This document shows positions 1 through 64,000 of a DNA stretch of 64,000 nt, one piece after another. The notes under the pieces were generated by a model. The model was given only the letters and a program-made list of their open reading frames with translations, did no database searches and was not told the DNA's origin. Origin of the DNA: Hyphomicrobium album (lineage in GTDB: Bacteria > Pseudomonadota > Alphaproteobacteria > Rhizobiales > Hyphomicrobiaceae); the NCBI RefSeq assembly GCF_009708035.1, contig NZ_WMBQ01000001.1:372001-436000 (forward strand), read 5' to 3'. Positions within the stretch are counted from its first letter, which is position 1; each line of letters begins with the position of its first letter. The position numbers and the translations under genes are program-made.

Positions 1-165
1 AAGGTGATCTATTTCATAGTCGTCGCGCTGCTCACCACCATGCTCACTGTCTACACGGTCATGAAGGCCAACAGGCTCGCCGAGTTCCTCGATGCGTTGG
101 CCGATACGCGCCTCTATTGGCGGCGCAAGCTCAAGGCCTTCTTTGCGATCTGGGAGAAACGCTAG
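1..165 (+). CDS. C-terminal part of a membrane protein (5' end outside window)
   Basis: An open frame runs from base 1 to a TAG at 163-165 and gives 54 residues with no start inside the window. Residues about 2-20 are strongly hydrophobic and look like one membrane segment. The rest is a basic amphipathic tail ending in FFAIWEKR. This suggests a small inner-membrane protein whose tail lies on the cytoplasmic side. No family is recognisable from the fragment. The only strong support for coding is the open frame and its sensible composition up to the stop. Confidence 0.55.
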   Translation, partial: KVIYFIVVALLTTMLTVYTVMKANRLAEFLDALADTRLYWRRKLKAFFAIWEKR

Positions 166-269
166 CCGACCTAAGCAGCTACATCCTTGTTTCCACCTCA
201 TTTCCGGCCCGAACGCATGGCCAAATCCAAAGTGCAATTTGATTCGGCAACGACGACGAGGGGGCCCGA

Positions 270-707
270 ATGCGACCGCTGCTGCAACAACTCCAAGATA
301 TGCACATCCGAATTGCCGAGACTGCGACACACGAGGAGACGCTGGTCAGGGCGCTGAGTGAAGCGCTCGATCGCCTCGATCAGCAGCTCCTGCAGGATGT
401 GCAGACCATCGCTAGTGAGCACGAGGCGCGCCGCTCCGCCATCCTTGGCGAGCTGCAGGGCCTCGCCTCGAGCATCGGCATGTTCCAGGTCCAGCACCCG
501 CAGGTAACTGCGCGTGCCGACCTTGAAGAGCCAACCTATCTCCCGACGGCCGGCGATTGGCGTGAAGCCGCCAGCAACATCCGCGACGATTTAGAACCGG
601 TCAGCGCCAGCGCTGCGCCGCGCGCGCTGTTCCCGCACGAGCGGCGTGCGAACGAATCTGCAGCGCCGGTGAGTTTGATGCAGCGGCGCCGCCGCGCCGC
701 AGGTTAG
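270..707 (+). CDS. Uncharacterised protein with N-terminal coiled coil
   Basis: This 145-residue protein starts at ATG 270. Residues about 1-75 are rich in Leu, Glu, Gln and Ala with heptad-like spacing (LLQQLQDMHIRIAE; ALSEALDRLDQQLLQD) and probably form a helical coiled coil. The rest is Pro/Ala/Arg-rich, low in hydrophobic residues and probably disordered, ending in a basic RRRRAAG. There is no signal peptide and no membrane segment. I do not recognise a family and assign no function. It stands alone between a membrane protein end and the convergent small gene at 719-985. Confidence 0.6.
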   Translation: MRPLLQQLQDMHIRIAETATHEETLVRALSEALDRLDQQLLQDVQTIASEHEARRSAILGELQGLASSIGMFQVQHPQVTARADLEEPTYLPTAGDWREAASNIRDDLEPVSASAAPRALFPHERRANESAAPVSLMQRRRRAAG

Positions 708-718
708 TTTAGCCGCCG

Positions 719-985
719 TCAGCGATCGGCCGGGGGCACGTACTTGCGCTCGTTGCGCGTCTCGCGCACGATGCCCTTCGGCCCGCTCGACGGCAGCGCG
801 ACCTCGTGGGCGTCGCGTGCATCGCGCAACGGCAACGGCGCCAACCGCAACTTCTCGCGCTGCGGTTCGATGATCTGACCTGGCACCGGTGGTGTGTCCT
901 GCGTGAAGTCGTGCGGCACACCCTGCGCGGCCGCCGCGGTCGCGCACAAAGCCGTAAGAGCAGCAACGAGCAAATGCCTGCGCAT
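719..985 (-). CDS. Small secreted protein of unknown function
   Basis: This 88-residue product begins at ATG 983-985 (MRRHLLVAALTALCATAAAAQG). That gives a classic cleavable signal peptide with an AAA-AQ cleavage region near residue 20. A longer in-frame start exists upstream, but it would bury the signal peptide, so I chose the internal ATG. The mature part is short, Pro- and charge-rich (DTPPVPGQIIEPQREKL) and ends in KYVPPADR. It probably acts in the periplasm. No known domain is visible. Confidence 0.6.
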   Translation of the reverse strand: MRRHLLVAALTALCATAAAAQGVPHDFTQDTPPVPGQIIEPQREKLRLAPLPLRDARDAHEVALPSSGPKGIVRETRNERKYVPPADR

Positions 986-1053
986 GAGAGCCTCGCCAGA
1001 ACGCATTGTCCTATCGAGACAACGCGCAAGGCGGCGGCTTCGTTGCGCGGCCG

Positions 1054-1455
1054 TCAGTTCTTCGGCTCGACCAGCCCCGGCACCTTGCTTCCCGCCGGCC
1101 CGATCTCCTGCACGGCCTGCTGGCAGCTCCACTGCTGCGACACCTTGCAGTCGTTGGGACCGTCGGCGTGTGTGCAGTTGAGCGTCTCGCGCCAGGCGGA
1201 GAGGATCTTGCCCGCCTGGGCGTCGAACTCTGTGAGCTCGTCGCCCTGGTAGCGCGACCGCAGCGCGGCGACGCGCGGTGTGATCTTCAGCCCGTAGCAG
1301 ACGAGGACGGCGCCGGCCGCCTCGCCGTAGCGGGCGCCGGCGTCTTTGGCCGACAGGCTCGGTATCTCGGTGGGGCTTGTGCCGACCCCAGCGGCGGCGA
1401 TGGCGCCGGTGCCGAGGACCAGGGCCGCGGCTAATGAGATGTTAGGCGAGCGCAT
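1054..1455 (-). CDS. Secreted protein of unknown function with conserved-looking cysteines
   Basis: A 133-residue protein starts at ATG 1453-1455 with a GAGGGA ribosome binding site about 6 bases upstream. The N-terminus (residues 1-24, ISLAAALVLGTGAIAAAG) is a signal peptide. The mature domain has four Cys residues in two clusters, one near residue 53 (LVCYGL) and the others in CTHADGPNDCKVSQQWSCQQ, compatible with disulfides in the periplasm. It follows the small secreted protein gene on the same strand by about 70 bases and may be transcribed ahead of it. Family unknown. Confidence 0.6.
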   Translation of the reverse strand: MRSPNISLAAALVLGTGAIAAAGVGTSPTEIPSLSAKDAGARYGEAAGAVLVCYGLKITPRVAALRSRYQGDELTEFDAQAGKILSAWRETLNCTHADGPNDCKVSQQWSCQQAVQEIGPAGSKVPGLVEPKN

Positions 1456-1614
1456 GCAATCCCTCGCTTCTTGTTGGCCGCACCGATTAGAGCGGGCCGG
1501 CCGGCCGGGTGCAATGCGACTTGCGGCTCAATGCACGGGTGCCGCAGGCGGCTGGTCAGGCCAGGCACGGCGGCTTACATCAGGACACAACGCCGCGAAC
1601 GCCAGGGACCGAGC

Positions 1615-2073
1615 ATGCTGCAACGACTTTTGAATGTACTGAACGGGCGCGAAGCCCCGGGCATCGGGGCCGCGGCCAATGACCTCGAGCTGGCCGTCGC
1701 GGCGCTGCTCGTCGAGGCGGCGCGCATGGACGACGTGTTCGGCGCCGATGAGCGGTCGGCGATCGAAAGCCTGCTCGCCAGGCGCTTCGAGTTGAGCGAG
1801 GACGACGTGACAGCGCTCGTCGACGAGGCGCAGCGCAAGGTCGAAAGCTCGGCGCAATATTTTCCCTACACGAGCCGCGTCACGCGCGAGCTCGAATGCG
1901 AGCAGCGGGCGGAGATCATCGAGATGCTGTGGCGCGTGGCGTTTGCCGACGGCGTGCTCGATCCGCACGAGGACATGCTCATCCGCCAGATCGCCGGGCT
2001 GATCCATGTGCCCGACCGCGAGCGCGGGCTGGCGCGCCAGCGCGCGCTGGCAGCCGGCAGGCAGGACGATTGA
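1615..2073 (+). CDS. TerB-family (tellurite-resistance-like) protein
   Basis: This 152-residue protein starts at ATG 1615. An upstream in-frame extension to 1471 looks non-coding. The sequence is all-helical, with repeated acidic pairs typical of TerB-like domains: VEAARMDDVFGADERSAIES in the first half and WRVAFADGVLDPHEDMLI in the second. In TerB proteins such D/E clusters bind metal or structure the helices. Cytoplasmic, with no signal peptide. Many alphaproteobacterial TerB proteins stand alone like this, with no tellurite genes near, so the family name should not be read as function. Confidence 0.8.
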   Translation: MLQRLLNVLNGREAPGIGAAANDLELAVAALLVEAARMDDVFGADERSAIESLLARRFELSEDDVTALVDEAQRKVESSAQYFPYTSRVTRELECEQRAEIIEMLWRVAFADGVLDPHEDMLIRQIAGLIHVPDRERGLARQRALAAGRQDD

Positions 2074-2361
2074 CGCTGCCGCCGAACGCGGAAGCGCGCG
2101 AGCCCATACAATTTATCGCTTCTTGCTGGCATACGCTGCGTGTGCCCGCTTGCGGGGCGTGACGGCACGGGGACGTCGGCATGATGGCAAACCTCGTTGT
2201 TCGCTGGCGCTAGCTTGTTTCGCGCACCTGGTGGGCGCCCCCGCGCGCGCGGGTCTTTAAAGCCATTCGACACCGCTATACGCTGGCCGTCACACGACCG
2301 AATTACGTTTCCTGTCCTTTATTCCTGCAGCTTTCTTTGTTCATTCATTCGGGAGGCCGCC

Positions 2362-3882
2362 ATGGCCGAAATTCAGTTTGACGACTTCATCGGCGCCGAC
2401 GAGGCCAAGCTCTACAACGACGACGGCAAGGTCATCCGCTACGGGCTCTGGGGCGACGGCGTTAAGCGGCTAGGCGGCCGGCAGATTGACGGCCGCGTCA
2501 AGGTCAAGCTTCGCGACAAAGAAGGTTGGATCGATGCCGGCGCCCTCGGCGGCCGGTCGCTTCTCGAGTTCTACTTCATCGATGTCGGACAGGGCGACGG
2601 CATCCTGATCAAGACGCCGGGCTTCCGCCACATCCTGATCGACGCCGGCTATCCGCGGCGATCGCAGAACACCGGCAAGAGCGGCGCCGACTTCGTCGAC
2701 TGGAAGTTCGTCAAGGACTACGGCCTCGACGCCATTCACCTCGACGCCCTGATCGCCTCGCACAACGACTACGACCACTACGGCGGTCTCGCCGACCTGC
2801 TCGACGTCGAGCAGGAAGGGGAGCTGGACGCCGGATCGATGACCGTCGAGGCGATCTACCACGCCGGGGTCTCCTGGTGGGTGAAGCCGACGGGCGGTCG
2901 CTGGCTGGGCGAGATGGAGACGACCGATGACGGCAAGTTCCTCGTCCAACTGCTCGGCAACCGGACGCATGCGCGCAAAGTAACGAGGGAGGGCGCCGAT
3001 CCGATTCTACAGGGCGAGTGGCGGGACTTCGTCGAGAAGCTGCTGGTCGCCAAGACGCTCGACGGGTCATCGACGCCGATATCGCGCCTCAGCCGCCCTG
3101 CGACCGCTATCCAGTCGGGCACCAGCTTGCACCTCCCGGGGTTCGCGGAGGCCTCGGATACGGAACCGCGGGTCGAGATCCTCGGGCCCGTCGAGCACCG
3201 GGTGAACGGCAAACCGGCCCTGCGCTCGCTCGGCGACACCAGCAAGAATACCAACGGCAACAGCATTCTCCTGCGCGTCGACTACGGCCGCGTGCGTGTG
3301 CTGCTGACCGGCGATCTCAACAAGGCGGCGCAGCGCACCTTGCTCAACGACTACGAAGGCGATCGCCTGCAGTTCAAATGCGACGTGGCGAAAGCCTGCC
3401 ACCACGGCAGCGACGACGTTTCGTTCGAGTTCCTGCAGGCCATGGAGGCCGGTTGCACGGTCATCAGCTCCGGCGACGGCGAGGGGCACGATCATCCGCG
3501 TCCGCGCATCGTCGCCGCCAGCGGACAGACGGGGTTCGTCACGGTCGAGCGGGACGAGGTGATCACGCCGCTCGTCTATTCGACGGAGCTCGCGCGCAGC
3601 ATCAGCGTCGGCCGTGCCGTCGGCTTGTCGCTCGACGAGGGCGGCGGGGTGCGCGAGCTGGCGCAAAACGATTTCGGCGAATCAAAGTTGAAGTACCGCG
3701 AAAGGGGCGTCGGCGCCCTGGGAGAGACGAACGGGGAGACGCTGCTGCGCAATACCCGCGTCATGACGCGGCTGATCTACGGTCTTGTCAACGTGCGCAC
3801 CGACGGCCAGCGCATCCTCGCCGCGACCATGAACGAAAAGGACGGCTCTTGGGCGATCAAGTCCTTCAGCTCCCGCTTCTGA
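2362..3882 (+). CDS. ComEC/Rec2-type metallo-beta-lactamase-fold hydrolase, stand-alone
   Basis: A 506-residue protein starts at ATG 2362, preceded by GGGAGG at 2351. Residues 1-70 form a small beta-rich N-terminal region. The MBL fold follows with FIDVGQGDGILIKTPG, an IDAGYP strand, and the metal-binding motif SHNDYDHYGG (His134, Asp136, Asp138, His139). Further ligands are suggested by LLTGDLN and KACHHGSDDV in the second half. This order is that of the ComEC C-terminal hydrolase subfamily, here without any membrane ComEC part. The C-terminal 120 residues are charged and unassigned. Substrate unknown (nucleic acid or a phosphoester is plausible). No partner gene is adjacent. Confidence 0.8.
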   Translation: MAEIQFDDFIGADEAKLYNDDGKVIRYGLWGDGVKRLGGRQIDGRVKVKLRDKEGWIDAGALGGRSLLEFYFIDVGQGDGILIKTPGFRHILIDAGYPRRSQNTGKSGADFVDWKFVKDYGLDAIHLDALIASHNDYDHYGGLADLLDVEQEGELDAGSMTVEAIYHAGVSWWVKPTGGRWLGEMETTDDGKFLVQLLGNRTHARKVTREGADPILQGEWRDFVEKLLVAKTLDGSSTPISRLSRPATAIQSGTSLHLPGFAEASDTEPRVEILGPVEHRVNGKPALRSLGDTSKNTNGNSILLRVDYGRVRVLLTGDLNKAAQRTLLNDYEGDRLQFKCDVAKACHHGSDDVSFEFLQAMEAGCTVISSGDGEGHDHPRPRIVAASGQTGFVTVERDEVITPLVYSTELARSISVGRAVGLSLDEGGGVRELAQNDFGESKLKYRERGVGALGETNGETLLRNTRVMTRLIYGLVNVRTDGQRILAATMNEKDGSWAIKSFSSRF

Positions 3883-4063
3883 GCAGCCGCGCTGCCGCGC
3901 CGAATCGCCTTCGCGCGTCAGGCTTCGTCGTAGAAGCTGTTTGCGACTCGCGGCGGGCAGCGTCGCCGATCTTGTCTAAGTCGGCGAACTGAGCCTCATT
4001 ACGCCGAGCCCGCCCGCCGGTCCCGGCGGCGCGCTACCTCGATCGCAACCGGAGGAGGTCTGC

Positions 4064-4408
4064 GTGAGCTTCAAGGTCCTTCTGCTCGGCTTGGCGATGA
4101 CGCTGATCTCGGCCCCTCTCGCCGCGCGCCAGTGCAAGTATCGCGAGATGCAGAGCGTGGCCGGCGAGAAGATGACGATGACGGCGAAAATCGAGATGAT
4201 GGAGCCGGACGAGGACGACCCGAAAACCGTATGGGTGACGCTCGACAATTCCGCCGCCGACCATTGCCTGACGTTCCTCACCGGTGTGCCGAAGGCGGCG
4301 CTCGCCACGTGCAAGGCGGGTCAACAGATTACCGCGACCGGCAAGGTGTACGAACGCATGGATGCCTGGTGGGGTCTCAACAAGGTGACCGGCGTCAGCT
4401 GCAAATAG
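4064..4408 (+). CDS. Small secreted protein of unknown function
   Basis: This 114-residue product starts at GTG 4064, supported by a strong GGAGGAGG site at 4051-4058. Residues 1-21 (MSFKVLLLGLAMTLISAPLAA) form a signal peptide. The mature protein has four Cys residues (QCKY, DHCLTF, ATCKAG, VSCK) and a compact beta-like pattern with TATGKVYERMDAWWGLNKV near the end. The layout resembles small OB-fold-like periplasmic proteins, but I cannot name a family. It is followed 10 bases later by the membrane protein at 4419, so the two are probably co-transcribed. Confidence 0.65.
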   Translation: MSFKVLLLGLAMTLISAPLAARQCKYREMQSVAGEKMTMTAKIEMMEPDEDDPKTVWVTLDNSAADHCLTFLTGVPKAALATCKAGQQITATGKVYERMDAWWGLNKVTGVSCK

Positions 4409-4418
4409 GCTCGCCCAA

Positions 4419-4826
4419 ATGCACGCGCTCGCGTTGACCCTTGCCGCCGTCAGCGTCGCCATCAACGGCCTCGCGTTCGCGATATCGGGGCTGCTCAACG
4501 AGCCGAAGGTCGGCGCGTGCTTCGGAGGTGCCGCGGCGCTGTCGCTGGTTGCGCTCCTCGTCGGCTACGACGACGTCACCGCGCTCGCCTGGACCCTGAT
4601 GGCGGCCACGCTCACGGCCATCGCGGCGCTGGGCGTGTTTGCCATCAGTTTGCGTGAAGGGCGGGGCGAGCGGACGCCCGATGCCGAGCGCGCGCGGCAA
4701 TCATCGGACGATAGATCGGCGGCGCCGGAGGGGGCGCCAAAGCTTAACGAGGGATGGGCCTACCTCGCATTCATCGTGCCCGCAGTTGTACCCGCCGCAG
4801 CGAGCCTCGCCGCGCTGCTCAACTAG
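4419..4826 (+). CDS. Uncharacterised integral membrane protein
   Basis: A 135-residue protein starts 10 bases after the preceding gene. It has three hydrophobic segments in the first 80 residues (about 3-26, 34-49, 54-75) and one at the C-terminus (about 113-133). A polar, charged loop containing RGERTPDAERARQSSDD separates the last segment from the others. This predicts an inner-membrane protein with four passes and a cytoplasmic or periplasmic loop of about 35 residues. No family recognised. It lies upstream of, and on the same strand as, the RNA helicase, with a 235-base gap. Confidence 0.6.
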   Translation: MHALALTLAAVSVAINGLAFAISGLLNEPKVGACFGGAAALSLVALLVGYDDVTALAWTLMAATLTAIAALGVFAISLREGRGERTPDAERARQSSDDRSAAPEGAPKLNEGWAYLAFIVPAVVPAAASLAALLN

Positions 4827-5061
4827 CCGCACTTGTGTTCCGCGCCTAGGCGTGCCATATGCCTCACATCGCTCGGGAACTCCGAGCGGCCATCGGTGCT
4901 CCAGCCGCGTGAACGGGCTTACGACTGCCCTCCTGTTGAGCGCCTTTAGAACCTCCAATCCATCGATAGCCCAGGCCACGCGGGGCTCTCTTAGTACCGC
5001 CGCGTTCGCTCGCGTTCGGCCGCCTTTGTTGTGCGTGCCGCTGCCCGCGCGCCTGGCCTCA

Positions 5062-6471
5062 ATGAAAGACATGCATTTGACCGATACGACTTCGACCACG
5101 TTCACCGACCTCGGCCTCAACAACGAGCTTTTGAAAGCGCTCGCTGCTGAGGGATACACAACTCCAACTCCGATTCAGGCGCAGGCTATTCCTGGCGTCT
5201 TGGCCGGGCGCGACCTCATGGGCATCGCCCAGACAGGCACCGGCAAGACCGCCGCCTTTGCGCTGCCGATCCTGCAGCGTCTCGCCGCCGAGCGCCGCCC
5301 GGCGCTGCGCGGGGGCACGCGTGCGCTCATCCTCTCGCCGACACGCGAGCTGACGACGCAGATCGCCGAAAGCTTCCGCACCTACGGCAAGCACAGCGGC
5401 CTCACCGTCGCGGTGATGTACGGCGGCATGCCGTTCGGTCCCCAGGTGAAGGCCATGAGCCGCGGCGTCGACATCCTCGTCGCCACGCCCGGGCGCCTCA
5501 TCGACCACATGGAACAGCGCAGCGTCGACCTCAAGGGCACCGAGATCCTCGTGCTCGACGAGGCCGATCAGATGCTCGACATGGGCTTCATCGCACCGAT
5601 CCGTAAGATCCTCGGCAAGCTCTCGCATCGCCGCCAGAGCCTGTTCTTCTCGGCCACCATGCCGCGCGAGATCGGGGCACTTGCCGCCGAGATGCTGCGC
5701 GATCCACTGCGCGTCCAGGTGACACCCGTCGCCAAGACCGCCGATCGCGTGCGCCAGAGCGTCATCCACGTCGAGCCGCAGAAGAAGAGCGCGCTGCTCG
5801 TCGAGCTGTTCGCCGATCCGGCCATGAAGCGCACCCTCGTCTTCACGCGTACCAAGCGCGGTGCCGACAAGGTGGCTCGCCACCTCGAAGCCGCCGGCGT
5901 TCTGGTTGCGGCCATCCACGGCAACAAGAGCCAGAGCCAGCGCGAGCGGGCCCTCAACCAGTTCCGCAACGGCCACATCCGCGGCCTCGTGGCGACCGAC
6001 ATCGCCGCGCGCGGCATCGACATCGACGAGGTGACCCACGTCGTCAATTTCGAGCTGCCGAATATCCCGGAAAGCTACGTGCACCGTATCGGACGCACGG
6101 CGCGGGCCGGCGCCGAGGGCATCGCCATCTCGCTCTGCTCGGGCGAGGAGCGCGCCTTCCTGCGTGATATCGAGCGCACGACGCGCCAGACGATTCCGGC
6201 GTCCGACCGCACGGGCGATGCAACTCTCGTCGGCAACGCTAGCGTTGGCAGCGGCGAGCGTGTCCATCGCCACACCGGCGGCGGTCAGCGCACCGGCGGC
6301 ACCGGCGGCACCGGCGGTAACGGCCACGGCCACAAGCCGGCGGGTTCGCGCAGCGGAGCGGGTCGCAACGGTGGCGGCAAGTTCCGTCCCCAGCGCGGCG
6401 CCGAAGGCCGCGGCGGGGCGGCCAAGGCGCACCGCAAGGGGCCGCGTTCCGGCAGCGCCGCGGCGCGCTGA
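5062..6471 (+). CDS. DEAD-box ATP-dependent RNA helicase (RhlE type)
   Basis: This 469-residue helicase starts at ATG 5062; a second Met at 5071 is possible. All core motifs are visible: the Q-motif FTDLGLN...TPIQ, motif I AQTGTGKT (56-63), PTRELTTQ, TPGRLID, DEAD (166-169), SAT (197-199), ATDIAARGIDI and HRIGRTAR (341-348). The tail after about residue 400 is Gly/His/Arg-rich (GGTGGTGGNGHGHK), typical of the RhlE group and likely to bind RNA without sequence specificity. The role is duplex unwinding in ribosome assembly, RNA decay and cold adaptation. The 235-base leader before the start may carry cold-responsive control (inference). A strong hairpin terminator follows. Confidence 0.93.
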   Translation: MKDMHLTDTTSTTFTDLGLNNELLKALAAEGYTTPTPIQAQAIPGVLAGRDLMGIAQTGTGKTAAFALPILQRLAAERRPALRGGTRALILSPTRELTTQIAESFRTYGKHSGLTVAVMYGGMPFGPQVKAMSRGVDILVATPGRLIDHMEQRSVDLKGTEILVLDEADQMLDMGFIAPIRKILGKLSHRRQSLFFSATMPREIGALAAEMLRDPLRVQVTPVAKTADRVRQSVIHVEPQKKSALLVELFADPAMKRTLVFTRTKRGADKVARHLEAAGVLVAAIHGNKSQSQRERALNQFRNGHIRGLVATDIAARGIDIDEVTHVVNFELPNIPESYVHRIGRTARAGAEGIAISLCSGEERAFLRDIERTTRQTIPASDRTGDATLVGNASVGSGERVHRHTGGGQRTGGTGGTGGNGHGHKPAGSRSGAGRNGGGKFRPQRGAEGRGGAAKAHRKGPRSGSAAAR

Positions 6472-6490
6472 GCGCCCGGCTTATCAAGTA

Positions 6491-6526
6491 AAGCGGCGCG
6501 CGAGGCAAATGCTTCGCGCGCCGCTT
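6491..6526 (+). terminator. Rho-independent-like terminator of the helicase gene
   Basis: A 16-base-pair stem (left arm 6491-6506, right arm 6511-6526) with one G-U pair closes on the tetraloop AAAT and is followed by TCGTTTG. The T-tract is short, but the stem is long and GC-rich. It lies 20 bases after the helicase stop and 62 bases before the permease start, so it separates the two transcripts. Confidence 0.7.
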
Positions 6527-6587
6527 TCGTTTGACGCGGCAACACGTGCCCGGCCACACTGCCGCCCTGAGCAGGGGGGACCGCGCG

Positions 6588-7988
6588 ATGGCCGACCAGC
6601 ACGACACCTCCACGGAGCCATCGCTCGCCCGGGTCATGGGCCCGTGGCTGCTGCTGCTGTTCATCATCGGCGACATCCTCGGCACCGGCATCTACGCGCT
6701 CACCGGCCAAGTGGCAAAGCACGTCGGCGGTGCGGTATGGCTGCCGTTCCTCGCGGCGTTCGGCGTGGCGTTGCTCACCGCCTTCAGCTACCTCGAGCTC
6801 GTCACCAAATATCCGAAAGCCGCCGGCGCCGCGCTCTATGCGCACCGCGCCTTCCGCATTCACTTCGTTACGTTCCTCATCGCCTTCACCGTGATGTGCT
6901 CGGGGATCACCTCGGCATCGACGGCCTCGCGCGCCTTCGCCGCCAACTTCTCGGACTCGCTTGGCCTCGGGCTCGGCGCCTGGGGCGTGACGCTCGTCGG
7001 CCTGGTCTTCATGGCGGCTGTGGCGGCCATCAATTTCCGCGGCGTCGGCGAGAGCGTGAAGCTCAACGTGCTGCTCACCGTCGTGGAGCTGTCGGGCCTC
7101 CTGATCATCATCGCCATCGGCCTGTGGGCCATCGGCGCTGGCACGGGCAACCTGTCGCGGGCGTTCGAGTTCAACACCGCGGCCGACGGCAGCATCGTCT
7201 GGGGCGTCATCGCCGGCACGACGCTCGCCTTCTTCGCCATGGTCGGCTTCGAGGACTCGGTCAACATGGCCGAGGAGACCCAGGACCCGAGCCGCATCTT
7301 CCCCAAGGTGCTGCTCAGCGGCCTCGTCATCACCGGCCTCGTCTATGTGCTCGTCTCGATCTCGGCGATCGCGCTCGTCCCGCCCGAGAAACTCGGGGAA
7401 GGGGAGACGCCGCTGCTCCAGGTCGTGCAGGCCGGCGCGCCGGGGTTTCCGCTCGGCGTCTTCGGCGTCATCACCATGTTCGCGGTGGCCAACAGCGCGC
7501 TCATCAACATGCTGATGGCGAGCCGGCTCATTTACGGCATGAGCCGCGAGCACGTGCTGCCGGCGGTGCTGGGCAAGGTGCATGCAACCCGGCGCACGCC
7601 CTACATTGCCATCGCTTTCACGACGCTGCTGGCCTTTGCGCTGATCATGTTCGTCGGCGAAGTGCCGGCGCTCGGCGGCACGACGGCGCTGCTCTTGCTC
7701 TGCGTCTTCACGGTGGTGAACGTCGCGGTGCTGGTGCTGCGCAAGGACACGGTCGAGCACGCGCATTTCCGCGCCCCGACGCTCGTGCCCGTGCTCGGCG
7801 CGATCACCTGCGGCTTCCTCGTCGGCCCGTGGACGGGACGCAATCCGCAGCAGTATGTGATCGGCGGAATCCTCGTTGCCATCGGGGTGGCGCTGTGGGT
7901 GGTGACGATGTACGTCAACCGCGCCACCGGCGAGAAGGTGGCGGAGCCGCTCGCCGACGATCTCTCCGAGCGCGGCCTGAAGAACTGA
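6588..7988 (+). CDS. APC-superfamily amino-acid permease
   Basis: A 466-residue, very hydrophobic protein with about 12 predicted membrane segments. The start is ATG 6588, with a purine-rich GCAGGGGGGA site just upstream. An upstream TTG would add a polar extension. The first segment holds the family's unwound helix motif GDILGTGIYALTG (G-x-G-T/S-G-I), and FFAMVGFEDSVNMAEE matches the conserved helix 6 region of APC carriers. It is probably a proton-coupled importer of amino acids or amines at the inner membrane; the substrate cannot be read from sequence. Flanked by terminators or short gaps, so probably monocistronic. Confidence 0.88.
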   Translation: MADQHDTSTEPSLARVMGPWLLLLFIIGDILGTGIYALTGQVAKHVGGAVWLPFLAAFGVALLTAFSYLELVTKYPKAAGAALYAHRAFRIHFVTFLIAFTVMCSGITSASTASRAFAANFSDSLGLGLGAWGVTLVGLVFMAAVAAINFRGVGESVKLNVLLTVVELSGLLIIIAIGLWAIGAGTGNLSRAFEFNTAADGSIVWGVIAGTTLAFFAMVGFEDSVNMAEETQDPSRIFPKVLLSGLVITGLVYVLVSISAIALVPPEKLGEGETPLLQVVQAGAPGFPLGVFGVITMFAVANSALINMLMASRLIYGMSREHVLPAVLGKVHATRRTPYIAIAFTTLLAFALIMFVGEVPALGGTTALLLLCVFTVVNVAVLVLRKDTVEHAHFRAPTLVPVLGAITCGFLVGPWTGRNPQQYVIGGILVAIGVALWVVTMYVNRATGEKVAEPLADDLSERGLKN

Positions 7989-8033
7989 TCGGAGGGGTCC
8001 GGAGCAGCGCGCACGCTGCTCCGGGAAGTCAGA

Positions 8034-8261
8034 TCAGCACGCGTGATTGCGCATGCAGCGGCGATAGCGCCAGTTCCAGCCCCAGCGCTCGCGGCAGATG
8101 GCGTTCCACTTCCAGCAGCGCGGGCCGGTCTTCATGATGAGCGACTGCGCGGCGGGGTCACCATTCCTGAGGCCCGACATCGGGCTCGCCTGGGCCGGCA
8201 CGAGGAGGGCGGCGGCGGACATGGCACAGATTGCGCTCGCAATCACGAGGGTTCGAGACAT
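8034..8261 (-). CDS. Small secreted Cys/Trp-rich protein
   Basis: This 75-residue protein starts at ATG 8259-8261. Residues 1-25 are a signal peptide (LVIASAICAMSAAALLVPAQA). The C-terminal 28 residues hold four Cys and four Trp in a dense basic pattern (CWKWNAICRERWGWNWRYR then CMRNHAC), suggesting two disulfides in a compact periplasmic or secreted peptide. Small secreted proteins with a similar aromatic/Cys tail are common in Rhizobiales, but their role is unknown to me. It is convergent with the permease gene. Confidence 0.65.
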   Translation of the reverse strand: MSRTLVIASAICAMSAAALLVPAQASPMSGLRNGDPAAQSLIMKTGPRCWKWNAICRERWGWNWRYRRCMRNHAC

Positions 8262-8413
8262 TGCGGATACTCCGTTTTGGACTTGGACTTAGGGTGAGGC
8301 ACGCGGCGCCCACGACGCCGGGTGCGCGCGCTAGAAACGCTCGCCCCGCCTGAACGGCCGATGAACCGCCGTTGAAATTTTGTTGCGGCGGATTATGCGG
8401 CAATTCCTAGGGC

Positions 8414-9214
8414 TTACTTCTCCGCCGCTTTGGCCTCGTCCCACAGCGCGTCCATCTCGGCGAGATCGGACTGGGCAGGCGACGACCCGCGCCGCGCGAG
8501 CTGCTCCTCGATGTAGCGGAAGCGGCGGGTGAACTTCTCGTTCGCTGCCCGCAGCGCGGTCTCGGGATCGATCTTCAGATGCCGCGCCACGTTGGCGACG
8601 ACGAACAGCAGATCGCCGAACTCCTCCTCGATCGCCGCGCGATCGGCCTTGTCCTTGGCATCGGCGATCTCCGCCTCGAGCTCGCCGATCTCCTCGTGCA
8701 GCTTGGCGAACACCGGCGCGAGCGACGGCCAGTCGAAGCCGACCTTGGCCGCTTTGTTCTGCAACTTGATGGCGCGCGTCAGCGCCGGCAGTCCGACTGG
8801 CACGCCGTCGAGAACCCCTCGCGCAACGTCGTCCGGCTTCTCCTTGTCCTTGGCGCGCTCCCAGAAGCCGGCGGTCACGCCGGCGGCGCGCTCCTCGTCC
8901 GTGCCGAATACGTGCGGGTGGCGGCGGATCATCTTGGTCGTGACGGCCTCGACGACGTCGCCGAACGCGAAGGCGTCCTGCTCCTCCGCCATGCGCGCGT
9001 GATAGACGACCTGCAGCAGCAGATCGCCCAGCTCGTCCTTGAGGTGGACGATGTCGTCGCGCGCGATCGCGTCGGCGACCTCGTAGGCCTCCTCGATGGT
9101 GTAGGGGGCGATGGTGGCGAACGTCTGCACCTGGTCCCACGGGCAGCCCGTCTCGGGGTTGCGCAGTGCGGCCATGATCTCGATGAGGCGGGAGATGTCT
9201 TTGGAGGGTTTCAT
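8414..9214 (-). CDS. mazG: Nucleoside triphosphate pyrophosphohydrolase MazG
   Basis: A 266-residue protein starts at ATG 9212-9214, placed by an AGGGTG site 6 bases upstream; a GTG at 9223 is less likely. It has two MazG domains. The first begins RLIEIMAALRNPETGCPWD, with the metal-binding helices TIEEAYEVADAI and LKDELGDLLLQVVYHA. The second half carries EEIGELEAEIAD and IEEEFGDLLFVVANVARHL, repeating the ExxE...ExxD pattern. MazG hydrolyses NTPs and dNTPs to NMP and pyrophosphate, cleaning the nucleotide pool and lowering ppGpp. The length matches the two-domain family. Cytoplasmic. It stands alone. Confidence 0.94.
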   Translation of the reverse strand: MKPSKDISRLIEIMAALRNPETGCPWDQVQTFATIAPYTIEEAYEVADAIARDDIVHLKDELGDLLLQVVYHARMAEEQDAFAFGDVVEAVTTKMIRRHPHVFGTDEERAAGVTAGFWERAKDKEKPDDVARGVLDGVPVGLPALTRAIKLQNKAAKVGFDWPSLAPVFAKLHEEIGELEAEIADAKDKADRAAIEEEFGDLLFVVANVARHLKIDPETALRAANEKFTRRFRYIEEQLARRGSSPAQSDLAEMDALWDEAKAAEK

Positions 9215-9270
9215 GCGCGGCACCCTAATCGATGCCGTGCGCTAGGGCACGCCGATCGCCAATTCAACTC

Positions 9271-9300
9271 CGTCATCCCGCTGCAGAGCGGGAACCACGC
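9271..9300. repeat. Short palindromic intergenic repeat, copy 1
   Basis: CGTCATCCCGCTGCAGAGCG followed by GGAACCACGC resembles the widespread alphaproteobacterial palindrome with the CGTCATCCCG...CGGGA...CACG pattern. It is the inverted partner of the copy at 9386-9415. The two face each other across about 85 bases in the non-coding gap upstream of mazG. The function of such units is unknown. Confidence 0.5.
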
Positions 9301-9385
9301 CAGGATCAACGAGCTCTCTCTATGAGGCCCGAGTGATGTCGTTGCCACAGGTGTCCCATCGCCTTGGTGAGCGCCACTCGACTTG

Positions 9386-9415
9386 CGTGGATCCCGGCCT
9401 ACGCCGGGATGACGG
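9386..9415. repeat. Short palindromic intergenic repeat, copy 2
   Basis: GCGTGGATCCCGGCCTACGC followed by CGGGATGACGG is a near-perfect short palindrome (ATCCCGGC / GCCGGGAT) in inverted orientation to the unit at 9271-9300. This is the REP-like unit common in Rhizobiales intergenic regions. It lies between mazG (minus) and the end of the DUF2306-like gene (minus). Confidence 0.6.
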
Positions 9416-9450
9416 AGAATGGAAGTCGTGAGTTGCGGCGTGGCCAGTAA

Positions 9451-10128
9451 TCAGCGGGGCGCCACGTTGCGTGAGGACGGCGTCCAGGGGGTGGGGAGGA
9501 GCGTCACGACCGCCAGCGGCACCAGCCAGCCGAGCCAGGCGGCGCAGCTATAGACGGTGTCGAACGGCAGGTCGTAGCCCGTCACCAGCGTGGTCGTCAG
9601 CCGCACCCACAGCGCGCCCGACGCGACCGCCGCCATCGCCAGCATCAGCCGCGCGTGGTCGGCGAACTGGCGGCGCCGAATGGCGGAAATGCCCAGCGCG
9701 ATCAGTGCCAGCCACACGACGCCCTGGGCGAGAAAACCGGCGCGCGCCATCACCGCCGAATGGCTGTAGATCGCCACGGGCAGCGACGTCAGCGCGCCGA
9801 GCAGTACGCACACGGCCGCTGCGTAACCGAGCGGCCGGTGCAGCGCGCGATTGCGGCGCAGGGCGATGACAAACGGAATGAGTACGAGCGCCGCTCCCGA
9901 CGCCAGCATGTGCAGCTTGAAGGTGCCCGGCAGGCTGTGGTCGACGACGAACAGATTGTAGGGCAGCGGGATGGCGCCGAGACCCTGCGAGACGGCGACG
10001 AACCCCGTCGGCAGCGCCAGCAGCAACACGCCGCAAATGGCGGCAAGACGCGGAGAGCGCCCGGCAAGCTGGCGCATGGTGGACTTAAAGCCGCCCGCGG
10101 AAAGTGCTGTGGTCGCTGCGTTGGTCAT
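9451..10128 (-). CDS. DUF2306-like integral membrane protein
   Basis: This 225-residue protein starts at ATG 10126-10128; a much longer in-frame upstream extension overlaps the divergent gene and is rejected. It has about seven membrane segments. Diagnostic features are LHMLASGAALVLIPFVIALR, the following RALHRPLGYAAA with a conserved HR(x)LG motif, and DHARLMLAMAAVASGALWVR. These match the DUF2306 group of predicted membrane proteins, which share His residues suggestive of haem or quinone chemistry, though this is unproven. The start lies 24 bases from the divergent secreted protein at 10153, so they share a promoter region. Confidence 0.75.
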   Translation of the reverse strand: MTNAATTALSAGGFKSTMRQLAGRSPRLAAICGVLLLALPTGFVAVSQGLGAIPLPYNLFVVDHSLPGTFKLHMLASGAALVLIPFVIALRRNRALHRPLGYAAAVCVLLGALTSLPVAIYSHSAVMARAGFLAQGVVWLALIALGISAIRRRQFADHARLMLAMAAVASGALWVRLTTTLVTGYDLPFDTVYSCAAWLGWLVPLAVVTLLPTPWTPSSRNVAPR

Positions 10129-10152
10129 CGATATCGAGCTTCGAGGCACGCC

Positions 10153-10632
10153 ATGTTGGAACGCATATTGATCGCACTTTGTGTTGTGGTGGCGGCGTCT
10201 CCGCTGACGGCCGCGGAGCTCACCACCGCCAGCATCGTCGGCCGCTGGCAGGGACCGAGCTGGGCGGGCGAAGGCGAAGTCCCACTGACGCTGGACATCG
10301 TTGCCTGCGGTCAAGGCTGGTGCGGTGTCCGCGTCGCCGCAAACGATACGTGCGGCGGCACGGCATTGAAAGTGAATGCGGGGATAGTTGAGGAGAACAA
10401 CGCGCAGTTCGAGGGCACGCTCGAGCTCGCAGCAGGGACCGAGCCCTATACCGTCCACGCCACTGTCTTCCCACAGGAGCCCGACGCCAAGCTCACCATG
10501 CAGATCACGGGCGACACGGGCGGTCAGTATCGCGCCTATCGCCGTTCGTTCCCGTTCGAAGCGCAGCTCGCGCGCATCAAGGATCCGGTGTGCCACGCGC
10601 CACAGACCGTCTCGTCGCTCGATCGGCGCTGA
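10153..10632 (+). CDS. Secreted protein of unknown function, tandem paralogue A
   Basis: A 159-residue protein with a signal peptide (residues 1-20, ILIALCVVVAASPLTAA). The mature domain begins IVGRWQGPSWAGEGEV and carries LDIVACGQGWCGVRV, a pattern resembling DUF2147-like small beta-barrel proteins (GRW...C...CG). The C-terminal part, ITGDTGGQYRAYRRSFPF then VCHAPQTVSSL, is nearly identical to the gene at 10641. Four or five Cys suggest disulfides. It is probably periplasmic. It is clearly a tandem duplicate of the next gene, 8 bases downstream, and probably co-transcribed with it. Confidence 0.7.
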   Translation: MLERILIALCVVVAASPLTAAELTTASIVGRWQGPSWAGEGEVPLTLDIVACGQGWCGVRVAANDTCGGTALKVNAGIVEENNAQFEGTLELAAGTEPYTVHATVFPQEPDAKLTMQITGDTGGQYRAYRRSFPFEAQLARIKDPVCHAPQTVSSLDRR

Positions 10633-10640
10633 GCGAACCC

Positions 10641-11126
10641 ATGCGCAAGCGCATCCTCGCTAGCCTCTGCCTCCTCGCGCTCACGGCACCCGTCGTCGCG
10701 GCGGATGTGAAGCCCGAGCAGATCGCCGGGCGCTGGAGCGGCGCCACCTACGGCATGCAAAGCGGCGCTCGCATCACGCTCGACATCGTCGCCTGCGGTA
10801 GTGCCTGGTGCGGCATCAAGGTGGAAGCGGGCGACAATTGCGGGGTGACGGCACTCAAGCTCGATTCCGTCCAGCCGCTCGGCGGACCACAATCCGACAG
10901 TCTCCAGTTCAATGGCACGCTGGAGCTCATGCCCGGCACCGAGCCCTACACGGTGCAGGCGTGGCTCATACCGCGGCCGGACAACGGTGTTCTCGCCCTG
11001 CAGATCACCGGCGACACGGGTGGCGAGTATCGCGCCTATCGCCGCTCGTTCCCGTTCCAGGCGGCGTTGGCGCGCGTACAGGATGCTGTCTGCCACGCGC
11101 CGGCAACGGTCTCCTCGCTCCGTTAG
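10641..11126 (+). CDS. Secreted protein of unknown function, tandem paralogue B
   Basis: This 161-residue protein starts at ATG 10641, 8 bases after paralogue A. Residues 1-21 are the signal peptide (ILASLCLLALTAPVVAA). It shares with A the blocks IAGRWSGATYGM, LDIVACGSAWCGIKV, GTLELMPGTEPYTVQA and ITGDTGGEYRAYRRSFPF, ending VCHAPATVSSLR. Its middle differs more (LGGPQSDSLQ). The duplication is therefore old enough to diverge but both copies are kept intact. The GRW and CG motifs resemble DUF2147-type domains. Periplasmic location inferred; function unknown. Confidence 0.7.
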   Translation: MRKRILASLCLLALTAPVVAADVKPEQIAGRWSGATYGMQSGARITLDIVACGSAWCGIKVEAGDNCGVTALKLDSVQPLGGPQSDSLQFNGTLELMPGTEPYTVQAWLIPRPDNGVLALQITGDTGGEYRAYRRSFPFQAALARVQDAVCHAPATVSSLR

Positions 11127-11225
11127 CAGTCCTCCACTATCTGCCCCTGTTCGCGCGCACCGCGCCGGTCTAGCATCGACGCGGGGAAGGGCGTCCGCAC
11201 CGCGGACGGGGAGCGGACAACGGGC

Positions 11226-11981
11226 ATGATCATCCTGCGCATCATCACCAACGCCGTCATCATGGGGGCCGAGGTGGTGGCGGTCGTGGCGCTCGCCGCC
11301 TTCGCCTTCTACTACCCGTTCATCTTCGCCGGCGTGACGGCGGCGCTAGCCTTCGTTCTCGGCTTGCGCCTGGAGGTGGCGCGGCTGCGCTACGAGCTGC
11401 CGTTCTACTTCGGCGGTCTCGTCAAGCGTGGCGCCTTCCTCACGGCGCTGGTCGGCAGCTTCGAGGCGATGTTCAAGGGACTGCTCGCCGGCGTCGCCGC
11501 GCTCTTCACCTTCGCCGGTACCAATGTAGATCGGCGCTTCTGGGTCGCGGTGCTGTTTGCGGTGTGCGTCTACGTCGGTGCGGCCGTGCTGCGCCTGCTG
11601 TCGCTGCGCGCCGATGCGCTGCCCATGCGCTGGGGCTACTTCCGGCTGGCGCCGCCGCTCGGCCTCTTGTTCTCGGCCGGATTGGCGCTGCTTGCCGCGG
11701 CGCAGATCCTGCCGGCGGCGAACGTCACCGGCATCGGCTGGGACATCATCTTCAACACGCCCGCCGAGCCGTCGGTCGAGCAGGTGAGCGAGCTGTTCTT
11801 TCAGCTGAAGCAGGCGTTCGACGAGTTCATCGTCAAGGCGCTGTCCGTGTTGGTGGGCGAGGAATGGGCGCGGCTCATCGGCGTCGTCGTCAGCGTCAAC
11901 GTGCTGTCAGGCTTCGTGACGGCCGTCTACGCGGCGCTGATCGCGGCCACGGTTCGCCGCTCCGAGGACACCCTGCTGTGA
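11226..11981 (+). CDS. Uncharacterised integral membrane protein
   Basis: A 251-residue protein with about six hydrophobic segments: two in residues 8-50, one near 85-100, one near 105-122, one near 142-162, and one near 215-240. A polar stretch, TPAEPSVEQVSELFFQLKQA, lies before the last helix and is probably amphipathic. No family recognised. Its stop overlaps the GTG start of the VOC protein (GTGA, 11978-11981), so it is the first gene of a three-gene overlapping set with the VOC and SRPBCC genes. Confidence 0.65.
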   Translation: MIILRIITNAVIMGAEVVAVVALAAFAFYYPFIFAGVTAALAFVLGLRLEVARLRYELPFYFGGLVKRGAFLTALVGSFEAMFKGLLAGVAALFTFAGTNVDRRFWVAVLFAVCVYVGAAVLRLLSLRADALPMRWGYFRLAPPLGLLFSAGLALLAAAQILPAANVTGIGWDIIFNTPAEPSVEQVSELFFQLKQAFDEFIVKALSVLVGEEWARLIGVVVSVNVLSGFVTAVYAALIAATVRRSEDTLL

Positions 11982-12340
11982 CGGCGGCGACGCTCAGGGG
12001 CATCTTCCTCACGTCGGAGCAGCCGGAAGCCTGCGCGCGCTTTTACATCGACGTCGCCGGGCTGCCGCTCGAGCACGTCGGCACGGAGGGCGTCTACGTC
12101 TACTGGAAGATCGATCGCGACGGTCTGCAGCTCGCCATACACGACGCCAAGACCTTCTCCGCCTACACGCATCCGGCGGTGCGCGCCTCCAACCTGACGC
12201 ATCTCTATTTCAAGATCGACGACCAGGCGGCGTTCTTGAACCACCTTGAAGGGCTGGCGGTCGCGCCGGCACTCATCGACGACGTGGTCGTGACCGTCGC
12301 CGACCCGGATGGCCGCATGGTGATGTTCGGGACGGCGTGA
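11978..12340 (+). CDS. VOC-superfamily (glyoxalase/dioxygenase fold) protein
   Basis: This 120-residue protein starts at GTG 11978, overlapping the previous stop by 4 bases. It has the vicinal oxygen chelate pattern. LRGIFLTSEQPEACARFYID opens the first beta-alpha-beta-beta-beta unit; LTHLYFKIDDQAAFLNHLE and VTVADPDGRMVMFGTA form the second, with the typical end DPDGRMVMF. The metal ligand pattern is weak: a candidate His follows in LTHLYFK. It could be a lyase, an isomerase or a binding protein. It is translationally coupled to both neighbours. Confidence 0.8.
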   Translation: MTAATLRGIFLTSEQPEACARFYIDVAGLPLEHVGTEGVYVYWKIDRDGLQLAIHDAKTFSAYTHPAVRASNLTHLYFKIDDQAAFLNHLEGLAVAPALIDDVVVTVADPDGRMVMFGTA

Positions 12341-12810
12341 GCATGGGCAGGATCGACACCGGATCGAGGATCATCAGGGCGACGCCCCAGGCGCTCTACG
12401 ACGCGTTTCTCGATCCGCAGGCCGTGGCGCAATGGCGACCGCCGGCCGGCATGCGGGCGGAGATCTACAACTTCGATGCGCGGGTGGGCGGCGGCTATCG
12501 CATGGCGTTCGTCTACGCGAGTGACGATCCTGCGGTGCGCGGCAAGTCGACGGGGAAGGCCGACGTGTTCACCGGGACGTTCGTCGAGCTCGTACCGGAC
12601 GCGCGCATTGCCGAGCAGGCCACGTTCGAGAGCGACGACCCGGCGTTCGCCGGCGTCATGACCGTCACGACCACGTTCAGGCCGGTGGCAGAGGGCACAG
12701 AGGTGACGATGGCATGCTCGGACGTGCCCGCGGGCATCAGCGCCGCTGACCACGCGGTTGGGATCGCTTCGAGCCTCGCCAATCTCGCGGCCTACGCCGA
12801 GCGCGGCTGA
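12337..12810 (+). CDS. SRPBCC/AHSA1-family ligand-binding-fold protein
   Basis: A 157-residue protein starting at GTG 12337 (overlap GTGA) or ATG 12343. The opening IDTGSRIIRATPQALYDAFL then DPQAVAQWRPPAGM is the typical start of the START/AHSA1 helix-grip fold. It continues with VGGGYRMAFVYA, FTGTFVELVPDARI and the C-terminal helix SLANLAAYAE. These proteins bind hydrophobic ligands or act as stress-related co-factors; the ligand is unknown here. It is the last gene of the membrane protein-VOC-SRPBCC cluster and converges on pepA across a 111-base AT-rich gap. Confidence 0.82.
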   Translation: MSMGRIDTGSRIIRATPQALYDAFLDPQAVAQWRPPAGMRAEIYNFDARVGGGYRMAFVYASDDPAVRGKSTGKADVFTGTFVELVPDARIAEQATFESDDPAFAGVMTVTTTFRPVAEGTEVTMACSDVPAGISAADHAVGIASSLANLAAYAERG

Positions 12811-12826
12811 GCCCCAACGTCGTTCG

Positions 12827-12842
12827 CATAATATATATTATG
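12827..12842. repeat. Perfect 16-bp AT-rich palindrome
   Basis: CATAATATATATTATG reads identically on both strands, in an AT-rich patch within a GC-rich genome. It lies between the convergent SRPBCC and pepA genes, so it is not an obvious promoter for either. It could be a protein-binding site or a weak bidirectional transcription stop. Confidence 0.5.
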
Positions 12843-12921
12843 GAAAACGTATGAAGATTAACGCGGATTAACAGTCTGTTGTGGCGCGCGATGCGTCGGT
12901 CGTCCGGCCGCTACGGCCCAC

Positions 12922-14457
12922 CTACTTCTCGGCCTTCTCGTACTTGTCGGAGACGAACCGGTCGAGCAGCCGCACGCCCCAGCCCGCGCCCCAGCTCGGG
13001 CTGATCTCCGACTTGGGTGCGTCCATCGCCGTGCCGGCGAGATCGATGTGCGCCCAGGGCGTGTCCTTGACGAAGTACTTGATGAAGGCCGCCGCCGTGC
13101 ACGCGCCCGCCCAGCGGCCGCCGATGTTCTTGATGTCACAATTCTTCGACTCGAGCATCTTGTCGTAGGCCTTGTCGAGCGGCATGCGCCACAGCTTCTC
13201 GCCCGTCTCGGACGAGGCCTCGAGCAGATCGGCGGCGAGCTTCTCGTCGTTGACGAAGAGCCCCGCGTACTCCTTGCCGAGCGCCACCATGATCGCGCCG
13301 GTGAGCGTCGCGAGGTCGATCATCAGCCGCGGCTTGAAGCGCTCCTGCACGTAGGAGATGAGGTCGACGAGCACGAGGCGGCCTTCCGCGTCCGTGTTGA
13401 GGATCTCGACCGTGTTGCCCGAGTGGGCGCGCACGATGTCGCCCGGGCGCGTCGCGGTGCCCGACGGCATGTTCTCGACGAGGCCGATGATGCCGATGGC
13501 ATTGACGTGCGCCTTGCGCTCGGCGAGCGCCTGCATCGTGCCGACGACGGCAGCCGCGCCGCCCATGTCGCCCTTCATGTCCTCCATGCCGGCGGCTGGC
13601 TTGATCGAGATGCCGCCGGTGTCGAACACGACGCCCTTGCCGATGAAGCAGATCGGCTTGGCGCGCTTCGACTTGGCGCCGTGCCACTGCATGATGGCGA
13701 TGCGCGCGGGACGGACGCTGCCCTGCGCCACGGCGAGCAGCGCGCCCATTTTCAGCTCGGTGATCTGCTCGGCGTCGAGGATCTCGATCTCGAGCCCGGA
13801 GGCTTCTAACTCCTTGACCCGATCGGCGAATTCGACCGGTCCCAGCGCATTGGCGGGCTCGTTGACGAGGTCGCGCGCGGTGACGATGCCGTTGACCAGC
13901 GCTGCGTAGCGGACATAGGCGGCGCGTGCCTTGTCGGGATCGGCGCAGTGCACGACGAGCTTCTGCAGGCCGTCGGCCGCCTCGCCGTTCGTGTCCTCGT
14001 CTGAGGTTTTCTTCGTCAGGTATTTGCGGAACTCGTAGTTGCGCAGCGCGGCGCCGAAGGCGAGCGAGGCGGCGAGCGCGTCGGCCTTGATCCCCGCTCC
14101 CTCCGGCACCTCGACGATGAGGCTCGCGGACTTGCTCTTGCGGGCGCCGATCGCACCGGCGGCCGAGCCGCCGAGCAGGATCCAGTCGTTCTCTTGCATG
14201 TCGCCCGCTTTGCCGGTGCCGAGCAGGATCACGCGGTTGACGTTACCCAGCCGCGGCGGCGCCAGAACCTCGATCGTCGATTTCTTGCGCCCCTTGTACT
14301 GCGCTGCCTCCGCCGCCTTGAGGAGCGCCCCGCCCGCCCGCTGATCGAGCTCGCGCGCGCGGCTCCCCAGCGCCACGTCGTCGGCTGCGAGCACGACGAC
14401 GGTCGGCTCGAGGTCGGCGGTGAGCGGCTGGAAGACGATCTCGGGGCGGGTGGTCAT
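12922..14457 (-). CDS. pepA: Leucyl aminopeptidase (M17)
   Basis: This 511-residue protein starts at ATG 14455-14457 and matches the usual length of about 500. The N-terminal macro-like domain (1-170) is followed by the M17 catalytic domain. It has GKGVVFDTGGISIKPAAGM with the metal-binding Lys and Asp, MKGDMGGAAAVVG, and the signature NTDAEGRLVLVD. It removes N-terminal amino acids using two zinc or manganese ions as a hexamer in the cytoplasm. It is divergent from lptF, as often in Alphaproteobacteria, although the holC gene commonly found beside pepA is not seen here. Confidence 0.96.
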   Translation of the reverse strand: MTTRPEIVFQPLTADLEPTVVVLAADDVALGSRARELDQRAGGALLKAAEAAQYKGRKKSTIEVLAPPRLGNVNRVILLGTGKAGDMQENDWILLGGSAAGAIGARKSKSASLIVEVPEGAGIKADALAASLAFGAALRNYEFRKYLTKKTSDEDTNGEAADGLQKLVVHCADPDKARAAYVRYAALVNGIVTARDLVNEPANALGPVEFADRVKELEASGLEIEILDAEQITELKMGALLAVAQGSVRPARIAIMQWHGAKSKRAKPICFIGKGVVFDTGGISIKPAAGMEDMKGDMGGAAAVVGTMQALAERKAHVNAIGIIGLVENMPSGTATRPGDIVRAHSGNTVEILNTDAEGRLVLVDLISYVQERFKPRLMIDLATLTGAIMVALGKEYAGLFVNDEKLAADLLEASSETGEKLWRMPLDKAYDKMLESKNCDIKNIGGRWAGACTAAAFIKYFVKDTPWAHIDLAGTAMDAPKSEISPSWGAGWGVRLLDRFVSDKYEKAEK

Positions 14458-14852
14458 GAGGGCGAAGCTCCAGGTGGGTTGCGCAAAACGCTTCCCTGCT
14501 CGCGAAGCAAACGCTCAGCCTGGAACCCCTGCCGCCGAGCAGGGACCCAAGCCATGTACGAGGAGGCAGGGAAGTCCGAAACGATGGTCCCGACCGAGCT
14601 AACGCGCGGGAGCCGCGCTGGCAAGCGAGGGGGCCTTCAATCCGCCATCAACCCGGCGTGTGAAGGGTCGTGTTCCCGGTGCGTTCACGCCCGGCTGCAA
14701 ATTCAGGGTGGAGGTCGCGCAATTCGCCCGGTTGCATAGGCCAAGTCCCTGGGGAAAAGCCGAATTTCCGCCACGCTGGAATGGAACGACAGTCTATGGG
14801 ACGTGCCGGGGGCCGGCAGGTCCCGGGGGCGCATTCACCACTCTCGGTCCGC
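14458..14852. other. Divergent intergenic region pepA / lptF (395 bp)
   Basis: No convincing gene is present. Short frames here have poor composition. The stretch must hold the promoters for pepA (minus) and the lpt operon (plus). An in-frame upstream extension of lptF reaches 14670, but its translation is Pro/Arg-rich and unlike LptF, so I treat it as leader. I could not identify a clear -35/-10 pair. Confidence 0.4.
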
Positions 14853-16052
14853 ATGACGATTTTCGAAAGGTATGTCTTTCGGCAGGCCGGGTCCGCGCTG
14901 CTCATCATCCTGTTGTCGCTGTCGAGCATCGTTTGGGTGGCCCTGGCGCTGCGTCAGCTGAACGTCGTGACCAGCCAGGGTCAGGACGTGTGGATGCTGA
15001 TCAAGATGACCACGTTGGCGCTGCCCAACTTGATGGCCATCGTCGCCCCCTTCTCGCTGCTGATCGCCTCGATCCACACGCTCAATCGCTTGAACGGCGA
15101 CAGCGAGCTCATCGTGCTGACGGCCTCGGGCGCCACCGTATGGCGCGCGGCGCGGCCCCTGCTCCTGCTGGCACTGCTCGTGGCGCTGGGCGTCGCCTTC
15201 GTCAATCACCTCGCCATGCCCTGGAGCCTGAAGCTGCTGCGCGAGTACATCGTGCAGGTGCGCGCCAACATCCTCACCCAGGTCATCCAGCCCGGCGCCT
15301 TCTCGAGCCCGGAGCAAGGGCTCACCTTCCATATTCGCGAGCGCGCGCCCAACGGCGAACTCCTCGGCCTCATCGTGCACGACACGCGTAACAAGGAGCT
15401 GAACCAGTCGTATCTCGCCGAGCGCGGCTTGATCGTCGAGCGCAAGCCTTCGAACTACCTGGTGATGAGCACCGGGCACATCGTACGGCGCACCGACAAG
15501 GACGAGCCCTCGCAGGTCATCGCCTTCGACAAGTACGCTGTCGACCTCGACCAGTTCGAGAAGAAGATCGACGAGGACGGCGAGGACATGAAGCCGCGCG
15601 AGCGCTACTTCAGCGAGCTCGTCTACCCGGAAGCGACGAGCAAAGCCTTCCGCCAGGGACCCGGAAAATTCCGTGCCGAGTTGCATGAGCGGTTTTCCAA
15701 TCCACTATACCCGATCGCCTTCGCGCTCATTGCGCTGGCTGCCGTCGGCCAGGCACATTCGACGCGCCAAAACCGCGTTCAGCAGGTGGCCATCGCCTTC
15801 GTGGTCGCCGCCGCGCTGCGCCTCGGCGGCCTGGCAATGAACAACATCGTTGTCATCGACGCTGCGGCGACGCCGCTGCTCTACGCCTTGCCGCTCTCAG
15901 CCATGCTGGCGTCTCTCATGCTCATGGAGCGCGCCCGCCGCCGGCTCAGCACGTCGCGTTTCCCCGGCATCCTCCTCGACCCGATCGTCGATGCGTTCGC
16001 ATCGATTGGCCGGCTTCTGCGCCGACGTCCGGCAACGAGCGGGCGGAGGTAG
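14853..16052 (+). CDS. lptF: LPS export ABC transporter permease LptF
   Basis: This 399-residue permease starts at ATG 14853 (MTIFERYVFRQAG, the standard LptF opening). It has three N-terminal membrane helices, then a periplasmic beta-jellyroll domain (about 140-280: FHIRERAPNGELLGLIVHD and similar strands), then three C-terminal helices including FALIALAAVGQAHSTRQN. With LptG and the ATPase LptB it extracts lipopolysaccharide from the inner membrane and loads the Lpt bridge. It starts the operon lptF-lptG-lptD-surA-pdxA-rsmA, with 5 bases between lptF and lptG. Confidence 0.93.
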   Translation: MTIFERYVFRQAGSALLIILLSLSSIVWVALALRQLNVVTSQGQDVWMLIKMTTLALPNLMAIVAPFSLLIASIHTLNRLNGDSELIVLTASGATVWRAARPLLLLALLVALGVAFVNHLAMPWSLKLLREYIVQVRANILTQVIQPGAFSSPEQGLTFHIRERAPNGELLGLIVHDTRNKELNQSYLAERGLIVERKPSNYLVMSTGHIVRRTDKDEPSQVIAFDKYAVDLDQFEKKIDEDGEDMKPRERYFSELVYPEATSKAFRQGPGKFRAELHERFSNPLYPIAFALIALAAVGQAHSTRQNRVQQVAIAFVVAAALRLGGLAMNNIVVIDAAATPLLYALPLSAMLASLMLMERARRRLSTSRFPGILLDPIVDAFASIGRLLRRRPATSGRR

Positions 16053-16057
16053 GCGCC

Positions 16058-17152
16058 ATGTTCGGGACCCGCACCCTCGGCCACTACATCGCCGCCCGTT
16101 TCATGATGGCGATCTTGACGACCTTCCTGCTGTGCTCGGTGTTGATCTATCTGATCGATTTCGTCGAGCTGCTGCGCCAGTCCGGCAAGCAGGGCGAGGT
16201 GCCGCTGCTGACGCTGGCGCTGATCGCGATCCTGCGTCTGCCGGCCTACGCCGAGTTCCTCATCGCCTTTGCCGTGCTCGTCGGCTCGATCACGGCGCTC
16301 CTGCAGCTCAGCCGCAAGAGCGAGCTCACCGTCATGCGCGCCGGCGGTATGTCCGTCTGGCAGTTCCTGCGCCCGGGGATCGTCGTCGCCTTCCTGGTCG
16401 GCGTGCTCACCGTCGCCGTCTTCAACCCCATGGCTGCCGCCGGCCGCGACGCCGCCGAGAACCTATTCGCCGACGCTTTCGGTAGGGAAACCAACCTCTT
16501 GCGCTCGCGCTCGGGCTCCACGTGGCTGCGCCAGAACGGCGCTGACGGGCAATCCGTCATCAGCGCTGCCGTCGCCACCAACAAGGGCCTGACGCTGCAC
16601 GGCGTGTCGGCGTTCGTCTTCGACAACGAGGGGCACTTCGTCGAGCGCGTCGACGGCAAGCGCGCCGACCTCCACGAGGGCTATTGGGAGGTCAAGGAAG
16701 CCTGGGTCGCACGCATCGGACGGGAGCCTGAAAAGTTCGATATCTACTTGGTGTCCACATACCTTACACCGGACCGCGTCACGGACGCGCTGGGAACTGT
16801 GTTTTCCGTCTCCTTCTGGGAGATGCCGGCGCTCATCGAAGTGGCTGAAAAGGCTAAACTTTCATCAGACCGCCTGCGCATCCAGTACGAGGCTTTGATG
16901 TCAAGGCCATTATTGTGCGCGGCGATGGTCCTTTTGGCCGCCACTGTGTCCCTCCGGTCATTCCGCGGTGGAGGCATCCAAACTATGGTTATTGCTGGAC
17001 TGGTGGGGGGGTTCGGCTTCTTTCTTCTTTCGGAAGTCTCCCGACAAGTCGGCGTAGCTGGTTTGACGCCCCCATGGGCGGCGATCTGGCTGCCCGTGGT
17101 CCTCGTGATGATTGTCTCGGCTGCAGTACTGTTGCACCAGGAGGATGGCTGA
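16058..17152 (+). CDS. lptG: LPS export ABC transporter permease LptG
   Basis: This 364-residue protein begins MFGTRTLGHYIAARFMMAIL. Its plan matches LptF: about three N-terminal helices (to residue 105, including LTVMRAGGMSVWQFLRPG, the coupling region that contacts LptB), a periplasmic jellyroll (about 130-265) and three C-terminal helices (RPLLCAAMVLLAATVSLR; FGFFLLSEVSRQVG). It forms the LptB2FG complex with the upstream product. The last part, around 16900-17120, is lower in GC than its surroundings but intact. Confidence 0.93.
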   Translation: MFGTRTLGHYIAARFMMAILTTFLLCSVLIYLIDFVELLRQSGKQGEVPLLTLALIAILRLPAYAEFLIAFAVLVGSITALLQLSRKSELTVMRAGGMSVWQFLRPGIVVAFLVGVLTVAVFNPMAAAGRDAAENLFADAFGRETNLLRSRSGSTWLRQNGADGQSVISAAVATNKGLTLHGVSAFVFDNEGHFVERVDGKRADLHEGYWEVKEAWVARIGREPEKFDIYLVSTYLTPDRVTDALGTVFSVSFWEMPALIEVAEKAKLSSDRLRIQYEALMSRPLLCAAMVLLAATVSLRSFRGGGIQTMVIAGLVGGFGFFLLSEVSRQVGVAGLTPPWAAIWLPVVLVMIVSAAVLLHQEDG

Positions 17153-17155
17153 GTG

Positions 17156-19582
17156 ATGCGTCTTACGCGGGCACCGCAAGAGGGTTGCGGATCGTCACGC
17201 GTCACCTGCCGGCGCCGGAAGGCAGTCGGCTGGGTGCGGTTGGCTATGCTCGCGTTGCTGTCCGCTTCGCTCTTCGCCACGCACGACGCGTACGCTCAAG
17301 ACCCATCGACACTCGCTCCGGATGTGCAGTCCAAGAGCTCATTTCCGAAGCAGAGCCTTGTCGGCCCATCACGCAACGTCGACAAATCGCAGCCGCTCTA
17401 TCTGCAGGGCGACGAGCTGATCTACGACACCGGCGGCAACAAGGTGATCGCCCGCGGCAACGTCGAGATCTACTACAACAACTACATCCTGACTGCTGAC
17501 CAAGTCGTTTACGACCAGTCGGCCAACACGCTGACCGCCGTCGGCAACGTCGTGCTCAAGGAGCCCAACGGCAATATCGTCCGCGCCGACCGCTACACGC
17601 TGACGGACGACTTCCGCGACGGCTTCGTCTCGCAGCTCTCCGTCGTCGCCTCCGACGACACGCGCATCGCCGCCGAATCCGCGACCCGCCGCGCGGGCAA
17701 CACGACCGTCTTCAAGAACGGTCGCTTCACGCCGTGTAAGTCGGACGACAGCACGCCGCCGCTCTGGTGCTTGAGCGCGGCGACCGTCATCCACGATCAG
17801 TCGGCGGCGACGATCACGTACCAGGACGCCCAGTTCGAGCTGTTCGGGGTGCCGATCCTCTACACGCCGTACTTCGAGCACGCCGATCCGTCGGTGAAGC
17901 GCAAGTCGGGCTTCTTGATGCCGCAGCCGTCGACGTCCGACACGCTCGGTTACTCGACGACGATCCCGTACTACTTCGCGTTGGCACCGAACTACGACTT
18001 CACGTTCTACCCGATGTACACCTCCCGCCAGGGCATCCTCTGGCAGGGTGAGTGGCGCCATCGCACGGAGAACGGTCAGTACTTCATTCGCGGCGCCGGC
18101 CTCGATCAGGATGCCGACCAGTTGCCCTCCTCGATCACCAATCGCGATCAGTACGAGGGTTGGCGCGGAAGCATTGAGACCAAGGGCCTGTTCAATCTGG
18201 GTAGTTGGTGGAAGTTCGGGTGGGACATCACCACCGAGAGCGACGACACGTTCCGCCGTTTCTACAAACTCGACAACATGCTGCTCACCGACCGCGTGAA
18301 CAAGATCTTCCTCGAGGGCATCGGGGACCGGAACTACTTCGGCCTCGCTGCCTACCAGTTCACCGGCCTGATGTTCTCGGACACTCCTGAATCGGAGTCG
18401 TTCGCGCATCCGATCTTGGACTACAATTATATCTTCGCCGATCCGATCCTCGGCGGTGAGCTGCGCTGGAACACCAATGCGCTGAGCTTCACCAACGATC
18501 AGAACAACGCTGTCTTCCCGAACATCTCCGGCAACGAGCAGATGAACCGCGTTGTCACCGAGGTCGATTGGCGCCGCCGCCTGACCGATCCGATCGGCAT
18601 CACCTACACGCCGTTCGGCCAGCTGCGCGGCGACCTCTATCAGTTGAACGACTACGTCGATCCGCAATCGCCGAACGGCGTCGAGAACACCTCCGTGGCG
18701 CGCGGCATCGCGGCAGCGGGTGTCACCGTCGCCTATCCGTGGGCCGCCAACACGCGCCAGGGCTCGCACGTCATCGAGCCGATCGGCCAGATCATCGCCC
18801 GGCAGGCTTACATCGAGCAGGCCAACCTCCCCAACGAGGACGCGCAGAGCCTCGTGTTCGACGACACCAACCTGTTCGAGCTGACCAAGTTCTCGGGTTA
18901 CGACCGCATCGAGACGGGCACCCGCGCCAACGTCGGCGTGCAGTATACCTTCCAGGGCAATGAGGGCGGCTACGCGCGCATCCTCGCGGGTGAAAGCTTC
19001 CACCTCGCCGGCCTCAACCCGTATCGCAACCCGGGCCTCGATTCGACCGGCAACCCGACGTTCACGCCCTTCAGCGGCCTGCAGAACGACCGCTCCGACT
19101 ACGTGCTCGGCGCCTACGTCGCCCCGTGGAGCTTCCTGCAGCTCATCTCGCAGTCGCGCTTCGATCAGGACTCTCTGGACATCCGCCGCCAGGACGCCGG
19201 CGGTCAGGTGACGATCGGTCCGTTCGCCATGAACGCCATCTACGCCTACCTGAACACCGACCCAACCAACGGCATCTTGTCCGCCCAGGAGGATGTGTAC
19301 GGCAGCTTCAACCTGCAGCTCACCGATCGCTGGAGCGTCGGTGCCGCCATGCGCTACGACATCGACGACGACCAGATCGCGTCCGACATGTTCCAGGTGA
19401 AGTACGCCGACGAGTGCTTCGTCCTCACCGCGACGTATACGGACAACTACTACTACAACCAGGATATCGTCGACGGCCAGACGCTGATGCTGCGCTTCGA
19501 GCTGAAGCATCTCGGAGAGTTCGGCTATTCAACCGACGTGCTCAGCGGTGCGGCGATAAGCGAGCAGCAGTCGGGCGGTTAA
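17156..19582 (+). CDS. lptD: LPS-assembly outer-membrane protein LptD
   Basis: A protein of 808 residues with a basic leader and signal peptide (VRLAMLALLSASLFATHDAYA, cut near residue 48). The first domain (about 75-200) is the OstA/LptA-like jellyroll with LYLQGDELIYDTGGNKVIA and NVEIYYNNYILTADQVVYD repeats. The rest is the large beta-barrel (FGVPILYTPYFEHADPSVKR, then many aromatic-rich strands). It inserts lipopolysaccharide into the outer leaflet with LptE. The start is ATG 17156; a GTG at 17153 is equally close to the lptG stop. Disulfide Cys are present (TPCK, LWCLS, ECFVL). Confidence 0.95.
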   Translation: MRLTRAPQEGCGSSRVTCRRRKAVGWVRLAMLALLSASLFATHDAYAQDPSTLAPDVQSKSSFPKQSLVGPSRNVDKSQPLYLQGDELIYDTGGNKVIARGNVEIYYNNYILTADQVVYDQSANTLTAVGNVVLKEPNGNIVRADRYTLTDDFRDGFVSQLSVVASDDTRIAAESATRRAGNTTVFKNGRFTPCKSDDSTPPLWCLSAATVIHDQSAATITYQDAQFELFGVPILYTPYFEHADPSVKRKSGFLMPQPSTSDTLGYSTTIPYYFALAPNYDFTFYPMYTSRQGILWQGEWRHRTENGQYFIRGAGLDQDADQLPSSITNRDQYEGWRGSIETKGLFNLGSWWKFGWDITTESDDTFRRFYKLDNMLLTDRVNKIFLEGIGDRNYFGLAAYQFTGLMFSDTPESESFAHPILDYNYIFADPILGGELRWNTNALSFTNDQNNAVFPNISGNEQMNRVVTEVDWRRRLTDPIGITYTPFGQLRGDLYQLNDYVDPQSPNGVENTSVARGIAAAGVTVAYPWAANTRQGSHVIEPIGQIIARQAYIEQANLPNEDAQSLVFDDTNLFELTKFSGYDRIETGTRANVGVQYTFQGNEGGYARILAGESFHLAGLNPYRNPGLDSTGNPTFTPFSGLQNDRSDYVLGAYVAPWSFLQLISQSRFDQDSLDIRRQDAGGQVTIGPFAMNAIYAYLNTDPTNGILSAQEDVYGSFNLQLTDRWSVGAAMRYDIDDDQIASDMFQVKYADECFVLTATYTDNYYYNQDIVDGQTLMLRFELKHLGEFGYSTDVLSGAAISEQQSGG

Positions 19583-19788
19583 CCTTGCGCGTCCCGTCGA
19601 CGCGGGTACGGGTGGCTTCGAGCGGCAGCGTGGCGTAATTGAACCTGCCGGGCGCTGCGTCCGCGCCACGGGACCGCCAATGTTTGCGTCGATAGAGTCC
19701 GCATCCCAGGGCAAAGTGCTTGGCCGCCCTCGTTAAGCGGCGCCACCCGCGACGCCGCGACCCTGCCACACTGGAAGGCGCGAACCGT

Positions 19789-20997
19789 ATGACCACTCTT
19801 CGTCCAGATCGGCAGCGCTGCCCGTCCGCGGGCCGCGCCGGCGTGCGGACGCTGATGTGGGCTTGCCTGCCGCTGCTCGCGGGCTCGCTGGTGGCGCCTC
19901 CGACTGCCGCTGTCGCCCAGCAAGCCAAGCCCACCGTCACCGCCAAGGCGACCCAGGCGGACGCTGCCAGCGACCGGCCGATACAGTCGATCGTCGCCCT
20001 CATCAACGACGAGCCGATCACCGGCTACGAGATCGAGCAGCGCGTCGCCCTGTCGATGCTCGGCGCAACTGAGGTGCAGAAGAAGCTGCAGGCGCGCCTC
20101 AAGTCGGCAAACATGAACGAACAGTTCAAGAACTTTGCCATGAAGCGACTACAGGCCAACCCACCCAAGAGCGAGACCGAGCAGCAGGCGCGGGTGAAGC
20201 AGTTGCAGGGCGAGTTCGTCAACAGCATCAAGAACCAGATCGAGAAGGAATACGTTCCGACCGCGCGCAAGCAGGCGCTCGACGAGATCATCGACGAGCG
20301 GCTCAAGCTGCAGGAGGCCAAAAAGCTCAGCGTCGTCGCCGCCGACGACGAGGTCGACCGCGTCATCGCCGGCATGGCCGAGCGCAACAAGATGACGCCC
20401 GCGCAATTTGGCGAGCACATTGCCAAGATGGGCGCCAGCATCTCGGGGATGCGCGACCGTATCCGCGCGTCCCTATCGTGGTCGGACGTGATACGGCGCA
20501 AGTTCGGCCACCAGATCACCGTTGCCAGCCGCGACGTCGATCGGATGGTCGCGTCGTCCGAGGGGCAGGACGACGTCGAGCTGCGCATCCACCGCGTGCT
20601 CCTCAACCTGCCGGTGAAGGAGGACCAGAAGCGCCTCACCCAGCGCCTCAGCGATGCGGAGCAGCTGCGCACCAAGTTTACCGGCTGCAAGTCGATGGAA
20701 ACGATGGCGCGCGGCGTGCCCGGGGCCCGCTTCGACAACCTCGGCGACCGGCGCCCGAGCAGCCTGCCGGAGCCGACGCGCAGCTTGCTCCTCGCCGCGC
20801 ACGACGACGAGCTCCTCCCCGCCACCATCGGCGAGAACGGCGTCGAGCTGTGGGCGGTGTGCGGACGCAAGGTGGTCAAGGCCGCCGACTCCAAGCGCGA
20901 GACCGCGCAGAACGAGCTGCGCCAGAAAGAGTTCGAGATCCTTTCCAAGAAGCATCTGAACGACCTGCGTACGGACGCCCATATCGAGTACCGCTAG
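19789..20997 (+). CDS. SurA-type periplasmic chaperone / peptidyl-prolyl isomerase
   Basis: This 402-residue protein starts at ATG 19789 with GGAAGG at 19773-19778. Residues 1-45 form a signal region ending LVAPPTAAVAQQ. The SurA N-terminal chaperone domain follows: IQSIVALINDEPITGYEIEQ and YVPTARKQALDEIIDERLKL. A single parvulin-like domain lies at about 260-370 (IHRVLLNLPV...ENGVELWAVCGRK). It helps outer-membrane proteins such as LptD to fold, which fits its place right after lptD. Its TAG stop at 20995-20997 lies inside the end of a CTAGTG palindromic element. Confidence 0.9.
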   Translation: MTTLRPDRQRCPSAGRAGVRTLMWACLPLLAGSLVAPPTAAVAQQAKPTVTAKATQADAASDRPIQSIVALINDEPITGYEIEQRVALSMLGATEVQKKLQARLKSANMNEQFKNFAMKRLQANPPKSETEQQARVKQLQGEFVNSIKNQIEKEYVPTARKQALDEIIDERLKLQEAKKLSVVAADDEVDRVIAGMAERNKMTPAQFGEHIAKMGASISGMRDRIRASLSWSDVIRRKFGHQITVASRDVDRMVASSEGQDDVELRIHRVLLNLPVKEDQKRLTQRLSDAEQLRTKFTGCKSMETMARGVPGARFDNLGDRRPSSLPEPTRSLLLAAHDDELLPATIGENGVELWAVCGRKVVKAADSKRETAQNELRQKEFEILSKKHLNDLRTDAHIEYR

Positions 20998-21069
20998 TGC
21001 GATGATCGAGAAATTCGCCAACATCAGCTGCGAGGTCTCGAGCGAATTTCTCGATCTGAATCGCACTAG
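20994..21069. repeat. CTAG-ended palindromic element, locus 1, type A
   Basis: A 76-bp unit. The 10-bp ends CTAGTGCGAT and ATCGCACTAG are exact inverted repeats. Inside, a 15-bp stem (GATCGAGAAATTCGC with GCGAATTTCTCGATC) flanks a loop of about 23 bases, with a small asymmetric bulge (GAT against CTGA, sharing bases with the stem ends). Its left end supplies the TAG stop of the surA-like gene. A type A unit with the same ends lies at 27258-27337. Confidence 0.75.
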
Positions 21070-21085
21070 CAAGAAATGTGTGCCT

Positions 21086-21163
21086 CTAGTGTCCCTTCTG
21101 CTTCCGAAGCTCGCTCCCACGATCAGCCGCGGGCTTTGGCGAGCTTCGGAAGCGGGACACTAG
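21086..21163. repeat. CTAG-ended palindromic element, locus 1, type B
   Basis: A 78-bp unit with ends CTAGTGTCCC and GGGACACTAG and an inner 15-bp stem (GCTTCCGAAGCTCGC with GCGAGCTTCGGAAGC). It sits 16 bases after the type A unit. The final TAG is directly followed by the ATG of pdxA at 21164, so the ribosome binding site of pdxA must lie inside the element. Confidence 0.75.
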
Positions 21164-22207
21164 ATGATTGGTGGGGACCACAGGCGCCGGCGTCCGCTCG
21201 CGATCAGCATGGGCGATCCGGCCGGTATCGGCCCCGAGATCACGCTCCGCGCCTGGTTGGAGCGCAGCGACAAGGGGCTCGAGCCCTTCGTCGTCTTCGC
21301 CGACAAGGGCGCGATCGCCGAACGCGCCCGGACGCTCGGCGTCACGGTCCCCATCGCGCCGGTGGGAACGGCCGCCGAGGCGTTCGACGTGTTCGGCACC
21401 GCGCTCCCCGTGTTGCATGCCCCGCTCGCAATGCGCGCTCACGCCGGCAACCCCGACACCGCCAACGCACCCGCCATCATCGCCGCCATCGAGGCCGCGA
21501 CCGCTGCGGTGGTGCGCGGCGAGGCATCCGCCGTCGTTACCAATCCGATCGCCAAGCACGTCCTGCGCAGCGCCGACTTTCCCTTCCCAGGCCACACGGA
21601 GTTCCTCGCCGCGCTCGCCGAGCGCCACACCGGCAAGCCGGTGCGGCCAGTGATGATGCTCGCCTCGCACGAGTTGCGCGTCGTCCCGCTCACCGTGCAC
21701 TGTGCGCTGGCCGAGGTGCCGAAAGCCATCACCCGGGCCCTCATCTTCGAGACGGTGCGCACCACCTACGCGGCGCTGCGGCGCGACTTCGGCATCAGCG
21801 CCCCGCGCATCGCCGTGGCGGGTCTCAATCCGCATGCTGGCGAGGAAGGGACGATGGGGCGCGAGGAGGTCGACACTATCGCGCCGGCCATTGCCGATCT
21901 GCGTGCCGAGGGACTGTCGGTCACCGGGCCGCACTCGGCCGACACGCTGTTCCACGCCGCAGCGCGGCGCGGCTACGACGCGGTCGTCGCCATGTACCAC
22001 GACCAGGCGCTGATCCCGTTGAAGACCATTGGCTTCGACGAGGGCGTCAACGTCACGCTCGGGCTGCCCTTCGTGCGCACCTCGCCCGACCACGGCACGG
22101 CATTCGACATCGCCGGCCAGGGCCGCGCCTCGCCGTCGAGCTTCATCGAGGCGTTGAAGCTCGCCTCGGCTATTGCCGCCGCGCGTGCCGCGACGCCGCC
22201 GGCATGA
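21164..22207 (+). CDS. pdxA: 4-hydroxythreonine-4-phosphate dehydrogenase
   Basis: This 347-residue enzyme of pyridoxal 5'-phosphate synthesis oxidises 4-phosphohydroxy-L-threonine with NAD. Signatures are [15 protein letters not shown] near the N-terminus, [19 protein letters not shown], the metal-binding His residues in [11 protein letters not shown] and [20 protein letters not shown], and [14 protein letters not shown] near the C-terminus. The start at 21164 immediately follows a palindromic element and gives a short basic leader before the conserved region. The stop overlaps the rsmA ATG by 4 bases. Confidence 0.95.
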
Positions 22208-23097
22208 GCGGCAGCGAGCGAGACGCGCTCAGCGGCGCGAGCCCGGACGGGCTGCCGCCGCTGCGCGAGGTGATCCGCACCTTCGAGCTCAACGCCAAGA
22301 AGAGCCTCGGCCAGAATTTCATCCTCGACCTGAACCTGACGCGACGCATCGCGCGCGCCGCCGGCTCGCTCGAAGGCAAGACGGTCGTCGAGGTCGGCCC
22401 CGGGCCGGGCGGCCTGACGCGCGCACTGCTCATGGAAGGCGCCGCCCGCGTCATCGCGGTGGAGCGCGACGAGCGCACCCGCGGCGCGCTCGACATGATC
22501 GCCCAGCGCTACCCGGGCAGGCTCGACGTGCATTTTGGCGATGCGCTCGAAGCCGACTGGCCGCGCATCCTCGGCGACACGCGCGAGGCGCTGATCGTCG
22601 CCAACCTCCCCTACGGCGTCGCCACGCTGCTGCTCACGGGATGGCTCGACACCGAGCCGTGGCCGCCGTGGTTTCAGCGTATGGTGCTGATGTTCCAGCA
22701 GGAGGTGGCCGAGCGGATCGTCGCCCAGCCGGGGACCAAGGCGTACGGGCGCCTGTCGGTGTTGGCGCAGTGGCGCAGCGCGCCGCGCATCGTGCTCAAA
22801 GTGCCGCCGGAAGCTTTCACGCCGCCACCGAAGGTATCGTCCGCGGTGGTCGAGCTCGTACCTCACAAGGCGCCGTCTCCCGACTGTTCGCCGCGTACGC
22901 TGGCGCGGGTGACCGCTGCTGCCTTCGGTCAGCGTCGCAAGATGCTACGTGCAAGCCTGAAGCAGCTCATGCCCGAGCCCGAGCGGCTCCTCGAGGCGGT
23001 GGGCATCGCCGGCAACCTGCGCGCCGAGAATCTGAGCGTGAAGGATTTCGCCCGCATGGCGCTGGTCTTCGAGCGCTCGACGCTGTCGCGCGCCTGA
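22204..23097 (+). CDS. rsmA: 16S rRNA (A1518/A1519) dimethyltransferase
   Basis: This 297-residue protein starts at ATG 22204, overlapping the pdxA stop. It has the KsgA motifs: the start of the methyltransferase fold [15 protein letters not shown], the SAM-binding motif [16 protein letters not shown], acidic ERDER, FGDALE, and the catalytic NLPYGVAT (NLPY motif). The C-terminal helical domain includes [15 protein letters not shown]. It adds two methyl groups to each of two adenines near the 3' end of 16S rRNA during 30S maturation. It ends the lpt-surA-pdxA-rsmA run and converges on the lipase gene. Confidence 0.96.
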
Positions 23098-23118
23098 GAG
23101 CTACGCAAGTTTAGCGCC

Positions 23119-24318
23119 TCAGCGTCCGCAGTCGTTCGGTGCGCGGCGCCCCTTGAAGCGATCGGTCATCCACTGCACGGCCCCATAGGCGCTCTTCTCG
23201 GCGGCAAAGCTGTGCGAGACGCCCTTCAGTATCTTCAGCTGCACCGGCGTGCCGGCTTTGCAGAGTTCCTTGGCGTAGCGCACCGTGAGTGCCGGATTGA
23301 CCGTCGTGTCGCCCGTTCCCTGTGCAATGAATACCGGTACGCTGAGCGGCGCGGCACCGGGGGAGTTCTTGACCATTAAATCGCGCCAGGCCGGCAGCGT
23401 CGCCGGATCGACTTTGAGGAAGGACTTCTTCAGCGGCTTGGCGAGCTTCAAGAGCTGCAGCATCTGCGAGATGGATTGAAGGCAGCTCCCGGCGACCTTC
23501 TCGACCGACTTCTCGACGCCGTCCTCCAACAGCTCGGAGATCGGTAGGTTGTATGTCCGCGACCACGACAGCATCGCCATGGCGGTCAGGCTGTCTCCGG
23601 CGATAGTTCCCTTCTGTGCCTTGAACAGGTCGACGAGATTGGTGGCCGGCGCCGCCGCCGCGACGCCCAGCAGTTTCAATTCGGGTGCGTATGACGCCGC
23701 GAGCTCGCCGCTGAACAGGGAGGCGTGGCCCCCCTGCGAATGCCCCCACACGATGAAGCGGTTGGTCGCCTGGGCGCCCGAGAGATTGCGCGCCGCTCGC
23801 ACGCTGTCCAGCACCGACTGCGCCTCGCTGATGCCGACGAGATAGGCGTGCACGCCGGGAAGGCCGAGCCCTTCATAGTCGGTGGCGACGACGACATAGC
23901 CGCGCGACAGCATATCCTCCAGGCCCGGTATGGTTCCCGACAGGTTCGGCAGCAGTCCCGGCGCGCAGCGTCCCGCCACGCCTGTCGTGTAGTGCGCCCA
24001 GGCGATGACGTCGCGCCCTTCCTTCGGCGCCGGGGTCGCGGGATAGATCACCGTGCCCGACACGGCGATCGGCTCGCCGTTCAATCCCGTCGAGCGGTAG
24101 ACGATGCGGAACGCCTTGGCGTTGGCGGGCGCCCCGCCGACCTGCGGATGGATGTGGAAGACGCGGCCGGGTTTGGCCTTGCGGATCTCTGCCTCGGACA
24201 CGTCGAGCTTGAGATCCGGCGCGGCGTTCACGCTCGGTGCGACGAGCACCCAGAGCGCCGCGATGAGAAGGAGAGCAGGCATACGGGTAAGCGGTGCGAG
24301 ACGGGGAAGAACGCGCAT
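23119..24318 (-). CDS. Secreted lipase-family alpha/beta hydrolase, tandem copy 1
   Basis: A 399-residue protein starting at ATG 24316-24318; a longer start at 24402 lacks support. Residues 1-33 hold the signal peptide (LLLIAALWVLVAPSVNA). It has the alpha/beta-hydrolase order of the secretory lipase (LIP) family: GYVVVATDYEGLG, the nucleophile elbow FIVWGHSQGGHASLF, a late acid (QGTGDTTVNP) and His in LKGVSHSFA. Four Cys suggest disulfides. It probably cleaves esters or lipids outside the cytoplasm. It is a tandem paralogue of the next gene (24461-25636), sharing most motifs. Confidence 0.85.
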   Translation of the reverse strand: MRVLPRLAPLTRMPALLLIAALWVLVAPSVNAAPDLKLDVSEAEIRKAKPGRVFHIHPQVGGAPANAKAFRIVYRSTGLNGEPIAVSGTVIYPATPAPKEGRDVIAWAHYTTGVAGRCAPGLLPNLSGTIPGLEDMLSRGYVVVATDYEGLGLPGVHAYLVGISEAQSVLDSVRAARNLSGAQATNRFIVWGHSQGGHASLFSGELAASYAPELKLLGVAAAAPATNLVDLFKAQKGTIAGDSLTAMAMLSWSRTYNLPISELLEDGVEKSVEKVAGSCLQSISQMLQLLKLAKPLKKSFLKVDPATLPAWRDLMVKNSPGAAPLSVPVFIAQGTGDTTVNPALTVRYAKELCKAGTPVQLKILKGVSHSFAAEKSAYGAVQWMTDRFKGRRAPNDCGR

Positions 24319-24460
24319 CGGGGTGTGCACTTGCTGGTGGAGGGCGGTTATGGACGTGTCATATCGTGCGCGGCGCCCAGAGTCAGGGGCCGCGACAAAC
24401 AAGGTATATGGAGCGCCATTGTGGCTTGATGACAGTGCCTATTCCTGAGGCACCCGCGGC

Positions 24461-25636
24461 TCAGCGCTTGCAACCATTGGGCGCTGGGCGCCCGTGGAAC
24501 CGGTCGTCCATCCAAGAGACCGCGGTATACGCCCCGTCATAGCCGGCGAAGGCATGCGATACCCCGTCGAGCCAAACGAGGTCGACGACGGCGCCGGCGG
24601 CACACAGCTTCTCGGCGAATTGCTTGGTGATCTGTGGCCGCACGAGATCGTCGGCCGTGCCCTGCAGGATCAGCACCGGCGCACCGGCGGGCGCCTGCCC
24701 CGGCGTGTTCTTCTCCATGATGCCGCGCCACGGCTCGATGGTCGTCGGATCGACTTTCAGGAATGCGCGCTGCAACGGCGCTTCGATCTCCTGCAAGCGC
24801 AGAAGCTCGGTGATGCGCTCGATGCACGTCTTGGCCACGGTCTCAAACGTATGCATGGAGCCGGGAACGACGACGTCGCCTAGCGGAATCTTGAAGAGCG
24901 TCGACCACGACAAGAGCACCATGGCCGTCAGGCTGTTGCCGCCGACCGAGCCGCGGTCCGCCCTGAACAGCTCGCCGAGGTAGGTAGCGGGCGCGGCGGC
25001 GGCAACGCCTACGAGCTGTAGCTCCGGCGCATAGGCCGCCGCTTCCTGGCCGGTGAACAGCGCCGCATGTCCGCCCTGCGAATGACCCCACACCGCGAAG
25101 TGGTCGCCGGCACCGGCGTCCGGAAGCGAGCGCGCCGCGCGCACGGAATCGAGCACGCTCCGCGCCGCGCTGGTTCCGATCAGATAGGGGTGCATCCCTT
25201 CGCCGCCGAGCCCCGCATAGTCGGTGGCGGCGATGACGAAGCCGCGGTCGAGTATTTCCTCGACGCCGGCGATGGTGCCCGCGAGATCGGGCAGCAGCGT
25301 CGGCGCGCACTTCTCTACGACCCCCGTGGTCGGATGCGCCCAGGCGACGATGCCGCGCTTCCCGTGCGGCGCCGGTGTCGTCGGGATGAGCACGGCGCCC
25401 GATACCGCGATCGGCTCGCCGTTGAGCCCGGTCGAGCGATAGAGAATGCGATACGCCTTGGCCTTTTCCTCGCCGCCGCCGACTTGCGGCCATACGCGAA
25501 GGATCGTGCCGGGCTTGGCGGCGACAATCTCGTGACTACCGACATCGCCAAGCGGATGTCCCGCACCCGGCTGGGCCGGGGCGGTCGCCAGCACTGCCAT
25601 CGGAATGGCGCAGAGAACGCTGGCGAGACGGCGCAT
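24461..25636 (-). CDS. Secreted lipase-family alpha/beta hydrolase, tandem copy 2
   Basis: A 391-residue protein starting at ATG 25634-25636. Its start overlaps the gmk stop (TGATG), so it is translationally coupled to gmk. A signal peptide spans about residues 1-22. Motifs are GFVIAATDYAGLG, FAVWGHSQGGHAALF, LQGTADDLVRP and LDGVSHAFAGYD, giving the Ser-Asp-His triad of the LIP family. It shares YRSTGLNGEPIAVSG with the downstream copy at 23119-24318. The pairing with gmk is probably positional rather than functional. Confidence 0.85.
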   Translation of the reverse strand: MRRLASVLCAIPMAVLATAPAQPGAGHPLGDVGSHEIVAAKPGTILRVWPQVGGGEEKAKAYRILYRSTGLNGEPIAVSGAVLIPTTPAPHGKRGIVAWAHPTTGVVEKCAPTLLPDLAGTIAGVEEILDRGFVIAATDYAGLGGEGMHPYLIGTSAARSVLDSVRAARSLPDAGAGDHFAVWGHSQGGHAALFTGQEAAAYAPELQLVGVAAAAPATYLGELFRADRGSVGGNSLTAMVLLSWSTLFKIPLGDVVVPGSMHTFETVAKTCIERITELLRLQEIEAPLQRAFLKVDPTTIEPWRGIMEKNTPGQAPAGAPVLILQGTADDLVRPQITKQFAEKLCAAGAVVDLVWLDGVSHAFAGYDGAYTAVSWMDDRFHGRPAPNGCKR

Positions 25637-26277
25637 CAAAGTTGGTTCTGCATGTCGCGCACGAAAGCCGTGAGGCCGTTCAACCGTTCACGTCGCAACC
25701 GCTCCGCCGAAAGGATCGCGGTGAGGCCCTCCATCGAGACCGCCACGTCGGTGTTGACGATGACGTAGTCGTATTCCGGCCAGTGGCTGATTTCCGCCGC
25801 CGCCTGGTCCATGCGCTGCTGCACGATGTCCTCGGCGTCCTGCGCCCGGCGGCGCAGCCGCTCCTCGAGCACGCCAGCCGACGGCGGCAGGATGAACACG
25901 CGCACGACGTCGTGCTTCATCTTTTCGGAGAGTTGCTGCGCGCCCTGCCAGTCGATGTCGAAAAGCATGTCGCGTCCCTGGCCGATCGCGGCCTCCACCG
26001 GCGCGCGCGGCGTGCCGTAGTAGTTGTCGAACACGTGCGCCCACTCGAGCAGCTCGCTATTGTCGGCCATGCGCTTGAACGTCGGATCGTCGACGAAGTA
26101 GTAGTCCTGTCCCTCGACCTCGCCGGGGCGCGGCTTGCGGGTCGTCACCGATACCGACATCGAAATGTCCTGGTCGGCGGTGATCAAGCGGCGGGCTAGC
26201 GTCGTCTTGCCCGCCCCCGAGGGCGACGACAGCACCAGCAGCAGTCCGCGCCGATCGATAGTGGGCGTTTGTCTCAT
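25636..26277 (-). CDS. gmk: Guanylate kinase
   Basis: This 213-residue enzyme converts GMP and ATP to GDP and ADP. The start is ATG 26275-26277. Visible are the P-loop SSPSGAGKTTLARR (17-30), the GMP-binding region VSVTTRKPRPGEVEGQDYYF, the YGTPRAPVEAAI stretch and FDIDWQGAQQL, followed by the lid and RRRAQDAEDIVQQRM. Cytoplasmic. It follows yicC (44-base gap), as in many Hyphomicrobiales, and ends in the tandem lipase genes. Confidence 0.97.
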   Translation of the reverse strand: MRQTPTIDRRGLLLVLSSPSGAGKTTLARRLITADQDISMSVSVTTRKPRPGEVEGQDYYFVDDPTFKRMADNSELLEWAHVFDNYYGTPRAPVEAAIGQGRDMLFDIDWQGAQQLSEKMKHDVVRVFILPPSAGVLEERLRRRAQDAEDIVQQRMDQAAAEISHWPEYDYVIVNTDVAVSMEGLTAILSAERLRRERLNGLTAFVRDMQNQL

Positions 26278-26321
26278 GTCGTGCCGTGGCGGGTTCTCCC
26301 GCTCGCTCCTTTTGCGTTTCC

Positions 26322-27209
26322 CTACTCGATGTTCTGCACCTGCTCGCGCAGCTGGTCGATCACCGTCTTGAGCGCCAGCCCGGCGCGGGTGATCTCCACG
26401 TCGCTCGCTTTCGAGCACAGTGTATTGGCCTCGCGGTTGAATTCCTGGGCGAGGAAGTCGAGCTTGCGGCCGACCGCGCCAGGCTCGCTGATCAGCTCGC
26501 GCGCCGCGCCGATGTGCGAGCCGAGGCGCTGCAGCTCCTCCTCGACGTCGGCGCGCGTCGCCAGCAGCACCGCTTCCTGATGCAGGCGTGCAGGATCAAA
26601 GCCGTTGCCGGTATCGACGAGACGGCGCACCTGCTCCTTGAGGCGCTGCTCGATCGCCTCGCGCGAGCGCGCCGGAGACGCCTGCACGATGGCGACCAGA
26701 CGCTCGATCTCGTCGAGCTGAGCTGCGAGCGTCGCGGCGAGGCGCGCGCCCTCGGCTGACCGCGCGGCGACCAGCGCCACCAGCGCCCCGTCGAGCGATT
26801 TGAGCATTGCCTCACCGCGCGCCGCCGCCAGTTCCTGGTTCTCCTGAGGTTCGACGATGTCGAGAACGCCCTTGATGGCGATGAGGCCGTCGACACGCGG
26901 CGGCGTCGCGTTGGTGAGGTCGCGCACGCGGTCAGCCGCATGCATCACCTGCTGCAGCGCTCGCTCGTTGAGGTGAATTTCCACACCGCCGTCGCTGCGC
27001 TCCACCGCGAGCGTGATCGAAACGCTGCCACGCGTTATGTGGCGGCCTACGGCCTCGCGCACCCGGGGCTCGAGCGGTTCGTTGCCAGATGGCAGGCGGA
27101 GCCGAATGTCGAGCCCGCGCCCGTTGACGCTGCGCGCCTCCCAATGCCAGGTGGCGCCTTCGTGCGTGCCCTCGGCGCGCGCAAAGCCGGTCATGCTCTT
27201 GATGCTCAT
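26322..27209 (-). CDS. YicC/YloC-family endoribonuclease
   Basis: This 295-residue protein starts MSIKSMTGFARAEG, the family hallmark. It has the N-terminal YicC domain (SVNGRGLDIRLRLP, RGSVSITLAVE) and the C-terminal DUF1732 domain (QEAVLLATRADVEEELQRLG, GRKLDFLAQEFNREANTL with the conserved acidic and Asn residues). Family members are Mn-dependent ribonucleases that act on small RNAs. The location between mltG and gmk is conserved in the order. The upstream 49-279 bases contain two CTAG palindromic elements. Confidence 0.94.
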   Translation of the reverse strand: MSIKSMTGFARAEGTHEGATWHWEARSVNGRGLDIRLRLPSGNEPLEPRVREAVGRHITRGSVSITLAVERSDGGVEIHLNERALQQVMHAADRVRDLTNATPPRVDGLIAIKGVLDIVEPQENQELAAARGEAMLKSLDGALVALVAARSAEGARLAATLAAQLDEIERLVAIVQASPARSREAIEQRLKEQVRRLVDTGNGFDPARLHQEAVLLATRADVEEELQRLGSHIGAARELISEPGAVGRKLDFLAQEFNREANTLCSKASDVEITRAGLALKTVIDQLREQVQNIE

Positions 27210-27257
27210 CGCGGCTCCGTTGGGCTCGGCGCCGGGGGCCCCAACGCGTCGCGAAAT

Positions 27258-27337
27258 CTAGTGTGATGATCGACAAGGCCGCAACATCGCGCTCGGCTGG
27301 GTGGCCGAAGCGGACTTGTCGATCTGAATCACACTAG
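27258..27337. repeat. CTAG-ended palindromic element, locus 2, type A
   Basis: An 80-bp unit with ends CTAGTGTGATGATCGACAAG and CTTGTCGATC then TGAATCACACTAG. It shares GATGATCGA at the left and TCGATCTGAATC at the right with the type A unit at 20994-21069. The remaining stem and the loop differ, yet pairing is kept. It lies 48 bases upstream of the yicC start (minus strand). Confidence 0.75.
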
Positions 27338-27350
27338 AGTCATTTCTTGG

Positions 27351-27425
27351 CTAGTGTCCTTCAGATCGCGAAATTCGTTCCAACTATGCCGCACGCGGAG
27401 ACGAATTTCGCGATCAGGACACTAG
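27351..27425. repeat. CTAG-ended palindromic element, locus 2, type B
   Basis: A 75-bp unit with ends CTAGTGTCCT and AGGACACTAG and an inner 15-bp stem (GATCGCGAAATTCGT with ACGAATTTCGCGATC). It is separated by 13 bases from the type A unit, the same A-then-B order and similar spacing as at locus 1. It lies between mltG (ends 27486) and yicC. Confidence 0.75.
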
Positions 27426-27485
27426 CGGCCCCGGCCGTCGGCAACAAGGAGCCCGGTCGCCGAAAGGTTTCTCACCCCGTGGGGC

Positions 27486-28784
27486 TCATTGCTTCGGCTT
27501 GCGGACCGGCAAGGGGACGGAGGCGCCGCTGCCCACGGCCGGCGCGGTACCCTTGGCGTTGAGCACGCGCGGCGCCGCGGCTTGGGTCGCCAGCGGCACG
27601 GGCACGGCATCAGGCGTATCGGCAGCGTCCGCCGGCTGATCCTTCTTCCGGTCGCGCTCGACCTTGCGCCAGACGTTCACCGCCGCATTGTGCTCCTTGA
27701 GCGTGTCGGAGAACGTGTGACCGCCGGTGCCGTCGGCCACGAAATAGAGATCGGTGGTCATCGGCGGATTGAGCGACGCCTCGATTGCCGGGCGCCCCGG
27801 GTTGCAGATCGGCGTCGGCGGCAGGCCGCCGATCTGATACGTGTTGTGCGACGACTTCTGGTCGAGATCGGCGCGCGTGATCGAGCGCCCGAGAGTGCCC
27901 TGCCCCCCGACGATGCCGTAGATCACCGTCGGGTCCGACTGCAGGCGCATGCCCTTCTTCAGGCGGTTCATGAACACCGCGGCGACGCGGCCCCGCTCGT
28001 CCGCCCGGCCCGTCTCCTTCTCCACGATCGATGCGAAAATGATCGCCTGCTCGGGCGTCGTGATCGGCAGGCTCGGCTGACGCCGCTCCCAGGCGGCGGC
28101 AAGAAAGCGCTGCATCTCGCCCTGCATGCGCTCGAGCAGTTCGCGCCGCTCCATGCCCTTCGAATAGCGGTAGGTGTCCGGCAACAGTGTGCCTTCGGCC
28201 GGGATCTCGGTGATATCGCCGACGAGTTCGTCCTCGCCGCGGAGTTTCTCGACGATCTGCAGGCTCGTCAGGCCCTCGGGGATCGTAATCTTGGAAAGGA
28301 CGCCCCGGCCCTGCGTCAGCGTCTCCATGATCTCCGCCATGCTGGCGTTCTTTTTGATCTCGTAGTCGCCGGCCTTCAGTTCCAGCGGCTTCGGACCCAG
28401 CGCACTGCGCAGCATGTAGTTGATGATGAAGGCCCAGCGGTTGGAGATGGCGCCCTCGCGTTCCAGACGCGTCGCGATCTCGATGCGTCCCTCACCGCGC
28501 GGCACGGTGACGACGCGCGACACCGCCAGAGGACCGGACGTCTCGAACTGATGGTAGAGCAGCGCCATGACGCTGCCGGCGGCGAGCATGACGACCAGAA
28601 CGACCGTGAACAGGCCGCTCAAGAAGCGCATGAAGCCCGAGCCCCGGCGGGGCGCGTTGGGCGCCACGGCACCGCGCGGCGGTCCGGGCGGACGCGACGG
28701 TTCGAGCATCTCGGACGGCGAGCGCGGACGGATGGCCCCGCGCCGCATGGGAGGCTCGTGCCGCGAAGGTGGCAAAGTGCTCAA
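27486..28784 (-). CDS. mltG: Endolytic murein transglycosylase MltG
   Basis: This 432-residue protein starts at TTG 28782-28784 with GGGAG about 8 bases upstream. ATG 28746-28748 is an alternative without a visible site. A Pro/Arg-rich cytoplasmic leader (to about 50) precedes one membrane helix (FMRFLSGLFTVVLVVMLAAG). A LysM-like subdomain and the YceG catalytic domain follow, with FASIVEKETGRADERGRVAAVF (catalytic Glu in VEKE), LQSDPTVIYG and SHNTYQIGGLPPTPICNPG. It cuts nascent glycan strands in the periplasm and may end polymerisation. A Pro/Ala-rich tail extends beyond the usual end. Confidence 0.95.
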   Translation of the reverse strand: MSTLPPSRHEPPMRRGAIRPRSPSEMLEPSRPPGPPRGAVAPNAPRRGSGFMRFLSGLFTVVLVVMLAAGSVMALLYHQFETSGPLAVSRVVTVPRGEGRIEIATRLEREGAISNRWAFIINYMLRSALGPKPLELKAGDYEIKKNASMAEIMETLTQGRGVLSKITIPEGLTSLQIVEKLRGEDELVGDITEIPAEGTLLPDTYRYSKGMERRELLERMQGEMQRFLAAAWERRQPSLPITTPEQAIIFASIVEKETGRADERGRVAAVFMNRLKKGMRLQSDPTVIYGIVGGQGTLGRSITRADLDQKSSHNTYQIGGLPPTPICNPGRPAIEASLNPPMTTDLYFVADGTGGHTFSDTLKEHNAAVNVWRKVERDRKKDQPADAADTPDAVPVPLATQAAAPRVLNAKGTAPAVGSGASVPLPVRKPKQ

Positions 28785-28915
28785 GTTGCGCTCCCGACGA
28801 AGCCGGCCCCGCGCGGCAGGTCATTCTCGCCACGACCCTAGGACCAATTATGGCAAAAGCGCGAATGGAATTCGTTACCCGATACGCAGCCGTGGATGCC
28901 CGTGGCGGGAGGGCC

Positions 28916-30178
28916 TCAGGCGACGCGGCGCAGGATAAGCGAGGCGTTGGTACCGCCGAAGCCGAACGAGTTCGACAGCACGGTATTGATCTCGCGTTTC
29001 TTCGCCGTGTGCGGCACGAGATCGATCGCCGATTCGACCGAGGGGTTGTCGAGATTGAGGGTCGGCGGCGCGATGTTGTCCCGGATGGCCAGCGCCGAGA
29101 AGATCGCTTCCACCGCTCCGGCGGCACCCAAGAGATGCCCGACGGCCGACTTGGTGGACGACATGGCCACCTTACCGGCGGCATTGCCGAACAGGCGCTC
29201 GACGGCGCCGAGCTCGATCTCGTCGCCCATGGGCGTCGAGGTGCCATGCGCGTTGACGTAGTCGATATCGCTCACGTCGATCTGGGCGCGCTTCAGGGCG
29301 GCGCGCATGCAGCGGTAGGCGCCATCGCCGTTCTCGGCCGGCGCCGTGATGTGATAGGCGTCGCCCGACATGCCGTAGCCGATCACCTCGGCGTAGATCT
29401 TCGCGCCGCGTGCCTTGGCGTGCTCCAGAGATTCGAGAACAACGACGCCGGCGCCCTCGCCCATCACGAAGCCGTCGCGGTCCTTGTCGTAGGGACGCGA
29501 GGCCTTGGTCGGGTTGTCGTTGAAGCCGGTCGATAGCGCGCGGCAGGCGATGAAGCCGGCCATGCCGATGCGGCAGATGGGGCTTTCGGTACCGCCCGCA
29601 ACCATCACCTCGGCGTCACCCAGCGCGACGAGACGCGCCGCGTCGCCGATGGCGTGCGTGCCGGTCGCGCAGGCTGTCACCACCGCGTGGTTCGGGCCCT
29701 TGAGGTCGTGCTTGATCGAGACGTAGCCGGCGGCGAGATTGATCAGGCGTCCGGGAATGAAGAACGGCGAGACGCGTCGCGGCCCCTTCTCGTTCAACAG
29801 CAGCGAGGTCTCGGCGATCCCCGGGAGGCCGCCGATACCCGAGCCGATCAGAACGCCCGTCGTCTCCTGCTTCTCGGGCGTATCCGCCGTGAAGCCGGAA
29901 TCGGCGATCGCCTGGTCCGCGGCGGCGACGGCATAGATGATGAAGTCATCTACCTTGCGCTGCTCCTTCGGCTCCATCCAATCGTCGGGATTGAACTTGC
30001 CTTCGGCGGTGGCGCCGCGCGGAACGAAGTTGGCGATCTGGCAGGACAGATCCGCAACGTCGAACTCCTCGATCCGCCGCGCGCCGCTCTTGCCGGCAAT
30101 GAGGTTCGACCACGCGTGATCGACCCCGCAGCCGACGGGGGAGACGATGCCGAGACCTGTGATGACGACGCGACGCAT
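28916..30178 (-). CDS. fabF: 3-oxoacyl-[acyl-carrier-protein] synthase II
   Basis: This 420-residue condensing enzyme begins MRRVVITGLGIVSPVGCGVD at ATG 30176-30178; a longer frame to 30232 is rejected. The thiolase-fold active site is complete: Cys170 in VVTACATGTHAIG, His in NAHGTSTPMGD, and Lys/His in TKSAVGHLLGAAG, with the C-terminal SNSFGFGGTNASL loop. It elongates acyl-ACP with malonyl-ACP in the cytoplasm. It lies downstream of acpP in the fabD-fabG-acpP-fabF set. Confidence 0.97.
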   Translation of the reverse strand: MRRVVITGLGIVSPVGCGVDHAWSNLIAGKSGARRIEEFDVADLSCQIANFVPRGATAEGKFNPDDWMEPKEQRKVDDFIIYAVAAADQAIADSGFTADTPEKQETTGVLIGSGIGGLPGIAETSLLLNEKGPRRVSPFFIPGRLINLAAGYVSIKHDLKGPNHAVVTACATGTHAIGDAARLVALGDAEVMVAGGTESPICRIGMAGFIACRALSTGFNDNPTKASRPYDKDRDGFVMGEGAGVVVLESLEHAKARGAKIYAEVIGYGMSGDAYHITAPAENGDGAYRCMRAALKRAQIDVSDIDYVNAHGTSTPMGDEIELGAVERLFGNAAGKVAMSSTKSAVGHLLGAAGAVEAIFSALAIRDNIAPPTLNLDNPSVESAIDLVPHTAKKREINTVLSNSFGFGGTNASLILRRVA

Positions 30179-30318
30179 CCTAGTCCTTCGAAGCGGGAGA
30201 ACGGCGCCGTCCCCAGCCCACGCCGCGCTCAAGCCCGTGAGCCTGATGCGTCCGCACGAGCAACCGCGGCGTCGCCGTTCCAGAAACCGCGGTCAGGCAG
30301 AAAGGAAGCGAGCGGCCT

Positions 30319-30561
30319 TTAAGCGGCGCTGGCGTTCTTCTCGAGAAACTTGACCGCGTCTCCGACGGTCAGGATGTGCTCGGCGGCATCGTCGGGGATT
30401 TCGCAACCGAACTCCTCCTCAAAAGCCATCACGAGTTCAACCGTGTCTAGACTGTCGGCGCCCAGGTCGTCGATGAAGCTGGCGTTCTCGGTGACCTTCT
30501 CGGCCTCCACGCCCAGGTGCTCCACGACAATCTTCTTCACGCGCTCAGCGACATCGCTCAT
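30319..30561 (-). CDS. acpP: Acyl carrier protein
   Basis: This 80-residue acidic four-helix protein has the phosphopantetheine attachment site [14 protein letters not shown] (Ser37). The start is ATG 30559-30561 with AGGGAA 5 bases upstream. It carries growing acyl chains as thioesters for fatty acid, lipid A and lipoate synthesis. It sits between fabG and fabF. A 344-base gap upstream must hold its own promoter, which fits the high expression expected for ACP. Confidence 0.98.
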
Positions 30562-30905
30562 CGTCTTCCCTCGCGTCGGTGTTGCTCTTGGCAGTTCGTA
30601 AATTCGGTTATCAGGACTAGCCCTTGACCCGGCTCGGCGCCACGACTTCTATAAAGGCGCACGCCACCGTTGGGTATTGAAACGACGCGGCTATCCCACT
30701 TGTTCGCACTCCGTGCGGCGGCCGAACTCAGGCCCTTCGTTTACTCGCACTAGTGTGCCGAGGGTCGAAAAACCGTTCGGCTCGTTAACATACTTCACAG
30801 AGCTTGGCCAGCGGCGCACCGGTGCATTCGGCCGCACACCTTGCGACCTAAATTCCCCAGACGGGCCAAGCAGTAGAGCGAACTGATGCACATTTACCAT
30901 GGGCA
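30562..30905. other. Intergenic region acpP / fabG (344 bp)
   Basis: No gene is seen. It should contain the acpP promoter on the minus strand, but I cannot fix a -35/-10 pair. At 30748-30755 the perfect palindrome CACTAGTG sits in the context CTCGCACTAGTGTGCC. It looks like the right end of a type A CTAG element fused to the left end of a type B element through a shared CTAG, and could be a remnant of that repeat family. Confidence 0.4.
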
Positions 30906-31649
30906 TTAGACCATCGCCATGCCGCCGTTGATGTGCAGCGTTTGCCCGGTGATGTAGCCGGCCTCGTTGCTGGCCAGATAGATGACGCCGGCAGCGATCT
31001 CCTCCGGCGCGCCGAAGCGTTGCTGGGGGATCATCTTGGCGATCTCGTCGGTCTGCTTCTCGTTCAGCGCCGCGGTCATCGGGGTCGAGATGAAGCCCGG
31101 CGCGATGCAGTTGGCGGTAATTCCACGCGGTCCGACCTCGCGGGCGAGCGACTTGGTCATGCCGATCACGCCGGCTTTCGAGGCCGAGTAGTTGCCCTGG
31201 CCCGGATTGCCGAACACGCCCGAAACCGAGGCGATATTGATGATCCGGCCGAAGTTCGGCTTGGCGCGCAGCATGGCGCGGGCGGCAGCGCGGCACAGCA
31301 TGAACGTCGAGGTGAGGTTGACGGCGATCACCTCGTCCCACTGCTCGTCCTTCATCACCATGAAGAGGTTGTCGCGCGTCAAGCCCGCATTGTTGACCAG
31401 GATGTCGAGGCGGCCGAGCTTCCCCACCGCCTGCTCGATCAGCTTCACGACCTCATCGCGCTTACCGAGGTCGCAAGGCAGCACGTGCCCGCGGTCGCCG
31501 AACTCCTTCGCCAGCGCCTCGAGCTTGTCCACCTGGCGGCCTGACACCGCCACGGTGGCGCCCTGCGCGTAGAGCGCGCGGGCGGTAGCGGCACCAATGC
31601 CGCCGGTCGCGCCGGTGACGAGGGCGGTCTTGCCGGTGAGGTCGAACAT
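30906..31649 (-). CDS. fabG: 3-oxoacyl-[acyl-carrier-protein] reductase
   Basis: This 247-residue short-chain dehydrogenase starts at ATG 31647-31649. The NADP-binding motif is TGATGGIGAATA (12-23) and the NNAG motif is at 86-89. The catalytic triad is Ser141, Tyr154 and Lys158 (IASVSGVFGNPGQGNYSASK). It reduces beta-ketoacyl-ACP to the 3-hydroxy form in each elongation round. It is 11 bases downstream of fabD, in one operon with it. Confidence 0.97.
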   Translation of the reverse strand: MFDLTGKTALVTGATGGIGAATARALYAQGATVAVSGRQVDKLEALAKEFGDRGHVLPCDLGKRDEVVKLIEQAVGKLGRLDILVNNAGLTRDNLFMVMKDEQWDEVIAVNLTSTFMLCRAAARAMLRAKPNFGRIINIASVSGVFGNPGQGNYSASKAGVIGMTKSLAREVGPRGITANCIAPGFISTPMTAALNEKQTDEIAKMIPQQRFGAPEEIAAGVIYLASNEAGYITGQTLHINGGMAMV

Positions 31650-31660
31650 CGGGGGATCCT

Positions 31661-32608
31661 CTAGGAGTTGAGACGCGCGAGCGCGGCGTCGATGTCGGCC
31701 GGGGTGCCGACGCTGCTGGCGGTGAGCGAAGCCTCGATGCGCTTGGCGAGACCCGCGAGGACCTTGCCGGAGCCGATCTCGTAAACGTCGGTGACGCCGC
31801 CCGCGGTCATGTAGGTAACACACTCGCGCCAGCGGACCGTGCCGGTGACCTGCTCGACGAGGCGCTTCTTGATTTCCTCGGGGTCGGTGATCGGTAATGC
31901 CAGTACGTTGGCCACCACCGGCACGGCCGGGGCGTTGACCGCCACCTTGGCCAGCGCGTCGCGCATCGCGTCGGCGGCAGGTTGCATCAGCGCGCAATGG
32001 AAGGGTGCGGACACGGGCAGCGGCACGGCGCGGCGCACGCCGTGTGCCTTGCCGATCTCGGGCACGCGGTCGATGGCGGTCTTGTCGCCGGAGAGAACCA
32101 CCTGTGTCGGCTCGTTGTCGTTGGCGACCTGGCAGACGTCGCCCTGGGCCGCGGCTTCCGCCACCTGGCGCGCGGCCTCGATGCCGACGCCGAGCAGCGC
32201 CGTCATGGCGCCCTTGCCTACCGGGACGGCGGCCTGCATCGCCTGACCGCGCAGCTTCAACAGTCGCGCCGCATCGGCGAGCGAGAAGGCGCCGGCCGCG
32301 GCGAGCGCCGAGTATTCGCCCAGCGAGTGGCCGGCGACGAATTTCACCTTATCCTTCAGTGAGAACCCGTGGTCCTTCTCGAGCACGCGCATGACCGCCA
32401 TCGACACCGCCATCAGCGCCGGCTGGGCGTTCTCGGTGAGCGTCAGCGTCTCCTTCGGCCCCTCCCACATGATCTGCGAGAGCTTCTGGCCGAGGGCGTC
32501 GTCGACTTCCTCGAACACGGCGCGCGCGCTGGGGTAGGCCTGAGCCAGCTCGCGGCCCATGCCGACGTCCTGGCTGCCCTGTCCGGGGAAGATGAATGCG
32601 ATGGCCAT
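31661..32608 (-). CDS. fabD: Malonyl-CoA:ACP transacylase
   Basis: This 315-residue protein begins MAIAFIFPGQGSQDVGMG, the canonical start. The nucleophile is Ser95 in VAGHSLGEYSALAAAG and the partner His is in PVSAPFHCALMQPAA near residue 204. It moves malonyl groups from CoA to ACP, feeding FabF. It heads the minus-strand fatty-acid set. The promoter must lie in the 202 bases shared with the divergent gene at 32811. Confidence 0.97.
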   Translation of the reverse strand: MAIAFIFPGQGSQDVGMGRELAQAYPSARAVFEEVDDALGQKLSQIMWEGPKETLTLTENAQPALMAVSMAVMRVLEKDHGFSLKDKVKFVAGHSLGEYSALAAAGAFSLADAARLLKLRGQAMQAAVPVGKGAMTALLGVGIEAARQVAEAAAQGDVCQVANDNEPTQVVLSGDKTAIDRVPEIGKAHGVRRAVPLPVSAPFHCALMQPAADAMRDALAKVAVNAPAVPVVANVLALPITDPEEIKKRLVEQVTGTVRWRECVTYMTAGGVTDVYEIGSGKVLAGLAKRIEASLTASSVGTPADIDAALARLNS

Positions 32609-32810
32609 GAATTGGGGCTCGGCTGGAGGATTTGGCTGGCAAGAACACGCCTGTCACACGCCTGTCAAGCGGCGCATACAGCCGCGGTGCGGGACGCCGA
32701 GGGTCGCTTAGGGGCATGGGCAAGGGACAACGTAGCGGGCCCCGCCTGTCATGATCCTGTGAAGCTGCCGTGGTCCCACTCCCCGCGGAATTCGCGAGGA
32801 GAAACAGTCC

Positions 32811-33071
32811 ATGCCGCATCGTTCGTTCGATCCGGAAACCGTCTCGGTCATGGGGTTGGCACTCGATGCCGCCTGGGCCGAGGTCGAGCGCTCCACCCCG
32901 GTGCGCGCCGCGCCGGAGAAGGCGGGCATCCGGCGGGCGCTGGCGCTGAGGATCATGGCCGCGGTCCGCGCTGGGCAGCGCGACCCGGAGCGCCTCTGCG
33001 CAGTGGCGCTGCACGTCATCGAGGGTTGCCGCATCGTTCGCGCCGACGCTCACGCACCCGCGGGACATTAA
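32811..33071 (+). CDS. Small uncharacterised cytoplasmic protein
   Basis: This 86-residue protein starts at ATG 32811 with AGGAGA 8 bases upstream. It is predicted helical: FDPETVSVMGLALDAAWAEV, then KAGIRRALALRIMAAVRAGQ, then DPERLCAVALHVIEG. This pattern (a helix before the GQRDPERL stretch, then a final hydrophobic helix) is one I associate with small conserved alphaproteobacterial proteins of unknown role. No signal peptide or membrane segment. Divergent from fabD. Confidence 0.65.
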   Translation: MPHRSFDPETVSVMGLALDAAWAEVERSTPVRAAPEKAGIRRALALRIMAAVRAGQRDPERLCAVALHVIEGCRIVRADAHAPAGH

Positions 33072-33157
33072 GGCCGGACATTAAGCACGCCGCGACGCCG
33101 GACGCGCATCTCCCTACCCTCTGCTAGGATCGGCCCCAGTCATCTCGAGGCCGTCCC

Positions 33158-33553
33158 ATGCGCCCATCCCTCCGCGCCGCCTGCATCTGCCTGTTGCTCG
33201 GCGCCATGCCGGCGCTGGCCTGCGAGGCCGCTATCAACCTCATCTACAATAAGCCGGTCGATATCCGCGGCACCCTCAAAGCCGGCAAAGGGCAGCACGA
33301 GGCGCAGGGTGCATTCGCCTATAGCTACGTCGCGCTCGACCAGCCGGTCTGCGTCGCCTCGGAGACCGCGGGCGACGAGTTCAACGAGCCGACCGACAAG
33401 CCGATTGACCGCATCCAGATCGCCGGCGAGGCAGCCGGCAAGGACTTGCCGCTCGGCAAGCGCGTGAAGGTGAGCGGCACCCTGTTCGGGGCGCACACCA
33501 TGTGGCACGCCGAGGACGTGCTCATCGACACGAGCGACGTCACACAGGAATAG
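33158..33553 (+). CDS. Secreted DUF4431-like protein
   Basis: A 131-residue protein with a signal peptide (residues 1-21, CLLLGAMPALA then CEAA). The mature part resembles DUF4431 proteins, which have VxLxG near the start and KVSGTLFxAxTxxHxxxVLI at the end. Here these appear as VDIRGTLKAGKG, YVALDQPVCVAS, DRIQIAGEAAG and VKVSGTLFGAHTMWHAEDVL. The fold is probably a small periplasmic OB-like barrel. Function unknown. It stands alone, convergent with the basic protein at 33566. Confidence 0.65.
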   Translation: MRPSLRAACICLLLGAMPALACEAAINLIYNKPVDIRGTLKAGKGQHEAQGAFAYSYVALDQPVCVASETAGDEFNEPTDKPIDRIQIAGEAAGKDLPLGKRVKVSGTLFGAHTMWHAEDVLIDTSDVTQE

Positions 33554-33565
33554 TTCAGATTGCGG

Positions 33566-33859
33566 CTACCCGCGCTTCGCCTTGCGCTTTTGAACCCGCT
33601 TGCGTGCCGGTGCACGTTGCGTCGCGGTCGGCGCAATGAAGCCTTCCCAAAACGCCGCTTGCTGGTTGACCAGCATGCGGGCCGGCGACCACGCCATCAA
33701 CGTCTCGAGCACCGCGAGCTGCCGATCGAGCACCGAGCGCCCCAACGCCTCGCGCCGCACCGCGTCGCCGATCGCCAGCGCTTTCGTGCTCGGGCGGCGG
33801 CGCCGAGGTGATTTCGCGGTTACGGATTTGCGGCGGACCGGTTTCTTGCGCGGGGGCAT
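33566..33859 (-). CDS. Small basic protein with Arg/Lys tails
   Basis: A 97-residue product starting at ATG 33857-33859, chosen because AGAGGA lies 7 bases upstream; a GTG at 33865 would be too close to that site. Both ends are very basic (PPRKKPVRRKSV; PARKRVQKRKAKRG). The middle is helical with LDRQLAVLETLMAWSPARML and NQQAAFWEGF, somewhat like phasin or granule-associated helices. It may bind nucleic acid or polyester granules, but this is only a guess from composition. Confidence 0.5.
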   Translation of the reverse strand: MPPRKKPVRRKSVTAKSPRRRRPSTKALAIGDAVRREALGRSVLDRQLAVLETLMAWSPARMLVNQQAAFWEGFIAPTATQRAPARKRVQKRKAKRG

Positions 33860-34069
33860 GGGCACATCCTCTGTAGGTGCGGAGCGCAGCGCTCCTAGAC
33901 AGATCGACGACGTCCCCCCGCCGCGAGAGGTGAGCCTACAGGTGATAACGGTTCGCCGGCAAATAAGATCGCCTAGTGCGCGGAATTGCCGGAAAAAACG
34001 GCGGCCAACCCGATCAATGGAACGCCGGGCTTTCCTCTGCCGTTGATATTGTGATTAGCGGGAAAGGGA

Positions 34070-34249
34070 ATGGTCAACGATCGACAAAGGGATGCCCTGT
34101 TAGTGATCGGTAAGCATCTCAAAAACGAGCTCGACCGCGAGCCTCCGGAGCGCAAGCCGGACATCGAGAAGGCGCTGCGGCGGCTGCTCGAGCGGGATGT
34201 GGCGGAGCGCTCACGCCCGCATACGCGGTGGTCAGGGAAGGGCAAGTAG
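34070..34249 (+). CDS. Small 59-residue uncharacterised protein
   Basis: A short frame from ATG 34070 to TAG 34247-34249, preceded by GGGAAAGGGA. It translates to MVNDRQRDALLVIGKHLKNE and onward to a second helix with EKALRRLLERDVAE and a basic end. The composition (charged helices, no stop-rich codon bias) and the good ribosome binding site support coding. Cytoplasmic, function unknown. It is shorter than most automatic cut-offs and easily missed. Confidence 0.5.
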   Translation: MVNDRQRDALLVIGKHLKNELDREPPERKPDIEKALRRLLERDVAERSRPHTRWSGKGK

Positions 34250-34272
34250 CCTGCCTCACCCAGCGCACGCCG

Positions 34273-34482
34273 TCAGAAGCGCTGGAGCCCTATGGCGCGT
34301 CCATAACTCTCCAGGGCGAGCCGCCGCGACGTGATCTGCTCGACGACGTGATGCGACATGCCGGTGATGCTTGCCAGCCGCATCGCCTCGACGGCGGCGG
34401 CGCCTTTCGACGGATGCGCGCCCACCTGCTGATGCAGATCATCGGCGACCCTGAAGATCGCCCACCTGCGGACCATTGCCAT
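34273..34482 (-). CDS. Small uncharacterised helical protein
   Basis: A 69-residue product starting at ATG 34480-34482. The start is set by a perfect AGGAGG 9 bases upstream; the longer frame to 34569 is unsupported. The sequence MAMVRRWAIFRVADDLHQQV then AAAVEAMRLASITGMSHHVV and RRLALESYGRAIGL is basic and helical with His pairs. No signal peptide. Convergent with the 59-residue gene at 34070. Family unknown. Confidence 0.5.
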   Translation of the reverse strand: MAMVRRWAIFRVADDLHQQVGAHPSKGAAAVEAMRLASITGMSHHVVEQITSRRLALESYGRAIGLQRF

Positions 34483-34598
34483 TTCGCCATACCTCCTGAA
34501 CCACAGCTCAGCGCTGCGAGCCTGGAGGCTAGGGGTGCCTACGCGAACGCGCTGTCGCGCAGGGAACACCTGCGAAGGCGATGGAGCCGGAAATCGCC

Positions 34599-34632
34599 TC
34601 AGAACGGGACGCTGCCCTTGATGGGGGCGCTG
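34599..34632. repeat. 34-bp direct repeat, copy 1
   Basis: This 34-bp block, starting TCAGAACGGGACGCT, recurs at 35060-35093 with only three mismatches. Read on the minus strand it gives SAPIKGSVPF and a stop; the other copy gives SASIKASVPF and a stop. This suggests remnants of the 3' end of a duplicated gene rather than a regulatory site. No intact gene with this end is in the window. Confidence 0.55.
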
Positions 34633-34667
34633 GGCCGGCCCGGCCGACTATCTCAGAACCGATACCG

Positions 34668-34919
34668 CTAAGGCCTGCCTGGAGGCGCACCCTCATCTCT
34701 GCTTCTGCAGATTTGCATTGCTTTGGCGTGCTCCAGGCGGGCGGCGGCTTCGCAGAGATCCCGATGCTCTCCTTGAAATTTGTCGCTGCATTGCTGAAGC
34801 CGTTTATTTTGCGCGCCGATCAGCCGTTGGACGCATACCTCATCCATTTCGGCGGCTGCCGATGGGGATGGGATCAGGGCGAGGGATAGTAGGACCGCGC
34901 CGAAGATGTGTTTGCACAC
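34668..34919 (-). CDS. Small secreted Cys-containing protein
   Basis: An 83-residue product starting at GTG 34917-34919 with GGAG 8 bases upstream. Residues 1-23 are a signal peptide (IFGAVLLSLALIPSPSAAA). The mature helical domain has four Cys (EVCVQR, QQCSDK, DLCEAA, QICRSR) evenly spaced, typical of a disulfide-stapled periplasmic helical hairpin. It is flanked on both sides by copies of a 34-bp repeat. Function unknown. Confidence 0.6.
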   Translation of the reverse strand: MCKHIFGAVLLSLALIPSPSAAAEMDEVCVQRLIGAQNKRLQQCSDKFQGEHRDLCEAAARLEHAKAMQICRSRDEGAPPGRP

Positions 34920-35413
34920 TGGGTGATCTCCGAGAATCTCCTAAGGGCCGTGGACGTCGCTCTGCAAAGCGGTCGAGCCTGACCCTACGCAATCCTACTC
35001 CATTACGCCCTTTCGAGAGTATGCGGGTCGCGCTCACGGGCAGCTGCGGTCACGTCAGATCAGAACGGGACGCTAGCCTTGATGGAGGCGCTGTTCTGCT
35101 GCGTCTCCTCGCCTTGGCGTTGATCACGGCGATGCCGGCCGCCTTAATGCCGCGGGGCGCCTGCTCGTGGCCGCCAAGCCCCTCGCGCCCATCGTGGGCT
35201 TGCCCTGGCGGCGATTTCGGCTATAAACCGCCCCTTCGCTCGCTTCGGCTGAAGGCTGAACGGGGAGCCGTGCGCGGGAAACCGAACCGGCAGGGCCCTT
35301 AAGGGGGTCCGCTTCCCGGTGTCTTCACTCTCTTGGGTGACCTGCTTGGGCCTTTCTCGGGTCCATTAGGGGCTTTGCGCCGGGGCGGCACGAACAAAGG
35401 AAAGGCAATCCGC
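34920..35413. other. Intergenic region upstream of rpsF (494 bp)
   Basis: No convincing gene. It contains the second copy of the 34-bp direct repeat (35060-35093) and, in its last 180 bases, the presumed promoter and leader of the rpsF operon. Several in-frame stretches are Pro/Arg-rich and unlike proteins. I looked for an S6:S18-type autoregulatory RNA in the leader and could not demonstrate one by eye. Confidence 0.4.
35060..35093. repeat. 34-bp direct repeat, copy 2
   Basis: Matches 34599-34632 at 31 of 34 positions. On the minus strand the frame continues further back as EETQQN before the SASIKASVPF end, so this copy may keep more of the original coding end. It lies in non-coding DNA upstream of rpsF. 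Confidence 0.55.
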
Positions 35414-36010
35414 ATGGCTCTTTATGAGCATGTCTTCTTGGCGCGCCAGGACGTCTCGAACGCCCAGGTCGAAGCGCTGACCAAGGAATTCTCCGACCTC
35501 ATCGAGCAGGGTGGCGGCAAGGTCACCAAGAGCGAGTACTGGGGCGTCAAGTCCCTCGCCTACAAGATCAAGAAGAGCCGCAAGGCCCACTTCTCGCTGC
35601 TCAACATCGATGCGCCTCCGGCGGCGGTGGCCGAGATGGAGCGGCGCATGGGCCTGTCGACCGAAATCCTGCGCTTTCTGACCGTGAAGGTCGAAGCGCA
35701 CGAGACCGAGCCGTCGGCCATGATGCGCAAGAGCGACCGCGACGAGCGCGGCGACCGTGATCGCGGCGGCTTCGGCGGCCGTGGTGGCGGCGGCGGCTTC
35801 CGCGGCGGCGGTGGCGGCGGCTTCCGCGGTGGCGACCGCGGCGGCGGCGGTGGCGGCGGTTTCCGCGGCGGCGACCGCGAGGGCTCGACGTTCCGTCCTC
35901 GTCCTCCCCGCGACGGCGATCGCCCGCCGCGTGACGACCGTGGCCCCCCGCGGCCCCCGCGTGATGGCGGGACGGGTGGCTCATCGTCTGGTTCCGGCTC
36001 GGAGGCATAA
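35414..36010 (+). CDS. rpsF: 30S ribosomal protein S6 with long Gly/Arg-rich tail
   Basis: A 198-residue S6 starting at ATG 35414. Residues 1-100 are the conserved ferredoxin-like S6 fold ([54 protein letters not shown]). The tail from about residue 108 is unusual: repeated [13 protein letters not shown] and RGGDR units, then Pro/Arg/Asp-rich [15 protein letters not shown] and Ser/Gly. S6 tails vary among rhizobia, but an RGG-box-like tail of about 90 residues is striking and may bind RNA. It binds S18 and the 16S central domain. Operon: rpsF-rpsR. Confidence 0.95.
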
Positions 36011-36012
36011 CA

Positions 36013-36267
36013 ATGGCAGAGATCGCAACTCCCGGCGGTGGTGGCCGTCGTCCCTTCCATCGTCGTCGCAAGACCTGCCCGTTCTCTGGCCAGCATGCGC
36101 CGAAGATCGACTACAAGGACGTGCGCCTCCTTGGCCGCTACGTCTCGGAGCGCGGCAAGATCGTGCCGAGCCGCATCACTGCGGTGTCGTCGAAGAAGCA
36201 GCGTGAGCTGGCGCGCGCCATCAAGCGCTCGCGCTTCCTTGGCCTGCTGCCGTACGTGCTGAAGTAA
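36013..36267 (+). CDS. rpsR: 30S ribosomal protein S18
   Basis: This 84-residue basic protein begins two bases after rpsF ends. It has the S18 core: [20 protein letters not shown], then [20 protein letters not shown] and [20 protein letters not shown]. It forms the S6-S18 dimer of the 30S platform. The tight spacing with rpsF ensures equal synthesis. A hairpin follows at 36276-36298. Confidence 0.97.
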
Positions 36268-36275
36268 AATTCCGG

Positions 36276-36298
36276 CGGCGGGTGCATCGCGCCCGCCG
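36276..36298 (+). terminator. Hairpin after rpsR (possible attenuator)
   Basis: A 10-bp stem (36276-36285 with 36289-36298, one G-U pair) with a 3-base loop follows the rpsR stop by 8 bases. No run of T follows, so it may act as a partial terminator or 3'-end stabiliser. A second hairpin, GTGCCGGGAA / TTCTCGGCAC, is at 36314-36336. Confidence 0.45.
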
Positions 36299-36401
36299 TC
36301 CTCTGCCAAATAAGTGCCGGGAAGAATTCTCGGCACGAGGTTGGGACAAGGCGGGAAGCCGCACGTGTCTCTAACCGCGATACCGCGGGACAGCTGCTTT
36401 G

Positions 36402-37361
36402 ATGCCGTATCGTCTGCTCATCGCATTGGGAGCCGGGCTCATCTCGGCGGTCGTGTTCGCCTCTGCGACCACGGGCCCGCTGCTGATGCGCATGATCCTG
36501 TTCCTGCTCACGGCGCTGCCGCTGTTCCTCGCGGGCCTCGGATTGGGACCGCGCGCGGTCGCGGTGGCGGGATTTTCCGGGGCGCTGCTGGTGCTCGTCG
36601 CGGGCAGCCCGCTCGGCGCCCTCGTCTTTGCCGCCAGCCAGGCCATCCCGGCGGCGATCCTCATCTATCTCGTGGCGCTCAACCGCGTCGCCGACGATGG
36701 GCGCACCGAATGGTATCCCGTCGGGCGCATCGTCATCGCCGCCGCGCTCATCGCCGGCGGCTTCGCCACGCTGACGCTGTTCCTGCTCGGCGGCGACATC
36801 GACACCTTACGCTCAGCGTTGCGCGGCATGCTGCAGACGTTCGTCGACAACGAGCTACCGAAGATGCCGGACGCCCCCACGCTCGGGCCGGCGGATATCG
36901 ACGAGGCGACCGGGATCGCGCTGGCGCTGCTCCCTGCAGCTTCCGCCATCTCGACCATGGGCAGCTTGCTGTTCAACCTCTGGCTCGCCGGCCGCATCAC
37001 CATGGCCTCCGGCCGCCTGCAGCGTCCCTGGCCGGATCTGGCGGCGATGGTCTATCCGCCGATGGCGCCGTTGATGCTCGCCGCGGCGACGGCTGCCGGC
37101 TTTCTCGCCGGGTTACCGGGCATGATCGCCGCCGGCTTCGCCGGTCCCCTGCTCTTCTCCTACGTGCTGCTCGGTCTCGCAGTCGTCCACTACACGACGC
37201 GCGGGCGTTCCTGGCGGCCGTTCGCGTTGTGGGGCCTCTACGCCTCGCTCTTCATCATGAACACCATCGCGTCTCTCGCCATCGCGCTTCTCGGCCTCGC
37301 CGAGGCGATTTGGCCGATGCGCAAACTCTCACCACCACCCGACGAACCGCCGTCGACCTGA
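36402..37361 (+). CDS. DUF2232-family integral membrane protein
   Basis: This 319-residue protein starts at ATG 36402 and has about eight membrane segments. Its position between rpsR and rplI and the sequence (RLLIALGAGLISAVVFASAT near the start; LFNLWLAGRITMASGRLQRP in the middle; RGRSWRPFALWGLYASLFIM near the end) match DUF2232 proteins, which alphaproteobacteria keep in this operon. The family resembles YybS-type membrane proteins and S-components of transporters, but its role is unknown. The end is Pro-rich. Confidence 0.85.
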   Translation: MPYRLLIALGAGLISAVVFASATTGPLLMRMILFLLTALPLFLAGLGLGPRAVAVAGFSGALLVLVAGSPLGALVFAASQAIPAAILIYLVALNRVADDGRTEWYPVGRIVIAAALIAGGFATLTLFLLGGDIDTLRSALRGMLQTFVDNELPKMPDAPTLGPADIDEATGIALALLPAASAISTMGSLLFNLWLAGRITMASGRLQRPWPDLAAMVYPPMAPLMLAAATAAGFLAGLPGMIAAGFAGPLLFSYVLLGLAVVHYTTRGRSWRPFALWGLYASLFIMNTIASLAIALLGLAEAIWPMRKLSPPPDEPPST

Positions 37362-37407
37362 TCGCCGGCTCAACACAACAAACGGTTAGATAGAAGGAGT
37401 ATTGAAC

Positions 37408-37992
37408 ATGCAGGTCATTCTGCTTCAGCGCATCGGCCGCCTCGGCCAGATGGGCGACATCGTCAACGTCAAGGACGGCTACGCGCGCAATTTCCTGTTG
37501 CCGCAGAAGAAGGCGCTGCGCGCTACCGACGACAACCGCCAGCACTTCGAGAGCCAGCGCGCCCAGCTCGAGGCGAACAACCTCGAGCTCAAGAAGGAAG
37601 CCGAGGCAGTCTCCGAGAAGCTCGACAAGAAGGTGTTCGTCGCGATCCGTTCCGCCGGCGACACCGGACAGCTTTACGGCTCGGTCGCCACGCGCGACAT
37701 CGCGGAAGTCGTCACCGCCGGCGGCTTCACCATCGACCGCCGTCAGGTGATCCTCGAGCGTCCGATCAAGAACCTCGGCCTGCATCCGGTGCGCGTCGCG
37801 CTGCACCCTGAGGTCGTCGTCACCGTGTCGCTGAACGTCGCTCGCTCCGAGGACGAGGCCGAGCGCCAGTCGCGCGGCGAGGACGTCACCATGGTCAAGG
37901 AAGAAAAACTCGAGCTCGAGACGTTCAATCCCGAGATGTTCGAGGAAGGCGCCTCCCCGGCCGAGGGCGAGGAACAGGCCAAGGAAGAGTAG
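37408..37992 (+). CDS. rplI: 50S ribosomal protein L9
   Basis: This 194-residue protein starts at ATG 37408 with AAGGAG at 37394-37399. The N-terminal domain [20 protein letters not shown] then [16 protein letters not shown] is canonical. A long connecting helix follows, then the C-terminal rRNA-binding domain ([36 protein letters not shown]). An acidic tail ([16 protein letters not shown]) extends beyond the usual 150 residues, as in other Hyphomicrobiales. It binds 23S rRNA near L1 and helps frame maintenance. Confidence 0.97.
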
Positions 37993-38024
37993 CGGCGGGC
38001 GATTCGCGACGTTGCAAACGAAAT

Positions 38025-38053
38025 CCCGTCCCCATGTGCATAGTGGGGACGGG
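38025..38053 (+). terminator. Perfect 10-bp hairpin between rplI and dnaB
   Basis: CCCGTCCCCA (38025-38034) pairs exactly with TGGGGACGGG (38044-38053) across a 9-base loop, 33 bases after the rplI stop. No T-run follows, so termination would be partial. It may separate ribosomal protein expression from dnaB. Confidence 0.5.
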
Positions 38054-38102
38054 ACCAGCCAGGCGCTCGACGGCGGACCGATTGAATCGGATACCGTGAG
38101 CC

Positions 38103-39617
38103 ATGGCAAAAAACGCGCTCCAAGTCTCCGATCGGTTCGCTGCCCTTAGCGCTGCCGACGATTCGCTGCCCTTCCGTCAGGCTCCCCACAACCTCGAGGC
38201 GGAGCAGGCGCTGCTCGGCGCGATCTTCGTCAACAACGAGACGATGGACCGCGTGTCGGGCTTTCTCGACCCGCATCACTTCTACGATCCGCTGCATCAG
38301 CAGATCTACGAGACGGCGGCCAAGCTCATCCACGCCGGCAAGCAGGCGACGCCAATCACGCTGCGCACCTTTTTCGAGACGGCCGAGCCGATCTCGCCGA
38401 CGCTCACGGTGCCGCAGTACCTCGGCACGCTCGCCGGCAAGGCGACGACCATCATCAATGCCGAGGACTATGGCCGCACCGTCTATGACCTCGCGACGCG
38501 CCGCGCGCTGATCATCATCGGCGAGGACATGGTCAACAATGCCTACGACAGCCCCGTCGACCTGACGCCGCGCACGCAGATCGAGGACGCCGAGACCCGC
38601 CTCTACGATCTCGCCGAGCAGCGCAAGTACGGCTCGGGCTTCCTGGGGTTCGGCACGGCGCTCACCACTGCCATCGAGATGGCCGGCGCCGCCTACCAGC
38701 GGGCTGGGCACCTCTCGGGTCTGTCGACCGGCCTCACCGACCTCGACAACAAGCTCGGCGGCCTGCAGTCCTCCGATCTCATCATCCTCGCCGGCCGCCC
38801 CTCGATGGGCAAGACGGCGCTGGCGACGAACATCGCCTACAACATCGCCAAGTCGTATCGCGCCGAGCAGCAGCCGGACGGCACGATGAAACCGGTCGAC
38901 GGCGCCATCGTCGGCTTCTTCTCGCTCGAAATGTCCGCCGAGCAGCTCGCCACGCGTATTCTCTCGGAGCAGGCGGAGATCGGCTCGGAGAAGATCCGCC
39001 GCGGCATGATCAACGAGGACGAGTTCCGCAAGCTCGTCGAGGTCAGCCGCGTGATGAGCGAAAGCCCGCTCTACATCGATCAGACCGGCGGCATCTCGAT
39101 CGCCCAGCTCGCCGCGCGCGCCCGCAAGCTGAAGCGGCAGAAGGGCCTCGGCGTTCTCATCGTCGACTACCTGCAGCTCCTGACCGGCTCCTCCAAGCGC
39201 GAGAGCAACCGCGTGCAGGAGATCACCGAGATCACCACCGGCCTCAAGGCGCTGGCGAAGGAACTCGCGGTGCCGATCATCGCCCTGTCGCAGCTGTCGC
39301 GCCAGGTCGAGCAGCGCGAGGACAAGCGTCCGCAGCTTTCCGATCTGCGCGAGTCCGGCTCGATCGAGCAGGACGCCGACGTCGTCATGTTCGTCTACCG
39401 CGAGGAGTACTACGTCGAGCGCCTGAAGCCCTCGGAGGGAACAGCCGAGTTCACCGAGTGGCAGCAGAAGATGATGGCCGTGTCCGGCAAGGCGGAGGTC
39501 ATCATCGGCAAGCAGCGCCACGGCCCGGTCGGCACGGTCGAGTTGTCGTTCGAGAGCCACCTCACGCGCTTCGGCAACCTCGCCCGCGACTACCAGGTCA
39601 CCCCATACGGCCGCTGA
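38103..39617 (+). CDS. dnaB: Replicative DNA helicase DnaB
   Basis: A helicase of 504 residues. The N-terminal domain (PHNLEAEQALLGAIFVNNET) binds primase and forms the collar. The RecA-like domain has Walker A LAGRPSMGKTALATN, FFSLEMSAEQLATR, Walker B VLIVDYLQLL, IALSQLSRQVEQREDKRP and DLRESGSIEQDADVVMFVYR (arginine finger region). No intein is present. It unwinds DNA ahead of the fork as a hexamer. A degenerate copy of its 3' end lies 480 bases downstream (40097-40218). Confidence 0.97.
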   Translation: MAKNALQVSDRFAALSAADDSLPFRQAPHNLEAEQALLGAIFVNNETMDRVSGFLDPHHFYDPLHQQIYETAAKLIHAGKQATPITLRTFFETAEPISPTLTVPQYLGTLAGKATTIINAEDYGRTVYDLATRRALIIIGEDMVNNAYDSPVDLTPRTQIEDAETRLYDLAEQRKYGSGFLGFGTALTTAIEMAGAAYQRAGHLSGLSTGLTDLDNKLGGLQSSDLIILAGRPSMGKTALATNIAYNIAKSYRAEQQPDGTMKPVDGAIVGFFSLEMSAEQLATRILSEQAEIGSEKIRRGMINEDEFRKLVEVSRVMSESPLYIDQTGGISIAQLAARARKLKRQKGLGVLIVDYLQLLTGSSKRESNRVQEITEITTGLKALAKELAVPIIALSQLSRQVEQREDKRPQLSDLRESGSIEQDADVVMFVYREEYYVERLKPSEGTAEFTEWQQKMMAVSGKAEVIIGKQRHGPVGTVELSFESHLTRFGNLARDYQVTPYGR

Positions 39618-39656
39618 CAAGTTGGCTATGCGCGACGCCCCTCATGCGCGCAAGAA

Positions 39657-39691
39657 CGCCGTACGCCCAGCGGAGCGTACGGCGCGTTTCT
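39657..39691 (+). terminator. Terminator between dnaB and the VPEID-CTERM gene
   Basis: A 10-bp perfect stem (CGCCGTACGC 39657-39666 with GCGTACGGCG 39675-39684) with an 8-base loop is followed by CGTTTCTTC. It lies 40 bases after the dnaB stop and 29 bases before the stop of the convergent small gene, so it can serve dnaB. Confidence 0.65.
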
Positions 39692-39712
39692 TCCCGAGGT
39701 AGCATCGCAGTG

Positions 39713-39919
39713 CTATTTGTGGGCACGGCGATAAAGTATGGCCACGAGGGACCCTAGGATAGCGAACACGGCGAGAGCCCCGGTTCCGTCTATTTCTGGA
39801 ACCGCTCCGCCATCGCCCCCGCCGCAATCACCAAATCCCAAAAAGCATAAGGCAAACGCGTTTTGAGCCCACAGTGTCGTCGCCAAGAAGACGCCGGTTG
39901 CTCCTAGCTTCCGATACAT
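39713..39919 (-). CDS. VPEID-CTERM sorting-signal protein
   Basis: A 68-residue protein starting at ATG 39917-39919 (GGAGG 7 bases upstream). The signal peptide (about 1-23, VFLATTLWAQNAFA) is followed by a tiny Cys/Gly segment (CFLGFGDCGGGDGG). The tripartite C-terminal signal is complete: VPEID (40-44), a membrane helix (TGALAVFAILGSLVAILY) and a basic end RRAHK. VPEID-CTERM is a known variant of the PEP-CTERM sorting domain, recognised by a dedicated exosortase. The mature protein would be only about 17 residues. No exosortase is in the window. Confidence 0.8.
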   Translation of the reverse strand: MYRKLGATGVFLATTLWAQNAFALCFLGFGDCGGGDGGAVPEIDGTGALAVFAILGSLVAILYRRAHK

Positions 39920-40096
39920 GGCTTCCTCCAATACTCCGTCGCAATGCAGCCGCGTGGCGACCGCAAGCGAACCTAGGTCCTAGGGGAATGACGGCTCAAT
40001 TACCTAGAACGGCCAGCGCTCAATACGTCGACGGACGTAGCGCACCGCGGCAACCGCAACGAACGCGCTCATTGGCTTGATCGCGCTACCTTAACC

Positions 40097-40218
40097 AGAT
40101 GATGGCCTGTCCGGCAACGCCGAGGGTATCGTCGGCCAGCAGCGCCACGGCCCGGTCGGCACCGTCGCCACTTCGGCAACCTCGCCCGCGACTATCAGGT
40201 TGCCACCTACGGCGACTA
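40097..40218 (+). pseudogene. Degenerate copy of the dnaB 3' end
   Basis: This stretch aligns with the last 150 bases of dnaB (39468-39617). It shares GATGATGGCC, GCAGCGCCACGGCCCGGTCG and TTCGGCAACCTCGCCCGCGA, and ends TATCAGGTTGCCACCTACGG then CGACTAG. It has a 1-base deletion near the start and about 23 bases missing in the middle, so it cannot be read through. The final frame gives HFGNLARDYQVATYGD and a stop. It is a relic of a duplication or of a displaced original dnaB end. Confidence 0.8.
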
Positions 40219-40272
40219 GCCGACCTCCGTCGCGCAAACGACGCAAGGTTGCGGTCTATTGAAGAGGCACCA

Positions 40273-40809
40273 TTGCCGCTACCGGGGACGGCCTTGATCG
40301 AATGGTTCAAAGAGTATGACGCGGTCATAAAGGTTGCGGCGACGGCCCTTGTGCTCTTGCTCGCGGCCTGGGCGGCGAACCGTGAGAAACCGAAGGTATC
40401 AGCAGGCTGGACCTACCTTCACTACACGATGCTCGTAAAGGTGATTGCCGGGCTATTTCTCCCCTTCATGATCGCCGCCATCCTGTACAACGGGAGCAAG
40501 CTCTTCGAGGAGAGCTGGTGGGTTCCTCCGGTGATCTTCCTGACGACAGCCGGAGCCGCATGGCTGTTCTACGATTCTTTCTTCCGCACCATCCGATGGA
40601 ACTCAGAAGCCCTGGAGGTGCGAGGGCTGTTCTCGAAGGGCTGGCGGGTGGCGTGGGAGGAAGTGCGATCAGTTTCCCTCGTATCGGAGGCCCTGTTTAT
40701 CACCGACGTTGAGAACGTCAGTCGCAAGCTCAATCTCCACTACAGGGTGGGAGCCCGTGACTTGATCCAATGGCTCTCCTCCAGGCCGCAACGCGGGAAT
40801 CCCCCATAG
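40273..40809 (+). CDS. Membrane protein with PH-like C-terminal domain
   Basis: A 178-residue protein; the best start is TTG 40273 (GAAGAGG just upstream), with another TTG at 40294. Three hydrophobic segments (about 20-34, 55-70, 83-98) precede a polar beta-rich part: FRTIRWNSEALEVRGLFSKG, then VAWEEVRSVSLVSEALFITD. This alternation is typical of bacterial PH-like domains (bPH/YdbT type). It lies between the dnaB relic and alr, where most relatives have dnaB followed directly by alr, so it may have arrived with the insertion. Function unknown. Confidence 0.6.
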   Translation: MPLPGTALIEWFKEYDAVIKVAATALVLLLAAWAANREKPKVSAGWTYLHYTMLVKVIAGLFLPFMIAAILYNGSKLFEESWWVPPVIFLTTAGAAWLFYDSFFRTIRWNSEALEVRGLFSKGWRVAWEEVRSVSLVSEALFITDVENVSRKLNLHYRVGARDLIQWLSSRPQRGNPP

Positions 40810-40920
40810 GTTGGGACCGTGGAATCTGCGCCTCGTTTGCGGCCCGATTCGGCGCTAGAAATAGTGCTTTCCCGGAACCCGGAAAGCCAAGTGTCGGACA
40901 GGACCGCCCACATCTCGCCG

Positions 40921-42078
40921 ATGACCGACAGCGCCCAGCGCGAGGCGCCGCGTGCCGATGCGGAGCTCGCGGCGGTGCCCACCAGCGCCACCGGCGTCAT
41001 CATCGTCGACCTCGCTCAGATCCGTGCCAACTGGCGGGCCCTTGTAGGGCGTGTCGCTCCCGCCGAATGCGCCGCCGTCGTAAAGGCGGACGCCTACGGT
41101 CTCGGCGCGGCGCACGTCATCCCGGCACTGGTGAAGGAAGGCTGCCGTACTTTCTTTGTCGCCACCATTGCCGAGGCAGCCCAGGCGCGCGGCCTTGCAC
41201 CCGAGGCCACGATCTACGTTCTCGATGGCTTGCTGCCGGGGACCGGATCGGAGTTGCTCGCTATTGGTGCCATCCCTGCGCTCGCCAGCTTCGAGGAGGT
41301 GAAGGAGTGGGCCACGCTCGCCGCCGCTCGCGGCGCGCGCCTGCCGACGGTCCTCCACCTGGACACGGGATTGAGCCGCCTCGGACTGACCGGCTCCGAC
41401 ATGAACGTGATCGCCACCGAAGGACGCGCCCGTTCGCTCGACGTGCGACTCATCATGAGCCACCTCGGGTGTGCGGATAATCCCGAGCACGACATGAACG
41501 CATTGCAGCGCGAGAATTTCGACGCGATGCGTGGCTGCATGGCGCACGTGCCGGCGAGCCTCGTCGCCTCCGACGGACTGATGCTCGGCGTCGACTATCA
41601 CTACGATCTCGTGCGTCCCGGCTATGCGCTCTACGGCGGCCAGGCCTTCCAGGGCGGCCCTGCACCTGTCGCACCAGTCCTCATCGTGAAGGCGCGCGTC
41701 CTGCAGGTGCGGCACGTTCAACCGGGCGACCAGGTCGGGTACTCGGCGACGTGGAGACCCAATCGCCCTACCCGGCTCGCCATCGTCGCCGCCGGCTACG
41801 ACGACGGCGTTGCCCGCGCCCTGAGCCGCGGCACCGGCGAGGACGGCGCCCACGTCATGTTCGAGGGCAAGCTCGCGCCGATCGTCGGCCGCGTATCGAT
41901 GGACCTCATCACCGTCGACGTGACCAAGCTCAAGCACCCGCCGGTGCGTGGCGACTTCGTCGACCTCATCGGTCCGGGCCTGCCGATCGAGACCGTCGGC
42001 GCGGCGGCGGGGACCATCGGCTACGAGGTGCTGACGCGGCTCGGCCGTCGGTTCCATCGCATCTATCGCGGCGGCTGA
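40921..42078 (+). CDS. alr: Alanine racemase
   Basis: A 385-residue PLP enzyme starting at ATG 40921; GTG 40891 with GGAAAG upstream, or GTG 40819, would lengthen it. The PLP lysine is Lys55 in AVVKADAYGLGA. LHLDTGLSRLGL, SHLGCADNP and RPGYALYGG follow, and VGYSATW carries the second catalytic Tyr in the C-terminal domain, with VGRVSMDLITVDVT. It makes D-alanine for peptidoglycan. It lies upstream of radA with a 6-base gap. Confidence 0.95.
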   Translation: MTDSAQREAPRADAELAAVPTSATGVIIVDLAQIRANWRALVGRVAPAECAAVVKADAYGLGAAHVIPALVKEGCRTFFVATIAEAAQARGLAPEATIYVLDGLLPGTGSELLAIGAIPALASFEEVKEWATLAAARGARLPTVLHLDTGLSRLGLTGSDMNVIATEGRARSLDVRLIMSHLGCADNPEHDMNALQRENFDAMRGCMAHVPASLVASDGLMLGVDYHYDLVRPGYALYGGQAFQGGPAPVAPVLIVKARVLQVRHVQPGDQVGYSATWRPNRPTRLAIVAAGYDDGVARALSRGTGEDGAHVMFEGKLAPIVGRVSMDLITVDVTKLKHPPVRGDFVDLIGPGLPIETVGAAAGTIGYEVLTRLGRRFHRIYRGG

Positions 42079-42084
42079 AGCAGG

Positions 42085-43461
42085 ATGGCGAAGCCGAGCA
42101 AGACCACCTTCGTCTGCCAGAACTGCGGGGTGGCCTCGCCGCGCTGGACGGGTAAGTGCCCCTCGTGCGGGGAATGGAACACGCTGACCGAGGAGACCGC
42201 CGTCGCCGCGCCACCGGGCACCGGCCTATCGCGCCGTGGATCGGGGCGCGTCATTGTTCTCGAAGGTCTGAAGAGTGGCACGCGCGAGGCACCGCGTTTC
42301 TCGACCGGCATCGGCGAATTGGACCGCGTCACCGGCGGCGGCATCGTCCCCGGCTCGGCGCTGCTGATCGGCGGGGAACCCGGCATCGGCAAGTCGACGC
42401 TGCTTTTGCAGCTCGCTGCGACCCTGGCGCGCGCCGGGCGCCGCGCCGTCTATTTCTCCGGCGAGGAAGCGGCCGCGCAAGTCCGCTTGCGCGCCGAGCG
42501 CCTCGGGCTCTCGGACGCGCCCGTCGCGCTCGCCTGCGAGACGTCGCTGGCGCACATCCTCGCCACGCTCGAGGCCGGCCCGCCGCCCGACCTCGTCGTC
42601 ATCGATTCCATCCAGACGCTGTGGGCCGAAGCGATCGAAGCGGCGCCCGGCACCGTGAGCCAAGTGCGCGCCGCGGCGCAGGCGCTGATCCGCCACGCCA
42701 AGCACGCCGGCAGTGCGCTTCTCCTCGTCGGCCACGTCACCAAGGATGGCCAGATCGCCGGCCCGAAGGTGATCGAGCACATGGTCGACACCGTGTTGTA
42801 TTTCGAAGGAGACCGAGGGCACACCTACCGCATCCTGCGCGCGGTGAAGAACCGCTTCGGCGCGACCGATGAGATCGGCGTCTTCGAGATGGTGAGCGAG
42901 GGCCTGCGCGAGGTCGGCAATCCCTCCGAGTTGTTCCTCGGCGATCGCGACGCGTCGAGCCCTGGCGCCGCAGTGTTCGCCGGCATGGAAGGTACGCGTC
43001 CGCTGCTGGTCGAGATCCAGGCGCTCGTCGCGCCCTCCTCGCTCGGCACGCCGCGCCGCGCCGTCGTCGGCTGGGATTCAGGGCGCCTGTCGATGCTGCT
43101 CGCCGTGTTGGAGGCGCGTGCTGGCCTGTCGTTCGCCGGCCAGGACGTCTACCTGAACGTCGCGGGCGGTCTGCGCATCAATGAGCCCGCCGCCGATCTC
43201 GCGGCTGCCGCGGCGCTCATCTCGTCTCTTTCCGGTGTGGCTATTCCGCGACATAGGGTCCATTTCGGGGAGGTGTCGCTTTCGGGCGCCATCAACGCGA
43301 CCCCGCTCATGTCGCCGCGCTTGAAAGAAGCGCAGAAACTGGGGTTTCGCCAGGCGGTGCTTCCCGGTCAGGGAGAGCTCGAAACTGCCGGTCTGAAGCT
43401 CAAAACGACGCGGATCGCGCACCTGAGGGAGCTTGCCGATGACCCGCCGTCATGCGACTGA
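42085..43461 (+). CDS. radA: DNA repair protein RadA
   Basis: This 458-residue protein has the N-terminal four-Cys zinc finger (FVCQNCGVASPRWTGKCPSC), Walker A IGGEPGIGKSTLLLQ, Walker B PDLVVIDSIQTLW, the RadA-specific KNRFG motif (RAVKNRFGATDEIG), and the C-terminal Lon-protease-like domain (VYLNVAGGLRINEPAADLAA). It is a hexameric helicase that helps branch migration in recombination. Length and domain order are normal. Confidence 0.97.
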   Translation: MAKPSKTTFVCQNCGVASPRWTGKCPSCGEWNTLTEETAVAAPPGTGLSRRGSGRVIVLEGLKSGTREAPRFSTGIGELDRVTGGGIVPGSALLIGGEPGIGKSTLLLQLAATLARAGRRAVYFSGEEAAAQVRLRAERLGLSDAPVALACETSLAHILATLEAGPPPDLVVIDSIQTLWAEAIEAAPGTVSQVRAAAQALIRHAKHAGSALLLVGHVTKDGQIAGPKVIEHMVDTVLYFEGDRGHTYRILRAVKNRFGATDEIGVFEMVSEGLREVGNPSELFLGDRDASSPGAAVFAGMEGTRPLLVEIQALVAPSSLGTPRRAVVGWDSGRLSMLLAVLEARAGLSFAGQDVYLNVAGGLRINEPAADLAAAAALISSLSGVAIPRHRVHFGEVSLSGAINATPLMSPRLKEAQKLGFRQAVLPGQGELETAGLKLKTTRIAHLRELADDPPSCD

Positions 43462-43498
43462 CAGGCAGCTTTTGCCGAGTAACGGAGCATTCTGAACC

Positions 43499-44161
43499 AT
43501 GCTGGGCCCGATCACGTATCTCGACGCGGCGCTGATCGCCGTCTGCTTCATCTCGGGTCTCTTGGCGCTCTACCGCGGCTTCGCCCGCGAGATGCTGTCC
43601 ATCGTCTCGTGGGCCATCGCGGCCGCGGCCGTGCTCTACTTTGTCATCTTCCATAAGCCATTCGCGCAAGACATGGCCGCGCAGATGGGCACGCAGGTCG
43701 CCGTGGCGCAGATCGTCGTCGGCGCCGTGATCTTCCTTATTGTGCTGATCGTCGTGCATCTCATCACCGCGCGCCTGTCGGACGCCATCCTCGACAGCCG
43801 CATCGGTATGATCGACCGCGTGCTCGGTTTCATCTTCGGCGTGGTGCGCGGCTTCGTGCTGGTCGTCATTCCTTACATGTTCTACGACGCGTTCTTCCCG
43901 GACCCGAACACGCAGGTCCCGTGGGTGCGCGACGCCAAGACGCTGCCCTACATCAAGGGCACCGGCGACTCGATCCGCTACATCCTCGAAGCCTATATGC
44001 CGTCCTCGTTGACGGCTCCCCCGGGAGAGCAACCCCAGGAGGAGCAGCCCGTGCAGCCTCAACAGCAAGGGGCACTGGAAAACCCGCGGGGCGACGAATT
44101 AGCGCTTGAAGCTGCAGTGAGATATCATATTTGTGTCACGTGGCAGGTGCGCGCCAGCTGA
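43499..44161 (+). CDS. cvpA: CvpA-family membrane protein
   Basis: A 220-residue protein with four membrane segments: YLDAALIAVCFISGLLALYR with the family's YRGFAREMLS loop, IAAAAVLYFVIF, VVGAVIFLIVLIVVHLI, and RVLGFIFGVVRGFVLVVIPY (the RxxGxxFGxxRG motif). The C-terminal tail is Pro/Gln-rich (PPGEQPQEEQPVQPQQQ) and the last 15 residues are atypical (VRYHICVTWQVRAS). It lies directly upstream of purF, the association that gave the E. coli gene its place. The role is envelope maintenance; the mechanism is unknown. Confidence 0.9.
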   Translation: MLGPITYLDAALIAVCFISGLLALYRGFAREMLSIVSWAIAAAAVLYFVIFHKPFAQDMAAQMGTQVAVAQIVVGAVIFLIVLIVVHLITARLSDAILDSRIGMIDRVLGFIFGVVRGFVLVVIPYMFYDAFFPDPNTQVPWVRDAKTLPYIKGTGDSIRYILEAYMPSSLTAPPGEQPQEEQPVQPQQQGALENPRGDELALEAAVRYHICVTWQVRAS

Positions 44162-44233
44162 TCCAGCGGCACCGCCATCGTTAACTTGCGTTCATCCTAT
44201 CGGGCAGCGGCACGACACCAGCGGGAGGTGGCG

Positions 44234-45739
44234 ATGACTCAACGGCTCGAAGATGCCCAAATGCTTTGCGACGCGAAGCGCCAAGGGCCAGTCAATCTGC
44301 GCTACGACGACGACAGACTCCGCGAGGAATGCGGGGTCTTCGGTGTTTTTGGGCACCCGGATGCGGCGGCCCTCACCGCGCTCGGGCTGCACGCCCTCCA
44401 GCATCGCGGCCAGGAAGCCTGCGGCATCGTCGCTTACGACGGTAAGCAGTTCCACTCCGAGCGCCGCATGGGCCTCGTCGGCGACAACTTCTCCCGCGCT
44501 TCGGTGATTGAACGCCTCAAAGGCCACGCCGCCATCGGCCACAATCGATACTCCACCTGCGGCGATGCCGTGTTGCGCAACGTGCAGCCGCTCTTCGCCG
44601 ACATCGATACTGGCGGTTTCGCCGTCGCCCACAACGGCAACCTGACCAACGCCTTGACGCTCCGCCAGGAGCTCATCTCCACCGGCGCCATCTGCCAGTC
44701 GACCTCCGATACGGAGGTCGTCCTCCACCTCCTCTCCCGTTCCAAGAAGCGGCGAATCGTCGAGCGCTTCGTCGAGGCGATCCGCGAGGTCGAGGGCGCC
44801 TACGCCTTCGTCGGCCTCACCAACGACATGCTGATCGGCGCCCGCGACCCGGTCGGCATTCGCCCGCTCGTCCTCGGCCGGCTCGGGCAGGCGTATGTCC
44901 TCGCTTCCGAGACCTGCGCGCTCGACATGGTCGGCGCCGAGTTCGTCCGTGAGATCGATAACGGCGAGGTCGTGGTCATCACCGAGGACGGCATCGAGAG
45001 CCACCGCCCGTTCCCGATGCGCCCGTCGCGGCCCTGCATCTTCGAGTACATCTATTTCGCCCGGCCGGATTCGGTCATCGGCGGCCGTACCGTCTACGAC
45101 ATCCGCAAGCAGATGGGCGTGCAGCTGGCGCACGAGGCGCCGGCCGAGGTCGACGTCATCGTGCCCATCCCGGATTCGGGCGTGCCTGCAGCGATCGGCT
45201 TCGCGCAGGAGTCGGGCGTGCCGTTCGAGCTCGGCATCATCCGCAATCACTACGTCGGCCGCACCTTCATCGAGCCCGAGCAGCGGATCCGCGCGCTGGG
45301 CGTGAAGCTCAAGCACTCGGCCAACGCCAGCGTCATCCGCGGCAAGCGCATCGTGCTCGTCGACGACAGCGTGGTGCGCGGCACCACATCGAAAAAGATC
45401 GTGCAGCTGATGTACGAGGCCGGCGCCCGCGAGGTGCACATGCGCATCGCCTCCCCGCCGATCACGCACCCGGACTATTACGGCATCGACACGCCGGACA
45501 AGGTGGACCTGCTTGCGGCCAACAAGGATCTGGAAGGCATGCGCCAGTTCCTCGGCGCCGACAGCCTGGCGTTCCTGTCCGTCGACGGCATCTACCGCGC
45601 CGTCGGCTTCGACGCTCGGGATGCACGTGCCCCGCAGTTCACCGACCATTGCTTTACCGGCGAGTACCCGACCCCGCTCACGGACCAGAGTGGCCAGACC
45701 GTCCCGCGCCAGCTTTCGCTGCTGGCCGAAGTGGGTTAA
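44234..45739 (+). CDS. purF: Amidophosphoribosyltransferase
   Basis: A 501-residue enzyme starting at ATG 44234 with GGGAGG upstream. A propeptide of 32 residues precedes the nucleophile Cys33 (EECGVFGVFGHPDAAALTAL), so maturation by cleavage is expected. The glutaminase domain has HRGQEACGI, GHNRYSTCG and AHNGNLTNA. The PRTase domain has IPDSGVPAAIGFAQESG and the PRPP loop VLVDDSVVRGTTSKK. It makes phosphoribosylamine, the first step of purine synthesis. A strong terminator follows. Confidence 0.97.
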   Translation: MTQRLEDAQMLCDAKRQGPVNLRYDDDRLREECGVFGVFGHPDAAALTALGLHALQHRGQEACGIVAYDGKQFHSERRMGLVGDNFSRASVIERLKGHAAIGHNRYSTCGDAVLRNVQPLFADIDTGGFAVAHNGNLTNALTLRQELISTGAICQSTSDTEVVLHLLSRSKKRRIVERFVEAIREVEGAYAFVGLTNDMLIGARDPVGIRPLVLGRLGQAYVLASETCALDMVGAEFVREIDNGEVVVITEDGIESHRPFPMRPSRPCIFEYIYFARPDSVIGGRTVYDIRKQMGVQLAHEAPAEVDVIVPIPDSGVPAAIGFAQESGVPFELGIIRNHYVGRTFIEPEQRIRALGVKLKHSANASVIRGKRIVLVDDSVVRGTTSKKIVQLMYEAGAREVHMRIASPPITHPDYYGIDTPDKVDLLAANKDLEGMRQFLGADSLAFLSVDGIYRAVGFDARDARAPQFTDHCFTGEYPTPLTDQSGQTVPRQLSLLAEVG

Positions 45740-45783
45740 TCCGCCTCAGCGCGCTTCGCCCGGGTAATTCGTAGGACTTGCCT

Positions 45784-45827
45784 CGCCCGCCCGTCGGCAT
45801 AAGCTGCCCGGGCGGGCGTTGCTTTTT
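45784..45827 (+). terminator. Rho-independent terminator of purF
   Basis: CGCCCGCCCG (45784-45793) pairs perfectly with CGGGCGGGCG (45809-45818) across a 15-base loop, followed by TTGCTTTTT. It lies 45 bases after the purF stop and 20 bases before the SDR start codon, so it ends the purF transcript or attenuates the SDR gene. Confidence 0.8.
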
Positions 45828-45846
45828 CCGCCAGCCTGACGGGGCC

Positions 45847-46593
45847 ATGAAAAACAAGAAACCGCTCAAAGACCGGCTTGCGCTTGTTACTGGCGCTTCC
45901 CGCGGCATCGGACGCGCCGTCGCCCTCGCGCTCGCCCAAGCCGGCGCCCATGTCGTCATCGTCGCGCGCACCATCGGTGCCTTGGAGGAGCTCGACGACG
46001 AAATCCGCACCGGCGGCGGCAAGGCCACGCTCCTCCAGCTCGACATCTCCAAGGGCGACAAGATCGATCAGATCGGCCCGACGCTATTTCAGCGCTGGGG
46101 CAAGCTCGACATTTTCGTCGGCAATGCGGGAGTGCTCGGACCGCTGTCGCCGCTGCACCACGTCACCGAGGACGCCTGGAACCAGGTCATCGACGTCAAC
46201 CTGTCGGCCAACTGGCGGCTGATCCGCACCATCGATCCGCTGCTGAAGCGATCGGATGCGGGACGCGCGGTGTTCGTCTCCTCGGGTGCATCGAGCGGCA
46301 AGTACGCCTATTGGGGTCCCTACGCGGTGTCGAAGGCGGGCCTCGAGGCGCTGGTAAAGACCTATGCGCACGAGCTCGCCGACACCAACGTGAAGGTGAA
46401 CCTCGTCAATCCGGGACCGACGCGTACAGCGATGCGCGCCAAGGCGTTTCCCGGCGAGGACCCAATGAAGCAGCCGGCCCCTGAGGAGCTGGTGCCGATG
46501 TTCCTGGAGCTCGTCTCGCCCGACTGCGATTTCTCCGGGCGGGTCGTCGGCTTTGCCGAGTGGAAGAAGCACCACGCCTCCACCGACGCTTGA
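45847..46593 (+). CDS. Short-chain dehydrogenase/reductase
   Basis: This 248-residue protein starts at ATG 45847. It has the NAD(P)-binding motif LVTGASRGIGRAVALALA, the NAG motif (VGNAGVLGPLSPLHH), and catalytic Ser (VFVSSGASSG), Tyr and Lys (YAYWGPYAVSKAGLEAL). The C-terminal PMFLELVSPDCDFSGRVVGF is typical of a YciK-like oxidoreductase group often placed after purF in Alphaproteobacteria. Substrate unknown. Convergent with the MBL gene. Confidence 0.9.
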   Translation: MKNKKPLKDRLALVTGASRGIGRAVALALAQAGAHVVIVARTIGALEELDDEIRTGGGKATLLQLDISKGDKIDQIGPTLFQRWGKLDIFVGNAGVLGPLSPLHHVTEDAWNQVIDVNLSANWRLIRTIDPLLKRSDAGRAVFVSSGASSGKYAYWGPYAVSKAGLEALVKTYAHELADTNVKVNLVNPGPTRTAMRAKAFPGEDPMKQPAPEELVPMFLELVSPDCDFSGRVVGFAEWKKHHASTDA

Positions 46594-46602
46594 GCTGGTA
46601 GC

Positions 46603-47400
46603 TCAATCGAACGCGACGACCATGCCGTCGTAGGCGGGCTCGACGCCTTCCGGCAGCTCGCGCCGCAGCGCCTCGTAGTCGAGGTCGCTGGTCATGTGGG
46701 TCAGGATCGCCCGCTTCGGCTTCAGGCGCTCGATCCACGCCAGTGCCTGCTTGACGCTGAAGTGGCTCGGATGCGCCGTGAAGCGCAGCGCATCGATGAC
46801 CCACACATCGAGGTTCTCGAGCAGCGGCACGGACGCCTCGGGAATATCGCTCACGTCCGGCGAATAGGCGAAGCCGGCGACGCGATAACCGAGCGTGCCA
46901 ATGTCGCCGTGCATTTGCGGTACCGGCGTCACCTTGACGCTTCCCGACGGCCCGGCAACGGTGATCGGGGCCGGTGCTTCGATCGCGTGCGCCGCCAGAA
47001 TGGACGGATATGTCGAGCCCGGCGGCTTCTCGAAGCAATAGCCGAACCGCTCGACGAGGCTCTTCCGCGTCGGCTCGTCGAGCCACACGTCAATGCGCTT
47101 TCTCATGGCATAGGAAACCATGCGCAGGTCGTCGATACCGTGCGTGTGGTCGGCGTGGTCGTGCGTGTAGAGCACGCCGTCCAGCGCCTCGCAGCGCACG
47201 CTCAACAGCTGCTCGCGCAGGTCCGGCGAGGTGTCGATCAGCACGGTCGTGTGGCGCGGCTTGCCGATGCGCTCGATCAGCGCGCTGCAGCGCGTCCGCC
47301 GGTTCTTCGGGTTGGAAGGATCGCAGGCCCCCCACATGGTGCCGATGCGCGGCACCCCGCCCGATGAGCCACAGCCCAGGATCGTGGCGCGGTAGGTCAT
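46603..47400 (-). CDS. PhnP-like MBL-fold metal-dependent hydrolase
   Basis: This 265-residue protein begins ATILGCGSSGGVPRIGTMWG. The metal motif is YTHDHADHTHGIDDLR, followed by VTPVPQMHGDIGTLGYRVAG, the Asp ligand near YSPDVSDIP, and AILTHMTSDLDYEAL. This is the tRNase Z/PhnP-like subgroup, probably a cyclic phosphodiesterase. The start overlaps the tatD stop (ATGA). The gene order metG-tatD-MBL is conserved in Hyphomicrobiales. Confidence 0.9.
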   Translation of the reverse strand: MTYRATILGCGSSGGVPRIGTMWGACDPSNPKNRRTRCSALIERIGKPRHTTVLIDTSPDLREQLLSVRCEALDGVLYTHDHADHTHGIDDLRMVSYAMRKRIDVWLDEPTRKSLVERFGYCFEKPPGSTYPSILAAHAIEAPAPITVAGPSGSVKVTPVPQMHGDIGTLGYRVAGFAYSPDVSDIPEASVPLLENLDVWVIDALRFTAHPSHFSVKQALAWIERLKPKRAILTHMTSDLDYEALRRELPEGVEPAYDGMVVAFD

Positions 47401-48200
47401 GCGGCGGCGTCATCCCGCCGCTCGGGGCGCTTCACCTTGCCGAACAGGCGGAAAAAGTTGTCGGTCGTCGCCTTGGCCATCTCTTCCCGGCTCACGCCCT
47501 TCACCTCGGCCAGTGTCGCCGCCGTATGCGCGACATAGGACGGCTCGTTGGTCTTGCCGCGGAACGGTTCCGGCGCGAGGTAGGGCGCATCGGTCTCGAC
47601 CAGTAGCCGATCGAGTGGGACTTCCCGGGCGATATCGCGCAGCGCGTCCGACTTCTTGAACGTCACGACGCCGGTGAACGACACGTAGAGGCCGAGCTCC
47701 ACCGCGCGCGCCGCGAGCCTTGGGCCGCCCGTGTAGCAATGCAAAATCGCCGGGAACGCGCCCTTGGCGTGCTCGTCCTCGAGAATTGCGAGCGTGTCGT
47801 CGTCGGCGTCGCGGGTATGGATCTCCAGCGGCAGCCCGGTGCGCCGCGCCGCCTCGATGTGCTGGCGGAAGCCTTCCGCCTGCGCTTCGGGCGACGACTT
47901 CTTGTAGTAGTAGTCGAGCCCCGCCTCGCCGATCGCCACCACCTTCGGATGCTGCGCCAGACGCACGATCTCGTCCGCCGGGATGCCGCGCTCCTCGTCC
48001 GCATTGTGCGGATGCGTGCCGACCGAGCAGTAGATGTTGTCGTGCGCCGCGCAGATGTCGAGCAGCGTCGGAAGCTGGCGGATGCGCGTCGAGATCGTCA
48101 CCATCACGCCGACGCCCGCAGCCTTGGCGCGCGCGAGGATGCCCTCGCGGTCGGCCACGAGTTGCGGGAAATCGAGGTGGCAGTGGTGGTCGACGAGCAT
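47397..48200 (-). CDS. TatD-family metal-dependent deoxyribonuclease
   Basis: A 267-residue TIM-barrel hydrolase starting at ATG 48198-48200, just after metG. Signatures are LVDHHCHLDFPQL (HxH), SVGTHPHNADE, VAIGEAGLDYYY (metal Glu), LEIHTRDADDDTL, ILHCYTGGPRLA, LLVETDAPYLAPEPFRGKTN and the final FFRLF. It acts on DNA 3' ends (3'-5' exonuclease in characterised members) in the cytoplasm and may take part in DNA repair. It is coupled to metG (13 bases) and to the MBL gene (4-base overlap). Confidence 0.93.
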   Translation of the reverse strand: MLVDHHCHLDFPQLVADREGILARAKAAGVGVMVTISTRIRQLPTLLDICAAHDNIYCSVGTHPHNADEERGIPADEIVRLAQHPKVVAIGEAGLDYYYKKSSPEAQAEGFRQHIEAARRTGLPLEIHTRDADDDTLAILEDEHAKGAFPAILHCYTGGPRLAARAVELGLYVSFTGVVTFKKSDALRDIAREVPLDRLLVETDAPYLAPEPFRGKTNEPSYVAHTAATLAEVKGVSREEMAKATTDNFFRLFGKVKRPERRDDAAA

Positions 48201-48213
48201 CACGCTTGACCCA

Positions 48214-49863
48214 TCAGGCTTCGTCTTTCGGCGCCTTGTCCTTCGGCGCCTTTTTCTGTTTCTCTGGCTTCGGCGGCTTCTCGGCCGGCGGCTCGGCCTC
48301 TGGCGCCACGTAGCGCGGGAAGACGCCCTGCGGCTCCGGCAGCACCGTGCCGGGCTTCAACCGCCCGGCCTCGCCCAGCGCCTTGAATGTGTGGGCGTCG
48401 TCGTCCTGTCCCAAGTAGTCGAGCAGCTTTTCCGCCGCGTGCGGCGTCACCGGTGTAGCCAGAATGGCGATCTGCCGCACCACCTCGGCCGTCACATAGA
48501 GGATCGTCTCCATGCGCTTGGGGTCGGTCTTTTTCTTCGCCCACGGCTCCTCGCCGGCGAAATACCGGTTGGCGTCGGCGACGACCGCCCACACCGCGTC
48601 GAGGTAGCGGGTGACCGCCTGCTTATCCATCGCCTCGCGCGCTTTGGCATAGAGCCCGTCCGCCGCGGCGAGGATCGCCTTGTCCGCCGCGGCGAACTCG
48701 CCCGGCTCCGGCACGCGCGCGCCGCAGTTCTTGTTGATCATCGACAGCGAGCGCTGGGCGAGGTTGCCGAGGTCGTTGGCGAGATCGGCATTGATGCGGT
48801 TGGCGATCGCCTCCGGCGAATAGTTGCCGTCCTGCCCGAAGTTCACCTCGCGCAGGAAGAAGTAGCGCACCTGCTCCAGCCCGTAGGCGTGGACGAGATC
48901 GAAGGGGTCGACGACGTTGCCGACCGACTTCGACATCTTCTCGCCCTTCGACAGGACGAAGCCGTGGCTGAAGACCCGCTTGGGCAATTCCAGCCCCGCC
49001 GACATCAGGAACGCCGGCCAGTAGACGGCGTGGAAGCGCAGGATGTCTTTGCCGATCACGTGCACGTCGGCCGGCCAGAAATGCCACAGCTCGCTCTTCT
49101 CATCCGGGAAGCCGACGCCGGTGATGTAGTTCGTCAGCGCGTCGACCCACACGTACATGACATGCGGCGGCGAGTTCTTGCCGTCGGTGCGCTTCGGCTC
49201 CGGCACCGGGATCCCCCAGTCGAGCGTGGTGCGCGAGATCGACAGATCCTCCAAGCCGCCGCGCACGAAGCTCGTCACCTCGTTGCGCCGCTCGGGCGGC
49301 AGGATGAAGTCCGGGTTGGCGTCGTAGTGCGCGAGCAGCTTGTCCTGGTAGGCCGAGAGGCGGAAGAAGTACGTCTCCTCTTCCGTCCACTCCACCGGCG
49401 TGCCCTGCGGGCCGCGGCGCACGCCATCGTCACCGAGCGTCGTCTCGGTCTCGTTGTAGTACGCCTCGTCGCGCACCGAATACCAGCCGGCGTACTTCTG
49501 CAGGAAGATGTCGCCGGACTTCTCCATGCGCCGCCAGATCTCCTCCGACGCTTGGTAGTGGCGCGGCTCGGTTGTGCGGATGAAGTCGTCGTTCGACAGC
49601 CCGAGCAATCCGGCCATCTCGCGAAAGCGCTTGGAATTGCGGTCGGCCAGCTCGCGCGGCGTCAGGCCCTCCTTGAGGGCTGTCTGCTTCATCTTCAGGC
49701 CGTGCTCGTCGGTGCCGGTGAGGAAGTAGACGTCCTTGCCGTCGAGCCGCTCGAAGCGCGCGATCGCATCGGTGGCGATCGCCTCGTAGGCGTGGCCGAT
49801 ATGCGGCTGGCCGTTGGGATAGGAGATCGCCGTGGTGATGTAGAACTTGGGGCGCCCGCTCAT
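48214..49863 (-). CDS. metG: Methionyl-tRNA synthetase
   Basis: A 549-residue class I synthetase. It has the HIGH motif PHIGHAYEA (21-24), the knuckle-type connective peptide, [40 protein letters not shown] near residue 307 ([13 protein letters not shown]) and the anticodon-binding helical domain. The C-terminus lacks the EMAP-like dimer domain and instead ends in a Pro/Lys/Glu tail ([20 protein letters not shown]). It charges initiator and elongator tRNA-Met. It is downstream of holB. Confidence 0.97.
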
Positions 49864-49992
49864 GGACTATGGGTCCTCGGAATAGGATTGAGATGTGTGA
49901 GGTCGAAGGCGCCGGCGCGCAGCCGGCATCGCCGCCTCACATTCGGGCGGAGCGCGAGAGATCGGTTCTGGGCCGGCGCGGCGCGTGCATCT

Positions 49993-51126
49993 CTAAGCGG
50001 GCTTTCGATCCTGTGCGGCGGCGGCAAGGCCAGCCACCGTCTCCATGATGAGGCTCTTGCGATCGAGGTTGAGCGCAAGGGTGTCGGCCTTTTCGCGGGC
50101 TACTCTTTCCCACAGGGCGGCAAACGAGGCAAGCCGGGTATCGCCGATGATGCGCCCCGCCAGCGCCCGTGTTTCGGGGCTCCCTTCCCCGGTCGCCGCC
50201 GCGTGAATGAGCCGGGCGAGTGTGCCGAGCAGCAGCTCGAAGAACAGGTCGAAACGAACCTGGGCGGCTATGGGTTGTAGCTCGTCGGAAAGGGCGTGCA
50301 CCGCTTTCCAGTCGACGCGCGGTAGCAGTCCGAGCAGCTTGTCGATGCGGCCCTGCAATTCCAGGCCGCCGGCACCGAGCAACCCCAAAAGGTGCCCGGC
50401 GCTGCCGCCCGCGAGGTGAATAAGCGGCGCCCAGTCGCCATCCCCCGGCAGTGCTGCATCAGCGCCCGTGAGCGACTGTGTCGCCGCTTTCCGCAGGTTT
50501 CCGTCGTCCAGCGGCGGCAGCGTGAGCATGCGGCAGCGCGAGCGGATGGTCGGCACGAGCTGACCCGGGGCCGACGACACCAGGAGGAAGACCGTGCGGG
50601 CAGGCGGCTCCTCCAGCGATTTCAGCAGCGCGTTGGCGGCGTTGACGTTGAGCTCATTCGCCTCGTCGACGATGACGACGCGCCAGCCGTCGCCGGCAGC
50701 ACGATGCGCCAGGAACGACCGTAGGCGGCGCACCTCGTCGACGGGAATCGAGGTGGAAAACCGCTTGGCCTTCACATCGTAGGGACGTCGGAGAAGCAGC
50801 AGCCCCGGATGCGATAGCGCCCGCACCTGGCGGCTGGCAGTCGTCTCATCTCCCACCTCCAGGCTCTGTCCGAACAGGTCGCGCTCCTCGGGCGCGGCAA
50901 GCGCGGCGCGCGCGAACCGGTAGGCCAGCGTTGCCTTGCCGATGCCCTGCGGCCCGACCAGCAGCCACGCGTGGTGCATGCGCCCGCTGGCGAGCGCGGC
51001 GGCAAGTGCGCGCTCGGCGTCGTCCTGACCGAAGAGCACCTTGGTGTGGCGCGGATGCGGGAAACTTTCGAGCCGGTCGGCCTCCGGCAGCTCCTCGATC
51101 TCCGCGGTGAGCGGCGCGCGCGCCAT
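49993..51126 (-). CDS. holB: DNA polymerase III subunit delta'
   Basis: This 377-residue clamp-loader subunit begins at ATG 51124-51126. The AAA+ domain has WLLVGPQGIGKATLAYRFA, VVIVDEANELNVNAANALLK and SLEEPPARTVFLLVSSAPG with the TIRSRC sensor motif typical of delta'. The zinc-binding Cys cluster of E. coli delta' is not seen, as usual in alphaproteobacteria. The start codon directly abuts a CTAG palindromic element, so its ribosome binding site lies within or is replaced by the element. Confidence 0.93.
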   Translation of the reverse strand: MARAPLTAEIEELPEADRLESFPHPRHTKVLFGQDDAERALAAALASGRMHHAWLLVGPQGIGKATLAYRFARAALAAPEERDLFGQSLEVGDETTASRQVRALSHPGLLLLRRPYDVKAKRFSTSIPVDEVRRLRSFLAHRAAGDGWRVVIVDEANELNVNAANALLKSLEEPPARTVFLLVSSAPGQLVPTIRSRCRMLTLPPLDDGNLRKAATQSLTGADAALPGDGDWAPLIHLAGGSAGHLLGLLGAGGLELQGRIDKLLGLLPRVDWKAVHALSDELQPIAAQVRFDLFFELLLGTLARLIHAAATGEGSPETRALAGRIIGDTRLASFAALWERVAREKADTLALNLDRKSLIMETVAGLAAAAQDRKPA

Positions 51127-51211
51127 TAGTGTCCCTCTTCCGAAGTTCGCCGGCGTTCGCTGCTGGGACTTGGAGCGAACTTCGTGGCGAATTTCTCGAT
51201 CATCACACTAG
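51127..51211. repeat. CTAG-ended palindromic element, locus 3 (hybrid)
   Basis: An 85-bp element filling the tmk-holB gap. The left end TAGTGTCCC is type B, with an inner stem CGAAGTTCGC / GCGAACTTCG. The right end, TGGCGAATTTCTCGATCATC then ACACTAG, is the exact inverse of a type A left end (compare 20994-21020). The tmk TAG stop is made by the CTA at 51208-51210 on the minus strand, and the holB ATG starts at the other edge. Confidence 0.7.
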
Positions 51212-51864
51212 CGGGCCAGGGCGAACAGGCGCGTCTGCACGGCACGCCAGACTTCCGAGAACACGACGCGTTCGTCCAGCCCCGCGTCGATCAGCACGCA
51301 GCGCTGCGGCTCCGCACGCGCGATCTCGCGGAAGGCGTCGCGCAGCTTCCAGTGAAAGGCGAGGTCGCGCTTCTCGTAGGCGTCCGCCTCGGTGTCCGGA
51401 TTGACCTTGTCGACGCGGCGGCTGTGGGCGCGGCCCAATCCCAGCTCTGCCGGCACGTCGAGGATGATGGTGAGATCCGGGTAGGTCGGGCTGACGATCA
51501 TCTCGTTGAGCGTGTCGATGACCTCGCCCGGCAAGCCGCCGGCGATACCCTGATAGACGCGCGTCGAGTCGATGAAGCGATCGCAGATCACCCACAGTCC
51601 GGAGTTCAGTGCCGGGCGGACCGTGTTGTCGAGGTGGTCGGCGCGCGCCGCATAGAACAGGAGCGCCTCCGACAGGGCCGAGTGCGGCGGCATGTTCGGA
51701 TCGAGGATGACCTGGCGCAGCGCCTCGGCGAAGGGCGAACCGCCCGGCTCGCGGGTGATGAAGGTGTGGACGCCGACCCGCCAGAGCTGCTCGGACAAGA
51801 GCCGCGCCTGGGTGGACTTGCCGGACCCCTCTCCGCCTTCGAAAGTGATGAACTTGCCGAGCAC
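51208..51864 (-). CDS. tmk: Thymidylate kinase
   Basis: This 218-residue kinase starts at GTG 51862-51864. P-loop: FITFEGGEGSGKSTQARLL. TREPGGSPFAE holds the catalytic Arg of the DR/DRF-type lid, with FYAARADHLDNTVRPAL and VICDRFIDSTRVYQG (dTMP binding) following. It phosphorylates dTMP to dTDP. It lies between dacA and holB, a conserved alphaproteobacterial order. Its stop codon is formed by the end of the palindromic element at 51127-51211. Confidence 0.96.
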   Translation of the reverse strand: MLGKFITFEGGEGSGKSTQARLLSEQLWRVGVHTFITREPGGSPFAEALRQVILDPNMPPHSALSEALLFYAARADHLDNTVRPALNSGLWVICDRFIDSTRVYQGIAGGLPGEVIDTLNEMIVSPTYPDLTIILDVPAELGLGRAHSRRVDKVNPDTEADAYEKRDLAFHWKLRDAFREIARAEPQRCVLIDAGLDERVVFSEVWRAVQTRLFALAR

Positions 51865-51927
51865 GATGATCGTCGCCCTAAAGCGCCACAGCCGTGCTGC
51901 GTCGGTAACACGGCAGCCTGCCCCGCG

Positions 51928-53124
51928 CTACAGGGGCACCCAGCTGAGCGCCATGTGGGCGAGCGAGTCGAGACCGCGGCGCATCAGGCCGCCAGCCTCC
52001 ACGTCCTCGGCGGCGTAGAGCGGCACCTCGTTGACCGAGTTCGACTGGCTGGTGACGCGCAGCACGCCGACCTTGTCGCCCTTCTTGATCGGCGGCTTGA
52101 GCGGTCCGTCGTAGACGATCTCCGCCTTGAGGCGCGGGTTCTCCGGTACGCGCGGCAGGATCACGGTGATCGGACCATTGCCGGTCAGCGGCACGAAGAA
52201 CCGCTCGCCGCCCCACACCCGGGCGCTGCCGACGGTCTCGCCGGCGTTGAACAGCTTGAATGGCGCGAAACTGCGGTAGCCCCAGTCGAGCAGGCGCTTC
52301 GCTTCCGCCGTGCGCTCGTTCTCCGTGGCGAGCCCCATGACGACCACGATCAGCCGCTTGCCGCCCTGCACCGTCGAGCCGACGAGGTTGTAGCCCGACT
52401 CCTTGACCATGCCCGTCTTTAAACCGTCAGCGCCGATCTCGAGCGGCAGCAGCGGGTTGCGGTTGTAGAACTTGTGTTTGCGGTACTCGAAGAGCTTCTG
52501 GGAGAAGATCGGGTAGTACTCGGGGTATTCCTTGATGATGTAGCGCGCCAATAGCGCGATCTCCCGCGCCGTCATCAACTGTGCCGGATCATAGAGCCCG
52601 CTCGGATTGGCGAACGTCGATTTGGTGAGGCCGATGCGGCGCGCCTCGACGGTCATGCGCTTGGCGAACTGATCCTCGGTGCCCCCCAACCCCTCGGCGA
52701 GACAGATCGCGGCGTCGTTGCCCGACTGGATGATCAGACCCTTGAGCAGGTCGTCGATCGTCGCCGGCGTATTGATGGGCACGAACATGGATGACGTGCG
52801 CGACGGCGCGCCGCCGGTGCGCCAAGCGTGCTCGCTCATCGTGAACTCGGTCGTCGGCTTGATCCGCCCTTCCTTCAAGGCGCGGAAGGTCACCGCCGCC
52901 GTCATCAGCTTCGAGATCGACGCGGGGGGTAGCAGCTCGTCGGCGTTGGACTGGTACATGATGGCGCCCGTGTCGCCGTCCATCAGCACCGCCGCCTTGG
53001 CGCGCGTGGTAAATCCGCCGCCCTGTGCGAGCGCCGAAAGCGGCGCCGCCACGACGGCAGTCAAAAGAAGCATCAACGGCAGCAGGAGATCATTGCCAAC
53101 GCGCCGGCGGAGGGAAAAGAGCAT
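51928..53124 (-). CDS. dacA: D-alanyl-D-alanine carboxypeptidase (PBP5/6 type)
   Basis: A 398-residue exported enzyme. The signal region is residues 1-34 (LLLPLMLLLTAVVAAPLSALA). Catalytic motifs are SxxK at Ser69-Lys72 (ASISKLMTAA), SGN at 134-136 (IIQSGNDAA) and KTG at 236-238 (GLKTGMVKESGYN). The C-terminal PBP5 beta-domain follows (LKAEIVYDGPLKPPIKKGDK), ending in an amphipathic anchor-like helix (LMRRGLDSLAHMALSWVPL). It trims the fifth D-alanine from peptidoglycan stems in the periplasm. Confidence 0.96.
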   Translation of the reverse strand: MLFSLRRRVGNDLLLPLMLLLTAVVAAPLSALAQGGGFTTRAKAAVLMDGDTGAIMYQSNADELLPPASISKLMTAAVTFRALKEGRIKPTTEFTMSEHAWRTGGAPSRTSSMFVPINTPATIDDLLKGLIIQSGNDAAICLAEGLGGTEDQFAKRMTVEARRIGLTKSTFANPSGLYDPAQLMTAREIALLARYIIKEYPEYYPIFSQKLFEYRKHKFYNRNPLLPLEIGADGLKTGMVKESGYNLVGSTVQGGKRLIVVVMGLATENERTAEAKRLLDWGYRSFAPFKLFNAGETVGSARVWGGERFFVPLTGNGPITVILPRVPENPRLKAEIVYDGPLKPPIKKGDKVGVLRVTSQSNSVNEVPLYAAEDVEAGGLMRRGLDSLAHMALSWVPL

Positions 53125-53189
53125 TGCGCCTTTGCACCTTACGGAATTGCGTCACGCGCCCCGACTATCAAGTGAGGGTGCGCCGCCTG

Positions 53190-54209
53190 TCAACGATTGG
53201 GAGCACTCTCTCCCGTCGGAGCCTGCGAGGTGGCCTCTGGATCGAACCCGGCGGCCACGATTCGCGCCATTGCGGACGCGGCATCAGCGTCGTCGTAGGG
53301 TCCGAGCCGCACGCGGTAGGCCGGCTCGGCGCGCGTGCCCGAACGCTCCACGAGGCCTAATTCGCCGCCGCCCAGCATGTAGCGCAGCCGCTCGGCCTCC
53401 TCGTGCGTCGAGAACGGTCCGACCCGGACATACGTATCGACCGCAGGCTTGGTGAGGATCGATTCGGCCTGCTTCGCGCTGTCGAGCTCGCCGCGCCGGT
53501 ACTGTTGGACCGACCACATCGGCGTCTGCTGCGCACCGAGACGCGCGTAGTCGACGCTGCGCACGCGCCGCGTGCTCACCGATCCAGTGGTCATTGAGGC
53601 CGTGTCCGCCTGGGCCAGCTTCGGCCCGCCGTACCAGCTCTGCTGCGCCAGAAAGCGGCGCTCGGCGCTGTCGTCGCCGTTGAGCGGCGCGCGCCCGGCA
53701 TAGCGCACCCGCACGCGGGCCGTACCCTGGTTATGAAACCCCAGCGTATGCGCCGTCCGATACGAGAGATCGATCAAGCGATCCCGCGCGTAGGGGCCGC
53801 GGTCATTGATGCGCACCAGCACCGTGCGGCCGTTCTGCAGGTTCGTGACGTAGGCATAGGACGGCATGGGCAGTGTCGGGTGGCCTGCCGTCAGCGCGTG
53901 CATGTCGTAGATTTCGCCGTTCGACGTGCGGCGCCCGTGGAACGCCGTGCCGTACCAGGATGCCGTCCCGACACGATCGTAGTTGGGGCTCTCGTGCGGG
54001 TGGTACCAGCGCCCGCCGACGCGATAGGGGCGCCCCACTTTGTAAATGCCGCCACCCTTGCGGATCGGGCCGTTGTCCGCCACGCGGGGGCTCGCGCTGA
54101 CCCCCAGATTTGTGTCGAACGCGCTGCCGCCCGAGCAGCCGGCGAGGGCGGCGCTGCAGATGGCAACGGCGACAAGGGCCGGCCCGGCAATTGGCAAACG
54201 CAAACGCAT
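53190..54209 (-). CDS. rlpA: RlpA-family lipoprotein (septal murein lytic transglycosylase type) with SPOR domain
   Basis: A 339-residue lipoprotein starting at ATG 54207-54209. The lipobox LAGC places the lipidated Cys at residue 25. The double-psi beta-barrel (about 76-170) has RVGTASWYGTAFHGRRTSNG, VLVRINDRGPYARDRLIDLS and the catalytic Asp of that stretch. The last 75 residues form a SPOR domain (VRVGPFSTHEEAERLRYMLG, YRVRLGPYDDADAASAMARI) that binds denuded glycan at the septum. It cuts naked glycan strands or organises the division ring. Upstream of dacA. Confidence 0.93.
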   Translation of the reverse strand: MRLRLPIAGPALVAVAICSAALAGCSGGSAFDTNLGVSASPRVADNGPIRKGGGIYKVGRPYRVGGRWYHPHESPNYDRVGTASWYGTAFHGRRTSNGEIYDMHALTAGHPTLPMPSYAYVTNLQNGRTVLVRINDRGPYARDRLIDLSYRTAHTLGFHNQGTARVRVRYAGRAPLNGDDSAERRFLAQQSWYGGPKLAQADTASMTTGSVSTRRVRSVDYARLGAQQTPMWSVQQYRRGELDSAKQAESILTKPAVDTYVRVGPFSTHEEAERLRYMLGGGELGLVERSGTRAEPAYRVRLGPYDDADAASAMARIVAAGFDPEATSQAPTGESAPNR

Positions 54210-54459
54210 ACTTGAAGCAGCCGCCGGTGAGCGCAGAACTGAAAGTCCCTCGTGCGTCGCGGACGTTCGCGCGGCACGTCTCAAGGTTGACCCAACACGT
54301 TTGAATTTGAGTTAACCGTGCATTCAGGCTGGGGCATGGGGCCGGCCGGCGCGCAGAGTACCGCATACGAAAGTCGCTCAATCCGTACGCGAACGATTTT
54401 AATGAGGCCTTAGCACATGGGGCAGAGAGCTAGTTCGTTGCATCGTCATCGGTGAGGCC

Positions 54460-56142
54460 ATGTATCGCGTCATCGCCTGTCTCGCCACCGACCACGATCG
54501 TTGGCTCGTCGTCCTTGCCGCACTCGTCTGCATCGCGACGACGCTGACGTCCTTCCAGATGTACTCGATCGCCGACAGCTCCACCGGCCCGCGGCGATTT
54601 ATGTGGGCGGCGCTGACTGGGGCGGCGGCCGGGTCGGGCATTTGGGCGACGCACTTCGTCGCCATGCTCGCTTACAAGGGCGCCATGCCGACCCACTACG
54701 AGCCGGTATGGACCGCGCTGTCGCTTCTCATCGCAATCGTGATCGCTGGCGCCGGCTTCGTCGTGTCGACCGGCAAGTCCTACGCCTCGGCAGCGCTCGG
54801 CGGACTGCTCATTGGTCTCTCCATCGGTACCATGCACTACACCGGGATGACGGCGCTCCTCATTCCAGGCTCCATCTCTTGGGATATGCACCTGGTCGCA
54901 GCGTCGTTTGCACTTGGAATTGTCATCGCCGGATCGGCCATCATTGCGTTCAAGGCGCTGGCCGGCTCCCGCGCCATCGTCACCGCCGGTTTCCTGCTGG
55001 CGCTCGCCATCTGCGTGTTGCATTTCACTGCCATGGGCGCGGTGACGATCGTGCCAGATCCAACAGTCGAATTTCACGAATCGGGCATGAACCGCGGGCA
55101 TCTCGCGCTCGCCATCACCGCCGTGACCTTCATCGTCCTGCTCTGCGTGTTCTCGGCCGCCACCGTCCAGCGGGCGAACCTGCGCTACGAGGCGGCGCTG
55201 ACCGAGCAGAACGCCCTGCTCGAGGCGGCGATGCGCTACTTGCCCGTCGGCCTGTCGATGTTCGATCGCGACCAACGGCTCATCATGTGCAATCCGGCCT
55301 ACCGAAAGCTCTATGGTCTTTCCGAGGAGCTGACGCGCGCGGGTGTGCGCTACAATGACATCGTAGCCACGCTGGCCCGCGCTCAGAAGAGCGTTGGCGG
55401 CGCCGGCCAGTCGATCGCCGATCACCGGCAAAATCTCGACTGTGGCAGCTCGTTTTCCGAGACGATGGCGCTCGATGACGGGCGAACCATCGTCAAGAAG
55501 GTTGGTCCCATCGCCGGCGGAGGCTGGGTGGACGTTCAGGAGGACGTCACCGCGCAAAGGGAACAGGAAGCCCGGATCGCGCACATGGCGCGCCACGACG
55601 TGCTCACCGGCCTGCCCAATCGCGCCCATCTACTGGAGGTGCTCGATACATCCCTGCATGACGCGTGCGGTGACGAGCGCGTCGCCATCCTCTTCCTCGA
55701 CCTCGACCGCTTCAAACAGGTGAATGACACCCTCGGTCACCTCATGGGCGACGACCTGCTCAAAGCAGTGGCCGGCCGCTTGCGCGATACGGTGCGCCGC
55801 ACCGACCTGGTTGCACGTCTCGGTGGCGATGAGTTCGTCGTCATGCACTCGTCCACCGATCCAATAAACAAGTCTGCCAAGCTCGCCTCCCGGATTATTG
55901 CCTCGCTTGTGGCGCCTTTCCACATTTCCGGGCGCCGCGTCGACATCGGCGCCAGCGTCGGTATTGCAGTCGCGTCGCGCGACAGCGTCGACGCCATCAC
56001 GCTCCTGTCGCGCGCCGACTCCGCCCTCTATCAAACGAAGGCGGCCGGCGGCACCGGGTATTGCTTCTATGGCCGCGACGGCGAAACGGCGCGCGCGCTT
56101 GTCGTCTATACGGGGCAGGCCGAGAGGGCCCTCATCGCCTGA
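54460..56142 (+). CDS. MHYT-sensor diguanylate cyclase (MHYT-PAS-GGDEF)
   Basis: A 560-residue membrane signalling protein. Seven N-terminal helices form the MHYT domain with HFVAM (His65), MHYT (125-128) and LHFTAM (His188), thought to bind copper and sense oxygen, CO or NO. A PAS-like domain (about 255-365: RYLPVGLSMFDRDQRLIMCN) links to GGDEF (residues 455-459, active sequence RLGGDEFVV) with an intact inhibitory RxxD at 446-449. It should make cyclic-di-GMP. No EAL domain. Monocistronic, upstream of tRNA-Ser. Confidence 0.93.
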   Translation: MYRVIACLATDHDRWLVVLAALVCIATTLTSFQMYSIADSSTGPRRFMWAALTGAAAGSGIWATHFVAMLAYKGAMPTHYEPVWTALSLLIAIVIAGAGFVVSTGKSYASAALGGLLIGLSIGTMHYTGMTALLIPGSISWDMHLVAASFALGIVIAGSAIIAFKALAGSRAIVTAGFLLALAICVLHFTAMGAVTIVPDPTVEFHESGMNRGHLALAITAVTFIVLLCVFSAATVQRANLRYEAALTEQNALLEAAMRYLPVGLSMFDRDQRLIMCNPAYRKLYGLSEELTRAGVRYNDIVATLARAQKSVGGAGQSIADHRQNLDCGSSFSETMALDDGRTIVKKVGPIAGGGWVDVQEDVTAQREQEARIAHMARHDVLTGLPNRAHLLEVLDTSLHDACGDERVAILFLDLDRFKQVNDTLGHLMGDDLLKAVAGRLRDTVRRTDLVARLGGDEFVVMHSSTDPINKSAKLASRIIASLVAPFHISGRRVDIGASVGIAVASRDSVDAITLLSRADSALYQTKAAGGTGYCFYGRDGETARALVVYTGQAERALIA

Positions 56143-56196
56143 GCGGCCGGCTGCTGCAATTTGCCTTCCCGGCGTGGCACAGCCTCACCTGATCAC

Positions 56197-56223
56197 TTGA
56201 GACCCGGCGGCCGGTTATATAGG
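56197..56223 (+). promoter_or_regulatory. Candidate promoter of tRNA-Ser
   Basis: TTGAGA (56197-56202) and TATAGG (56218-56223) are 15 bases apart, with overlapping TATATA at 56216. Transcription would start near 56230, 19 bases before the mature tRNA end. The spacing is shorter than ideal, so this is only a candidate. Confidence 0.35.
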
Positions 56224-56248
56224 GTCCGCACCTCCGCCGCGGCGGGCA

Positions 56249-56338
56249 GGAAGGGTGGTCGAGTGGTTTAAGGCTCCGGTCTTGAAAACCGGCGTGCTCG
56301 CAAGGGCACCGTGGGTTCGAATCCCACCCCTTCCGCCA
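56249..56338 (+). tRNA. tRNA-Ser (anticodon UGA)
   Basis: A 90-base gene with acceptor arm GGAAGGG pairing CCCTTCC, discriminator G and encoded CCA. The D arm contains GGTCGAGTGGTTTAAGGC, the anticodon loop is CTTGAAA in a CCGGT/ACCGG stem (anticodon TGA), the variable arm is long as in class II tRNAs (GTGCTCGCAAGGGCACC), and the T arm is GTGGGTTCGAATCCCAC. It reads UCA (and other UCN) codons. Its 3' end is probably the attachment site of the adjacent integrase. Confidence 0.97.
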
Positions 56339-56532
56339 ACCCCGTCCTGCTCAAATCAACTCATGACGGCTCACTGAAGCGCAGAATGCACGCACTGGCG
56401 GACACTTAGCGCCGAATTCAAGTGTGCATGACTGCTCACGCGAGCTTGCCGAATCTCAGGACAGCGCAACAAAAAAGGGGGACGGAAAGAGGGACGGCTC
56501 TAGGGCCATCCGAGCGAAAAGGGGGGACGCGT

Positions 56533-57756
56533 GTGGCCAAGGCATTTCTGCTGACAGCGCTGTTCGTGAAGCAAGTCCGCGAGCCAGGTGTCTATCGGGA
56601 TGGGCAGGGTCTGGTCCTCCGGGTCTTCGAGAGCGGCGCAAAGCGCTGGGTGCTGCGCGTGACGGCGCGGGGCCGCCGCCGCGACGTCGGGCTGGGGTCA
56701 GCATCTGAGGTCTCCCTGGCAGAGGCGCGTGAGAGAGCTGCCGAGCGGCGCAAGGACGTGCGCGAAGGCAGAGATCCGGTTGCCGCCCAGCGCGCCGCGC
56801 GCACCTCCATCCCAACATTTAGAGACGCCGCCGAGCAGGAGCATCAGCGCCGGTGCAAGGGATGGCGCGACGGCAAGCATCGTGACCAGTGGATCAACAC
56901 GCTCCGGCAACACGCCTTCCGGAAGATCGGTGACCGGCTCGTTTCCGACGTCACGATGGCCGACGTGCTCGATGTGCTGACACCGATCTGGCTGGCCAAA
57001 GCAGAGACCGCGCGTCGTGTCCGCCAGCGGCTCCGCGTCGTGCTAGAGCGCGCACGGGTTGCCGGGCACCGCGACGGTATCAACCCCGTTGATGCGATCG
57101 GCGCTGCGTTGCAGAAGCAGCCTCGCCGGTCTCGCCACCACGCGGCCGTGCCGTACGCCGACATGCCGGCCCTCATGCGCCGGCTTCACGCCAGCAACGG
57201 AGACGGCCTAGTCAGGCTGGCGCTCGAATTCACAATCCTCACTGCTATGCGCACCGGTGAGGTCCTGGGGGCGCGCTGGGAGGAGATCGACCTTCCCACG
57301 GCCACGTGGACGATCCCGGCCGAGCGCATGAAAGTCGAGGTCGAGCATCGAGTGCCGCTGAGCGACAGGTGCGTCGAGATGCTGCGACTAGCACGTGCGC
57401 TGGCGCCCAAGAGCGAGTTGGTGTTCCCCAGCCGTAAGAGGCGCGGCGAGCCGCTCTCCGACATGGCCATGCTCATGCACCTGCGTCGGCTCGGCCGCAG
57501 TGAGACCGTGCACGGCTTCCGCAGCTCGTTTCGCGACTGGGCCGCGGAGGAGACCAACTTCCAGCCTCAGGTCTGCGAGGCCGCCCTCGCACACCAAGTC
57601 GAGAACAGGGTTGAGGGCGCGTACAGACGTGGGGATCTCTTCGCGAAGCGGCGCGAGCTCATGAAGGCCTGGGAGAGGTTCATCACCGGGGGACCAAACC
57701 GCCTGGACCAGCGCAGGACCTCACAAATTACAGGCCTGCACGGGGCGCCAGCGTGA
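56533..57756 (+). CDS. Tyrosine site-specific integrase (P4-like, DUF4102 arm domain)
   Basis: A 407-residue recombinase starting at GTG 56533 (GGGGGG site just upstream); an upstream frame to 56422 is less likely. The N-terminal arm-binding domain has LTALFVKQVREPGVYRDGQG and LVLRVFESGAKRWVLRV. The core-binding helix region is at about 95-205. Catalytic residues are all present: Arg240 (AMRTGEVLGARWEE), His327 and Arg330 (HGFRSSFRDWA), His354 (ALAHQVENRVEGAY) and Tyr364. It catalyses insertion and excision at the neighbouring tRNA-Ser gene. Confidence 0.93.
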   Translation: MAKAFLLTALFVKQVREPGVYRDGQGLVLRVFESGAKRWVLRVTARGRRRDVGLGSASEVSLAEARERAAERRKDVREGRDPVAAQRAARTSIPTFRDAAEQEHQRRCKGWRDGKHRDQWINTLRQHAFRKIGDRLVSDVTMADVLDVLTPIWLAKAETARRVRQRLRVVLERARVAGHRDGINPVDAIGAALQKQPRRSRHHAAVPYADMPALMRRLHASNGDGLVRLALEFTILTAMRTGEVLGARWEEIDLPTATWTIPAERMKVEVEHRVPLSDRCVEMLRLARALAPKSELVFPSRKRRGEPLSDMAMLMHLRRLGRSETVHGFRSSFRDWAAEETNFQPQVCEAALAHQVENRVEGAYRRGDLFAKRRELMKAWERFITGGPNRLDQRRTSQITGLHGAPA

Positions 57757-57828
57757 TAGGGCGCCAACAGCCGATGTCGGTCCGCCGATCGACTTCGGTT
57801 CGGTTAGGTTACAAGCTAGACTAAGACA

Positions 57829-57869
57829 GCCGGCGTCCAGGGAGCAGGACCCGGCTTCTCGTTATTATT
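57829..57869 (+). terminator. Terminator after the integrase gene
   Basis: GCCGGCGTCC (57829-57838) pairs with GGACCCGGC (57847-57855) with one unpaired base, followed by TTCTCGTTATTATT. It lies 72 bases past the integrase stop and 33 bases before the next gene. Confidence 0.45.
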
Positions 57870-57901
57870 CATACTTTCCATAAACATAATCCAGGCGTCC
57901 G

Positions 57902-58375
57902 ATGAAAAATGTTTTGAACACAGCCGCATTCCTATTGACCCTGACGTTCGCCACACCTCTGCACGCCCAGGCTTGCTTGCAGTCCGACCTTGATACCTTG
58001 GAATGGTGTCTGAATCCCGCCAACAAGGCCTCGGCCCTGTCCGTGTCGCAGATTATTCGCGGTAGATATTGCAACGATCCCGGTGCTGTGAAAATCGGCT
58101 TCTACAATTGTCAGATTGAACACGACAAGGACGTCGTCGAACGCACTTCAAAGTGCAACGCCGAGTACTGGGTGACCACCGCGTCCAAATTTCTGCCAGC
58201 CGATGACCCCCGTCGATCCTCTGCCGGCTGCAATCAGGCCACTCCCACACCGGCCCTGCCGCGCGGAAATCAATGCATCACAAATGTCGGGCCAGTCGGG
58301 CGATGCGTGGTCACTCCGGCACCCATCGGTTCGAAATGTTCCTGTCCCGGGGGTGGCACCGGCGCGATACGGTGA
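57902..58375 (+). CDS. Secreted Cys-rich protein of unknown function (island cargo)
   Basis: A 157-residue protein with a signal peptide (MKNVLNTAAFLLTLTFATPL ending near HAQA, residue 24). It holds eleven Cys in two parts. The first is helical (ACLQSDLDTLEWCLNPANKA, RYCNDPG, YNCQIEHDKD). The C-terminal part, NQCITNVGPVGRCVVTPAPI then GSKCSCPGGGTGAIR, is a compact Cys/Gly domain resembling short C-terminal domains on other rhizobial secreted proteins. Disulfide-rich and probably periplasmic or secreted. Codon use is somewhat less GC-rich at the start. Function unknown. Confidence 0.6.
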   Translation: MKNVLNTAAFLLTLTFATPLHAQACLQSDLDTLEWCLNPANKASALSVSQIIRGRYCNDPGAVKIGFYNCQIEHDKDVVERTSKCNAEYWVTTASKFLPADDPRRSSAGCNQATPTPALPRGNQCITNVGPVGRCVVTPAPIGSKCSCPGGGTGAIR

Positions 58376-58398
58376 GCGCTTTCCTTGGTAGAAGGCAA

Positions 58399-59109
58399 TC
58401 ACTGCTTTTCCATCTTCTCGAAGCGCTCGCGGTTCGCGTCCTTCCACGTCGGGCACTTGGTCTTGATCCAATCTGTGCTGCGCCCCGAACGGTAGGCCGC
58501 ATCCGCCCGCTTCGACACGACGCCTTCCAGGCCGAGCTTGCACGCGTGCTCCAGCACCAGCTCGCCGTCGCCTCCGATGTGATCCACGTACCTGATGAGT
58601 TGTACGCCCGACGTGTTGTCGAGCAGCGCTTCGAGCACCCGCTTGCGGTCGATCAGAGCCGCTCCACGCAGGTCGAAGCCGTCGAGGTACAGCAGATCGA
58701 AGGCGTAGTAGACGAGCCGGCCCTTGATGCGCGTCGGCTTGGCCGTGAGGCTCGATGGCAGCTCGTAGAACACCGCCTGCCCCTTCGCGTCCACCGCGAC
58801 CAGTTCGCCGTCGAGGATGACGTTGTTGACGGGCAGCGCGATGAGCGACGCGGCGACGGTCGGCATGCGCGCCGCCCAGTCGTTGCCGCGGCGGGTGTAG
58901 ACGCGGGCAGAGCCCTCGCAGAACTGCGCCTGCGCGCGATAGCCGTCGTGCTTGATCTCGTGCAGCCAGTCGTCGCCTGACGGAGGAATTTTCCACTGCG
59001 TCGGCGCGCACGGCTCAACGAAGCCGGGGAACGCCGCCGGCTTCGCGCCCTCGATGACGCGGCCCAGGAACCGTGCGGACGAGCGATGCGTGGAGCGGCG
59101 TGGCGTCAA
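58399..59109 (-). CDS. Short ATP-dependent DNA ligase (adenylation domain only)
   Basis: A 236-residue protein with the nucleotidyltransferase domain of LigD-type ligases. It has EIKHDGYRAQ (adenylated Lys53), YTRRGNDW, VILDGELVAVD, YYAFDLLYLDGFDLR, EGVVSKRADAAYRSGRSTDW and IKTKCPTWKDANRERF. It ends right where an OB-fold domain would begin, so it lacks that domain or is a naturally minimal form. It could seal DNA ends in non-homologous joining with Ku, which is not in the window. Its start overlaps the zinc-ribbon gene at 59106-59324 (ATGA). Confidence 0.85.
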   Translation of the reverse strand: MTPRRSTHRSSARFLGRVIEGAKPAAFPGFVEPCAPTQWKIPPSGDDWLHEIKHDGYRAQAQFCEGSARVYTRRGNDWAARMPTVAASLIALPVNNVILDGELVAVDAKGQAVFYELPSSLTAKPTRIKGRLVYYAFDLLYLDGFDLRGAALIDRKRVLEALLDNTSGVQLIRYVDHIGGDGELVLEHACKLGLEGVVSKRADAAYRSGRSTDWIKTKCPTWKDANRERFEKMEKQ

Positions 59110-59324
59110 TGACGCTGCCCGCGCTTGGCGACGTCGCTCCTGAAGCCCGCTGGCAGGCGCGGCTTGGTATCGGCGTCAGACGGGTTGCAGTTCGGGCACG
59201 GCATACCCGCCCCGCATCGGCACCCCGCCGGCGCCGATCGATCCCAAGGCGACGTGGGGTGGTTTTCGCAGACCCAGCCCACGTCGAAGCACTGAGCGCA
59301 TTTGGGGATGGGCCGAAGGGACAT
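59106..59324 (-). CDS. Small zinc-ribbon-like protein (CENHP type)
   Basis: A 72-residue protein with Cys residues arranged as CAQCFDVGWVCENHP, then CRCGAGMPCPNCNP, giving two or three CxxC pairs that probably bind zinc. The pattern GWVCENHPxxPW...GMPCPxCN is one I recognise from small, widely shared rhizobial proteins of unknown role, often in accessory regions. It is translationally coupled to the ligase gene. It may act in nucleic acid binding. Confidence 0.7.
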   Translation of the reverse strand: MSLRPIPKCAQCFDVGWVCENHPTSPWDRSAPAGCRCGAGMPCPNCNPSDADTKPRLPAGFRSDVAKRGQRH

Positions 59325-59422
59325 GTCGCGTACCGAACAACTCGCCGCATGCTCAAGATCAGCTTAGCCCCGTTTGGTCGGAATGTCCGCGCCTGGCGCA
59401 GGTGAGCGGCGCACCGGCACGT

Positions 59423-59667
59423 TTAACGGATGCGGCCACGCCGCGCGTCGCGGTTGCTCTCGGGGTAGACCAGCACTTCCGTGGATCCGCACTCGCAGCA
59501 CTTAGCAGCGCGCCCACCAGGTTCACCGGCGTGTCCATCGGCAGGTCGAGATCGGTCGTCCGGGACAGGCGCCGGTTCGGGCAGTGCCCGCACTGCACGA
59601 CGACGTGTCGGCCCGAAGCAGCAAGCTGGGCGAGCGTGATGCCGGGGTATGCTTTTTTAGGTGCCAC
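59423..59667 (-). pseudogene. Frameshifted zinc-ribbon protein
   Basis: From GTG 59665-59667 the frame reads VAPKKAYPGITLAQLAASGR then VVQCGHCPNRR (first CxxC) and on to VNLVGALL. Near 59504-59508 the frame must shift by one base to continue as KCCECGSTEVLVYPESNRDA then RRGRIR with a stop at 59423-59425. That is the natural second CxxC half. Without the shift the frame ends later in low-quality sequence. Either a one-base deletion has broken the gene or a sequencing error is present. It lies three bases after an SRAP tail relic. Confidence 0.7.
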
Positions 59668-59669
59668 GG

Positions 59670-59753
59670 TCAGACTTCCCGCTCGATACGGTCCTCGCGG
59701 TCGGCGCTCGACTGCACGATGCGCATCTGCTCGGGCAGAATGTCGGGGCAACG
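59670..59753 (-). pseudogene. Relic of the 3' end of an SRAP-domain gene
   Basis: On the minus strand this reads ILPEQMRIVQSSADREDRIE then REV and a stop at 59670-59672. It matches the end of the intact SRAP protein at 60355-61017 (DQMQIVQSGADQEDLLNAA). No start or upstream SRAP sequence is in frame before it. It is therefore a truncated second copy, cut off by the secreted protein gene at 59774-60208. Confidence 0.65.
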
Positions 59754-59773
59754 CTCAGATGACCCGAGGGAGG

Positions 59774-60208
59774 CTAATAAGCGACCCCGTCGCTGCCAAC
59801 CCATCCACTCGATGTCTTTTCGAAAAGCATGCTGCTGCGCATGCTCCGCCGCTCACCAGGCTCAGCGACGATCGCGCCCCGCACTCCCGTATTCATGGTG
59901 AGGCACTTCATCGAATAGCCCTGGCCACCACCCGAAACACACTCGGGGTGCGATCCTTGCGGGAACGACACGACCACGTCCACGTCGATCACATACCCCT
60001 CTCGCCCCATATTGGCGATCGGGTATTCCTTCAACTTCTTGAAGCTCTCGATCGTAAAGGGCGCGCCGTTCGTCTGCTGTCGGAGATAGTTCTCGAACAC
60101 GCTTCGCGCAGCGCCTTCGCTCGGCGTGCAGTTCCACAGGCACATTGCATGGGCTGGAAGAGTCACGAAAGTCATCAGGGCACACACGCCAGCAAAAAGC
60201 GATTTCAT
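59774..60208 (-). CDS. Secreted protein of unknown function (island cargo)
   Basis: A 144-residue protein starting at ATG 60206-60208 with a signal peptide (MKSLFAGVCALMTFVTLPAH then AMCLWNC). The mature part has SEGAARSVFENYLRQQTNGA, a helix, then beta strands (YVIDVDVVVSFPQGSHPECV, YSMKCLTMNTGVRGAIVAEP). Four Cys could form two disulfides. It lies between an intact SRAP gene and the relic of another, as if inserted there. Function unknown. Confidence 0.6.
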   Translation of the reverse strand: MKSLFAGVCALMTFVTLPAHAMCLWNCTPSEGAARSVFENYLRQQTNGAPFTIESFKKLKEYPIANMGREGYVIDVDVVVSFPQGSHPECVSGGGQGYSMKCLTMNTGVRGAIVAEPGERRSMRSSMLFEKTSSGWVGSDGVAY

Positions 60209-60354
60209 CGGAATACTCCCCACACTGAAAATCGGCATCTTATCGCAGACGTAAAGGGAACGCCATCTCAGCGATGCAGCGTCGCGCCCACCGCGGCTGG
60301 CTGAAGTTCCCAACGGCGATCGCCACGAACTCTTCGAGCCGGAGCGGCAAGCGA

Positions 60355-61017
60355 CTAAGCGGCGTTGAGCAAATCCTCTTGATCGGCGCCCGACTGAACG
60401 ATCTGCATTTGATCCGCGGCATAGCTGCGCGCCAGCGCGAACGCCTGATCGGGCGACCCTGACAACCAGGTCTCGAAATCTGCGGGATCCGTGATCAGTA
60501 CCGGCATACGCTCGTGGTTGATGCTGGCCGTGAGCGCGTTTGGCTCCGTCGTCATGAAGGCGAAAACCTCCTGGTCGACGTTCTCGCCACCCTTCTTGAG
60601 CGGGCCGCGGTAGCGTGTCCACACGCCGGGGAAGGCGAAGAGGGGACGCTGCTCGTCGCCGTTGACGGCGAACCAGTGCCACGTCGCCGGCTTCTCGCCC
60701 TTGGGCTCGCAGTACGATGAGGCCGGCACCAGGCAGCGGCGCTGCTCGAACGACGTACGCCAGAACGGGCTGGTGAGGATCTTGTCGTCGCGCACGTTGG
60801 TGACGCGGCGTGGGGCCCTGTCCTTCTGCAACAGCACGAAGCCCCAGTTGAGGTTCACCAGTTCACGCTCGCCGTCCTCCGCCTTGCGCACCACCGGCGC
60901 AACGTAGCCGGGGAAGATCGCCGACTTGCCCTCGATCGACGCGGCACGGTTGTGGCTGACGCGGAACAGGCGCAGCACGGCCTCGGGGGCACGGGTCATA
61001 GAGTACAGATTGCACAT
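60355..61017 (-). CDS. SRAP/HMCES-family abasic-site protein (YedK-like)
   Basis: A 220-residue protein starting at ATG 61015-61017. That start exposes the catalytic Cys2 (MCNLYSMTRA) after Met removal; an upstream ATG at 61029 would not. Other active-site residues are Asn74 and Arg76 (VTNVRDDKI), Glu104 (SSYCEPKGEK) and His168 (INHERMPVL). SRAP proteins cross-link to abasic sites in single-stranded DNA and protect them. It is divergent from the GHKL gene and in line with a DNA ligase gene, giving the island a DNA-repair theme. Confidence 0.92.
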   Translation of the reverse strand: MCNLYSMTRAPEAVLRLFRVSHNRAASIEGKSAIFPGYVAPVVRKAEDGERELVNLNWGFVLLQKDRAPRRVTNVRDDKILTSPFWRTSFEQRRCLVPASSYCEPKGEKPATWHWFAVNGDEQRPLFAFPGVWTRYRGPLKKGGENVDQEVFAFMTTEPNALTASINHERMPVLITDPADFETWLSGSPDQAFALARSYAADQMQIVQSGADQEDLLNAA

Positions 61018-61318
61018 CAGCTTAAGCATAGAACCCGACGGCAGATAGCGCGATGCCCTCGAGGCGTTCGAAGTCGCGTGGCGCCGTGTTCAAGGGGAGG
61101 TGCCCTGGCGCGCAAGGGCATGATCGTAGTCTCCGAACCGCCAAGTGCGACCGCAACTATGCGGAGCGGATACCGCGGCCTCGCCCCGGGGTTGCGGGGA
61201 CTACAACTTCGGAGTATATCCGAAGTGTTCGTCGCGCCCTGCTGAAGCCATGACCAACATGTCGGAAGCAGCAGCGTCGGACCCGAGACCTAGAGCAACT
61301 AGAGATCAGGAGAGTCCT
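61018..61318. other. Divergent control region between SRAP and GHKL genes (301 bp)
   Basis: No gene is convincing here; frames upstream of the GHKL start are low quality. Promoters for both directions must lie here. The most distinct element is the palindrome at 61207-61225, described separately. A stretch upstream is rich in GC with short inverted repeats but nothing I can name. Confidence 0.4.
61207..61225. promoter_or_regulatory. Operator-like inverted repeat upstream of the GHKL gene
   Basis: CTTCGGAGTATATCCGAAG is a perfect 7-bp inverted repeat (CTTCGGA / TCCGAAG) around a 5-base AT-rich centre, 94 bases before the GHKL start and 190 bases before the divergent SRAP start. The size and symmetry fit a dimeric repressor site. 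No regulator gene is adjacent in the window. Confidence 0.5.
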
Positions 61319-63193
61319 ATGAAGAAGCTCGCCATCGTCGGCGCGTCTCACTTCGTCAATCGCATGTTCGAGGCGTGCGGAAACTTCCAGTGGGCGCGCG
61401 AATTCCTAAAAAACTCACTTGAGGCCGGTGCCACCAAGGTCGAATTTGGCATCGAGTGGCAGGCGGTAGAGAAGGATGGCGTCTATCGCCGTACGATCTC
61501 CGACAACGGCGCGGGCATGGCCCGCGACGAACTGCTCAGGTTCTTCTCGACACTAGGGGAAGGCGCTAAGCGCATCGGTGGCGTCCACGACAATTTCGGC
61601 GTCGGGGCCAAGATCGCGTCGTTGCCGTGGAACCCTGAAGGCGTGGTCGTGATCTCCTACAAGGAGGGTCGCGCATCGATGATCCGGATCCAGTTGGACG
61701 TCGACGCCGCAGAGTACGAGCTCCTCGAATTCCGCAGCCCCAAGGGCGCTGCATACGCTATCAATCCCGACGAGGTCGACTGGGGCGACGGCGTGAACTG
61801 GGGCGAGGTTTCACCCGCGTGGGCACGAGAGCATGGGACAACAATCGTCCTTCTCGGCAGCGAAGAAGCCCCCGATACCGTGCTCGGCAATCCGAAGGCC
61901 GGCGAAAAAGATATCAAGGGCCTCTCGGTCTACCTGAACAGTCGATTCTGGGACCTCAACGAACCCGAGGTGACCGTTGTCGAATTGCGCAGTGAGCGCA
62001 AGACCGCGTGGCCCACCAGCGCTGATGATCGCGACGACGCCCGGCGGCCGAACAACCGGCGAATTCGTGGCGCGAAGTACTATCTGGCAGACGTTTCGGC
62101 CGGCAAGGGGGAGCTGGCGCACCAGTCGATCCTGCCGCTCGATGAGGGCCGCGTACAAGCGCACTGGTACCTCTGGGAAGGCGAGCGGCCGAACATTCAC
62201 TCCTACGCCAAGAAGCCGGGCTACATCGCCGTCAAGTACAAGGACGAGCTGTTCGAGCTCTCCATGCACAAGGCTCACTTCCGGTGGTTCGGGATTGCTG
62301 ATCCGCAGGTGCAGCAAAACCTGACGATCATCCTCGAACCCACTCTCTTCGACCCGCAGATCGCCATGTGGGGCGTGTACCCGGATCAAAGCCGCAACCG
62401 GCTCATGTTTGCTGGCAACGGGGAAAAGGGCATTGGATTGCCCCTCTCCGACTGGGGTTTCGACTTCTCCGACAACATGCCGCAAGAGATCCGCGACGCG
62501 ATCTTGGCGGCTCGCGGCGACGGCAACAACACCCTGGAGGATGAGGAGTACCGGAAGCGTCTCCAGGACAAGTTCGGCACTCGGTGGTTGACCACCAAGC
62601 TTGTTCAGGCGCGCGACGAGGACAAGGACTCCAAGCCTGCAACCCCGACCAACGAGACGGTGGCGATCGTGCAGCGCGATGGCGAGGGTGGCGGCGCCCG
62701 GAAGGTTCGGAACAAGCGCAAGAGCGCTCGGCGAATTCAAGTTATTCGCCTGCGCGCAGTTGAAGGAGGTAATGGGCAAGGTGTCGAGCGGCAGGTAGCC
62801 GTCGACGTGCCGAAGTTCCGCTTCGTCGGCGCCGACCAGTTCGACGAGAACTGGCACCTCGCATCGTGGGTTCCGAACGATCCAGACGGGCCCACGGTCT
62901 TGATGAACAGTGAGGCGCCGATTTTGCTGGAGACGGTCAAGCACCATCAGGAGCAGTATCCGGACGTCTTCGCCGCCGAGGTCGACAAGATCGTTCGAGA
63001 CACCTACGGCGAGGTCGCGGTGTGCAAGATAGCTCACTCCCAGAAGCTCATCGCACATGTTGCTGAGGAGGATCTCGATCAGGTGTACCGCAATGAAGCG
63101 GCCCTCACGGTGTCGCTGATGGGGCTGCTGGCCGAAGAGAGCCTGCTTGCCCAGCGGCTGGGCAAGCTGGGCCGCAAGAAAAATGCGGCGTAG
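61319..63193 (+). CDS. Large GHKL-ATPase protein of unknown function
   Basis: A 624-residue protein starting at ATG 61319 with AGGAGA a few bases upstream; an ATG at 61250 is possible. The N-terminal 110 residues carry the Bergerat ATP-binding fold: N-box REFLKNSLEAGATKVEF with Asn32, G1 box SDNGAGMARDEL (62-70), and a lid and G2 region STLGEGAKRIGG then NFGVGAKIA. The fold resembles Hsp90, MutL and GyrB. The remaining 500 residues are unassigned; one basic linker (RKVRNKRKSARRIQ) lies near 465-480. No kinase, nuclease or TOPRIM motif is seen. It may be a DNA-linked or defence ATPase (inference). Confidence 0.8.
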   Translation: MKKLAIVGASHFVNRMFEACGNFQWAREFLKNSLEAGATKVEFGIEWQAVEKDGVYRRTISDNGAGMARDELLRFFSTLGEGAKRIGGVHDNFGVGAKIASLPWNPEGVVVISYKEGRASMIRIQLDVDAAEYELLEFRSPKGAAYAINPDEVDWGDGVNWGEVSPAWAREHGTTIVLLGSEEAPDTVLGNPKAGEKDIKGLSVYLNSRFWDLNEPEVTVVELRSERKTAWPTSADDRDDARRPNNRRIRGAKYYLADVSAGKGELAHQSILPLDEGRVQAHWYLWEGERPNIHSYAKKPGYIAVKYKDELFELSMHKAHFRWFGIADPQVQQNLTIILEPTLFDPQIAMWGVYPDQSRNRLMFAGNGEKGIGLPLSDWGFDFSDNMPQEIRDAILAARGDGNNTLEDEEYRKRLQDKFGTRWLTTKLVQARDEDKDSKPATPTNETVAIVQRDGEGGGARKVRNKRKSARRIQVIRLRAVEGGNGQGVERQVAVDVPKFRFVGADQFDENWHLASWVPNDPDGPTVLMNSEAPILLETVKHHQEQYPDVFAAEVDKIVRDTYGEVAVCKIAHSQKLIAHVAEEDLDQVYRNEAALTVSLMGLLAEESLLAQRLGKLGRKKNAA

Positions 63194-63282
63194 TCCCGGC
63201 CTTTCGGCCTCGCGTGAGCACAGCGCTCGCGCGAGGCCACGCTCCGACACCTCGAGTCGTTGTCTGGCGCTGCTGCGAGGCG

Positions 63283-64000
63283 CTAAGCTGCTCTCTGGCG
63301 CGTGGCGGTCACAGTCGCCGGCATCTCATCCCAGGTTCGCCCCTTAAGCAGACGCCCTCTGCGCTTCTTCACGGGTCCGCCCCACTGCTTGAAGAAGAAG
63401 CTCGAGCCGTACTTCCTGGTGGCCGAAAGCAGGTCCAAGACCCATTTCTCTTCAACAGGGCGCGCGCCGGGCCCCGACTCGCCGCCGACGATGATCCAAT
63501 CGATGCCGCGCAGGTTTGGCTTCGGTATCGCGCCCAGCAGCGGCTCGAAGGAGATGAAGCGCACGGCGGCAGAGACCTCGCGGATGGCGTCGATGCGATC
63601 GAGGTACGCGGCGCTCTCGACAGAGGTTCCTAACCACACGTTCGGTGTGACCGTCTTCCTCGTCTTGAGGAACGCCGCCATGCGCTGGGGGCGTTTGGTG
63701 AGCACCTGGAACTGATGCCAGTGAGCCTGTTCCATGACCGACCACACGGCGCTTACGAAGGTGTCGGGGACGCTTTCATGAAAGAGGTCGGACATCGAGT
63801 TCACGAAGATCAACCGCGGCTTCCTCCACCGCAGCGGGATGCTGAGAGCATTGACATCTAGGCGAATGGAGCCCGACCAGATCGCGCGGCCGCCAGACTT
63901 GCGAGTCGTCCCCTGGTACTTCGCAAGACCCATCGCCTGAAGTCGCGCAGCCATGCGCATGGCATAGCAGTTCGTGCAGCCGGGCGAGACCATGGCGCAC
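63283..64000 (-). CDS. Phage Gp37/Gp68-family three-cysteine protein (N-terminus outside window)
   Basis: The frame runs from the right edge to a stop at 63283, about 238 residues. It opens within CAMVSPGCTNCYAMRMAARL, the three-Cys cluster of the DUF5131/Gp37-Gp68 family, which resembles a radical-SAM iron-sulfur motif. Further family blocks are FVNSMSDLFHESVP, FQVLTKRPQRM, NVWLGTSVESAAYLDRI, FISFEPLLGAIPKPNL, WIIVGGESGPGARPVEE and FFKQWGGPVKKRRGR. Members are found in phages and islands, often beside a TcmP partner gene, which would lie outside this window. Convergent with the GHKL gene. Confidence 0.88.
   Translation of the reverse strand, partial: CAMVSPGCTNCYAMRMAARLQAMGLAKYQGTTRKSGGRAIWSGSIRLDVNALSIPLRWRKPRLIFVNSMSDLFHESVPDTFVSAVWSVMEQAHWHQFQVLTKRPQRMAAFLKTRKTVTPNVWLGTSVESAAYLDRIDAIREVSAAVRFISFEPLLGAIPKPNLRGIDWIIVGGESGPGARPVEEKWVLDLLSATRKYGSSFFFKQWGGPVKKRRGRLLKGRTWDEMPATVTATRQRAA

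Follow-up and report, generated by a model that had tools for sequence, protein, structure and literature searches.

The gap between a surA-like gene and pdxA in Hyphomicrobium album holds two palindromic units of 76 and 78 bp, which lie 16 nt apart at 20994-21069 and 21086-21163, just as the first-pass annotation of this DNA had placed them (positions are those of the window, the whole stretch of 64,000 nucleotides that was analysed). It had also remarked that the first unit's CTAG supplies the upstream gene with its stop and that pdxA follows the second unit directly, and both observations hold: the surA-like open reading frame (19720-20997) ends on the TAG of that first CTAG, and the pdxA frame begins at 21164. 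As for the gene names, PdxA is confirmed by a match of 495.8 bits against a cut-off of 378, whereas SurA is matched only in part, at 56.6 bits against a cut-off of 394.

Each unit comprises a 10-bp outer stem, a bulge of 3-4 nt toward the spacer, a 15-bp inner stem and a loop of 23-24 nt, and in both units the inner arms (15 nt) and the CTAG-ended outer arms (11 nt including one flanking base) are 100% complementary. The bulge is asymmetric, sitting on the spacer-side arm as TGA in the left unit and TTCT in the right. Upon folding, the left unit reaches -38.6 kcal/mol (z -6.4) and the right unit -54.5 kcal/mol (z -8.6), and none of 200 shuffles folded as well as either. Rfam gave no relevant family at gathering thresholds, its matches being chance-level and far under the cut-offs. 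The features of the locus are as follows, no strand being assigned unless one is given.

20994..21163: the complete double-hairpin element with a CTAG at either end; G080, the sister species, is empty at the orthologous site
20995..20997, + strand: TAG stop codon of the surA-like gene, within the first CTAG of the element
20994..21069: left half, type x, 76 bp
20994-21003, 21004-21018 and 21019-21041: outer arm, inner arm and loop of the left half
21042-21056, 21057-21059 and 21060-21069: inner arm, bulge TGA and outer arm of the left half
21070..21085: spacer separating the halves, 16 nt here against 13 nt in most copies
21086..21163: right half, type z, 78 bp
21086-21095, 21096-21099 and 21100-21114: outer arm, bulge TTCT and inner arm of the right half
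21115-21138, 21139-21153 and 21154-21163: loop, inner arm and outer arm of the right half
21164..21166, + strand: pdxA start codon, immediately 3' of the element's last CTAG

The element proper, lying between two TA dinucleotides, is probably 20997-21160.

Copies in the window and the source genome

Two further occurrences are found in the window, again with no strand assigned.

27258..27425: second complete dimer, types x2 and y, with a 13-nt spacer at 27338-27350
51127..51211: remnant, left by an internal deletion that joins the outer half of a z unit to the outer portion of an x unit; the orthologous site in G080 (L255) holds an intact dimer

The rarity of CTAG pointed out in the first-pass annotation is borne out by the window itself, where 52 are found against 91.3 expected and every one of 100 shuffles contained at least 52. 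Four of the 52 serve as stops, two of these at elements, and in this small sample stop codons look over-used as CTAG sites. Between 33895 and 40219 the CTAG words are clustered in stretches that the gene finder left uncalled, which is possibly an island. The pattern CTAGTG-N40-70-CACTAG occurs four times in the window against 0.01 expected, while CTAGTG-N54-74-CACTAG occurs at 43 places in the 3.9-Mb genome, a count that is weak alone because the control word, the pattern read backwards, is not CTAG-poor and itself gives 17.

All 28 of the dimers read out from the source genome possess both halves, the partner unit lying 13-16 nt away, and the bulges face the spacer in 27 of them; the remaining dimer has one unit that is bulged on both arms. 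There are two types of dimer, the element at 20994-21163 being x+z and the one at 27258-27425 x2+y. From 55 of the 56 units of the 28 dimers (one identical unit was dropped before alignment) a covariance model was built, and it gives 135 strand-wise matches in the source genome, equivalent to about 68 unit places; about 34 dimers were located, one half deleted. Tandem dimers have one CTAG in common. Furthermore, a search with the arm, allowing up to 3 mismatches, returned 33 forward and 33 reverse matches (control 0), all within dimers or known remnants except for a lone match at C2:704211 and a poor one at C3:55730, and this search revealed no autonomous copy in the source genome.

Over the 55 units, pairing is observed in 97.8% of 1373 cells, and the check on stem covariation that had been proposed finds changes on both sides in 22 of 25 pairs, against 10.1 in shuffles and 5-9 in slid structures; these statistics are descriptive, since the units were found partly via their ends and the structure was read from the same units. 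The mispairs comprise 12 G·U and 10 A·C (9 and 7 once each site is read in the direction of its host operon), and their near equality suggests, in small numbers, that pairing is kept alike on both strands, as expected of a constraint at the level of DNA and not of RNA. The motif GCNGC stands at the loop centre (scored, for example, in the loops at 21019-21041 and 21115-21138) in 36 of the 55 units, compared with a mean of 2.5 and a maximum of 9 for shuffled loops in 2000 trials.

The gene context of 33 source-genome sites was established with a gene finder based on codon usage, which places 25 between co-directional genes, 6 between divergent and 1 between convergent genes, with 1 unresolved. 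At 12 of the 33 sites the gene upstream has its stop codon within the terminal CTAG of the element, once as the changed form CTAA, and a comparable arrangement is annotated in Bradyrhizobium sp. CB82, whose sugar ABC transporter gene QA640_RS45100 ends on an element-type CTAG. It had been proposed that a regulatory hairpin might exploit stop codons in this manner, yet a preference for CTAG as target explains such stops without regulation, and the mispairs, though few, display no RNA-strand asymmetry.

Distribution and architecture among relatives

The search of relatives that the first-pass annotation had recommended extends the family widely. Among 99 Hyphomicrobiaceae genomes sampled, 51 have matches at E<=1e-4, and these cover 19 of 25 genera; at the level of the order, matches at E<=1e-6 are present in at least 44 of 397 genomes. 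Among the matches listed for the pattern scan, the hosts comprise records of Hyphomicrobium and Hyphomicrobiaceae, a MAG under the label Hyphomonadaceae, and a few records with no finer label than Rhizobiales or Pseudomonadota. The genome G002 contributes nine rows of equal score, and one MAG repeats a single unit, loop included, at four or more loci (L074, L135, L141, L145), which together suggest recent spread. A single intergenic gap carries oppositely oriented dimers at slightly different positions in two species, G000 (L025) and G045 (L070), suggestive of independent insertions. A plasmid search with the window's own dimer gave no match, and one with an f30-type dimer matched 16 plasmid records; approximately whole dimers were matched in Rhizobium, Ochrobactrum, two Martelella, Agrobacterium, Aminobacter and Sphingobium, and the remaining matches, Bradyrhizobium included, are shorter.

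When 32 loci from other lineages, other genera and a sister family were parsed, 19 proved to be full dimers and 13 failed the criteria. Outside the sister family, the 18 parsed dimers represent eight other families of the order. The larger bulge, of 2-4 nt, is on the spacer side in both halves of all 19, the criteria having demanded some bulge irrespective of side; loops span 22-26 nt and spacers 12-15 nt. Outside the source genome, a central GCNGC is present in 27 of 42 units under a slightly wider tolerance. The stem sequences themselves differ widely in other families (e.g. GATTCCGACATTTGC or GAATTTGAAATACGC, versus GATTCCGAAGTTCGC in z). The sister family has AAAGC ends (CTAAAGC...GCTTTAG) with an identical double-hairpin architecture, and its copies are the following.

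L152:7014-7341 and 1605-1766
L162:7680-7842
L101, at about 2520-2683
L094:1828-1903

At L138:46-440 and L188:36-426, two loci of possibly one MAG, two dimers surround one stretch of about 155 nt that holds an inverted repeat around TTCGACAAGCTCA.

Empty sites and the fate of the stems

In the sister species G080 the surA-pdxA junction reads TAATG, with the two genes overlapping and the element absent. Comparison of the flanks of 31 source-genome dimers with those of 54 G080 dimers yielded 11 shared complete sites, one shared half-element site and a few one-sided sites. As had been suggested at the outset, alignment with insert-free genomes is informative as to the target, for the empty allele is exactly one CTAG at two orthologous sites, L268/L014 and the following position of the window.

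28838..28841, no strand assigned: unoccupied target CTAG; the G080 ortholog (L245) is a dimer with CTAG at both ends

Three further empty sites read CTAGG, TTAG and ATGC, and those read by eye, L187/L047 aside, are CTGG, CTGC, CGAG, CTA, CTGAC and one of ten letters, such that most empty sites are a relative of CTAG and not CTAG itself. CTAG ends alone cannot separate a duplication of TA from one of CTAG. In L152, a sister-family copy is nested in a CTAG dimer as CAC-TA-[AAGC...GCTT]-TA-G, a layout that, in this one nested case, fits a 2-bp TA duplication; we infer TA duplication from this case, and bacterial IS630-family elements are described as duplicating TA in PMC2170065.

The 11 shared complete sites permit the divergence of each part after insertion to be compared. 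The two species differ at 14.8% of flank positions (325 of 2195), 16.4% of loop positions (85 of 517), 23.6% of spacer positions (34 of 144) and 7 of 68 bulge positions, versus 3.8% of stem positions (42 of 1096); by Fisher's test, stems against loops give p 8e-17 and stems against flanks p 3e-24. These sites were found via the element model in both genomes, through which badly decayed copies could be missed, and the site L027/L282, where one unit is kept in G080, was excluded from the counts. For the 550 stem pairs involved, 510 are unchanged, 32 are changed on one side, 4 on both sides and 4 are at a gap. Stems that change so slowly would call for selection acting on a feature of the DNA itself, or for a process that homogenises them. 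Correction from an intrastrand template was considered as the cause and set aside, as by itself it would establish about every second change on both arms, with the overall rate the same as before. At L023:1981-2058 the bulge is on both arms in the source genome versus one arm in G080 (L270), a difference that looks like templated correction of an imperfect palindrome.

A candidate mover and the rival explanations

The IS630 family was at first doubted as a mover because PF13358 matched in only 3 of 10 genomes, and it was revived by the discovery in G002 of a complete 1176-bp insertion sequence with matching ends, whose transposase falls to the IS630 equivalog NF033545 (288.1 bits, cut-off 100). 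One end, GATTCCGAAGTT, matches z at 23 of 26 positions and the other, GATCGATAAATT, matches x and y at 21 of 26, such that the two ends differ from each other as the element's two halves do; beyond CTAGTG, these matches are equalled by 0 of 200,000 shuffles. Both end types recur in G026 and in plasmids of Sinorhizobium sp. CCBAU 05631 and Bradyrhizobium sp. CB82 (in the set containing these plasmids, 2 of 4 loci failed the dimer criteria). Two tandem G002 copies have one CTAG in common, as do tandem dimers. In the insertion sequences of this lineage the tenth letter is followed by GA with no extra letters, likewise in the outer arms of the element, whereas its inner arms carry 3-4 extra letters between the 10-bp and 15-bp parts.

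Ends of IS630 copies were sought with TA or CTAG required, and statements about them refer to copies whose ends could be placed. On that basis, the IS630 ends of G233, G028, G053, G369 and G264 do not match the elements past the first letters. The complete genome G233 contains ten IS630 copies of 1146 bp, listed below, all with CTAGTGCACTGA ends unlike the local double-hairpin elements; these placed ends do not match the f30-type elements either, for which our search found no matching insertion sequence. A dimer adjoining a DDE_3 gene in L210 was entertained as an insertion sequence end and looks like a neighbour instead. As such, the connection between element and IS630 rests on one IS630 lineage.

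G233 IS630 copies: L306, L313, L316, L318, L320, L322, L324-L327

The source genome yielded no IS630 transposase by PF13358 or by protein search. At E<=1e-20, IS630 homologs appear in 11 of 99 genomes of the family and in 7 of 32 element-bearing genomes of other families, leaving 88 and 25, respectively, with no homolog at that threshold, among them the element-rich G080, G083, G049, G037 and G020.

Taken as a whole, the observations make it likely that 20994-21163 is one non-autonomous IS630 (Tc1/mariner-like) element, a MITE, moved in trans: its terminal repeats match IS630-family ends in G002, and the two clean empty sites point to insertion at CTAG. IS630 is reportedly a family that prefers CTAG as its target. 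The mobile palindrome family envisaged in the first-pass annotation is thereby upheld, given about 68 unit places, presence and absence in relatives, a CTAG target and an IS630 with matching ends, with the amendment that the mobile unit is the pair and not the single palindrome, a partner being found for each unit in the 28 dimers. It is reasonable to postulate that an IS630 transposase supplied in trans would bind the outer arms, cut the element out and insert it at the TA within a CTAG. Each end of the element is also folded as a hairpin by virtue of an inverted second copy of its arm, and the 3-4 extra bases of the inner arm may spoil that copy as a transposase site, in which case the pair would move as one. 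As C followed by TAG can be the end of a gene, an element may land in a stop and restore it, and the operon would survive, as at surA. After insertion the stems would be kept by a DNA-level constraint or by correction; such retention is not expected of a plain MITE, and we have counted it against this reading. Also weighed against it are the negative IS630 searches of the source genome and of many element-bearing genomes, the unlike IS630 ends in the five genomes named above, and the empty sites that depart from CTAG.

One alternative, an ordinary operon spacer that is palindromic by chance, merits practically no credence. The first-pass annotation had named a lack of other copies, together with conservation of this spacer in relatives, as the signature of such a spacer; the roughly 68 unit places genome-wide, the chance expectation of 0.01 for the four patterns in the window and the overlapping genes of the sister species all speak to the contrary. 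A cis-acting RNA element (a terminator, an attenuator or an mRNA-stabilising double hairpin) under transcript selection would be in keeping with the 25 co-directional sites, the stable folds and the slow change of stems after insertion, but G·U and A·C mispairs are about equally common, with or without regard to the direction of transcription, and the element is absent from surA-pdxA in G080. Furthermore, both units end in CTAG with no T run after either, unlike an intrinsic terminator, and a scan of 20800-21400 for terminator-like sites with loops of 3-8 returned none. We consider an RNA element improbable.

Were this a new mobile element with a different mover, its IS630-like ends being a borrowed or convergent target feature, the many element-rich genomes with no IS630 homolog would be readily understood, but the G002 ends match in the same asymmetric way far past CTAGTG, and further insertion sequences carry the same pair of end types; we regard this as very improbable. 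Repeats of the REP/RAYT or TIRYT kind, hairpins that a Y1 (HUH) transposase would mobilise in single-stranded form, are brought to mind by the paired bulged palindromes and terminal tetranucleotide, which resemble REP doublets, and PMC3733652 describes dimeric, self-complementary TIR families for TIRYT genes. Against this, Y1_Tnp is absent from the source genome and present in only 5 of 30 element-bearing genomes, none of six Y1 loci fetched carries a dimer, and the element ends match IS630 instead. The units of 75-80 nt with CTAG flanking both sides of each half also depart from the REP unit as defined in PMC3733652, of 20-40 bp with GTAG or CGTC at one end, and we would assign this explanation a very slim chance indeed.

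IS630-type MITEs are already known in the form of RUP (PMC3049150, PMC2170065), as are two-arm alphaproteobacterial repeats in the form of CIR (PMC2229807). RUP of Streptococcus pneumoniae (IS630-Spn1) is alike in being short and transposase-free with IS630-like ends and TA at the insertion site, but in the present family each end is a bulged hairpin of two inverted arm copies, the geometry remains constant while stem sequence shifts between lineages, and stems are conserved after insertion. The Caulobacter CcrM-associated intergenic repeats (CIR) of Caulobacter and Brucella share an alphaproteobacterial host range, an intergenic location, two hairpin arms with a linker and TA termini, all of which are seen here; compared by their description in PMC2229807, they differ in being about 110 bp with GANTC at the terminal loop, whereas the present elements are about 165-170 bp with GANTC in 0 of 55 loops and elsewhere in 37 of the 55 units. 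That same paper calls the mobility of CIR an open question. Our open-access literature searches listed no paper that treats this double-hairpin family or connects two-arm repeats with IS630. The Rhizobiales also harbour the Rhizobium-specific intergenic mosaic elements (RIME) and Bru-RS, which resemble the present family in being intergenic elements with large palindromes.

A broader proposal may be offered, although we hold it as more doubtful than probable: that an alphaproteobacterial, IS630-moved deep superfamily exists whose geometry (10-bp arm, 3-4 nt inward bulge, 15-bp arm, loop of 22-26 nt often with central GCNGC, spacer of about 13 nt) outlives the turnover of its stem sequences, that the bulge is the switch silencing the inner transposase sites, that after insertion the paired stems persist through some function of the DNA itself, for example recognition by a protein that reads palindromes or cruciforms, making the copies dispersed structural sites of the host, and that CIR may belong to it. 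The present work would connect an alphaproteobacterial intergenic repeat of two hairpins with an IS630 lineage that targets CTAG as its candidate mover, and the CTAG target indicates how such an element can settle in stop codons and leave operons unbroken. It also raises the question of why the stems of inserted copies have diverged four times less than the loops and flanks that belong to them, and have done so without the strand bias of RNA selection.
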